From the IMG/VR virus record IMGVR_UViG_3300003872_000008, positions 1-33,307 of that record: DNA of 33,307 bases; one strand, 5' to 3'. Positions within the stretch are counted from its first letter, which is position 1. Every line of letters begins with the position of its first letter. This stretch comes from a virus. The notes under the pieces are model-generated. The model was given only the letters and a program-made list of their open reading frames with translations, was not told the DNA's origin and did not search any database. Made by a program: the position numbers and the translations under genes. This document shows positions 1-33,307 of the stretch, one piece after another.

Positions 1-91
1 CAGGGAGATTCGAGGTCTCCTGAACGAGCTTCACGAGGGTTGGCGGCGGGGGTGCGGCAGTGATAAGATACAGCAGGTGGCGGAGCCTCAT
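1..91 (-). CDS. N-terminal part of repeat-containing tail protein (cut by window edge)
   Basis: The first 30 codons of a gene whose remainder lies beyond base 1. Translation begins MRLRHLLYLITAAPPP and closely matches the N-terminus of the complete gene at 32162-33064. The start ATG (91-89) overlaps the stop of the upstream gene in an ATGA junction, the same junction found at the right end of the window. If the map is circular, this fragment and the 32162-33064 gene are the same gene from two population variants. If not, a second repeat-protein gene lies to the left of the window. Confidence 0.75.
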   Translation of the reverse strand, partial: MRLRHLLYLITAAPPPPTLVKLVQETSNLP

Positions 92-334
92 ACAGCCAAC
101 ACCTTCCAGTCAATATTCTTTGCAGTCCCTTCTGTCTGTGTTATGTCAACCTGAATGCCCTGATCTGAAGGAATAGGTGGAGACAACAATATTGGCTCAA
201 TCAATTTTCCTCTATATGATCCCGTGCTTACTATATTTACTGATCCTGTTCCTAATACTCTTGTTTTTATTTCAATTACTACAATATCAGTATAATCAAG
301 ATTAGAAAGATCAATTACTACAACATATATATTG
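1..334. repeat. Left copy of 334-bp end-to-end direct repeat
   Basis: Aligns without gaps to 32974-33307 (constant offset 32973). I count 20 mismatches, 94% identity. The last 80 bases of the copy are identical. Within the small tail gene most changes fall at third codon positions and only three change an amino acid (Ser/Ala, Gly/Ser, Val/Ile). It may be an overlapping end of a circular or terminally redundant genome with strain variation, or a true gene duplication. Confidence 0.9.
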
Positions 335-414
335 CTTCCTGTTCCTATATCATTAAAAACTGTTGATGTTGTTCCTACTGTTGGTGATAAAGTTCCGCTT
401 GCTAATACCTGCAT
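88..414 (-). CDS. Small beta-rich putative tail/fibre protein
   Basis: A 108-residue protein rich in Thr, Ile, Val, Gly and Ser, with an alternating pattern that suggests beta-strands. No known family was recognised. It lies between the AT-rich fibre gene at 426-1214 and the repeat protein, to which it is coupled by an ATGA overlap. An AGGAGG-type ribosome site precedes the ATG. A second, incomplete copy with three substitutions over about 81 residues lies at the right window edge. The purifying pattern of differences indicates a functional protein. By position it is most likely a structural or adaptor part of the tail fibre assembly. Confidence 0.75.
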   Translation of the reverse strand: MQVLASGTLSPTVGTTSTVFNDIGTGSNIYVVVIDLSNLDYTDIVVIEIKTRVLGTGSVNIVSTGSYRGKLIEPILLSPPIPSDQGIQVDITQTEGTAKNIDWKVLAV

Positions 415-425
415 TTTTACCTCCT

Positions 426-1214
426 TTATCCAAAAATATAGATTGAATAATCAAAAGTTGTTTCTATTGTTAAGCCTGTATCTTGTGAAATTGCTAATCT
501 TTCTCCTTTAGGGATAGAAACCAAATAACAACTCACCCGAGGGAAAATCACATCTACAACAGAATCAACAGTCATATCTCTACCATCTCCTGTCATGAAC
601 AGTTCCTTCTCAGATCCAGACGCACCTGTATAAAACTTAAACCAGAAAAATTGAGAAGTAGGACTTATATCTATTTGAGCAAGAGAAGTAGAAACAATTA
701 TATATTTAACATGAAAAGGGAGAGAATTTACAACTTCGAAAATAGATGAATACTTAGCTGTATTTACTTGAACATCGTATCTTTTATAAGCGGAATAAGA
801 TAATGTGGTAAAAGAAGATGAAACCAAAAATAAAGCACACCATATAGATGCCCCACCAACATTTGATTTCACTCGTCCCCGAATTTCATAGTTTTTAGGA
901 ATTTTCAAGGGAATATAAACAGTTGTTCCAATATAAGACCTATTTGTGTGAATTCTAAAATCAGATAGAATTTCATAAGTATTAGTTCCATCAAATATGC
1001 CAATATCAATCCAATAATCTGCGTTTGCACTTGCTGAGTCAACATGTATATAAAACCCACTAACGTCATAGTTAAGCCCCCAAGCTGTATCAGCAACTCC
1101 GCTGTTATAAGGGAGCATGGTTTCCCAAGCACCCTCAACACCTGCGGTAGAAGAAGCGGTGAGAGTTCCACAAATTCTATCCCTTATAAAAGTATTCAAA
1201 GACCATATTTCCAC
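426..1214 (-). CDS. AT-rich putative tail fibre / receptor-binding protein
   Basis: A 262-residue protein, Ser/Thr/aromatic rich and predicted to be mostly beta, without recognisable catalytic motifs. GTG start at 1214, immediately after the TAA stop of the upstream gene, with a GGAGG site 7-8 bases upstream. Base composition is much more AT-rich than the structural genes at 2.8-21 kb, suggesting separate ancestry. Position after the tip protein and 1931-2758 fibre gene, and size, fit a host-recognition protein. That role is inferred from context; no homologous family is claimed. Confidence 0.6.
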   Translation of the reverse strand: MEIWSLNTFIRDRICGTLTASSTAGVEGAWETMLPYNSGVADTAWGLNYDVSGFYIHVDSASANADYWIDIGIFDGTNTYEILSDFRIHTNRSYIGTTVYIPLKIPKNYEIRGRVKSNVGGASIWCALFLVSSSFTTLSYSAYKRYDVQVNTAKYSSIFEVVNSLPFHVKYIIVSTSLAQIDISPTSQFFWFKFYTGASGSEKELFMTGDGRDMTVDSVVDVIFPRVSCYLVSIPKGERLAISQDTGLTIETTFDYSIYIFG

Positions 1215-1538
1215 TTATAAACCTCCTATTATGTTTTCTAATCTTCTCCAATCTATAATAAAATTTTTTCTTTTATTCATAGATACAGTATAATTATTAT
1301 TTATATTGCTTAAATCATTTTTAAAAGAAGTTTCCACATTTGATAACCAATTAAAAAAATTGTTTAATAATATTTCTACACTTCTTTTTTCTAAAGCTGT
1401 TAATTCATTCCTAAAATATTTACCTATTAAAAATAAAAATATTAAAAAATTTCTTTCATTGCCAAATAAAACTTCAATATCAGAATAACTACTTTCTAAT
1501 GATTTTATGATTTGTTCTCTTGTCATAATATTTCCCAT
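1215..1538 (-). CDS. Small AT-rich helical protein of the fibre module, function unknown
   Basis: A 107-residue protein rich in Asn, Lys, Leu, Ile and Phe, predicted helical. This is the most AT-rich gene of the window: only 8 of the 60 bases at 1261-1320 are G or C. ATG at 1538 is preceded by GAGGGG about 9 bases upstream. A TATAAT hexamer lies further upstream on the same strand (1574-1569). It could be a small fibre chaperone or a fibre component, but nothing in the sequence proves this. Confidence 0.6.
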   Translation of the reverse strand: MGNIMTREQIIKSLESSYSDIEVLFGNERNFLIFLFLIGKYFRNELTALEKRSVEILLNNFFNWLSNVETSFKNDLSNINNNYTVSMNKRKNFIIDWRRLENIIGGL

Positions 1539-1565
1539 CTTATTTACCCCTCATTAAATAATACG

Positions 1566-1576
1566 TATATTATACT
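1566..1576. promoter_or_regulatory. Divergent -10-like boxes between 1215-1538 (-) and 1579-1938 (+)
   Basis: On the minus strand a perfect TATAAT (1574-1569) lies about 30 bases before the ATG at 1538. On the plus strand TATATT (1566-1571) or TATACT (1571-1576) lies just before the ATG at 1579. The two boxes overlap in a near-palindrome around TACGTA. No good -35 was found in either direction, so this is tentative. Confidence 0.35.
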
Positions 1577-1578
1577 GG

Positions 1579-1938
1579 ATGGGGAAGATTCTTCTGGTTG
1601 TTCTCGGATTTCCGCTATTGGCAGTAGCTCTCCCGAGGGAGTATCTCATCGGGCAGGGGGCATACACCATCTTTCACGTCGTTGACTGGAAGCAGACGCT
1701 GGAGATAGCAGAAAACCCACAGTTCTATGAAACGAACCCTGTTCTCGGAGAGCAGCCCTCGAAGGGGAGGGTGAATACCTACTTCGCAGCGACGCTGGTG
1801 CTTCACTGGACGCTGGGGTATATCCTCTACGAGTATGTGAAGCCTGTGTGGTGGGTATATATCGGCTTCACGAGCGGAGTGGAGGGGATGATGATATATC
1901 AGAACTGGGAAATAGGTGTGAGAATCAAGTTCAGGTGA
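1579..1938 (+). CDS. Small membrane protein, probable moron
   Basis: A 119-residue protein with a hydrophobic N-terminal segment (about residues 4-18), further hydrophobic stretches near residues 73-85 and 91-101, and a polar stretch containing YETNPVLGEQPSKGRVNTYF. Similar short membrane proteins with a conserved ETNP-G-PS-VN-YF core occur in proteobacteria and prophages without assigned function, to my recollection. It is one of only two plus-strand genes, lies among minus-strand fibre genes, and has no Shine-Dalgarno sequence. A -10-like box sits directly before the ATG, so it may be leaderless. Its 3' end overlaps the convergent fibre gene by 8 bases. Roles such as superinfection exclusion are possible but unproven. 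Confidence 0.65.
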   Translation: MGKILLVVLGFPLLAVALPREYLIGQGAYTIFHVVDWKQTLEIAENPQFYETNPVLGEQPSKGRVNTYFAATLVLHWTLGYILYEYVKPVWWVYIGFTSGVEGMMIYQNWEIGVRIKFR

Positions 1939-2758
1939 TGGTGAACTGTGCCCAAACAGTATCTGTGTGGTCTAAAGATTCGTTGTTTGTCCCTGAATTG
2001 TATGCGACGAAACCGACCTCTATCCACTTCGCAGATGTCCCGGCACTGTTGTCCAGCGCAATGATATTCACAACAGCATCCTCCACATTCGTAGACGACG
2101 TCCATATCGCTGTGGTTCCTACAGTAGAAGTCTTTTTCGTGATGCGCAGGCGGATGGGCGACCATTGAAATCTATACCGCAGACGTCTGATTCGCAGAAT
2201 CTTCCCCGCAGGGACAGAAATATAGAAAACACCGAACGGCATCGTGAAGCCGGGCTGGATGACAGTATATATCCCTCGAGTAGAAACCTCAAACACTTCA
2301 TCCCCCGCTACCAGCCCGCTCCCAACGGGGTCATGGACGAAAGAAGTTGCGTGCTTCCCGTCTACCATATCGGCGTTGAGGTTCGTGTTCAGCGTCCCGT
2401 TGCTGATGGGGATGTTCCCGCCGGCATTCCCTGCATGTCTACCATCCAGAAGGTCAGCGTTCAGGTTCGTGTTCAGCGTCCCGTTGCTCACGGGAATGTT
2501 CCCACTCGCATTCCCTGCGTCGTATCCATCGAGCTGGTTCACGTTTATGTTGTAGAGGGCGGCGAGAGGCTCCCAAGCACTGGTGGCGGCATTCCACTTT
2601 TCGAACCTGCTGTTCGCTGCATTCCAGCGGATGGTGCCGTCGGGGATATTGGTGGCGGTAGAAAAGTCCATCGTGGCACAGTCCACATCCCTGTCCTTCA
2701 GGTTCTGGAGAACGTTCGTGTATGCGGTGGTGTTCACAGGAAGGCTCCAGTCTGCCAT
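1931..2758 (-). CDS. Tail fibre protein with tandem 28-residue repeats
   Basis: 275 residues. The N-terminal part (about 1-70) holds a short tryptophan/asparagine segment (IRWNAANSRFEKWNAATSAW) typical of fibre attachment regions. Residues 77-132 are two 28-residue repeats with the core GNIP(V/I)SNGTLNTNLNAD and an LDG motif, as in trimeric phage tail fibres. Residues about 140-275 are a beta-rich C-terminal domain. ATG at 2758 with a GAGGAG site. The gene directly follows the tip/hub gene, as expected for a fibre attached to the tail tip. Fibre identity is confident; receptor unknown. Confidence 0.85.
   Translation of the reverse strand: MADWSLPVNTTAYTNVLQNLKDRDVDCATMDFSTATNIPDGTIRWNAANSRFEKWNAATSAWEPLAALYNINVNQLDGYDAGNASGNIPVSNGTLNTNLNADLLDGRHAGNAGGNIPISNGTLNTNLNADMVDGKHATSFVHDPVGSGLVAGDEVFEVSTRGIYTVIQPGFTMPFGVFYISVPAGKILRIRRLRYRFQWSPIRLRITKKTSTVGTTAIWTSSTNVEDAVVNIIALDNSAGTSAKWIEVGFVAYNSGTNNESLDHTDTVWAQFTIT
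2363..2530 (-). repeat. Two tandem 84-bp repeats inside the fibre gene
   Basis: Units 2447-2530 and 2363-2446 encode the two 28-residue LDG/GNIP repeats. The 25-base segment beginning at 2380 recurs at 2464, offset 84. Such a tandem repeat can change copy number by slippage or recombination. Confidence 0.85.
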
Positions 2759-2779
2759 CGCAACTCCTCCTCTTCTATT

Positions 2780-5700
2780 CTACACGCCTCGTGCCTGCCA
2801 GTAGAACGAGCCTGTCACCTTGTTCCCGGCTTCATCGAAGAGATAGACCGTGAAGCCCGTGGGGTAGGGGGTGTCTGTGAAGTCCACGACGGGGATGAGA
2901 GGAGTCGTCCCCTGTGGGGTGACAGTGATACTCTCTACATCTATGAATGATGTATTGAATGTCACCGAAGCGCCTGCGTTGGCATCAGTCACAGTCCCGA
3001 CCCCCTCGTCGCTCTTCCGCTTCAGATTCAGGTCGAGGGAAGAGCCGTTCTGGAACATCAGGAAAGAGCTTGAGTCGGGGCTGCTGACATCGAACTTCAC
3101 CTTGTAGTGGCGGAAGTTCGTAGCGTAGACCGACCAGTATCCCACATAGTCTGTCCACGTGTTTCCGTCCGCAGAAACGCTGATGGTGGGGGTGATGTTG
3201 GAGGGGTTCCCGAACTGCTGACGAAGCAGGTTGACAGTGATTTTCGCAGACCCGACAGTGGTTCCTGCGTCGAACTGCTCCTCGTAGGAGCCTGTCAGGG
3301 GGACAGGTTCTACCCAGTATGTGTATCCCGCATTGATGAAGTCCTGAATGCTGTTCATGCCGTTGTTCACGAAATGCTCGTCCCATGTCTCTGTGGCGTT
3401 CACAGGGATGAGCAGGTCTGCGCTGTCTTTGAATGCGTTTGTCTTGCCGCCATTCCACGTCAGCGAGGGTCTGTCTATCAGCCGAAAGTCAGGAGGCTCT
3501 GAGACCTGTGCGGTAGCGGACACAGGCGTGCCGTAGTTCCCCGCATAGTCCACCGCTGCGACCCAGTATGTGTATTCCCCCGACTGCTGCTCGAAGACGA
3601 CATGAAAAGTGTTCGAGATGGCTCCTAGCACCTCCGCAGTCGCCCAGTCCGCACCCTTCCTGACTTCGTAGTATTCGATGAAAAAGGTGGAGGGCGGTGG
3701 AGGGTCGAAACGGATGAGGACGTTGTTGTCGATGACCTCCAGACGCAGGTTCTGAACCGCTCCGGGAGGCTGGATGGTATAGCTCTGTATGTTCGGATTG
3801 GAACTGTAGTTCCCTACGCCGTCGATGGCTTTGATTCCGAAATAGACCGTCCCGCTCTTCCCCGTCGCATCGAGCACCAGCGACGTCCCGGAATAGTTCG
3901 TGATAACAACAGAACCTGTGTCCCACGACGACCCCTCCCGTATTTCATACCCCACGAGGTCGAGGTCTTGCACCGCTCCCCACTCGAGGAGCAGGTCGCC
4001 GAACGGCTGCGGCGTGATGCTGAAGGTGGCGACATCGGGAGGCGGGTAGTATTTCCCCCTGATAGTGATGCTGAGGGTAGGCGACCCGTCGAAGTCCTTG
4101 GCTCCGAAAATGGAGACGGGGACAATCTTCACCTCGTATGTGTCCTCGACGAGGTCCGGGACCTGAATCGGGGAACTCTGAAAGCTGCCGTAGAGCCTCC
4201 ACTCGCTCCATGTCGACCCCTTCAGCCACAGCTCATAGCTGGACACGAAATCCAGCTCCGTGAAGGTAGCCTTCAGCCAGCTGCGCAGGCGGTCGTCGTT
4301 TCCTTTCGCCAGAACCTCCTCGAGAAGGATATCCGAAGCGTTCAGAACGAAAACCGTAGTCGGGTCGGGGAGGTTCGTGATGTCGAGGTCGTATATATCG
4401 AGGTCTACACGAGCGTTGTAGAGGGCGGCGTCCTCGATGAGTGCCGTGATGCGGCAGTAGCCGTCAGGGGTCGGCGTCAGCTCTATGACCCGATACAGCA
4501 CGCCGTTGATTCCGTAGTCAGAGAAATACAGGTAGAACACGTCCCCCAGCTCCAGAGCGAAGAACTCGGGAGAGGTCGTGAAGCTGACGGTGTGATTCAG
4601 CCGTGCCCGCTCGAGGTAGTATGCTCCGAGGAGCTTCGCCTGCGTGGGGTCTGCCCCGTAGAGGTCGAGGCTCATCTCCCTGCGGTCTTCTGTGGAAGAA
4701 ACGCTCACGTCTTCCAGAAGCAGCGAGTCCACCTTCCACTCCTGCTCCGGATTCAGGAAGTTCACCTGCACAGCGTTCGGGATGGTAGCTATATCGGGCA
4801 TATTGAGGGTGAAGGTGCCCTCGATGATGTCGTCCTCTGTGATGGAGGCTACGGGGGTCTCCTGATTCAGGTCCCGGATACGAAGGGAAAACTTCCCGGA
4901 TGAATACTGAAGATAGCCACGGAAGTGCTGAAGTATGTGCTCGATGATGTCCATCCCACGCCCGTCCGTGACCACTCCGTTGTATATGAAGCCCATATTG
5001 TCGCAGTAGTTCGCCGCATCCGAAAAGCTCTGCGTATCTATCCTCGACAGCGGAATTCCGAACCCATACCGGGGCGAGGTCATATAGTCGAGAAGGATGA
5101 GAGCAGGGTTGGCGGTGAACTTCTGCGTCCCGTCCCGTGGGTCGTATATGTCGTTTTTCCCATCCAGCACGAGTGTGATGGAGGGGAGACCCTGCCAGAC
5201 GCCGTCCTTGTATGTCGCCTTCACGTAGAGCAGTGCCACTCCCTTCGGCTTCACGAATCCACGGTTCAGTATGTCCGTCACTATCTGCGAGTTCCCGGAT
5301 ATGCCCCCCGCACCATTGTCAATCGCCCAGTCGAACAGCCCTGTATATGCCTCTGCCACCGTTGTGTAACCTATAACGTCTCCTGAGAAAGCATAAACAC
5401 GGACATTTTTGATGCGGGTTTCGGAAGGGTCTATGGCGGAAACCGTCAGAATATTGTTCGTGAAATTTACGTTCAGGCGGTTGTCTATGGTAGGAGGGAA
5501 CCCGTCGAAAGCGCTGGTCTGGTAGGTCTTCGGTTTCCACCAGTAGTTCCCATACGCATCAGAAACTTTGTATTCGATATCGACCTTGGAAAAAACTCTC
5601 CCTGCCTGCGGAGAGACCCGCATCTCCAGCTTCCATTCCGCATTTGATTTCCTCGTGTATTTGTATACGGGCTTCCCGTTCACATATATCGCTGCATTCC

Positions 5701-6094
5701 CGACCTCTATCCTCCCCTCTCCCAGCGTCATGACCATCCAGAGGTCTTTGTTGTTTTGCCCGTCTGTCTTCAGGAAGATGATATTCCCCCCGACCCGGCA
5801 GGTGCCGTAGATGATAGGGACAGGGGTCTGGGCAGCTCTGGTGTTCACGAGGTGTCCTGTCGGAGACTGCCCGAGCTTCGAGAGAGCCTTCAGAGCTTTC
5901 TTCGCCTGCTGCTGCTGATAGTATGCGGCGGACAGCGAAAGAGTCACAGAGGCTCCGAGAAGCGCCATGCCGAGGGGAGAAGTGACAGGGATAACGGTGA
6001 GAGCGAGGGCTGCACCGACAGTGATGATTTGCCCGAGGTCGCTGGAGGCGAACTTCCCGACTTCCCTGACTACATTCTCGACGACGTCACCCAT
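2780..6094 (-). CDS. Tail tip / hub protein (gpJ-like host-specificity protein) with FN3-like domains
   Basis: 1104 residues. An N-terminal hydrophobic segment (about 22-60) is followed by the segment PVPIIYGTCRVGG near residues 90-105, typical of central tail tip proteins of the lambda gpJ / GTA hub type. About residues 110-560 form the tip core. Residues about 570-880 contain successive fibronectin type III-like domains (WLKATFTELD..YELWLKG, LEWGAVQDLDLVGYEIREG, YYEVRKGADW..YWVAAVD patterns). The C-terminal 230 residues are beta-rich. It overlaps the preceding NlpC/P60-like gene by 8 bases. It should close the tail tube, contact the host surface and carry the fibres. Confidence 0.9.
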   Translation of the reverse strand: MGDVVENVVREVGKFASSDLGQIITVGAALALTVIPVTSPLGMALLGASVTLSLSAAYYQQQQAKKALKALSKLGQSPTGHLVNTRAAQTPVPIIYGTCRVGGNIIFLKTDGQNNKDLWMVMTLGEGRIEVGNAAIYVNGKPVYKYTRKSNAEWKLEMRVSPQAGRVFSKVDIEYKVSDAYGNYWWKPKTYQTSAFDGFPPTIDNRLNVNFTNNILTVSAIDPSETRIKNVRVYAFSGDVIGYTTVAEAYTGLFDWAIDNGAGGISGNSQIVTDILNRGFVKPKGVALLYVKATYKDGVWQGLPSITLVLDGKNDIYDPRDGTQKFTANPALILLDYMTSPRYGFGIPLSRIDTQSFSDAANYCDNMGFIYNGVVTDGRGMDIIEHILQHFRGYLQYSSGKFSLRIRDLNQETPVASITEDDIIEGTFTLNMPDIATIPNAVQVNFLNPEQEWKVDSLLLEDVSVSSTEDRREMSLDLYGADPTQAKLLGAYYLERARLNHTVSFTTSPEFFALELGDVFYLYFSDYGINGVLYRVIELTPTPDGYCRITALIEDAALYNARVDLDIYDLDITNLPDPTTVFVLNASDILLEEVLAKGNDDRLRSWLKATFTELDFVSSYELWLKGSTWSEWRLYGSFQSSPIQVPDLVEDTYEVKIVPVSIFGAKDFDGSPTLSITIRGKYYPPPDVATFSITPQPFGDLLLEWGAVQDLDLVGYEIREGSSWDTGSVVITNYSGTSLVLDATGKSGTVYFGIKAIDGVGNYSSNPNIQSYTIQPPGAVQNLRLEVIDNNVLIRFDPPPPSTFFIEYYEVRKGADWATAEVLGAISNTFHVVFEQQSGEYTYWVAAVDYAGNYGTPVSATAQVSEPPDFRLIDRPSLTWNGGKTNAFKDSADLLIPVNATETWDEHFVNNGMNSIQDFINAGYTYWVEPVPLTGSYEEQFDAGTTVGSAKITVNLLRQQFGNPSNITPTISVSADGNTWTDYVGYWSVYATNFRHYKVKFDVSSPDSSSFLMFQNGSSLDLNLKRKSDEGVGTVTDANAGASVTFNTSFIDVESITVTPQGTTPLIPVVDFTDTPYPTGFTVYLFDEAGNKVTGSFYWQARGV

Positions 6095-6488
6095 CTTTCC
6101 GCCTCATCACCGTATATCTTCCCGTCAGCCGTGCGGTGTAGCTCCCCTTCTTTTCGCTGAACCCGATGTATACGTCATTCCCGAGGTATATACCGACCGA
6201 GAACAGCGGGGACTCGATGACTATCAGGTCTCCCGGGAGCCTCTCCACAGGAGAGATAGGCGTGAAATAGTCAGAGAGCATTCGCAGATACAGCGCTCTG
6301 GCTTCCCATTTGTCCCCCAGCCAGAGCTGCGTGTAGTCGCCGTCTCTGGAGAGGTCTATCCCCCCCCAGCGGTCAGGGAGGGAGTAGAACTCCCGAACCA
6401 TCTGCAGGCAGTCGTAGCGACCGAGGTCGAAAGGTCTGCGCAGCCATATCCTGAGAAAATCCATCATTTCGGGCTTCTTCCCCACCAT
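6087..6488 (-). CDS. NlpC/P60-like tail assembly protein, possibly catalytically degenerate
   Basis: 133 residues. The segment DLGRYDCLQMVREFY places Cys27 at the start of a helix, as in NlpC/P60 and DUF6950-type phage tail proteins, and GDLIVI-SVGIYLG resembles the second conserved block. In active NlpC/P60 enzymes a His precedes VGIYLG; here it is Ser97. The peptidase may therefore be inactive or use another residue. Position between the gpL-like gene and the tip protein matches GTA gene 14 and lambda gpK. ATG at 6488 with GAAGGAG just upstream, inside the 3' end of the gpL-like gene (25-base overlap). Confidence 0.7.
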   Translation of the reverse strand: MVGKKPEMMDFLRIWLRRPFDLGRYDCLQMVREFYSLPDRWGGIDLSRDGDYTQLWLGDKWEARALYLRMLSDYFTPISPVERLPGDLIVIESPLFSVGIYLGNDVYIGFSEKKGSYTARLTGRYTVMRRKDG

Positions 6489-7111
6489 ATCTCCTTCTCC
6501 TCGATATCGGAGAGGTTGTGGAACCCGCCGAAGTTGGCTGTGTTCCCGAGCTGCTTGCAGCGCTCGTATGTCTTGTCACAGAAGGTCGCTGTTCCCGTGT
6601 ATGCACAGTTCACATCCTTGAAGCGCCACGGGCAGCGGTAGTAGTGCTGGCGGAGGGTCTCCTTTCTCCAGCGAGCCAGCTCGTGAGTCACCTCTATTTC
6701 TGTGACCGATGTCCTCACCTGTTCCCGAATGCTGACGGTGTTGATGAAGCCACGGAAGACCTCATAGGCTCCGATGGCGTTCCAGCTGCTGTCCAGAGCA
6801 CAGAACCACACCACCACCTCTCGCCCCCTCTGCTCGTTGTTCAGGAACAGTGATGCGGGGATGAGGCTGACGTTGTCCAGAGTGAGCCTGAGAGTGTCCA
6901 CTTCCCCGGATATGGTCTGAGAGAACTCTGTGAGACGGAAAGGGAAGGGAGCGTAGATGTTCCCGTTGAACGAGACCGAATCGTCGAAGTCCGTGTAGAA
7001 AACGTCGTAGGGGTTGTCCGATGCATCGAGAAGATACATGTCGAGTAGGACACAGGTGGTAGCCACCTGTGCCTTGAATGCCGCCTCGAGGTCGGGGGGA
7101 AGATTCCGCAT
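6464..7111 (-). CDS. gpL/DUF2163-like tail tip protein with four-cysteine (iron-sulfur) site
   Basis: 215 residues. The N-terminal part (1-150) matches the beta-rich body of minor tail protein L / DUF2163. The C-terminal part has Cys160, Cys169, Cys178 and Cys185 in the segment YRCPWRFKDVNC..C..C, followed by GNTANFGGF. In lambda gpL and the related GTA protein the equivalent cysteines bind a 4Fe-4S cluster. The ATG at 7111 (TGATG overlap with the upstream stop, GGGAGGTGCGC upstream) is preferred. The open frame extends about 170 codons further, but that part is out-of-frame reading of the upstream gene. Confidence 0.85.
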   Translation of the reverse strand: MRNLPPDLEAAFKAQVATTCVLLDMYLLDASDNPYDVFYTDFDDSVSFNGNIYAPFPFRLTEFSQTISGEVDTLRLTLDNVSLIPASLFLNNEQRGREVVVWFCALDSSWNAIGAYEVFRGFINTVSIREQVRTSVTEIEVTHELARWRKETLRQHYYRCPWRFKDVNCAYTGTATFCDKTYERCKQLGNTANFGGFHNLSDIEEKEIWWGRSPK

Positions 7112-7680
7112 CAGCGCACCTCCCGCAGCCTGATTCCGATGGAAGTGATGAGGTTCACGAAGACGCTTTTCGACAGGATATCCTCGTCGAACCTCATCAC
7201 CAGCGCAGGCTTCCCTGTGAAATCGCAGGTGATGACAGCTCCCGCTGAAGGAGCTGTGGTGAAGACCACGTCCGGGCGGTCGCTGGGGTATGTCGTGATA
7301 GAGTAGTCTGTCCCTTCTGTCTGAAGAACGCCGTCCACATATACTTTCAGGCTGGTGTAGTCGTTCCAGACAGGCAGCTTGAATGTGGTGGTTGTCCCGT
7401 CTCCCTTCCCGATGAACTCGTTTCTCCACGTTTCTTCGTATGGGAAGATGAAGATGAAGCTCTCCTTCGCTCCCTGCCTGTCCACATAGAACTGCCAGAT
7501 GGTGTTCAGCTCGTCCGCACTCCTTCGACCGTATGATATCTGTATCACCCGCTTCGGGTATGCCCACTTCTTGCGTCTGTATTCCTTTCCTGTTTCTGTC
7601 TGCGATATCAGTGTGCGCCACATCTGCTGCACGCCGAAAGGCACCGAGACAGGAGGAGAAGTAGGGAATATCACTGCCAT
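7111..7680 (-). CDS. DUF2460-like tail protein (distal tail)
   Basis: 189 residues. N-terminal PTSPPVSVPFGVQQMWRTLIS, then RRKKWAYPKRVIQISYGRRS and FYVDRQGAKESFIFIFPYEE, match the pattern of DUF2460/TIGR02217 phage tail proteins (gene 12 of gene transfer agents), in which a gene product of this size forms the distal tail ring. It lies between the tape measure and the gpL-like gene, the expected order, and is coupled to the latter by TGATG. Family assignment is from sequence pattern and synteny together. Confidence 0.8.
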   Translation of the reverse strand: MAVIFPTSPPVSVPFGVQQMWRTLISQTETGKEYRRKKWAYPKRVIQISYGRRSADELNTIWQFYVDRQGAKESFIFIFPYEETWRNEFIGKGDGTTTTFKLPVWNDYTSLKVYVDGVLQTEGTDYSITTYPSDRPDVVFTTAPSAGAVITCDFTGKPALVMRFDEDILSKSVFVNLITSIGIRLREVR

Positions 7681-7689
7681 TTCCGCCTC

Positions 7690-9765
7690 CTACACGTTCG
7701 CCCGTATTGTCTGAATCAGGGCGCCGTTCCTGTTCAGCTCCTCAAGCAGCGGAGCGAGGATGGCGCCCTTGTTCGTGCGCACATACTCGGTGAACGACTG
7801 CGGGTCTATGGCGTTCACCGACAGGTTCACTATCACGGGAGGACCGCCCGGAGCACCTCCACGGTTCAGCTCCTTCAGTGTCCCCAGCCCGAGGGTATTC
7901 ACCGCCTCTCTGCTGAGGACGAACTCCCCTCGCTTCAGCAGAGCAAACACCTCATCCTTCGCCAGCCCGCCCGAGTGAAAGCGGGGGATGTAGCCTCCCA
8001 GATGACGTGAAATAGACCCTCCCCCTGAAGCGATGACCCCACCTCCGAACGCTGCGCCAAAGAAGCTCCCGAGCAGGGGGCGTATCACCGCCAGTCTGAG
8101 GAATTCCCTGTATATCTCCCGTGCGATGGATACCATCAGGTTCTTGAAATCGAGGAACTTGTCTGAGAGCGGGTCGAGGACGTCGAGAAGGGAGTTCTCG
8201 ATGGTGAAGCCGATATACTGAATGCTGGATACGATGGCGTCTGCGTTCACCTCGAAAGACTGAGCCAGCCGTTCCCATGCCTGACGGCTTTCCTCGGTCT
8301 TCTCCTTCAGCTGCTCCATCCCCTGCCGCCAGCGCAAGGTGACATCCTCAAGGGGGAACTTCCTCAGTAGGATGGGAGTGCGCAGCTTCAGCCCCGTTTC
8401 CCAGCTGGGGAGGGACAGTTCAGCAGAGGGCAGCTCCCCGAGGGAAACGTCATATATACCGATATCGCCGCCTGCAGGAGCAGGGGGTCTCCGTCGAGGA
8501 GGACGCCCCCCGCCCGCAGGACGGGTGAAAGATGTTCTGATGGACTCGAGCTGAGAACGCAGCTGCCCCAGCGCTGCGGAGGTCTGGTCTGCTGCGGTCT
8601 TCGATTCCTTCAGGTAGCGGATGAGGACACGGTCGATAGCTGCGACCGTTTCGTTCTGTATCTCCCGCAGCTTCTGGCGGAACTCCGCCACGTCTATCCC
8701 ACCCCCGAGCAGCTGAAGGGAGAGCTTCAGCGACCGCATGAACCCCCCTGCGCTGGCACTCAGGATGTCGAGCGCAGCTGCCAGCGCACGGAAGCCCTGC
8801 TGGAGCTTGTCCACGAAGGTGATGAGGAGTTGGATGGCTCCGATGGAAACGTCCACGAAGGCGAGAATGGCATCGCCGGTGAACTTGGCGAGGTCGCTCA
8901 GAACCGCCCAGCCCTCCTTCGAGGTCGCCCAGTCCACGAACTGCTCCAGCGCCCTCTTGAGCCTCTCGAATGCCCCCGTGTCCGCTACCGCCGCTCTGAA
9001 GTCGAACCACACACTCTTCAGCCGTGCTATGACCCCGTCCCACGTGTCCTCGAATTCCTTGGCTGTCCCGCCAAACCTCCGCTTCAGACCGGAGAATATG
9101 ATGTTCAGCGCCGTCTGGGCATCTATCCCCGCCTGCAGGAGGTCTTCCAGCTCCTGTGTTGTGACGCCGAGACCCTCTGCGAGGATTTCCCGAATCGGAA
9201 TGCCGGCGTTCGAGAGCTGTATCATTTCCTGCGCTGCCAGCTTCCCCCTCGTGTATATCTGTCCCAGAGCCAGCCCTATCCTCTGAAGAACTTCCTCACT
9301 GCCCCCCATGGCGAGGATGGTATCCACGAGGATGTTCATCTGTTCGATGCTGGGGCGCAGACCATACGCCTGCAGGGTGATGAACATGTCAATGGCTTCT
9401 TTCGTGCTGATGGGGAGCTTCGACGCCCACGCATGCAGCTGCTGAAACGCTTTCTCCCCATCTTGACCGACTGCCCTCAGCCTCAGCTTCAGGATTTCTA
9501 TCTCTGAGGCAACGCCGGCGACAGACCGCATGAACATACCGACAGAACCTACGGTGAATGCACCGATGATGGCGTTTTTCAGGTTGAAAACGCTGCGCCG
9601 CAACCGTGAAAAAGAAGCATTCAGCCGCTCTGAAAGGGATGAGAACTTCCGCTCTGTCCTCCCTGCTGCTCCCTCCAGCTCCCGCAGTTTCCCCTGAAGA
9701 CGGCGGAATGCCCTGTCGGTCTCGTCGACCGCTTCCAGAATGAGCCTGACCTTGTCGTCCGCCAT
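7690..9765 (-). CDS. Tape measure protein
   Basis: 691 residues. N-terminal coiled coil (about 1-60, LILEAVDETDRAFRRLQGKL), then a hydrophobic stretch and the conserved tape-measure block with LPISTKEAIDMFITLQAYGL, LGQIYTRGKLAAQEMIQLSN and GIPIREILAEGLGV, ending in a Gly-rich hydrophobic region and the phage tail signature GGYIPRFHSGGLAKDEVFAL. With the usual relation of about 0.15 nm per residue the tail would be roughly 100 nm long (inference). It follows the two chaperone-like genes and precedes the tip cluster; start ATG overlaps the previous stop in TGATG. Confidence 0.95.
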   Translation of the reverse strand: MADDKVRLILEAVDETDRAFRRLQGKLRELEGAAGRTERKFSSLSERLNASFSRLRRSVFNLKNAIIGAFTVGSVGMFMRSVAGVASEIEILKLRLRAVGQDGEKAFQQLHAWASKLPISTKEAIDMFITLQAYGLRPSIEQMNILVDTILAMGGSEEVLQRIGLALGQIYTRGKLAAQEMIQLSNAGIPIREILAEGLGVTTQELEDLLQAGIDAQTALNIIFSGLKRRFGGTAKEFEDTWDGVIARLKSVWFDFRAAVADTGAFERLKRALEQFVDWATSKEGWAVLSDLAKFTGDAILAFVDVSIGAIQLLITFVDKLQQGFRALAAALDILSASAGGFMRSLKLSLQLLGGGIDVAEFRQKLREIQNETVAAIDRVLIRYLKESKTAADQTSAALGQLRSQLESIRTSFTRPAGGGRPPRRRPPAPAGGDIGIYDVSLGELPSAELSLPSWETGLKLRTPILLRKFPLEDVTLRWRQGMEQLKEKTEESRQAWERLAQSFEVNADAIVSSIQYIGFTIENSLLDVLDPLSDKFLDFKNLMVSIAREIYREFLRLAVIRPLLGSFFGAAFGGGVIASGGGSISRHLGGYIPRFHSGGLAKDEVFALLKRGEFVLSREAVNTLGLGTLKELNRGGAPGGPPVIVNLSVNAIDPQSFTEYVRTNKGAILAPLLEELNRNGALIQTIRANV

Positions 9766-10016
9766 CAGTTGAGCTCCCTCAGCTCGAAGTCTTCAGGCAG
9801 CTTCTTCCCCGCTTTCTGCGCCAGCCTGCGGTATATTTCCCGCTGCTTTTCGGCTTTCTCCGCCGGGGTCTCCCCGACCAGAAACCGTATCACAGCCTCA
9901 CGAAACAGCAGCTTCCGGGACTGAAACTTCACATACGGCTGGACTTCCTCGAGCGTGTAGCCCCAGAGCACCTCCTCTCGCTTCGTGATGTCCCCGTCTG
10001 TCAGGAGAACGACCAT
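9765..10016 (-). CDS. Small protein in tail assembly chaperone position (gpT-like?)
   Basis: 83 residues, charged and helical, with no known motif. It sits where the frameshifted chaperone extension (lambda gpGT type) lies in siphophages, directly before the tape measure. Relative to the upstream chaperone its frame is -1 and stays open upstream across the end of that gene. No canonical X XXY YYZ slippery heptamer was found, and it has its own ATG at 10016 preceded by AGGAAATAGAAGAG. Independent translation is the simpler reading. Confidence 0.7.
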   Translation of the reverse strand: MVVLLTDGDITKREEVLWGYTLEEVQPYVKFQSRKLLFREAVIRFLVGETPAEKAEKQREIYRRLAQKAGKKLPEDFELRELN

Positions 10017-10021
10017 CTCTT

Positions 10022-10411
10022 CTATTTCCTCTCTGAGGCTTCGGAAGTTTCCAGCTGCCCCGTGATGGTCTCTATCAGCTGGACTATCTCCTCGACCAGC
10101 TTCCCGATGCGGTGCGTGGCGAAAAAATCGGACAGTATCTCCACCATGTCGCTGAATTCCAGATGAGCATACAGGAAAGCCTCCTCCTCGTCGAGGTTCC
10201 TGCCACGCAGCCCTTTGTCCTCCGGGACAAGGATGATGGCGAATATGCGGGGGAGGTGCCTGAGATTCTTCACGATGAGGCTCTTCACATCGTCGATATC
10301 AGACAGGTCGATGTCCGCCTGCGCCAGATACTCCGCCAGCTGGAGCACCTGACCCATCACCAGCTTCCCCGTCCGAAACTTTCGCCCGCCGATTGTGTAT
10401 GTCTTCCTCAT
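10022..10411 (-). CDS. Tail assembly chaperone (gpG-like)
   Basis: 129 residues, acidic and helical, beginning MRKTYTIGGRKFRTGKLVMG, a pattern usual for siphophage tail assembly chaperones that bind the tape measure protein before tail tube polymerisation. It lies between the tail tube gene (ATGA overlap at 10408-10411) and the small gene 9765-10016, then the tape measure. Assignment rests mainly on position, size and composition. Confidence 0.75.
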   Translation of the reverse strand: MRKTYTIGGRKFRTGKLVMGQVLQLAEYLAQADIDLSDIDDVKSLIVKNLRHLPRIFAIILVPEDKGLRGRNLDEEEAFLYAHLEFSDMVEILSDFFATHRIGKLVEEIVQLIETITGQLETSEASERK

Positions 10412-11382
10412 ATTGCTGCCTCCGTGTTTTTCACGGTGATTTGCAGGGCGGACGCCTCTACGGAGTTGTCGTAGTATGCCTCGAAGGGCAGCTCTATCAT
10501 GATGCCCGCTGCGCCCTCGATGGCGACCGACCGTGGGGAATATGTCAGCTCCGGAACGAAGAACTCGAGGTATTCATTTCCTGCAGTCCCATCCCCCGTG
10601 CCTTTCTGGAAGGCTATCTTCAGCGAGGTTTCTGTGGAGTTGACCGCCTTGTCGTAGAGCGTCGTATTCTCGAACAGGGCGGTCAGGGTCCCACTGACCC
10701 TCACGGTGCCCTCGGGGAGATACTTCCTCTCTCCGCTGTTCCCCAGCACATACACACCGTCGTCGAGAGCGTTCTCCACCACCAGCTCTGCGACAGATGC
10801 AATGCCGATAGGCGCTCCGCCCTCCTCTATGGTGGCGATGTGCTGCCCATCGAAGGGCTGATAGCCGTTGTCCACCGGGGTCGTGTCGAAGCTGGTAGCT
10901 GATACTGTTTCCCGCACGCCGAGGATGTCGAAGGTGACCTCCTGAAACCCCTCATCCCTGAAGGAAAAGGATGCTCGGTTGATTTTGCAGCCGTCATACT
11001 GAAAATACTGCCCTATATCCGTGAAGCCTTTTTCCAGAAAGAAGGAGGGGAGTGTGTCCGCAATGGTGATGACATGTGTGTATGGAGCAGCGCCGTTGGT
11101 GTCGGTGGTGGTGACTGCCCCGAGCAGGAACTTCAGGAAACTGGGCAGCTGAAAAGGGTTCAGATGGGTGACAATACTTCCCGACACATCTTTTCTCCCC
11201 CGCACGGGTCTGGTGGGGTTTCTGTTCCCACGGAGGATGGGGGTCGATATCTGATTCACCGCCAATCCGATGTCGCACGTCACTATATGCAGCTTCTTCG
11301 CATCTGGTGTGGTCGGGCGGGTGGCAAACGCTGCCTCCTCCTGAAAAATGACCTGAGCCTTGCTGCCGATTGCCTGCGCCAT
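10408..11382 (-). CDS. Major tail tube protein
   Basis: 324 residues, predominantly beta, with RGRKDVSGSIVTHLNPFQLP and LPSFLKFLLGAVTTT near residues 60-95, and a second similar half with LPEGTVRVSGTLTALFENTT near 225-245. This matches the Phage_tube_2-type tail tube proteins, in which a duplicated beta-sandwich hexamerises into the tube. GGAGG lies six bases before the ATG at 11382. An in-frame GTG one codon earlier is less well spaced. It precedes the chaperone genes as usual. Confidence 0.85.
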   Translation of the reverse strand: MAQAIGSKAQVIFQEEAAFATRPTTPDAKKLHIVTCDIGLAVNQISTPILRGNRNPTRPVRGRKDVSGSIVTHLNPFQLPSFLKFLLGAVTTTDTNGAAPYTHVITIADTLPSFFLEKGFTDIGQYFQYDGCKINRASFSFRDEGFQEVTFDILGVRETVSATSFDTTPVDNGYQPFDGQHIATIEEGGAPIGIASVAELVVENALDDGVYVLGNSGERKYLPEGTVRVSGTLTALFENTTLYDKAVNSTETSLKIAFQKGTGDGTAGNEYLEFFVPELTYSPRSVAIEGAAGIMIELPFEAYYDNSVEASALQITVKNTEAAI

Positions 11383-11407
11383 CACATACCTCCTGCATTC
11401 TATTCTC

Positions 11408-11962
11408 TCACAGCTCGCCCTCTATCAGCTTTTCCCTGAAGAGGGACAGCAGCCCCGGGATGGATATACGGCGGAGCCAGCCGTATATGAACTCTTCTCC
11501 GTATCCGTTTTCTGTGCGCTCGATATAGTAGTGCGCACGGTAGGCACGAAAGATGGTGAGCAGCCTGTCGCTGTCCGTCGAGTTCACCGCCCAGAGGGTT
11601 TTTGGTCCCAGAATCCCGTCTACCTTCAGGAGCTTTCGCCCGCACAGGCGGAGCGACTTCTGGAGCAGCCTGACCGCTGTGGTGGGATGCAGGTTGACCG
11701 CACTGTCGAAGATGAACTCCGCTACTTCCTGCTCTTTCACCCTCGTCAGATTCAAGTTTTCCCACATCCGCCGATAGAACCCTACCGCCAGCGCTCGGGC
11801 GGTGGTGTAGTCCCCGATATCCACATACTCCCAACCCTCCCAGTCGGGGTTGTAGCGGCGGGAAATCCCGAAGAAGGTTTCTCCGCCCCTGTCCGCAGGA
11901 TGGTTGGAATACTCACCTTCCCACTCAAAAACCTTTGTGACAGCCAAGCTGAAGCTCGCCAT
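11408..11962 (-). CDS. Endolysin, GH108-type muramidase with peptidoglycan-binding C-terminus
   Basis: 184 residues. The N-terminal segment FEWEGEYSNHPADRGGETFF matches the catalytic motif of glycoside hydrolase family 108 (Glu at about residue 15, followed by the Asp and the GGET segment); GIS follows. Residues about 95-175 (VRLLQKSLRLCG..VDGILGPKTLWAVN) match the PG_binding_3 repeat found in the same family. No signal peptide, so it needs a holin. The ATG at 11962 follows GAGGTGG. The lysis gene lies between head-tail and tail tube genes, about 10 kb from the holin and spanins. Confidence 0.92.
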   Translation of the reverse strand: MASFSLAVTKVFEWEGEYSNHPADRGGETFFGISRRYNPDWEGWEYVDIGDYTTARALAVGFYRRMWENLNLTRVKEQEVAEFIFDSAVNLHPTTAVRLLQKSLRLCGRKLLKVDGILGPKTLWAVNSTDSDRLLTIFRAYRAHYYIERTENGYGEEFIYGWLRRISIPGLLSLFREKLIEGEL

Positions 11963-11971
11963 CACACCACC

Positions 11972-12211
11972 TCAGATGAAGTCGTTGAGCTCGTCGCTGT
12001 CCACATTCAGCCTCACCGCTATCTTCACCACCATACGCTTGATATCCTTGATATCCTTGCGCAGCTCCTCTATCTGCTTCTCTGCTTCTTCCATGCGCAG
12101 TGCCATGACCTTGTCCTCACGTGAGTTGGCGATGGCTTTCAGCCCCGCCGCCATGATTTCTCGGGCTATCAGCGACCCGAGCACCAGAGCCAGAACTTCG
12201 TATCCACTCAC
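11972..12211 (-). CDS. Small membrane-anchored coiled-coil protein, possible lysis accessory
   Basis: 79 residues: one hydrophobic segment (about 4-26) then a charged coiled coil with heptad spacing (EEAEKQIEELRKDIKDIKRM). The layout resembles hemolysin XhlA-type or membrane-anchored lysis helpers. GTG start at 12211 overlaps the stop of the gp10-like gene (GTGA) and the endolysin follows after 9 bases, so the pair may work together. It could be a second holin or antiholin, or an unrelated tail assembly protein. Confidence 0.65.
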   Translation of the reverse strand: MSGYEVLALVLGSLIAREIMAAGLKAIANSREDKVMALRMEEAEKQIEELRKDIKDIKRMVVKIAVRLNVDSDELNDFI

Positions 12212-12732
12212 AGCAGCTCCCTCAGCTTCTTCTTCGCCCGCTCAAGGAACTCGACCGGGTCGATGCGTCTCGGTATTCTCACCTTCCGCTTCAGGACATA
12301 CATAGGGACCGCTCCACGGGGGGTCCTCTGATATATCACGCCGTCACGGATGAAGGTATCAGGAATATCCCGTGGGGATTTGTAGCGGGAGACTCCCGCA
12401 GGGGTTCTGGCGTGCTGAGTGGGAACGGCGAGGAACCTCGCCCGCTTCGGGGTGATTTCCGTATATGTGCCTTTCCGCCCTATATGGGTCTTCGCATAGC
12501 GAACGCCGAAGACTACCCCCGCATATATTCTGTTCCCCCGCTCTTCATACAGCTCCCGGACAGACCTTCTCAGCGTTCCGCTCCTGACCTTCAGCGCCTG
12601 CCCTGAGAGGTAGTTCAGCACCATATCGGTATACATGTGACGAGCCAGCTGGCGCATAGCGGAGCGAATACTCGTTCTCGTGGTTTCCACCATTTCTCCC
12701 TCATCATAGAGGAAGCGGATGCGAACCCTCAT
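12208..12732 (-). CDS. HK97 gp10-like head-tail / neck protein
   Basis: 174 residues, basic. The core MVLNYLSGQALKVRSGTLRR followed by VRYAKTHIGRKG is the typical pattern of the HK97-gp10/minor tail family of head-completion proteins. The start ATG at 12732 overlaps the upstream connector stop (TGATG). The longer open frame back to 12885 is rejected because it overlaps the connector gene. It is followed by membrane and lysis genes rather than by a tail terminator. Confidence 0.8.
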   Translation of the reverse strand: MRVRIRFLYDEGEMVETTRTSIRSAMRQLARHMYTDMVLNYLSGQALKVRSGTLRRSVRELYEERGNRIYAGVVFGVRYAKTHIGRKGTYTEITPKRARFLAVPTQHARTPAGVSRYKSPRDIPDTFIRDGVIYQRTPRGAVPMYVLKRKVRIPRRIDPVEFLERAKKKLRELL

Positions 12733-13289
12733 CAGAACGGCTGTCTCCTGTGGTGCTGGAGGATGGACCGCACTTCCGGGAGGAGAGAAATGGGCTGTAT
12801 CTGCATGGAGCCGTCGGGCATGGCGATGGATGTTGCCCCCAGCTCGTGGCGCCGTCGGAATTCGTATGCGGTCTGATAGAGACATGCTTTCTTGATGTCG
12901 TCCGGGACCATCAGTATCCCCTCAGCTCCCTCCTTGTAGCCGCCTGTATAGCTGATTTCCAGCCCCAGCGGGCGGGAGTAGACGGGGGTGACGAAGGTGA
13001 TGAGACCGCTATCAGGGTCGAGAAAGTAGTCCGAACTGTCTTTCATGAGATAGCCGTCCCTTGTCACGGAAAAGGGCTGCGACGTGTCAACCGGAAAGGC
13101 TCTGACCTGATACATCGTGAAGCCGTCCCCGTAGAGCTTTTCGGTCCTCGCCTGATAGGTGAGGTCTCGGTTCAGGAAGGTCTCCATGCGCTTCGATACC
13201 ATCTCTATGAGCATGAGTAGAACGCTGTCGTGTTCTGTGTCCGTCTTCTCGAGAAAACTCTTCAGCTCCTGCAGTCCTATCAGCTTCAC
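12732..13289 (-). CDS. Head-tail connector (gp6-like)
   Basis: 185 residues. The helical N-terminus (LQELKSFLEKTDTEHDSVLL), the middle segment SYTGGYKEGAEGILMVPDDI and the C-terminal YQTAYEFRRR are characteristic of HK97 gp6-like / phage_connect connectors that dock under the portal ring. GTG start at 13289 overlaps the previous stop (GTGA), with GGAGG 9 bases upstream. Order after the capsid gene supports the assignment. Confidence 0.88.
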   Translation of the reverse strand: MKLIGLQELKSFLEKTDTEHDSVLLMLIEMVSKRMETFLNRDLTYQARTEKLYGDGFTMYQVRAFPVDTSQPFSVTRDGYLMKDSSDYFLDPDSGLITFVTPVYSRPLGLEISYTGGYKEGAEGILMVPDDIKKACLYQTAYEFRRRHELGATSIAMPDGSMQIQPISLLPEVRSILQHHRRQPF

Positions 13290-13516
13290 CTGTTTTCAGC
13301 CTCCCCTTCCTGAATGGCGGTGGTCTTCGGGGCTTTCACCTGCTTCCCCGCCTTCTTCTTTTCTTCCCGCACGGGCTCCACCTTCCACTTCTGCGCTTCA
13401 TATTCCTCATTGGAAAGCATGACTATCTGACCTGCCCTGTATGGTCTGGGGGGCGTGCCGAGCCAGACAACATAGCCTCTCCTGACCCTGTATTTCTTCC
13501 TTTTCTCCTCAGACAT
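13286..13516 (-). CDS. Small basic protein between capsid and connector, unknown
   Basis: 76 residues, Lys/Glu/Arg rich. Residues 8-40 (YRVRRGYVVWLGTPPRPYRA) look like a small folded domain; the C-terminal half is charged and probably disordered. Strong AAAAAGGAGGTGAGCA site before the ATG at 13516. Small genes at this position often encode minor head or decoration-related proteins, but no family was recognised. Confidence 0.75.
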   Translation of the reverse strand: MSEEKRKKYRVRRGYVVWLGTPPRPYRAGQIVMLSNEEYEAQKWKVEPVREEKKKAGKQVKAPKTTAIQEGEAENR

Positions 13517-13533
13517 TGCTCACCTCCTTTTTA

Positions 13534-13552
13534 TGGGGGCGAGGAGCCCCCA
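13534..13552 (-). other. Stable hairpin after the major capsid gene
   Basis: Perfect 7-bp stem TGGGGGC / GCCCCCA with a 5-base loop, just after the tandem stops TGA TAG of the capsid gene and before the next ribosome site. It lacks a T-run on the minus strand, so it is probably an mRNA-stabilising or attenuating structure rather than a full intrinsic terminator. Confidence 0.6.
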
Positions 13553-13555
13553 CTA

Positions 13556-14737
13556 TCAGACTGCAGATGCATCGTTCAGCAGGCAGAAGCTCTCGGGGTG
13601 TCTGACACCGATATCAACGTCCTGTATGACCCGGAACCACGTCTGGTTCGTCTCGAAAGATGTTCCCGCCTGCATCGAAGCTGCTATCTCTATCCCCGTC
13701 CACTGCGCCACTATCAGCTCCTGCCAGTTCCCGAAGTAGACCTCCGTGAGGTTGGTCCCTGTTCCCTTCGTGAGGTTGGTGGGGAGCTGGGTGGTCATGA
13801 AGTAGGGGTATTCGACGAGCTGCTTGTCTTTCAGTCCTTCGACCCAGCGCATGTAGTCCCCTGTTCCTGTCGCCTTCAGCTTCTTCAGCTTCCTGATGAC
13901 CGCAGGGTGAGTGATGAATGCGAGAGAACCTCTGAGAGTGTTCGCCTGCGCCAGCTCGAACTCCATATCGATGGCGTGGTCGAAAGTGAAGTCTCCGCCG
14001 TTTGCGCCGATGGCGACTGTCTTGATTCCTGCTGTGTTCGCTATGCCGACGGGGGTGCTTCCTGTCCCGTCGCCCCGCAGAGCCTTGATATCGAGCTCGA
14101 GGGCAATCGCCTGAGCGAAGTCCCTCCTGATGATGGTCTCCACCGAAGGGTTCGCCAGCCTGATGAGCCTGTTCGATACTCGCATCAGGGCTGCCATGGT
14201 CTTCGGAGTGAGCTGGAGCTGACCGAAGGCGAGGTCAGAAGCGGTGATGGCGGTGTTCTCGCCGACCCAGTATACGATGGCTCCGCCTGTCTGCTTCGGA
14301 ATATCCACGGGGCTGCCTACCAGCTGGTCGAGGGACGTTGCACCAGCCCTCGTCACGACAGCTTCAGCCCGGATGAGTTCGATGAGCTGTGGTATATACT
14401 GCACGGGGACGATATAGCCGCCTGCGGACGGGGTTCCTGCGGCGAGGTCCTTCCTCTTCGTAGCCTCCTCGACGACCTCCTTCTCGAACTCTGCGTCTTC
14501 CCATTCCCCAAACAGGATTCCACGAAACGCTTTCGCCAGCGAGAACTCCCGCTTCGCCATCTCCTCTTCCAGCCCGGGAATCTTGAACTTCTTGAGCTGT
14601 GTCTCGAGGTATTCCAGCCGCTTGTCAATCGTCTGTATGAGCTCGTCGTGGTTCGTGAGCTTCTCACTCACCTCTGTTCGGAGAGCCTTCAGCTCCTCAA
14701 CCGCCTTTTCCACAACAGCCATAGGGTCTTTCGCCAT
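13556..14737 (-). CDS. Major capsid protein, HK97 fold
   Basis: 393 residues. Residues 1-90 form a coiled-coil delta/scaffold domain (VEELKALRTEVSEKL, IDKRLEYLETQLKKF). The mature part probably begins near residue 95-105 (LAAGTPSAGGYIVPVQY), the usual HK97-type cleavage zone. Then come the E-loop and P-domain patterns (IPKQTGGAIVYWVGE, LTPKTMAALMRVSNRLI) and A-domain (ALRGDGTGSTPVGIANT). The last codons of the protease gene (GGAGGT) serve as ribosome site; one base separates the genes. It forms the icosahedral shell. Confidence 0.96.
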   Translation of the reverse strand: MAKDPMAVVEKAVEELKALRTEVSEKLTNHDELIQTIDKRLEYLETQLKKFKIPGLEEEMAKREFSLAKAFRGILFGEWEDAEFEKEVVEEATKRKDLAAGTPSAGGYIVPVQYIPQLIELIRAEAVVTRAGATSLDQLVGSPVDIPKQTGGAIVYWVGENTAITASDLAFGQLQLTPKTMAALMRVSNRLIRLANPSVETIIRRDFAQAIALELDIKALRGDGTGSTPVGIANTAGIKTVAIGANGGDFTFDHAIDMEFELAQANTLRGSLAFITHPAVIRKLKKLKATGTGDYMRWVEGLKDKQLVEYPYFMTTQLPTNLTKGTGTNLTEVYFGNWQELIVAQWTGIEIAASMQAGTSFETNQTWFRVIQDVDIGVRHPESFCLLNDASAV

Positions 14738-14738
14738 T

Positions 14739-15911
14739 TCATGAACCTCCTATACTTCTGCGTGTGCTCTGAAGCTCATCCAGCAGACTCTTCAGCCTCT
14801 CTTCCGGTATGCCTTCCCCTGAAGGCTCACCGCCGTGGGGGGCATCGGAGCGATAGGCGGTCGCCAGCTCCTCCACTGTGTCTGAGAGGCTGTCGAGCTT
14901 CGCTTCCATATGAAGAATGAGCTTCAGTATCTCAGAAAGCTCCCGACGCTCCAGATTCGGGAGCTGGTTCAGCACGAACTCGACGGGGTCATACTCCTTG
15001 TATTCGGGGACTTCCATCTCGAAGCGCCGGTAGTATTTCGCCAGAAAGGAGTATGCCCGCTTCCTCACATCTTCAGGGATGTCCACCCCACCTCTGGCAC
15101 CGAGCACCGCCGCCATAGCAGCGATGACCCCACCCTTTGTGGCGGTCAGCTTCCCGCTGATGACCCGAGCGAAGGGGAGCTTGTAGTCGCCGAAATTCTT
15201 TGACCCCCGCTTCCCGACCACGAACCCCCTCGCATACATACCGAAGTTCACTTTTTCTTTTTCCCCGCTCCCATCGGACGAAGCCCACCTCCTGATTTCA
15301 TCCCTTGCCCGTGCGCCGTCCCAGCTCCGCTCCTCAGAAAGCGGGAGATTCCCGTCGCCTGTGATAGACCAGCCTTCGCCTTTCAGCTCTTCTCCGAATG
15401 CTTTGATAGTCAGTTCCGCCAGCTCTTTCTCTATCCCGTCCCCTTCCTCGACATGCTTCTGCAGTGCTTCGGGGTTGGCGGGGACGAGCACCTGTGATAT
15501 TTCTATCAGCTCGCTCTTCGTGTATATCCGCCTGACCTCGTCATCTCCCGGCTCGTCTTCCACAGGGATGAAGCCGATGCTGAATGCGGCGATGCCCTTC
15601 TTCGCCAGCTTGTATGCCCAGTCCGCCTCCTCATTCCCTTCCCCCACGAAATACTGATACTTCGCCACCCACCTGTTTCCCTGCCTCCGCAGCTCCTTCA
15701 CCATTCCTATCTGCTTGCGCAGGTCGTCGTATCTATGAGAAGAAAGAAGAACGGGATGCTTCATGTAGTTTTCCACGTTGATACCGGAGGCTTTCACTAC
15801 TTCCCCGTGCCTATCTTTCACTTCTGTGCTGATGACAGCCTCGAAAGTATAGGGTTCTCCGTCTACCTCTTTCAGACTTTCTGGCTTGAAAACCTTGAAA
15901 ATTGTGCTCAT
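14739..15911 (-). CDS. Prohead serine protease (S78-like) with C-terminal extension
   Basis: 390 residues. The protease domain spans about 1-150: DRHGEVV near 33-39, HPVLLSSH with probable catalytic His59, FSIGF with nucleophile Ser111, and ELIEIS with acidic residues 134/137, as in HK97-type proteases. Residues about 195-300 hold a second domain (WDGARARDEIRRWAS, YKLPFARVISGKL, GARGGVDIPEDVRKRA) often joined to such proteases in phage and prophage genomes. A C-terminal helical region (about 320-390) may act as scaffold. ATG at 15911 has AAGGAGGAG upstream. Confidence 0.92.
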   Translation of the reverse strand: MSTIFKVFKPESLKEVDGEPYTFEAVISTEVKDRHGEVVKASGINVENYMKHPVLLSSHRYDDLRKQIGMVKELRRQGNRWVAKYQYFVGEGNEEADWAYKLAKKGIAAFSIGFIPVEDEPGDDEVRRIYTKSELIEISQVLVPANPEALQKHVEEGDGIEKELAELTIKAFGEELKGEGWSITGDGNLPLSEERSWDGARARDEIRRWASSDGSGEKEKVNFGMYARGFVVGKRGSKNFGDYKLPFARVISGKLTATKGGVIAAMAAVLGARGGVDIPEDVRKRAYSFLAKYYRRFEMEVPEYKEYDPVEFVLNQLPNLERRELSEILKLILHMEAKLDSLSDTVEELATAYRSDAPHGGEPSGEGIPEERLKSLLDELQSTRRSIGGS

Positions 15912-15954
15912 ATCAACTCCTCCTTCCTTAATTTAGCCCGCTTTTTCTCGCCCT

Positions 15955-16227
15955 TCAATCTTTCACCTCCTCCTTGTCTCTGAAGTCCCAGCCGGCATCA
16001 AGCAGGCTCAGAATCAGGTCGACGTGGCTGTATCCTTCCTTCACGCTGTCTTCTATGCCTTCTTCACCCATCACACCATACCGAACGAGGACCTTCGGAA
16101 GAGAGCGGACCACCTGCATCACCTCGCTGTCCCCCCAGAAGGACTGAATGACCCCTTCTCCGTCCTCCCGCACATAGAGAACCGCTGACTGCCCTCCTTT
16201 TCTCAGCTTCCACTTCCACACCTTCAC
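15955..16227 (-). CDS. Small protein between portal and protease, unknown
   Basis: 90 residues starting from GTG at 16227, which overlaps the portal stop (GTGA) and has GGGAGGTG upstream. The longer frame back to 16443 only reads through the portal gene. The sequence begins with a small basic beta segment (VKVWKWKLRKGGQSAVLYVR) and ends in acidic helices. No family recognised; it is probably a minor head protein or assembly factor by position. Confidence 0.7.
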   Translation of the reverse strand: MKVWKWKLRKGGQSAVLYVREDGEGVIQSFWGDSEVMQVVRSLPKVLVRYGVMGEEGIEDSVKEGYSHVDLILSLLDAGWDFRDKEEVKD

Positions 16228-19013
16228 AGTGCACCTCCCAGACTGATGTTTTCGATATCGTCCAGAACAGCCTCCGTCAGCTGCCAGAGGGGCGACCCCT
16301 GACGGAGAATGCCGAGCGCCCGCACCTCGACAAGGACCGCCTGAAACTCCCAGAGATTGGTCAGGTGGTAGCGGAACCTGTCGCTGACCAGTTCGCTGCT
16401 CAGGGTGGGTCCTTTCAGGCTGACCTCCCAGATGGTTCTCCACGTCGTCCCGAACAGGCTGATGCGCTTCTCGTGCAGCAGCTTCCCCTCCTCATAGTTC
16501 GAGAAAGCGGGGTGCGGGGGGAACAGAGCACTGAGAATGCTCTGAATATCTGCGGGGGAGTAGTCGAACTTCTCCAGAACTTCCCTCAGCGCTTTCGCCA
16601 TCTTGGTCTCGCTGCGGAGGAGCGGGAGCGGCTGACGCAGGCTGTCTATCCTTTTCCCGCCGGCATACGCCTGTGCCAGATGAGTCATCTCGTGGAACAG
16701 GGTGCTGACCACTCTGTCCACATCTCTCAGGGCGGACTGAAGGAATATCTCGCCCGATGCAGAAGTGTATTTCCCCAGCGTGTCGGCGGGGAGCTTCGTC
16801 ATCCTGATGCGAGTCGGAGCAAGCCGGGTGAAGACCTTCACCAGCCGAGGGTCGTGATGCTCGAGGTTCTTCAGGTAGTCCATCGCCCCGAGCTGCTCCA
16901 TCTTCTCTCGTGCGGCAGGGGTCATCACACCCATCCACCTCGCATAGTTCGCACCTATTTCCACCTTCGGCTCCCGTCCCGTGAAGACAGTATCTTTGAC
17001 CACGGGGACGAGAACACAGCGGCAGTTGATGACTTCCGCTGCCGGAGCTGTCGGGTCGCCGGGGAACCTGCAGCCATTCGGGAACTTCTTTCCAACCAGC
17101 TGTATATATCCGTCCTGTAGAGCATGCGAAGAGCGAACATACTCATCCTTCGCTGTCACCCACATATTTTTTTTTATCCCTGCCGCCTCAAACATCTTCA
17201 TGCGCCCGCTCATCACCGCAGAAACAGTCTCTGTGCGGGCGATGGTGAGCGCACGGGAGGAAGCCATGTTGTAGACCCTTCGTATTCTGTCCTGTATCTC
17301 GTTCACAGTCTCCCCACGGACAAGACCTTCTGTGATGGCGAGCTTCAGGTCCCTCTTGAGTGTGCGGAGTATCTGTTCAGGGATGGTCTTGATGCGGAGG
17401 TTGAGTGTGCCGAGCATCTCTTTTTTCAGGGGTTCATATGCGAACCCTGTCCACCCGATTTCCTTTGGTGTGTATTCGAGCGTGCGGTCGACTGCCTTCT
17501 CGTAGAACCTCTCGAGTATCCCCCTGAGCTCCCGCAGCTCCCCGTCCCAGTCGAGGAGGATTTCCGCATAGTCCTTCCGGATGAGCGCTTTCAGCGAGGG
17601 GAGGTTCCTGATTTCCTCGAGGACTTTCACCCGCTGGCGGTAGAAAAACCCCTTCATCTTCTTCTGGAGTGCTTCCTCCAGCGGGGCATACACATCCTCG
17701 ACGAACTGCTCCCAATAGCGAATCTTCTCGAACTCTTCCTTCGATGCATCCTTGGGTATGGGCTTTGGGGGTGCCTTCTCCCCTGTGCCCTCCCCCATAC
17801 TCCCCATGGGGACCTTCGTCGGCTCAGCCCACCAGCTGTCGCCCCATGGGACCTCTGCCAGCCCCAGCTCCAGCCTGCGGTTGATTTCATTCAGAGGGTA
17901 TCCCATCTTCCACAGCTTCTCTGCGACCTCGACCTTCTTATCGAAGTCCTCCTGCAGTGCTTCGACGTTGGCGAGGTCGAACTTTGGATATATCGACCCG
18001 TCCCCGATGTCTGCGAAGAGGGAGTGATACAGGGTGTCCTCCATCAGCTTCAGGCGGGGGATGATGGTCTCCTGCCAGAAAGTCTTGTGGGCGGTCTTGA
18101 TGCCCTCGTAGCTCTTCACGTCCTCGTATATGCCGAGGACGACGGGGTTCGTCCCGAAGGCGGTGAAGATTTCCTCTCGAGTGATTTTCTTCATATCGAC
18201 GAACTGCATATCCCGCTGCGTTATCTGGCTTTCCTTGAAGTCCATCCCCCCCTCGAGGACTGCTATCCGATGCGCTTTCGACACTCCTGCGTGCCTGTCC
18301 TCGAACTGCTGGCGGAGCCTCCTGAACTGTGCATCGCTGAGGGTCTCGGGGACCTTGATATAGCCCGACAGAACCGCCCCCTGCTCGAAGAAGTTCCGGT
18401 TGAAAAGACTGCTCAGGAAGTCCTGTTCGATTGAGAGTATCACCACGTCGAGCGGGGACAGCCCACGGATATTGTTCTCTGCGACAGGGTTGTAGTGCTT
18501 GAAATGCACCACCTCGAACGGCTCCAGCTTCTCTTTTTCCCGATACACCCAGTAGAGTAGGTCGCCCTCTTCGTTTGTCACCGCCCTCATGTGGCGGGGG
18601 TGCAGGAGCCGCATACTGGACGGTATCTGCGTGATATTCTTCCGCTCCAGATACCAGAACGCCTCCCCCCATGTGTCCAGCAGCATCGCTGTCCGCTTCA
18701 GCATTTCTCGAAAAGAATAGTCCGGGTTGGGGCGATCGAAGAGGCTCAGTATCTTTCTATCCCGAACAGGAGCCTCTTCATTCCCCTTTTCCTGAACTAT
18801 GAGGAGCTCTACGCTCGCTATGTTTTCCGCTATCTTCAGGATGGAGCGATACGCCCAGACCGAAGCCTGAAAGCGGTTCGTGTTCAGAATGTCCCTGCTG
18901 AAGCGGAAAGAAGAGCGAAAAAACCACAGGTCGTCGACTGTCTGACCGATGATTCCGCCTTTTCTGCGGAATTTCGAGAGGATTTTCCTGACTCCCTCGA
19001 ACACTATATCCAC
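16224..19013 (-). CDS. Portal protein fused to MuF-like domain and C-terminal HExxH metallopeptidase-like domain
   Basis: 929 residues, about twice the size of a typical portal. Residues about 30-390 are an HK97-type portal (FEVVHFKHYNP, ISLEQ-type helix, LSDAQFRRLRQQFEDRHAG, FGTNPVVLGIYEDV). Residues about 530-668 are MuF-like/minor head protein with ALTIARTETVSAVMSGRM, SSHALQDG and the closing NCRC (663-666). Residues 700-929 carry FHEMTH (HExxH at 774-778) followed by LAQAYAG and, later, a Glu at 889 in WEFQA, a plausible third zinc ligand. The tail may be injected or act on the capsid or host. GTG start at 19013; it overlaps the terminase end by 10 bases. Confidence 0.9.
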   Translation of the reverse strand: MDIVFEGVRKILSKFRRKGGIIGQTVDDLWFFRSSFRFSRDILNTNRFQASVWAYRSILKIAENIASVELLIVQEKGNEEAPVRDRKILSLFDRPNPDYSFREMLKRTAMLLDTWGEAFWYLERKNITQIPSSMRLLHPRHMRAVTNEEGDLLYWVYREKEKLEPFEVVHFKHYNPVAENNIRGLSPLDVVILSIEQDFLSSLFNRNFFEQGAVLSGYIKVPETLSDAQFRRLRQQFEDRHAGVSKAHRIAVLEGGMDFKESQITQRDMQFVDMKKITREEIFTAFGTNPVVLGIYEDVKSYEGIKTAHKTFWQETIIPRLKLMEDTLYHSLFADIGDGSIYPKFDLANVEALQEDFDKKVEVAEKLWKMGYPLNEINRRLELGLAEVPWGDSWWAEPTKVPMGSMGEGTGEKAPPKPIPKDASKEEFEKIRYWEQFVEDVYAPLEEALQKKMKGFFYRQRVKVLEEIRNLPSLKALIRKDYAEILLDWDGELRELRGILERFYEKAVDRTLEYTPKEIGWTGFAYEPLKKEMLGTLNLRIKTIPEQILRTLKRDLKLAITEGLVRGETVNEIQDRIRRVYNMASSRALTIARTETVSAVMSGRMKMFEAAGIKKNMWVTAKDEYVRSSHALQDGYIQLVGKKFPNGCRFPGDPTAPAAEVINCRCVLVPVVKDTVFTGREPKVEIGANYARWMGVMTPAAREKMEQLGAMDYLKNLEHHDPRLVKVFTRLAPTRIRMTKLPADTLGKYTSASGEIFLQSALRDVDRVVSTLFHEMTHLAQAYAGGKRIDSLRQPLPLLRSETKMAKALREVLEKFDYSPADIQSILSALFPPHPAFSNYEEGKLLHEKRISLFGTTWRTIWEVSLKGPTLSSELVSDRFRYHLTNLWEFQAVLVEVRALGILRQGSPLWQLTEAVLDDIENISLGGAL

Positions 19014-20167
19014 CTCACTCCTATTTTACCTGCTCCCTCGTATGTGAACAGGGCATATCGCAGGGCATCCATCAGGTGGTCGTTGTATTTGGCTGGCTTA
19101 TCAATGAATTCTCCCGTCTTGTCCGTATCCCACATATAGCTGTTCAGCTCATCTATGGTCTTCACGCAGGAGGAAAACACTTTCAGTTTCCCGTTCTCGA
19201 ACAGCCCCTGCACGTGGGTGATACCTGCCAGCACATCCTTCTTCGCCTTTCTGATGCGGAGTCCTTTTTTCCGCAGGATAGCGAGAAGCTCTGCGTTCTC
19301 TGGGTCCGCATAGATGATTCTGTCCTCATATCCCTGCAGTGCCCTGACTATATCGTCAGGGAGCTTCTTGGAGTGTTTCCATTCGTTGAAGATGTAGAAG
19401 GTTTCCGTTTCGGGGTCTGCTGCTATCCAGATGATGGCGGTGGGGTTGTTGAATCCTGTGTCCATACCTATGAAAATGTCCCAGTCGGAGGGGATTTCAA
19501 AGGAATTCACCACCTCATACGTGGGGTATATCAGCCCTTCGGGTTTCGTGAACTGTCCCTCGAAGCGCATACGGAACTTCCAGTCGGGAAGACGCTCTTT
19601 CGCCTTCTGAATGTTCTCACGGGGATAGAAGGGGTTGTCCCAGCTGGTAGGGTTCCTCAGCTCTATGTCCGGGTCGCCTTCCAGCCACTTGTCCCAGACC
19701 TCAGTTTTCAGCCAGTTCAGGGCATACGGGGTGGTGAGCAGACCGACGAACCCCCCCCGATAGGCTATCCTCTGCAGGGCGGTCTCCCACCACGCCACAG
19801 GGAACAGACCCGCTTCGTCCCCGAAGATACCTTTCGGGTGTATCCCCTGCATCCGGTCTGCGTCTACTGCGGAAATGAAATAGACAGTCCCCCACTGCAG
19901 GCGCAGCACCATCTCCGTCTTGTTGTAGTCATGCGGGATTTTCTCCTCCTGCAGGAAGTTCAGGATGTATTTGATTGGGTTTCGCTTCAGCATGGGGATT
20001 GTGGGGGAAGATACAATCCACTCCTCGCCCGGGGACTGCAGCATGGCTATATAGAGCCAGCGGGGGAGGAGGTATGTTTTCCCTGTCCCTGTGCCGCCGA
20101 TGAGCGCCCGTATCTGCTTCGTGGACAACACCATCGCCAACTGATAGCTGAGGAGGTCAATCCGCAC
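19004..20167 (-). CDS. Terminase large subunit
   Basis: 387 residues, slightly short for the family. ATPase: Walker A GGTGTGKT (24-31), Walker B GIFGDEAG with Asp117 and Glu118. Nuclease: FIGMDTGF with Asp236, IIYADPE with Asp288, and the last acidic cluster YNDHLMDALRYAL with Asp363/Asp367. It drives DNA packaging at the portal and cuts the concatemer. Its start lies 11 bases inside the methyltransferase gene. All catalytic residues are present. Confidence 0.95.
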   Translation of the reverse strand: MRIDLLSYQLAMVLSTKQIRALIGGTGTGKTYLLPRWLYIAMLQSPGEEWIVSSPTIPMLKRNPIKYILNFLQEEKIPHDYNKTEMVLRLQWGTVYFISAVDADRMQGIHPKGIFGDEAGLFPVAWWETALQRIAYRGGFVGLLTTPYALNWLKTEVWDKWLEGDPDIELRNPTSWDNPFYPRENIQKAKERLPDWKFRMRFEGQFTKPEGLIYPTYEVVNSFEIPSDWDIFIGMDTGFNNPTAIIWIAADPETETFYIFNEWKHSKKLPDDIVRALQGYEDRIIYADPENAELLAILRKKGLRIRKAKKDVLAGITHVQGLFENGKLKVFSSCVKTIDELNSYMWDTDKTGEFIDKPAKYNDHLMDALRYALFTYEGAGKIGVRWI

Positions 20168-21371
20168 CTTTCCTCCTCGCTTTCCCCCCCGTGAACTCCT
20201 CCCACCTCCTGACTATCACGTCGCAGTATCTCGGGTCTATCTCGATGAGACGTGCTTTTCGCCCTGTTTTCTCACACGCTATCAGTGTCGAACCTGAGCC
20301 TGCGAAGGGGTCGAGGACGATATCGCCCTGCTCTGTGGAGTTCAGGAGGGCGTTCTCGATGAGTGCCACAGGCTTCATAGTGGGGTGTAGCTTCGACTTG
20401 GACGGCTTCGGTATCTCCCAGACGCTTGTCCTGAACTGCCCCCTCCCGTAGAAGCGGTGTTTTTTCACCCAGCCGTAGAGAATCGGCTCATGCTGGTAGT
20501 CATAGTCAGCTCTGCCGAGGACAGGAGCGCTTTTCTTCCACACGAGGACATGTCTGCAGGGCATCCCCGCATCCTGCAGAGCGAGCAGAAATGTGGTGAG
20601 CCAGTCTCCCACAGGCGACGTGACGTAGTAGCACGAATACTCTGCGAAGAGGTCTCTGATGATAGAGAAGACTGTGAAAAGAAGAGCCCTGAGCTGTGCC
20701 GGGGAGAGGTCATCGTTCGGGATATCCTCTCTGCCTTTCGATGCTCCCGCCTCCTGCAGGAAGCGGGTCTTCTCACCGTAGCTCACACCATATGGCGGGT
20801 CTGTGAACAGCATATGCACACGCTCCCTGCCGAGCAGACGGGAGTATACCGACGGGTCCGCAGCGTCCCCGCAGATGAGCAGGTGGTCTCCCATCTGCCA
20901 GATGTCGCCCGGGCTGGTGGCTGCCTTTTCGGGAACTTCCGGGACATCATCCTGCCCTTCTACCTCCTCCAGCTCTCTGGGGAGGTCAAGGTCGTCCCAA
21001 TCGAACCCCGTGAGCTCGATATCGAACCCCAGCTCCTCCAGCGTCTCCAGCTCCACTTTCACCAGCTCCATATCCCACTCCCCCAGCTCTGTGAGCCTGT
21101 TGTCCGCCAGCCTGTATGCCTTGATTTGGGCGGGGGTCAGGTGTTCCGCTCTGATGACCGGGACCTCTCTGATGCCGAGTTTCTGACAGGCGAGGAGCCT
21201 GCCGTGTCCCGCTATGATTTCGTTATCCTTCGTGATGATGATGGGGTTCAGGAACCCGAACTCCCGTATAGAAGCAGCTATCATGTCCACCTGCTCCTTC
21301 GGGTGCTGCTTCGGGTTGTTCACGTAGGGGACGAGGCTGTCAATATCTACATACTCAACCCTGACTTTCAT
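20157..21371 (-). CDS. ParB/sulfiredoxin-like domain fused to DNA methyltransferase
   Basis: 404 residues. Residues 1-100 are a ParB/Srx-type nuclease-like domain (LVPYVNNPKQHPKEQVDMIA, then GHGR at 55-58). Residues about 155-395 are an amino-methyltransferase with catalytic DPPY (191-194), HPTMKPVAL near 329 and SAM-binding DPFAGSG (354-360). Motif IV precedes motif I, i.e. the beta-class order, giving N6-adenine or N4-cytosine methylation. No cognate endonuclease was seen, so it may protect phage DNA or mark packaging sites. It lies between the two terminase genes and overlaps both. Confidence 0.93.
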   Translation of the reverse strand: MKVRVEYVDIDSLVPYVNNPKQHPKEQVDMIAASIREFGFLNPIIITKDNEIIAGHGRLLACQKLGIREVPVIRAEHLTPAQIKAYRLADNRLTELGEWDMELVKVELETLEELGFDIELTGFDWDDLDLPRELEEVEGQDDVPEVPEKAATSPGDIWQMGDHLLICGDAADPSVYSRLLGRERVHMLFTDPPYGVSYGEKTRFLQEAGASKGREDIPNDDLSPAQLRALLFTVFSIIRDLFAEYSCYYVTSPVGDWLTTFLLALQDAGMPCRHVLVWKKSAPVLGRADYDYQHEPILYGWVKKHRFYGRGQFRTSVWEIPKPSKSKLHPTMKPVALIENALLNSTEQGDIVLDPFAGSGSTLIACEKTGRKARLIEIDPRYCDVIVRRWEEFTGGKARRKGAD

Positions 21372-21933
21372 CGCTCTCTCCTCCTTGGTGGACTACGATT
21401 CGCTTCCCGTTGATTTCGTTGATTATGATGATGGGCTTCTCGTGCACTGCGGAGCCTGTCACCACATATCCCATATCCTTCAGCATACTGAAGGCGGTCT
21501 GATTGACACGGTCGGTGATTTCGATGATGCGGGAGAAGCGAGGGTGAGTTTCATCGATGATTTCGGCGATAGCGTTCATCTTCTTCGCCAGCCGAAGTTG
21601 TCTCATCAGGAGCCAGCCTGACGCTTCTGAAAACGCTTTCTCCAGCTTCTGGGTCTTTTCACGTGTTTCAGTATCAATACCGAGGACACGGTTCACCTCC
21701 GATAGTGTGTCCGCCCGGCGCTGAAGGAGCTTTTCTTCCAGAAGAGCATCCCAGCCGTCCGCTTTGACCCAGCGCCAGATGGTGATTGGGGAAGGGGCAG
21801 GGTCAAAACGCTTCTTCAGTTCACGGGATATCTGGGGGATGCTGTATTTCTGCCGACCCCTGTCATCGAGGTCGAGATACATACGCTTTGCTTCTTCCCG
21901 CACCCTCGGGTCGAAGGTTTTTCGTCCCTGCAT
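21355..21933 (-). CDS. Terminase small subunit-like protein
   Basis: 192 residues. The N-terminal half has a helix-turn-helix pattern (YSIPQISRELKKRF..SPITIWRWVKADGW, about residues 30-62), as in small terminases that recognise the packaging site; the remainder is helical and could oligomerise. It ends 17 bases inside the methyltransferase gene and is upstream of the large subunit. The assignment rests on HTH, size and position. Confidence 0.8.
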   Translation of the reverse strand: MQGRKTFDPRVREEAKRMYLDLDDRGRQKYSIPQISRELKKRFDPAPSPITIWRWVKADGWDALLEEKLLQRRADTLSEVNRVLGIDTETREKTQKLEKAFSEASGWLLMRQLRLAKKMNAIAEIIDETHPRFSRIIEITDRVNQTAFSMLKDMGYVVTGSAVHEKPIIIINEINGKRIVVHQGGESDESQG

Positions 21934-21950
21934 CGCCTTTTCAATATATT

Positions 21951-22238
21951 CTATTTTTCCCGGCGGGGTTTCGTCGCCTCCTCAAGCTGCTCTTCATAGC
22001 ACAGCACAACACTTTCAAGCTCGAGCGCATATCTGGAAAGAATGAGAAGGTTGTCCGCCAGAATGTATATGCCTTTTCCCGAACAGAGCGGGGTTTTCTT
22101 TTCTATTTCTTTGAGAATGGGGCGCTCAGGCTTTTCACAACGACTTGTCCCCGTTGGGACAAGCGAAAAACTATCTTTTTTGCTCGAACAACCGAGAATT
22201 AAAACGCTTGAAAAGGCTATTGACATAGTTTTTCGCAC
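21951..22238 (-). CDS. Rz1-like outer-membrane lipoprotein (o-spanin)
   Basis: 95 residues. An N-terminal lipoprotein signal with lipobox ILGC (Cys17) is followed by SSKK. Later come Cys/Pro residues (SRCEKPERPILKEI) and a helical C-terminus with Cys (LESVVLCYEEQLEEA), a layout common in Rz1-type spanins. It starts (GTG at 22238) inside the preceding i-spanin gene in another frame and extends beyond it, the overlapped Rz/Rz1 architecture. It would span the periplasm with its partner to fuse the membranes in the last step of lysis. Confidence 0.75.
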   Translation of the reverse strand: MRKTMSIAFSSVLILGCSSKKDSFSLVPTGTSRCEKPERPILKEIEKKTPLCSGKGIYILADNLLILSRYALELESVVLCYEEQLEEATKPRREK

Positions 22239-22539
22239 GCTCTTCCTCCTCGGGAGTCAGACGAGATTCTTTCTCCCGCATTTCTGAAAACAGGCGCTCG
22301 AGACGCTTGACCTCCTGCTCCTTGTCCGCCATGAGCCGGCGCAGGCGCCGGGCATGCTCCTGCAGTATCCGTATCTTCTTTTCACGGTCGTCGATGAGCT
22401 GAGAGGCAGCTTCGATACTTTTCAGCAGGGTCTGATTCTGCAGGCGGAGGTTTTCGGAGCGGAGGTAGGAGAGATACAGGAGGGCGCCCATGATGAGCGA
22501 TGCAATCATGGGAATGAGGGCAAACAGCTTCAATATCAT
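22171..22539 (-). CDS. Rz-like inner-membrane spanin (i-spanin)
   Basis: 122 residues. A single N-terminal transmembrane segment (about 4-25, LKLFALIPMIASLIMGALLY) is followed by a long periplasmic coiled coil (residues 28-100), the Rz layout. ATG at 22539 overlaps the holin stop (ATGA). The frame upstream of this ATG overlaps the holin gene and is not used. It overlaps the o-spanin gene by 68 bases in a different frame. Confidence 0.8.
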   Translation of the reverse strand: MILKLFALIPMIASLIMGALLYLSYLRSENLRLQNQTLLKSIEAASQLIDDREKKIRILQEHARRLRRLMADKEQEVKRLERLFSEMREKESRLTPEEEERAKNYVNSLFKRFNSRLFEQKR

Positions 22540-22751
22540 TTCCCGAATATCTCCTTGGCAGCGGGGATGATTTTCTTCCCGAAGTTGTATGCGAGAAGCA
22601 CCTGCATCATGCCCCACATATGAGGATACAGGTCTCTTTTTTCCACGAGCCACAGGTAGAGGGCGGCTGCGAACAGAACGAGGAATGCGATGCGACCGAG
22701 GCTGAGCTTCCCACCTTCTGTTTTTTCCCTGAGCAGGTCTGATATCCCCAC
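22536..22751 (-). CDS. Holin-like small membrane protein
   Basis: 71 residues with two hydrophobic segments (about 20-36, RIAFLVLFAAALYLWL, and about 43-58, MWGMMQVLLAYNFG) and charged ends, as in class II-type holins. It heads the late unit just downstream of the terminator, and is coupled to the i-spanin gene. It would release or activate the endolysin encoded at 11408-11962. GTG start at 22751 with AGAAGG very close upstream; the start is uncertain by a few codons. Confidence 0.75.
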   Translation of the reverse strand: MGISDLLREKTEGGKLSLGRIAFLVLFAAALYLWLVEKRDLYPHMWGMMQVLLAYNFGKKIIPAAKEIFGK

Positions 22752-22768
22752 CCTTCTATTCTACTGTG

Positions 22769-22803
22769 AAAAAATGCCCCCGGGGGGCACTGAACCGGGG
22801 GCA
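22769..22803 (-). terminator. Intrinsic terminator between early and late units
   Basis: Minus-strand stem TGCCCCCGG / CCGGGGGCA (9 bp, 22795-22803 with 22775-22783, 11-base loop) followed directly by six Ts. It lies just upstream of the holin gene and downstream of the early block, so late expression must start after it or pass through it. Confidence 0.85.
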
Positions 22804-22877
22804 CCCGCTACGGGGGGAGGGGGAGGGTGAGGCTCGGAAGGGCAAAAAGAAAAAAGGGGAGGGGGAGGGAGGGGCGT
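22804..22877 (-). promoter_or_regulatory. C-rich leader (G-rich on plus strand) before the terminator
   Basis: The plus strand has repeated G runs, including G4-A-G5-A-G3-A-G4 at 22856-22874 and G6-A-G5-A-G3 at 22812-22827. The minus-strand transcript is therefore C/U-rich and nearly free of G, like a Rho-loading (rut-type) tract, and the plus strand could form a G-quadruplex. No gene is seen in this gap. Confidence 0.5.
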
Positions 22878-23084
22878 TCATTCGCATGGAGGGTATACAC
22901 CCGGTTTCTGCCAGCTCTTTTTCCCTTCCCCACGAGAGAACAGTATATCACACAGAGCCTTCTTCTGCTCCTCGAGAATTCGGATGTGCGACTGCAGCTC
23001 GAGGATATAGAAAAGTGAAGCTATGACGGGAATGATATAGAGGAGATAGAAGATGATGAACAGCTTCAGCAGGGTTTTCCGCAC
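22878..23084 (-). CDS. Small single-span membrane protein, unknown
   Basis: 68 residues from GTG at 23084, 8 bases after AGGAGG. A hydrophobic segment at about residues 8-27 (LFIIFYLLYIIPVIASLFYI) is followed by a short charged helix (LELQSHIRILEEQKKALC). The layout resembles the neighbouring i-spanin in miniature, so a lysis-related or antiholin role is possible. The longer frame to 23192 reads into the upstream gene. It is the last gene before the terminator. Confidence 0.65.
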   Translation of the reverse strand: MRKTLLKLFIIFYLLYIIPVIASLFYILELQSHIRILEEQKKALCDILFSRGEGKKSWQKPGVYPPCE

Positions 23085-23094
23085 ACTCCACCTC

Positions 23095-23913
23095 CTATAT
23101 CTGGCACACCTCGCACGCCTCTCCGAACATATCCAGCTGTGCATCATGCAGGGACAGGCGTCTGACGACTTCTTTCGCTGTCGCATGATCACGGAGACGG
23201 GTATGATACCCCTGAGCGTTCAGCTCTTCCTCCAGCTCTCTGAGCCTGAGAATATTCCTCTTCCCTTCTTCATCTTTCCAGCAGAGCTGGTAGTCCCTCC
23301 AGCTGCTGAGTATACAGGGGAAGCACCCGACCCGTGAATGACCACGGGAATAGAGAGGATTTGGCTCCACTCCGGCACCCTTCAGATATGCGAACACCTG
23401 CTCCTCCGTCCAGTCCACGATTGGAAACCTGCATCTGATATGAGTGAGCTTTTCAAGGTGTCTTTTTCTCAAATAGCCGTTGTTGTTGAGCCAGTCCGAA
23501 TACTTCCATGTATCTTCAGGGCTGATATCCCCATATTTCTCCTTTCTCCTTCTGCTCTCTTCTGCTCGTATGCCGAACCAGAGCTCCCCGACGTCCTTCC
23601 TCTCCATCAGATACAGAGCTACGGGGACCTGTTTCAGGAGTGCGGTGCAGAACCTCATGCGGGAATTGGGAAAGCGCTTTTTCTTCCGTATCAGGGACAG
23701 CAGGTCGTCTCCTTCAGGGTGTCTGAGCCTGACTATCCGCACGCCGAGGGTTCGCTCGAGATAGTCCAGATATCGGTATGTCTCGGAAGACTCGAAGCCC
23801 GTGTCCGTGAAAATAGGGAGAACTTCCGTGTGCTTCTCCAGCGCCAGCAGGAGTGTGGCAGTGCTGTCTTTCCCGCCCGATACAAGGACTGCCACTTTCG
23901 CATCAGCTTCCAT
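23095..23913 (-). CDS. PAPS reductase-family ATP pyrophosphatase
   Basis: 272 residues. ATP-binding loop SGGKDS (12-17), then FTDTGFESSETYRYL (35-49), RMRFCTALLK with Cys89, and the cysteine pairs GCFPC (197, 200) and CEVC (267, 270). The family activates substrates with ATP for sulfur or redox chemistry (CysH, DndC, tRNA thiolation). Phages often carry members of unknown substrate. The four C-terminal cysteines could bind zinc or iron-sulfur. It overlaps the zinc-ribbon gene by 11 bases, suggesting joint expression. No dnd partners were seen. Confidence 0.85.
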   Translation of the reverse strand: MEADAKVAVLVSGGKDSTATLLLALEKHTEVLPIFTDTGFESSETYRYLDYLERTLGVRIVRLRHPEGDDLLSLIRKKKRFPNSRMRFCTALLKQVPVALYLMERKDVGELWFGIRAEESRRRKEKYGDISPEDTWKYSDWLNNNGYLRKRHLEKLTHIRCRFPIVDWTEEQVFAYLKGAGVEPNPLYSRGHSRVGCFPCILSSWRDYQLCWKDEEGKRNILRLRELEEELNAQGYHTRLRDHATAKEVVRRLSLHDAQLDMFGEACEVCQI

Positions 23914-24202
23914 AGATACCCTCCCGCTTCGGAGTCATGCGCTTCACACATCTGTCACAGCACAGATACGTCCTCTCGAAACTTAGGATAGTCATCACGT
24001 CATACCTGTCCGCCAGCTCCCTCCAGTATTCCCTGTTCGGCATTTTTCTCAGGAGAAAAAGGCGTTTCGGGCTGACGGGGCGGGCACAGAATTCACAGTT
24101 TCGCTTTTTCCGTCTTCTCGGATAGATTCTGCTGTATTCCCAGTAAATATACTCCAGCCTGTTCTCATCCACCGATGGTCCGCACACATATACAGACATC
24201 AT
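23903..24202 (-). CDS. Small zinc-ribbon-like protein, unknown
   Basis: 99 residues, basic, with CEFC (36-39) and CCDRC (81-85) pairs that could bind one zinc ion, and a tyrosine-rich N-terminus. The ATG at 24202 overlaps the DnaC-like stop. It lies between that gene and the PAPS reductase-like gene. No family recognised; nucleic-acid binding is possible. Confidence 0.7.
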   Translation of the reverse strand: MMSVYVCGPSVDENRLEYIYWEYSRIYPRRRKKRNCEFCARPVSPKRLFLLRKMPNREYWRELADRYDVMTILSFERTYLCCDRCVKRMTPKREGIYGS

Positions 24203-24921
24203 ATCCCTCTCCTTTTTCTCTGCTGCTGGTCTGTGTTCAGTATCATCCCCTTCTCCGCCTGCCTGCGTATTTCCGGGTGGCGCAGCGAGGGATAATCGAA
24301 CAGGACGAAGCAGCCCTTCTCCCGCAGCCTGTCCACGAGCAGGACCATATCCCTCTCCTCTCCACGAAGGGAGGTCTCGTCTCCGCTGAGGGAGAGCAGG
24401 TCGATGTTGGTCGTGAGGATAGTGCGCAGGTCGTTCTCGTAGCGGTAGTTCATCACCTGAAAGAAGTATGCGCTCTTGTAGTCGGTGCTGTATCCCGTCC
24501 CGAAGTCGTCGACGATGAGAATGTCGACGCTCTTCAGGGTGCTGATGAACTCCTCGAGGCTGTCGAAATCATACAGACGCAGGTCCAGCTCCTTCTTGTC
24601 CACGTAGAAGACAGAGTGCTTTTCAGCGAGCAGTATCGCCAGCTTCTGAGCGAGCTTTGTCTTGCCTGTCCCTCGCCTGCCGTAGAGGATGAGGAAGGGG
24701 GTGACACGCCACCCCCCGCATATCCACTCCCGTATACGCTCCTTGATTTCTGCGCTGCTCTTCTGCTGCCCGTTGGCGGTATAGGTGAACTCGAGAAAGC
24801 GAAAAGCCTGAGCGGACCGATACTGTTTCAGGGTGAGACCTATCCCCTCCACGTGCCTGCGCAGTTCCTCCTGCTTCAGCTTCTCCTGCAGCCTCCTGAA
24901 TTCAGCCTCTTTCATACGCAT
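24199..24921 (-). CDS. DnaC/IstB-like AAA+ ATPase (helicase loader)
   Basis: 240 residues. Walker A GRRGTGKT (81-88), Walker B ILIVDDFG (135-141, Asp138/139), and sensor ILTTN near 168-172, typical of DnaC/IstB-like loaders. An N-terminal helical region (1-70) could bind the host helicase. With the winged-helix protein at 25504-26511 it forms the replication module; no phage helicase, primase or polymerase was found, so it probably recruits the host replisome. ATG at 24921 with GGAGGGG upstream. Confidence 0.9.
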   Translation of the reverse strand: MRMKEAEFRRLQEKLKQEELRRHVEGIGLTLKQYRSAQAFRFLEFTYTANGQQKSSAEIKERIREWICGGWRVTPFLILYGRRGTGKTKLAQKLAILLAEKHSVFYVDKKELDLRLYDFDSLEEFISTLKSVDILIVDDFGTGYSTDYKSAYFFQVMNYRYENDLRTILTTNIDLLSLSGDETSLRGEERDMVLLVDRLREKGCFVLFDYPSLRHPEIRRQAEKGMILNTDQQQRKRRGI

Positions 24922-25292
24922 GGATACCCCTCCACCAGCTTGGGATGGTCGAAGACGTTCCCTATGACAGTCATCCGGGACGCCAGACAGATTGGGGCGG
25001 GGAGTCCCTCATCCCTGTGTAGAAGAAGGAGGAAAAGCTCCTTCTCCCAGACGACGACCCCGAGCACCCCTGACTCAGGGTCTCGGAGAATATCCCCATC
25101 GTATACATCCACCCCGTTCGCATCACGGTAGTGAGTCCAGCGCCCGATACTCTGCGGGAAAACCCTGTGGAAAAGTGGCTCCCCGTTGTCCCACGACACG
25201 ATGTAGGAAATCCCGCTTTCATCATCCTGCAGGAAGTAGCCGTAGACCCAGCTGCGGTCTTCCATCCGCTTTCCCCTGAACTTCATCCGCAT
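24912..25292 (-). CDS. YopX-like protein
   Basis: 126 residues. Begins KFRGKRMEDRSWVYGYF and later DANGVDVYDGDILRDPESG and TVIGNVFDHP, the pattern of the YopX family found in many phages and mobile elements, of unknown function. It lies in the replication block and overlaps the DnaC-like gene by 10 bases. Confidence 0.9.
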   Translation of the reverse strand: MRMKFRGKRMEDRSWVYGYFLQDDESGISYIVSWDNGEPLFHRVFPQSIGRWTHYRDANGVDVYDGDILRDPESGVLGVVVWEKELFLLLLHRDEGLPAPICLASRMTVIGNVFDHPKLVEGYPCV

Positions 25293-25526
25293 CTATTCAC
25301 CCTCCTTGAGTATTTTCGTTAGCTCTATATATGCCTGCTGCAGCTCTTTTCTGATGCGCTGATACTCCTTTCTTTTCTGCCTGAGCTGAGCACGAAGCTC
25401 CCTCTGTCTTCCTTTTTTCGCTTCGAGCCTCTTCTGGAGTATGTATATATGGTTGTATAGCCTGTCCCGTTTGTATCTCAGCTCATATATCCTTTCAGAA
25501 AGCTCACGTCGTCGTGCCGAACTCAT
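25293..25526 (-). CDS. Small coiled-coil protein, unknown
   Basis: 77 residues, almost wholly helical and strongly charged, with heptad-like spacing across most of its length (RLEAKKGRQRELRAQLRQKR). ATG at 25526 has GGAGGGCG upstream. The frame continuing to 25622 overlaps the replication gene and is not used. No family recognised; it may be an oligomerisation or adaptor factor of the replication module. Confidence 0.7.
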   Translation of the reverse strand: MSSARRRELSERIYELRYKRDRLYNHIYILQKRLEAKKGRQRELRAQLRQKRKEYQRIRKELQQAYIELTKILKEGE

Positions 25527-26511
25527 ATTCGCCCTCCATTTCCGCCAGAGCAGCCTCAGCTTTCGCCCTGACTTTCTCATACAGGCTCTTTCGCTCCTTC
25601 GCCAGCTTGCGCAGGCTGGCATGGGTTTCTGCGGGCTTCCCGAACAGGTAGACGGGGTCTGGAGTTGGTCTGGTCTCGAGCTGCCAGTATATGGCGAAGA
25701 CGGTCAGGTATATCACCCGCTCTATATCCCAGTCATCCTTCCGAAGTAGCGACTCGCAGTATTCACCCCACTTCTGGGTGAGCTTCATCAGCTTACCGTA
25801 TTCCTGATATTCCACACCCAGCTCCCGCTTCAGGATAGAATAGAATAGGCTGGCGGCAACCTGAGCCACCCATTTCGCAGCCGACGCCCCCTGCTCCCGT
25901 CGGCGCTTCTTTTTTCGATCGCCCTTTTCCTTCGTAGAGCCCCGAATGTCTGAATCCGAATCCGCTATATCCGAAGGATATATATTCTTTTCTCTGTTTT
26001 CTCTGTAGTAATCTATGGTATTGCTCGTGCGATTTCGCTCGATTGATTGTTCGTTTTCGCACTCTCGAAGGTGTGAAATCGCACGTTCATGAGCGCCAAG
26101 GGCTTCATGAGCCTTCCTCAGAGCTTCTCTTAGGGCGCCAACATTCAGCCGATACTGCGTTGTTCTGTCCCAGCGGTAGCGGGGGTTGTTTCTGGTCTCC
26201 AGCAGCCCCAGTTCTGTCAGATGCTTGACTGCCCTCCGCAGGGAGTAGCGGCTGAGGAGTCCGAGGCTGTCGCTGACGAGTTCATCGTGGCTCTTCCATA
26301 TCCACAGGTCGTCTCCGTCGATAGGCTCCAGCCCCTCCTTTTCCCGTGCCTCGTTTTCGTGCTCGAGCTGGTTCAGCATGCCGAGCTTCACCCGTGTCCA
26401 GTATTCGAGTATGGACAGCAGAACCGCACTCTCCACCCTCCCCTGACATACGAGGAGGAGGTCCTCTCTGGCAACGACTACACGCCCGAAATGCGGAGCT
26501 ATATCAAGCAT
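25504..26511 (-). CDS. Winged-helix replication initiation-like protein
   Basis: 335 residues. Residues about 25-125 show a winged-helix pattern (LLSILEYWTRVK, SHDELVSDSLGLLSRYSLRRAVKHL, ELGLLETR), common in phage replication proteins of the gpO/DnaD type. Residues about 150-205 are a polar, probably disordered linker rich in Lys/Arg. The C-terminal part (about 210-335) is helical. It precedes the DnaC-like loader gene, matching initiator plus loader pairs. The origin may lie inside this gene, but I see no clear iteron array. Confidence 0.75.
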   Translation of the reverse strand: MLDIAPHFGRVVVAREDLLLVCQGRVESAVLLSILEYWTRVKLGMLNQLEHENEAREKEGLEPIDGDDLWIWKSHDELVSDSLGLLSRYSLRRAVKHLTELGLLETRNNPRYRWDRTTQYRLNVGALREALRKAHEALGAHERAISHLRECENEQSIERNRTSNTIDYYRENREKNIYPSDIADSDSDIRGSTKEKGDRKKKRRREQGASAAKWVAQVAASLFYSILKRELGVEYQEYGKLMKLTQKWGEYCESLLRKDDWDIERVIYLTVFAIYWQLETRPTPDPVYLFGKPAETHASLRKLAKERKSLYEKVRAKAEAALAEMEGEYEFGTTT

Positions 26512-26740
26512 GTCGCACCTCCTTCATATAGTTCTCGAGGAAATCCTCGAAGGCAAGGCGGGGGGATATACCTTTCCCCTCGTAGGTTCTTCCCCCCTTC
26601 TGTGCTGTGAGGATGAGCAGGGTAGAATCACCCACCCTGACAGCGCACTGCTCTATGTGCGTGAACCCCATTTCCGTGAGGACAAAGCGGTTTGTCTTCT
26701 TCGTCCACCTCACCCCGCACTCATCCCAGAAAACTATCAT
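26504..26740 (-). CDS. Small protein of unknown function
   Basis: 78 residues, mixed alpha/beta, with no recognisable motif. Coupled to the gene upstream (ATGA at 26737-26740) and overlaps the replication gene start by 8 bases. It belongs to the early operon. Confidence 0.7.
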   Translation of the reverse strand: MIVFWDECGVRWTKKTNRFVLTEMGFTHIEQCAVRVGDSTLLILTAQKGGRTYEGKGISPRLAFEDFLENYMKEVRHA

Positions 26741-27108
26741 GCCTCACTCCGGGAAAATGCGGAGAGCGAAATGAACACCTGCCGCTCGAAAGGCTTGAAC
26801 CAGCGGACGGGGAGGGTCTTGAACTCCTCCCTCGTCAGAACATGCCGACCGTAGCCCTCCAGTGACAGGGTGATGGCACCGTTTTCGGATTCTTTCAGCA
26901 GTCCCTTCAGCAGCGCATACGAGTAGCCGACAGCGTTCATTTCCCGGAAGATGTGGAACTGGCGGCGGGTGCGCACCAGCTCCTCTCTCTCGAAGAAGAG
27001 GAACCCGATGTTCCGCACCTCGCCGTTCATACGGAGAAAGACCTCGCCGTTGACTGCGATGATGACCTCGCAGGAGTTGTCTCTGAACTTGTAGAGCCGC
27101 CGTTTCAT
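26737..27108 (-). CDS. Protein of unknown function, early operon
   Basis: 123 residues. Basic, with a beta-rich N-terminus (YKFRDNSCEVIIAVNGEVFL) and a helical C-terminal half. Coupled to both neighbours by ATGA overlaps. No family recognised. Confidence 0.7.
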   Translation of the reverse strand: MKRRLYKFRDNSCEVIIAVNGEVFLRMNGEVRNIGFLFFEREELVRTRRQFHIFREMNAVGYSYALLKGLLKESENGAITLSLEGYGRHVLTREEFKTLPVRWFKPFERQVFISLSAFSRSEA

Positions 27109-27338
27109 CTCCGTCCCTCCAGCCAGAACAGCGCCTCACGGATGGCGGTCTTCGCTCTGTAGATGCGTTCGATGAACAGTGCACTGGGGTAGAATTTCAC
27201 GTTTTCGAGTTCAGAAAGCGCCTTTTCGAGTTCGATGATGGCGTGCCTGATTTTCAGGTTCTTGAGCCCGCTTTCCTCCTGCAGCGCCTCGTTCAGGAGC
27301 TGCTGCGCCTTCTTCAGGTGTTCACCTGCTTCATGCAT
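27105..27338 (-). CDS. Small helical protein of unknown function
   Basis: 77 residues, predicted all-helical, with leucine-rich amphipathic helices (LKKAQQLLNEALQEE, HAIIELEKALSELENV). The ribosome site lies in the last codons of the Rad52-like gene. It may be an accessory to the recombinase, but only position suggests this. Confidence 0.7.
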   Translation of the reverse strand: MHEAGEHLKKAQQLLNEALQEESGLKNLKIRHAIIELEKALSELENVKFYPSALFIERIYRAKTAIREALFWLEGRR

Positions 27339-27340
27339 GG

Positions 27341-27982
27341 CTACTCCTCCGGAAAGGCTTCGTCTACGTCGATGGCTCCCGACTTGATTGCCTCGATGAG
27401 TCGGGATGCTTCGCCCCTCGTCAGCTCACCGATGGGCTTCCCAATGTGTGCCTCGACACCCGCAGCATCCAGCCCGCACTCGTCGATGAGCGAGAGTATA
27501 TACGCCTTCTGCTTCTCCGTCAGTGGAGGCTCCTCCCTTTTCTCGCTGTTTTTCCCGCCATACAGAGAGTTCCCGAACTGGTTCCCAAGGGTTCGTGCTG
27601 CCCGCTTCAGGGCATCTGTGACCGCCTCCTTCGCTGCGCTCTCGAAGGCAGCGTTCATATCCGCCGCCACTCCTGTCCCGTAGCCAACATCCTCCCTTTT
27701 CACGGACCTGTCGGGGAAGTAGACGGTCAATCTGACCCGTGCGAGCATTCCGATGTTCAGCAGGACCTTCCCATCCTTTTCCGTCTTGTAGCGGGCGGTC
27801 TCCTTCAGCTCTGTGATTTCGTATTCCCATCCGTCGTAGCCGAATATTCTGTTGAGCTGGGAGATGATTGTATGCCCCTCGAGGTAGGAGAGTATGACTC
27901 CTCCCCTACCTTCCCTTTCCTTTACGAGGGACATATCCAGCGGGCGGGACAGTTCCTGAAAGAGCTTCTCCCTATTTGTCAT
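27341..27982 (-). CDS. Rad52-like single-strand annealing protein
   Basis: 213 residues. Residues about 15-140 match the Rad52/22 core: IFGYDGWEYEI (47-57), VGYGTGVAADM (99-109), and FESAAKEAVTDALKRAARTL then GNQFGNSLYG (113-142). Residues about 155-205 form a small C-terminal helical domain with TEKQKAYILSLIDECG. It would anneal complementary single strands during phage recombination or replication. No partner exonuclease or phage SSB was recognised. The start overlaps the RHH-like gene by 11 bases. Confidence 0.9.
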   Translation of the reverse strand: MTNREKLFQELSRPLDMSLVKEREGRGGVILSYLEGHTIISQLNRIFGYDGWEYEITELKETARYKTEKDGKVLLNIGMLARVRLTVYFPDRSVKREDVGYGTGVAADMNAAFESAAKEAVTDALKRAARTLGNQFGNSLYGGKNSEKREEPPLTEKQKAYILSLIDECGLDAAGVEAHIGKPIGELTRGEASRLIEAIKSGAIDVDEAFPEE

Positions 27983-28157
27983 CCTTCGCCTCCTTCTCGA
28001 AGCTCACCCGATATGCGGCTATCAGGTGAGCTATCAGGTCTGTGTATGTCAGCTTCACCCTCACGGGTGAAAGGCTCTCGAGCTGCTCCTTGATTCGGAG
28101 CAGCTCCTCGTGGACCTCCTCCCTGATGGGGATGTTGTGGAACCTCACCTTCTTCAT
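27972..28157 (-). CDS. Small ribbon-helix-helix-like protein
   Basis: 61 residues. Pattern VRFHNIPIREEVHEELLRIK and YTDLIAHLIAAY is compatible with a beta-strand and two helices, as in ribbon-helix-helix DNA-binding proteins. ATG at 28157 follows GGAGGTGCGC; a GTG two codons earlier is less well spaced. It is a candidate regulator of the early operon. The fold assignment is tentative. Confidence 0.65.
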   Translation of the reverse strand: MKKVRFHNIPIREEVHEELLRIKEQLESLSPVRVKLTYTDLIAHLIAAYRVSFEKEAKDDK

Positions 28158-28178
28158 GCGCACCTCCTTTCAGTTTTT

Positions 28179-28219
28179 CGAGGGAAAACCCTCGGGAGAG
28201 GGGGGAGCGTGCCCCCCTC
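28179..28219 (-). other. Two tandem hairpins before the RHH-like gene
   Basis: CGAGGG-AAAA-CCCTCG (28179-28194) and GAGGGGGG-AGCGTG-CCCCCCTC (28198-28219) are perfect stems of 6 and 8 bp in the 70-base gap between genes. Neither is followed by a T-run on either strand, so they are more likely mRNA processing or attenuating structures than terminators. Confidence 0.55.
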
Positions 28220-28229
28220 CGCCGAAGGT

Positions 28230-28853
28230 TCAGGGTTGCTGGTATTTCCGCCTGTCCCGCTCGGTTCTGAAGCGAATGTAGTCCTTCAGGACACGGAATA
28301 CCGCCTCAGCAGGTGCCTCGAAGCTGCACTCGACTCCGTCGGGGAGTTCCCCGAGCGCACGATAGCTGCGGGTGAACTCCTCATGGGGGATGATGACGGT
28401 GTCCATGGGAACGAACTTCCCCACGAGGAACACCTTCGCATCGCTGAATGCCCCGGCTTCCCAGCCCTCCAGAACCCCCTCCCAGAGGGACTGGGGGGAA
28501 TCATCGGGGACGAACTCCGACTCCGCATACACGCCGCACCTGCGGCGTATAAACTTCAGTCCCCCTTCCCTCTTTCCGTAGCCGTGCTCCTCGAGATAGG
28601 AGGCAACCTGCTCGCTGAATGCGAGCCCGGTCACCTGAAAGCAGCCGAAGACTTCAGCCCACTTTCGGGCGCCCGTCTTCGAGCTGCGCTTTTTCTGGCT
28701 CCTGTGAATGGCGACGAGCACCACGTCGCCATACCGGATGCTCTTCAGCATCGAGATGGGGACCGCCCGGTTGACCCCGTAGCGCTCCGCCTCCCGACGG
28801 AACGATGCCGGGGTGTAGAGACCCTTTCCGATGTAGTGCAGCCACACCTTCAT
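28230..28853 (-). CDS. Protein of unknown function, early operon
   Basis: 207 residues. N-terminal block KVWLHYIGKGLYTPASFRRE and RAVPISMLKSIRYGDVVLVA. I recall similar N-termini in other phage proteins of unknown role. The C-terminal half is mixed alpha/beta. ATG at 28853 has GGAGGGTG upstream. A paralogous intergenic element lies just upstream (28857-28947). Confidence 0.7.
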   Translation of the reverse strand: MKVWLHYIGKGLYTPASFRREAERYGVNRAVPISMLKSIRYGDVVLVAIHRSQKKRSSKTGARKWAEVFGCFQVTGLAFSEQVASYLEEHGYGKREGGLKFIRRRCGVYAESEFVPDDSPQSLWEGVLEGWEAGAFSDAKVFLVGKFVPMDTVIIPHEEFTRSYRALGELPDGVECSFEAPAEAVFRVLKDYIRFRTERDRRKYQQP

Positions 28854-28856
28854 CAC

Positions 28857-28947
28857 TCACCCTCCTTTTCGATTTCGGAGGAGCAACCCCTCCCGTATGC
28901 CCTCGAAAAAGGAAAAGGGGAGAGGGGAGGGCACGGGGGAGAGCCAC
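28857..28947 (-). promoter_or_regulatory. Intergenic module (copy 1) with C-rich tract
   Basis: The gap shares with 29888-29985 the 14-mer gggcacgggggaga (28929-28942) and a block of the form cccctccc-at-ccc-cgaa. The minus-strand transcript is C-rich after the preceding stop, then G-rich before the next ribosome site, so it can fold back on itself. A repeated translational or attenuating element is plausible. Confidence 0.5.
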
Positions 28948-29444
28948 TCAAAAAACGACCACATATAGGTGGTCGCTCCTTCTGGCGGGGAGGACTTCCA
29001 CACTCCCGAACGTCAGGTGCCCACAGATTTCCCTGCGGACCCATGAAACCAGAGCAGCTCGAAGCAGCCCGGCGATGTCGTCCGCATCCTCCCCGAAAAG
29101 GATGCGGTGGGCTGCCTCCGACAGGGACAGCACGCCCTCATGACAGGGCTGGGACTCCCAACCCCAGCCCCCGAGGGCTCCCTCTTCCACGAAGAATCCC
29201 TCCTCCAGTATGGAGAGCCGGGTCCCCACCACAGGGGAATCCCCGACTCCTCTCGACTGGACCCAGCCCTGTTGGGTCCGGACAATGTGCCGCCAGCCCT
29301 GATGATGAGGCTGGCTTCGGTCAGGGGGCGCCCCTGCTTCCCCAAGTGCCACGCCGCCCAGACGACGGCGTGGCGAAGTTCTTCTTCTGCCGGTTTCTTC
29401 AGCGGGAAGAGCACCTCTCTCATCTCCAGAACCTCCACATCCAC
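28948..29444 (-). pseudogene. Apparently frameshifted gene of unknown function
   Basis: The coding signal starts at the ATG at 29444 in one frame (MDVEVLEMREVLFPLKKPAE and so on) and continues in the -1 frame to the stop at 28948 (SEAAHRILFGEDADDIAGLL near the end). Each half looks protein-like only in its own frame. The switch lies at about 29240-29300. The combined product would be about 165 residues. No canonical slippery heptamer was seen, so a one-base deletion (biological or assembly) is more likely than programmed frameshifting. No family recognised. Confidence 0.6.
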
Positions 29445-29887
29445 TCTTCAGCTTCTCTCCCTTCCGCCTCCCACTCCAGCTCTGTGTCTACGATGCGGAA
29501 GACGACAGGGGATACGACTGTCTTCTCCTCCCCCTCACCCTCTATCCGGAGGGCTTCGGGGTCGAGACCTCGCTCCTCAATGAGGAGCTGGGAAAGCTCC
29601 TGCGGGGTCATTTGCTCGAGCTGCTCGAGCGAGACGTGGAGCAGCCCGAACATGTTTCTGACCGCCCTCAGCCCACCCCTCCAGTAGCCGTGGAGGTAGG
29701 CGGTCTGCACGCTGTTGTCCTCCACGACCACGAGCGTAGGGCTGTCCAGCGCCCCGAGCTCCTCGAGGTCGAACTCGAATTGCCCAGGGCGGGGCGACCA
29801 GCGCTGAACCACCCTCTCTATTTCTGGCTGCAGGTGTTGCTCCGCCTCTACGAGGCGGACCGCCGAGCAGTGGTATACTACTTTCAT
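29420..29887 (-). CDS. Acidic protein of unknown function, early operon
   Basis: 155 residues from ATG at 29887 with AGGAGGTGCC upstream. Begins MKVVYHCSAVRLVEAEQHL; the middle has LDSPTLVVVEDNSVQTAYL and the C-terminus is acidic and tryptophan-rich (LEWEAEGREAEEWMWRFWR). No family recognised. It overlaps the start of the frameshifted gene by 25 bases. Confidence 0.7.
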   Translation of the reverse strand: MKVVYHCSAVRLVEAEQHLQPEIERVVQRWSPRPGQFEFDLEELGALDSPTLVVVEDNSVQTAYLHGYWRGGLRAVRNMFGLLHVSLEQLEQMTPQELSQLLIEERGLDPEALRIEGEGEEKTVVSPVVFRIVDTELEWEAEGREAEEWMWRFWR

Positions 29888-29985
29888 GGCTGGCACCTCC
29901 TGTGGTTTTTGGAGTAGGGAAGGAGGGAGACCCCCTCCCACATACCCCCGAAGGGGCACGGGGGAGAAGGCGGGGGGAGGGCGGT
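29888..29985 (-). promoter_or_regulatory. Intergenic module (copy 2) with UUCG hairpin
   Basis: Shares gggcacgggggaga (29954-29967) and a cccctccc-at-ccc-cgaa block with 28857-28947. On the minus strand it contains CCCC-TTCG-GGGG (29945-29956), a hairpin with the very stable UUCG tetraloop, within a C-rich transcript that follows the upstream stop codon. Confidence 0.5.
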
Positions 29986-30363
29986 TCATATCTGCCGCCC
30001 CCCTCTCCAGACCACCGGACCGCCGTAGACGAAGCAGGTCTCGGGGTCGGAGATGGTGAGCTCCCACCCCTCGTCCCCCTCGACGAGCTCATACTCGCCG
30101 GGGGAGAGGTATTGGGAGTCCTCCCCCCAGTCGAGGGAGCACCCGCCGTCCGGGTGCACCTCGACCACCGCCCCCTGCTGCGGGAACTCGAGACGGAGGG
30201 GGGCGAACTCCGCCCGAGCTGCCTCGACGATGTCCTCATCGAGGCGGGCGTTGGGGCGAGTAGGGGCGCCCCACGCCTTGAGAAACTGCTGGAGCTGGGG
30301 GAGGGGGACCCCCAGCTCCACTGCCAGTTGGCGAACCGTGACCTTCCTCTCAAGCGTCTTCAT
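29986..30363 (-). CDS. Protein with IF2_N-like helical domain
   Basis: 125 residues from ATG at 30363 (GGAGGGTGAGG upstream). Residues 7-35 (KVTVRQLAVELGVPLPQLQQ then FLKAWG) resemble the small helical IF2_N domain or a degenerate helix-turn-helix; residues 40-55 continue as a helix. The C-terminal part (about 60-125) is acidic and beta-rich (GEYELVEGDEGWELTISDPE). Possible early regulator. The frame back to 30657 reads through the neighbouring gene. Confidence 0.65.
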   Translation of the reverse strand: MKTLERKVTVRQLAVELGVPLPQLQQFLKAWGAPTRPNARLDEDIVEAARAEFAPLRLEFPQQGAVVEVHPDGGCSLDWGEDSQYLSPGEYELVEGDEGWELTISDPETCFVYGGPVVWRGGRQI

Positions 30364-30365
30364 CC

Positions 30366-30689
30366 TCACCCTCCTTTGCCGGGGGTGGCGGGGGCACCCC
30401 CGACCTTTCTGATTTTCCCCGACAGCCAGTGCACCCCGCAGCAGCTGACGGGGAAGGTGATGCGGTAGCCCTGCCACCGCACGGCGAGCCACGTGCGGTG
30501 ATGCGACCCGCACGTGTGGCAGTAGCCCTGCCCGCCGGTGGTGGCAGGAATCCCCCGACTTCTGAGGTATTGCGCCACCAAGGCAGCCGGGGTCGCCTTG
30601 ATGGCGTGGCGCACGAGCAGCGCCCGCAGGGCGAAAGGCATACCCTGCTGGCGCCACCGGCGCCAGAAAAACTTCTTTATCTTTCTCAT
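30366..30689 (-). CDS. Small basic zinc-finger-like protein, first gene of the early operon
   Basis: 107 residues, very basic (KKFFWRRWRQQG at the N-terminus), with CHTC at 57-60, HH at 63-64 and CC at 83-84, which could bind zinc. ATG at 30689 follows AGGAGGGTAGAGG and lies about 20 bases downstream of the -10 box. The in-frame ATG at 30728 would lie inside the promoter and is rejected. It may bind DNA or RNA; the role is unknown. Confidence 0.7.
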   Translation of the reverse strand: MRKIKKFFWRRWRQQGMPFALRALLVRHAIKATPAALVAQYLRSRGIPATTGGQGYCHTCGSHHRTWLAVRWQGYRITFPVSCCGVHWLSGKIRKVGGAPATPGKGG

Positions 30690-30710
30690 TCCTCTACCCT
30701 CCTGTATATA

Positions 30711-30738
30711 AGTATATATCGCTTTCAACGAATGTCAA
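30711..30738 (-). promoter_or_regulatory. Early sigma70-type promoter
   Basis: On the minus strand a perfect -35 TTGACA (30738-30733), 16-base spacer and -10 TATACT (30716-30711). The start would lie about 15 bases before the ATG at 30689, with an AGGAGGG ribosome site between. It probably drives the leftward early operon. Confidence 0.85.
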
Positions 30739-30776
30739 GTTTTTTCTACTCATTTCACTCGACCATAGTGGTGAGT

Positions 30777-30798
30777 CCCCCTTGCGGGGGCGTATAAT
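30777..30798 (+). promoter_or_regulatory. Hairpin and TATAAT box before the plus-strand tail gene
   Basis: CCCCC-TTGC-GGGGG hairpin (30777-30790) followed by TATAAT (30793-30798), which ends six bases before the ATG at 30805. No Shine-Dalgarno is present, so transcription would start at or next to the ATG (leaderless). The -35 region is weak. Confidence 0.5.
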
Positions 30799-30804
30799 AT
30801 CAAC

Positions 30805-31206
30805 ATGACCACACGGCAGGCGATACTCACAGGGGTAGCGACCCTGCTCTCCTCACTCCCCGTTCTGAAAGCGGTGAAGCTGCTCCACGATGTGGCGCTT
30901 CAGGAAGCAGAAACACTGCCGTCACCGTATGCGGTCATATATCCACTCGCAGAAAGAAGCCACCCTGTTCAGGTGATAGGGAGGGAAGTGTGGGATATGG
31001 ATATAGCGGTGGAAATCTGGAGCAGGGAAAAGAACATCGAGGACCTCATCGGGGACGTGACGAGGAAACTATACACGGGCGTCATTCACAGCAGTGTTCA
31101 TGAAGTGAAGCGGGTATCCATCGAGAATCTCTACCCTGAAATGGGGGTCTATGGCGCACGTGTCGTGTTCACACTGGTCTATTCCCACCTGCGGGAAACG
31201 CCCTGA
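30805..31206 (+). CDS. Tail terminator/DUF3168-like protein on the opposite strand
   Basis: 133 residues: helical N-terminus (RQAILTGVATLLSSLP), then WDMDIAVEIWSREKNIEDLI and a beta-rich end (GARVVFTLVYSH), the alternation typical of siphophage tail terminator/tail completion proteins (gpU/DUF3168 type). That function is otherwise missing from the minus-strand head-tail cluster, where lysis genes sit between gp10-like and tail tube genes. It is divergent from the early operon and convergent with 31208-31510, one base apart. No ribosome site; probable leaderless start. Family assignment is moderate. Confidence 0.6.
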   Translation: MTTRQAILTGVATLLSSLPVLKAVKLLHDVALQEAETLPSPYAVIYPLAERSHPVQVIGREVWDMDIAVEIWSREKNIEDLIGDVTRKLYTGVIHSSVHEVKRVSIENLYPEMGVYGARVVFTLVYSHLRETP

Positions 31207-31207
31207 C

Positions 31208-31510
31208 TCAGGGGGTCAGATTCCGCACGCCGAAAACATACAGCTCCTTCCCTTTCTTCGTTCCATATGTGAATTCAATAAGCAGATAGCGCTTCTCCAT
31301 GCCGTTTCTGGGGTCGAGAATACGAGTCTCGTTCTCCGTGATGAGAATTTCAACCGTGGAGGCAGGGGAGACCGACGTCGCCCCCTTCACTTCCGTCCCG
31401 TCCTCGTTGTCTATCCGATACTGGATTGATGTGGGGACAACAGCATTCCCATCTTGGTCCCGAAAGGTCACCTGTATGCTGAATGCGGTCCCCTCGTTCA
31501 CTATATCCAT
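31208..31510 (-). CDS. Small beta-sandwich-like protein at the end of the tail module
   Basis: 100 residues, beta-rich with an Ig-like alternating pattern (AFSIQVTFRDQDGNAVVPTS, TVEILITENETRIL, YLLIEFTYGTKKG). It follows the fibre-like gene by two bases, and is probably an adaptor or accessory tail protein. No transcription terminator was found after it; it meets a plus-strand gene head-on. Confidence 0.7.
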   Translation of the reverse strand: MDIVNEGTAFSIQVTFRDQDGNAVVPTSIQYRIDNEDGTEVKGATSVSPASTVEILITENETRILDPRNGMEKRYLLIEFTYGTKKGKELYVFGVRNLTP

Positions 31511-31512
31511 CT

Positions 31513-32046
31513 CTACACGCCGTTGAAAGTGTGATTCACGATGACCTTCAGCGTATCGTTCGAGGTCTTGTCGAATGGGGCGCTGAAAAGGAAGTGGGTC
31601 AGGGCTTTCGTGGGGGTGGTCAGGTTGTCTACGATGGCTCCCTCCGCTATCCCTGTGCCGTTCGCCTCAGCCGTCCCATACGACACCCGCCATGTGACCA
31701 CGTCTACCCCTGCACCTGTGTTGTCCGTATCCGAGTCGTTCGTCGTGGGGTAGCCGGTATCGATGGCTTTCCCCGACCCGGTGAGGAATGTGGTGACGTC
31801 CGTGTCTGCCTTCGTCGGAGCGGTGGTTCCTGTCCCCAGCCTCATTCCCGCCACAGTCCACGAGGGAGAGCCGACCGCACCCTCAGCGTAGTATTGGTCC
31901 CCCGCATCGGTGATGATGTTCTTCCCCGGGATGTAGATATATACGTCCCGACTGCGCAGGAGGGCGATGACGTTCCACCCCTCCTCCTGCAGCCCCCTGA
32001 TGGCTTCTTTCACTTTTTTCAGCGACGTCGTTTCCACTATCATCAT
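31513..32046 (-). CDS. Tail fibre/baseplate-like protein
   Basis: 177 residues from ATG at 32046 with AGGAGG 8 bases upstream. After an N-terminal helical segment, residues about 40-177 follow a common phage fibre pattern: NIITDAGDQYYAEGA, MRLGTGTTAPTKADT, GIAEGAIVDNLTTPT, ALTHFLFSAPFDKTSNDTLK. An upstream in-frame ATG at 32085 overlaps a possible -10 box and is less likely. Role in the tail tip or fibre is inferred from this pattern and neighbours. Confidence 0.75.
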   Translation of the reverse strand: MMIVETTSLKKVKEAIRGLQEEGWNVIALLRSRDVYIYIPGKNIITDAGDQYYAEGAVGSPSWTVAGMRLGTGTTAPTKADTDVTTFLTGSGKAIDTGYPTTNDSDTDNTGAGVDVVTWRVSYGTAEANGTGIAEGAIVDNLTTPTKALTHFLFSAPFDKTSNDTLKVIVNHTFNGV

Positions 32047-32073
32047 CTCCAGAACCTCCTGAAAAATCGCCTC

Positions 32074-32102
32074 AGTATATAGCATACCCCCGCAGGCGGG
32101 GG
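32074..32102 (-). promoter_or_regulatory. Hairpin and -10-like box before the 31513-32046 gene
   Basis: The gap between tail genes has a GC hairpin CCCCCG-CAGG-CGGGGG (32087-32102) and, on the minus strand, TATACT (32079-32074) without a well-placed -35. It resembles the hairpin/-10 arrangement at 30777-30798. It could give extra transcription to the last two tail genes; the rest of the gap (32103-32161) shows nothing else. Confidence 0.35.
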
Positions 32103-32161
32103 GGACAATCTTTTTCCTCGCAGGACAACGATGACCTCCTCCCGGGCTTTCACCTTCTCCT

Positions 32162-33064
32162 TCACAGCTTCACCTCTGCGTATATATACAGAGGGCGCAT
32201 TTCAGCGTAGACATAGCTCCGTGTGATTTCCGCACTCAGCGCCTTTCTGCCGAGGAACGTGAGGATGATTCGCCGTATATCCTTCAGTCCGACCTGAAAC
32301 GCAGACTCCAGCAGCTGAAGGGTCTCCGAAACAAGGCGGAGCATGCCCCGGACGGAAGCAGATGTTTCGGGGATGGATATGGTCTCCGCCTGTCTGCGGC
32401 GCAGCCTCCGTGGACGGAGGAGGTTCTCTGCCGGCTCGATGGTTTCGCTGAAAAGCCTGCGCAGCCCACGCCTGACGATGTTTCTCTCGCTCATCCGGAG
32501 AGTCTCAGAAAGAAAGCGGCGCAGCGCTCGCAGATGCAGGAGGGACTCTGCGAGGTTCAGGGTTTCCGTCACTACCCATGCCGCACCTTTCATCCGCAGA
32601 GTAACCTCAGAAAGGCTGGCGGCTTCTCCTATGCGCCGCAGTATGCCGATGAAAGAGGTCGCCCCCTCACTCATCTGAAGGGTCTCAGAGAGAAGACGGC
32701 GCAGATACTTCAGGAAGCCGGCATCTTCCTGCAGGTTCAGGGGTTCGGAAGATAGGCGGCGAAGGGAGAGAGCTTTCACGGCGGATTCATTCAGGTTCAG
32801 CCCCTCAGCAGAGAAGCGTCTGAGATACAGAATTCCGGCGCTCCCTTCCGACAGCTCCACAGTCTCCTGAAGAATCCTGCGCAGGGTCAGGAATACGAAC
32901 TGCCCCTCGCTCATCTGCAGGGGCTCGGACAGCACCCGCACTATCTGCGACAGACGAACATAGTCAGCGTTTTCAGGGAGATTCGAGGTCTCCTGAACGA
33001 GCTTCACGAGGGCAGCCGGCGGGGGTGCGGCAGTGATAAGATACGGCAGGTGGCGGAGCCTCAT
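32162..33064 (-). CDS. Tail protein made of about twelve 20-residue repeats
   Basis: 300 residues. After a Pro/Ala-rich N-terminus, residues about 24-262 are tandem repeats with consensus LxSETLxLSE-x7-LRR. LRR triplets recur at residues 61, 81, 101 and 121, and again at 181, 201 and 221, i.e. nearly exact 20-residue spacing with a one-residue slip near 141. The C-terminal 35 residues differ. No enzymatic motif. It lies among fibre genes and is coupled to the small tail gene by ATGA. A long fibrous or spacer element of the tail is likely; the fold is unknown. Confidence 0.75.
   Translation of the reverse strand: MRLRHLPYLITAAPPPAALVKLVQETSNLPENADYVRLSQIVRVLSEPLQMSEGQFVFLTLRRILQETVELSEGSAGILYLRRFSAEGLNLNESAVKALSLRRLSSEPLNLQEDAGFLKYLRRLLSETLQMSEGATSFIGILRRIGEAASLSEVTLRMKGAAWVVTETLNLAESLLHLRALRRFLSETLRMSERNIVRRGLRRLFSETIEPAENLLRPRRLRRRQAETISIPETSASVRGMLRLVSETLQLLESAFQVGLKDIRRIILTFLGRKALSAEITRSYVYAEMRPLYIYAEVKL
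32279..32995 (-). repeat. Degenerate 60-bp tandem repeats within the tail gene
   Basis: DNA counterpart of the 20-residue protein repeats: about twelve units of roughly 60 bp, each with a variant of the tctcngagag/cttcagg block on the plus strand (coding for SETL-LSE). Units are diverged at DNA level, so they are old or functionally diversified. Confidence 0.7.
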
Positions 33065-33307
33065 ATAGCCAACACCTTCCAGTCAATATTCTTTGCTGTT
33101 CCTTCTGTCTGTGTTATATCAACCTGAATACCCTGATCTGAAGGAATAGGTGGGGATAACAGTATAGGTTCTATCAATTTTCCTCTATATGATCCAGTGC
33201 TTACTATATTTACTGCCCCTGTTGATAATACTCTTGTTTTTATTTCAATTACTACAATATCAGTATAATCAAGATTAGAAAGATCAATTACTACAACATA
33301 TATATTG
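32974..33307. repeat. Right copy of 334-bp end-to-end direct repeat
   Basis: Ungapped partner of 1-334 with 20 differences; runs to the last base of the window. See the left copy for interpretation. Confidence 0.9.
33061..33307 (-). CDS. C-terminal part of small tail protein (second copy, cut by window edge)
   Basis: About 81 codons ending in WKVLAI then TGA, coupled by ATGA to the repeat-protein gene. It matches the C-terminal three quarters of the complete 88-414 gene with three substitutions. Its start lies beyond the window, or on a circular map at the position corresponding to base 414. Confidence 0.85.
   Translation of the reverse strand, partial: NIYVVVIDLSNLDYTDIVVIEIKTRVLSTGAVNIVSTGSYRGKLIEPILLSPPIPSDQGIQVDITQTEGTAKNIDWKVLAI

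What the first reader, a model, noticed from the sequence alone, without database searches (positions are those of the whole stretch)
16224..19013. Portal-MuF protein carrying a C-terminal HExxH metallopeptidase-like domain
The 929-residue protein joins portal (about 30-390), MuF (about 530-668, ending NCRC) and an extra 230-residue domain with HEMTH at 774-778 and a possible third ligand Glu889 in WEFQA. Portal-MuF fusions and MuF proteins with variable C-terminal effector domains are known; a zinc-peptidase-like domain attached to every portal subunit would place up to twelve enzymes at the packaging vertex. They could act in capsid maturation or be delivered to the host.
Basis: partly seen in the sequence, partly recalled or inferred. 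Interest (0 to 1): 0.75.

Follow-up and report, generated by a model that had tools for sequence, protein, structure and literature searches.

The report
Phage portal protein with peptidase tail
A virus of bacteria carries, fused to the protein ring through which its DNA enters and leaves the head, an extra domain that looks like a metal-dependent protein-cutting enzyme; such add-ons are known on this class of head proteins and probably act in the infected cell, so this is an interesting new example rather than a new kind of system.

Summary
In detail: window:16224-19013 (minus strand) is one 929-aa frame with an HK97-type portal (54-372), MuF (556-668) and a ~255-aa tail with HEMTH at 774-778. 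The tail's first half (about 720-788) is a real zincin N-lobe: profiles of ArdC/polyvalent-protein metallopeptidases find it at E=1e-5, far above shuffles and 6420 other ORFs, and an alignment-based model resembles zincins there. The third metal ligand (Glu889, 'EFQA') fits the gluzincin motif but is not proven. Nearly all of about 140 portal-MuF or MuF relatives stop after MuF; the few with a tail carry different things (two other zincins, a JAB-like domain; on unfused MuF a glutamine-deamidase toxin and a kinase-like domain). A separate S78 prohead protease lies next door. This favours a swappable, virion-carried effector, released from the portal by proteolysis and ejected with the DNA, over a capsid-maturation role. 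MuF proteins with metallopeptidase tails, and portal-MuF-enzyme fusions, are already published; unusual here are the covalent link to the portal and a zincin unlike the usual MuF zincins. New member of a known kind; activity and delivery untested.

The parts
16224..19013 (-). portal-MuF-zincin fusion gene, 929 aa
17898..18854 (-). portal domain (residues 54-372)
   Evidence: PF04860 E=5.8e-66; TIGR01537 portal_HK97 127 bits, over cut-off
17010..17348 (-). MuF domain (residues 556-668, ends NCRC)
   Evidence: PF04233 E=2.6e-15; alignment with 16 relatives
16227..16991 (-). C-terminal accessory tail (residues 675-929), absent from nearly all relatives
16650..16856 (-). zincin N-lobe (residues about 720-788): helix, three strands, active-site helix
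   Evidence: profile E=1.2e-5; model elements H48-57, E61-65, E73-76, E81-85, H91-110; VIA-align matches to ArdC, IrrE, Spartan, selecase over this range
16680..16694 (-). HEMTH motif, residues 774-778
16317..16397 (-). predicted helix 873-899 with candidate glutamate ligand E889 (EFQA)
   Evidence: model helix 199-225 at middling confidence; best of all positions for the glutamate-helix matrix, but 58% of shuffles reach its score
15955..16221 (-). 88-aa gene (GTG start overlapping the portal stop codon as GTGA), no known family
14739..15911 (-). separate S78 prohead protease gene with extra C-terminal region
   Evidence: PF04586 E=1e-5, over cut-off; phrog_80 head maturation protease
13556..14737 (-). 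HK97-type major capsid protein
   Evidence: PF05065 E=5e-48
19004..20167 (-). terminase large subunit
   Evidence: PF17289, PF17288, PF03237 over cut-off

Best explanation
The tail is an accessory metallopeptidase-like effector domain plugged in behind the portal-MuF fusion. During head assembly every portal subunit carries one copy into the procapsid interior (inferred). The peptidase domain, perhaps with MuF, is cut free of the portal ring by the S78 prohead protease or by itself (inferred), is stored in the head near the portal, and leaves with the DNA to cut a host protein early in infection (inferred from MuF effectors). Shown here: the fusion, the zincin N-lobe with HEMTH, its absence from nearly all relatives, the variety of domains that follow MuF elsewhere, and a separate prohead protease. 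Not shown: metal binding, cleavage, release, delivery, target.
For: Zincin N-lobe well above controls and in an alignment-based model. The closest relatives (37% identity over portal-MuF, or 51% over MuF) end at MuF, so assembly of such heads does not need a tail. The same position carries other domains in other phages: zincins in L161/L224 and L165, a Prok-JAB-like domain in L061/L105, and after unfused MuF a Gln_amidase papain-fold toxin (L215, 4e-15) and a kinase-like domain (L198, 6e-7). S78 protease present. Literature: 20% of 191 putative MuF toxins have a metallopeptidase domain, and a MuF toxin was detected in a phage proteome (PMC5576092); SPP1 gp7/MuF is targeted to the procapsid interior by the portal, and toxin delivery by this route has been proposed (PMC6316719).
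Against: The portal ring stays in the capsid, so a covalently attached effector must be released first, and no cleavage site or release was shown. [quoted passage not shown] The third ligand is unproven and no homologue of the whole tail was found to show conservation of the active site.
Confidence: 0.48

Rival explanations
1. Self-processing peptidase: its only job is to cut its own chain (or MuF) from the portal, or to trim other inner head proteins, before or during packaging.
For: P1 DdrB, which has a C-terminal metallopeptidase domain, is cleaved before packaging, and self-cleavage was proposed by Iyer et al. (PMC5512222). The tail is covalently tied to the portal, so a release step is needed in any delivery model.
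Against: An S78 prohead protease is already encoded next door; nearly all relatives manage without the tail; other domains found after MuF (deamidase-like toxin, kinase-like) are not peptidases.
Confidence: 0.25
2. Catalytically dead or purely structural domain: a zincin fold kept for binding (DNA, portal, host protein) without proteolysis.
For: The glutamate ligand is not established and its spacing from HExxH is atypical. ArdC, the closest solved relative of the N-lobe, does not need its metal-site Glu for its conjugation role in P. putida (PMC7213743).
Against: HExxH is intact within a profile-supported active-site helix, and an ExxA motif is available in a later predicted helix.
Confidence: 0.17
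3. Free zincin made from an internal start (ATG697 with GAGGTGG nine bases upstream) in addition to the fusion, acting as a separate late protein.
For: SD-like match of 6 bases at codon 697, near the start of the tail.
Against: 6 of 102 internal in-frame ATGs in the genes tested have such a match, so it may be chance.
Confidence: 0.07
4. Assembly artefact joining a portal-MuF gene to a foreign zincin gene.
For: One virus contig; no second contig with this tail was found.
Against: Continuous in-frame ORF of similar GC (0.60 vs 0.54-0.56); independent portal-MuF-zincin fusions exist in L161/L224 (two data sets) and L165. The search tools may leave out near-identical records.
Confidence: 0.03

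Closest known systems
MuF polymorphic toxins / MuF-metallopeptidase proteins (Jamet et al. 2017, PMC5576092)
   Same: MuF domain followed by a C-terminal enzyme-like domain in the packaging module; metallopeptidases are 20% of the putative toxins
   Different: here MuF is itself fused to the portal; the zincin is not of the clade seen in the MuF-zincins examined here; lysogeny not shown
Portal-MuF-effector fusions and zincin-like MPTases of polyvalent proteins (Iyer et al. 2017, PMC5512222)
   Same: PBECR and 2H domains fused to MuF and portal domains; zincin-like MPTase is the commonest polyvalent domain
   Different: a portal-MuF-MPTase fusion is not spelled out in the passages read (figures and supplements could not be read)
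ArdC of plasmid R388 (PDB 6i89, 6sna) and related MPTases
   Same: N-lobe sequence and predicted fold (VIA-align Z 7.3, 2.4 A over 65 residues)
   Different: no ArdC-type ssDNA-binding domain was matched; no glutamate-helix motif at the usual 18-32 residues; about 85 extra residues before E889
Portal-MuF-zincin proteins L161/L224 and L165; MuF-zincins L225, Lactococcus phage 62503, Bacillus phage vB_BboS-125
   Same: HExxH domain at the C-terminus behind MuF
   Different: L161, L165 and L225 share YxGRxYP...EVxS, which the window lacks; profile comparison with the window aligns only 12 columns
Geobacillus phage GBK2 and Arthrobacter portal-MuF fusions
   Same: portal-MuF fused protein, 26% identity to GBK2 over 91% of residues 1-680
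   Different: end right after MuF, no tail

Membership tests
Portal-MuF fusion protein | Phage_portal followed by Phage_Mu_F in one chain | tested here: met
   80 viral relatives, many aligned along the portal-MuF length
Gluzincin metallopeptidase | HExxH in an active-site helix behind a helix plus three-stranded sheet | tested here: met
   profile E=1.2e-5; model, high confidence in this part but guided by the supplied homologues; matches to zincins
Gluzincin metallopeptidase | Glu/His ligand in (E,H)xx(A,F,T,S,G) on the next helix, near the two His | tested here: inconclusive
   E889-F-Q-A fits and scores best, but 58% of shuffles score as well; E874, E896 and E921 also fit the short motif; distances not obtainable
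Gluzincin metallopeptidase | metal-dependent proteolysis | not testable with these tools
   bench assay needed
ArdC / polyvalent-protein MPTase clade | N-lobe sequence similarity | tested here: met
ArdC / polyvalent-protein MPTase clade | E[VLM][EQ]AE[SG]-like glutamate helix 18-32 residues after the HExxH start | tested here: not met
   nothing like it at that spacing; best candidate lies 115 residues on. So it is related to, not filed in, this clade
Pfam DUF6782 | score over curated cut-off 27 | tested here: not met
   19.7-21.8 bits
MuF zincins with YxGRxYP...EVxS | shared signature after HExxH | tested here: not met
   absent; hhalign only 12 columns, probability 0.6%
MuF polymorphic toxin | MuF protein with C-terminal extension of at least 100 aa | tested here: met
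   about 255 aa after MuF
MuF polymorphic toxin | carried by a temperate phage | tested here: inconclusive
   33-kb record that may be a fragment; no integrase among the ORFs scanned, but not every ORF was scanned
MuF polymorphic toxin | delivered to the host and toxic or effector-active | not testable with these tools
   needs virion proteomics and infection experiments
Prohead (capsid maturation) protease | is the maturation protease of this head module | tested here: inconclusive
   a separate S78 protease exists, which makes the role unlikely but does not exclude it

The most novel reading that the evidence does not exclude
A twelve-copy ring of peptidases built into the DNA portal that cuts itself loose and is ejected with the genome, using a zincin clade (long insertion between HExxH and the glutamate helix) not described before on MuF proteins.
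Probability: 0.2. Interest if true: 0.6.

Novelty: new member of a known kind. Interest (0 to 1): 0.36.

Why it matters
If the tail is released and delivered, it would show how an effector covalently tied to the portal reaches the host, a step that free MuF proteins do not need, and would give a fixed effector dose per virion set by portal stoichiometry. The survey also suggests that the end of the MuF domain is a recurrent insertion point for enzyme-like domains and inteins.

Tried and rejected
Single-sequence AlphaFold of the tail gave pLDDT 42, an all-helix model without meaning. tblastn of the tail against phages gave one match at E=0.1 in a small Streptomyces phage protein, dismissed as chance; plasmids none. 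Peptide-pattern scans found only small standalone HExxH proteins (L002, L003), and a looser scan found none at E<=1e-3; genome contigs gave none, and 299 genomes only weak matches, of which L130/L135 are ArdC-type. The extra residues of L021, at first taken for a C-terminal tail, turned out to look like an intein inside MuF. PHROG 6577 seemed to extend past MuF but does not match the tail alone. The model's Foldseek E-values are poor (best 0.4 in PDB, 0.07 in BFVD) although many of the top rows are zincins; since the alignment contained ArdC-type sequences, this agreement is partly circular. The top VIA-align rows (M. tuberculosis regulator, Z 7.4, over 46-253) have high rmsd (6-7 A) and were not used.

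Full report
Observation. The window is a 33,307-base IMG/VR virus record. The frame at 16224-19013 is on the minus strand, begins GTG after an AGGAGTGAG-like ribosome site, has no internal stop and ends TGA. Pfam finds Phage_portal at 54-372 and Phage_Mu_F at 556-668; NCBIfam calls the portal HK97-type. Gene order on the minus strand is a putative small terminase subunit (very weak Pfam match), ParB-methyltransferase, large terminase, this gene, an 88-aa gene, an S78 protease gene, an HK97-type capsid gene, connectors, tape measure and a tail-fibre-like protein.

The tail is a zincin-like domain. HEMTH alone would arise by chance in 1.3% of shuffles, so I looked for more. Pfam DUF6782 ('putative metallopeptidase') matches below its cut-off. 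I fetched DUF6782-matching genome loci, built a profile of their metallopeptidase N-lobe without the sequence that the window itself had found, and searched 6420 ORFs: the window tail is the only non-member below E=0.05, at 1.2e-5. An earlier version of the profile gave 24.9 bits against 9.1 for the best of 3000 shuffles, with an alignment running from a helix through the strands into TLFHEMTH. A larger profile from 46 viral homologues (fetched) gave 16.2 bits against 5.2, and hhalign P=1.6e-5 over 57 columns (one member of that alignment had been found through the tail). A model made with homologues mostly trimmed to the N-lobe (so that Glu889 received almost no help) has mean pLDDT 66, about 85-95 over the N-lobe, with one helix, three strands and the HEMTH helix; VIA-align pairs this part with ArdC (Z 7.3, 2.4 A over 65 residues), IrrE, Spartan, selecase and other zincins. 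The agreement is partly circular because ArdC-type sequences were in the alignment.

The third ligand. ArdC-type gluzincins have (E,H)xx(A,F,T,S,G) on the next helix (PMC7213743); in 59 viral segments that matched the motif the glutamate lies 18-32 residues after the start of HExxH. In the window the best candidate is E889 (EFQA), in a predicted helix 115 residues on, but 58% of shuffles score as well, and E874, E896 and E921 fit the short motif too. It is a candidate, not a result. For this reason I do not file the tail in the ArdC clade, only as related to it in its first half.

An accessory, swappable position. 80 viral loci found with a portal-MuF alignment and 80 found with a MuF alignment (the two sets overlap a little) nearly all end within a few residues of MuF where the end can be seen. 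Tails occur in L161/L224 (portal-MuF-zincin, HEFGH), L165 (portal-MuF-zincin, HEYGH) and L061/L105 (Prok-JAB-like, below cut-off, HNHP...SADD motif), and behind unfused MuF in L198 (kinase-like, PI3_PI4_kinase match) and L215 (Gln_amidase toxin). L021 and L170 hold insertions that look like inteins at the NC|RC point of MuF. MuF proteins with a C-terminal HExxH also exist in cultured phages: Lactococcus phage 62503 (HEIGH) and Bacillus phage vB_BboS-125 (HEMGH). The signature YxGRxYP...EVxS shared by L161, L165 and L225 is absent from the window, so the window tail was probably acquired separately.

Function. A separate S78 prohead protease gene lies just downstream, and relatives lack the tail, so capsid maturation is not the likely job. 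Published work shows that the SPP1 MuF protein gp7 is targeted inside the procapsid by the portal and helps to start infection, and proposes that toxins fused to MuF are delivered to the host (PMC6316719; PMC5576092); polyvalent-protein metallopeptidases are proposed to act by self-processing, after injection, or on host proteins (PMC5512222). Because the portal ring remains in the virion, I infer a proteolytic release step, by the S78 protease or the domain itself. My estimate is 48% for a delivered effector, 25% for a self- or head-processing peptidase, 17% for an inactive domain.

Novelty. This is a new member of a known kind, with an unusual zincin and a covalent link to the portal as its distinctive points.

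Noticed in passing
L021:3482-6625; L170:2-1894: Intein-like insertions at the same NC|RC point of the MuF domain in two MuF-containing genes; the TerL gene of L022 (1621-3834) also appears to hold one.
   Followed up: partly
window 16923-16925 (codon 697 of the minus-strand gene): Internal in-frame ATG near the start of the tail, preceded by GAGGTGG at nine bases: possible second start for a free peptidase domain.
   Followed up: partly
window 15955-16221 (-): 88-aa gene overlapping the portal stop codon by four bases (GTGA); no family matched. Small ORFs follow the portal in relatives without tails too, so it need not be an immunity gene.
   Followed up: partly
L007-L013, gene directly after muf: Genes downstream of unfused muf share HDQ[SK]THG-like stretches and carry variable domains, some with HExxH (L008 has two).
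   Followed up: no
window 14739-15911 (-): The S78 protease has a C-terminal region (RSWDGARARDEIRRWASSDG...) resembling one in the protease genes of relatives L021 and L022.
   Followed up: no
window 20157-21371 and 23095-23913 (-): ParB_N fused to an N6/N4 DNA methyltransferase between the terminase genes; a PAPS-reductase-family protein upstream of the packaging genes.
   Followed up: no
L061:5278-5892 and L105: Portal-MuF proteins with a C-terminal Prok-JAB-like domain (HNHP...SADD), in a phage contig and in a Christensenellaceae genome.
   Followed up: partly
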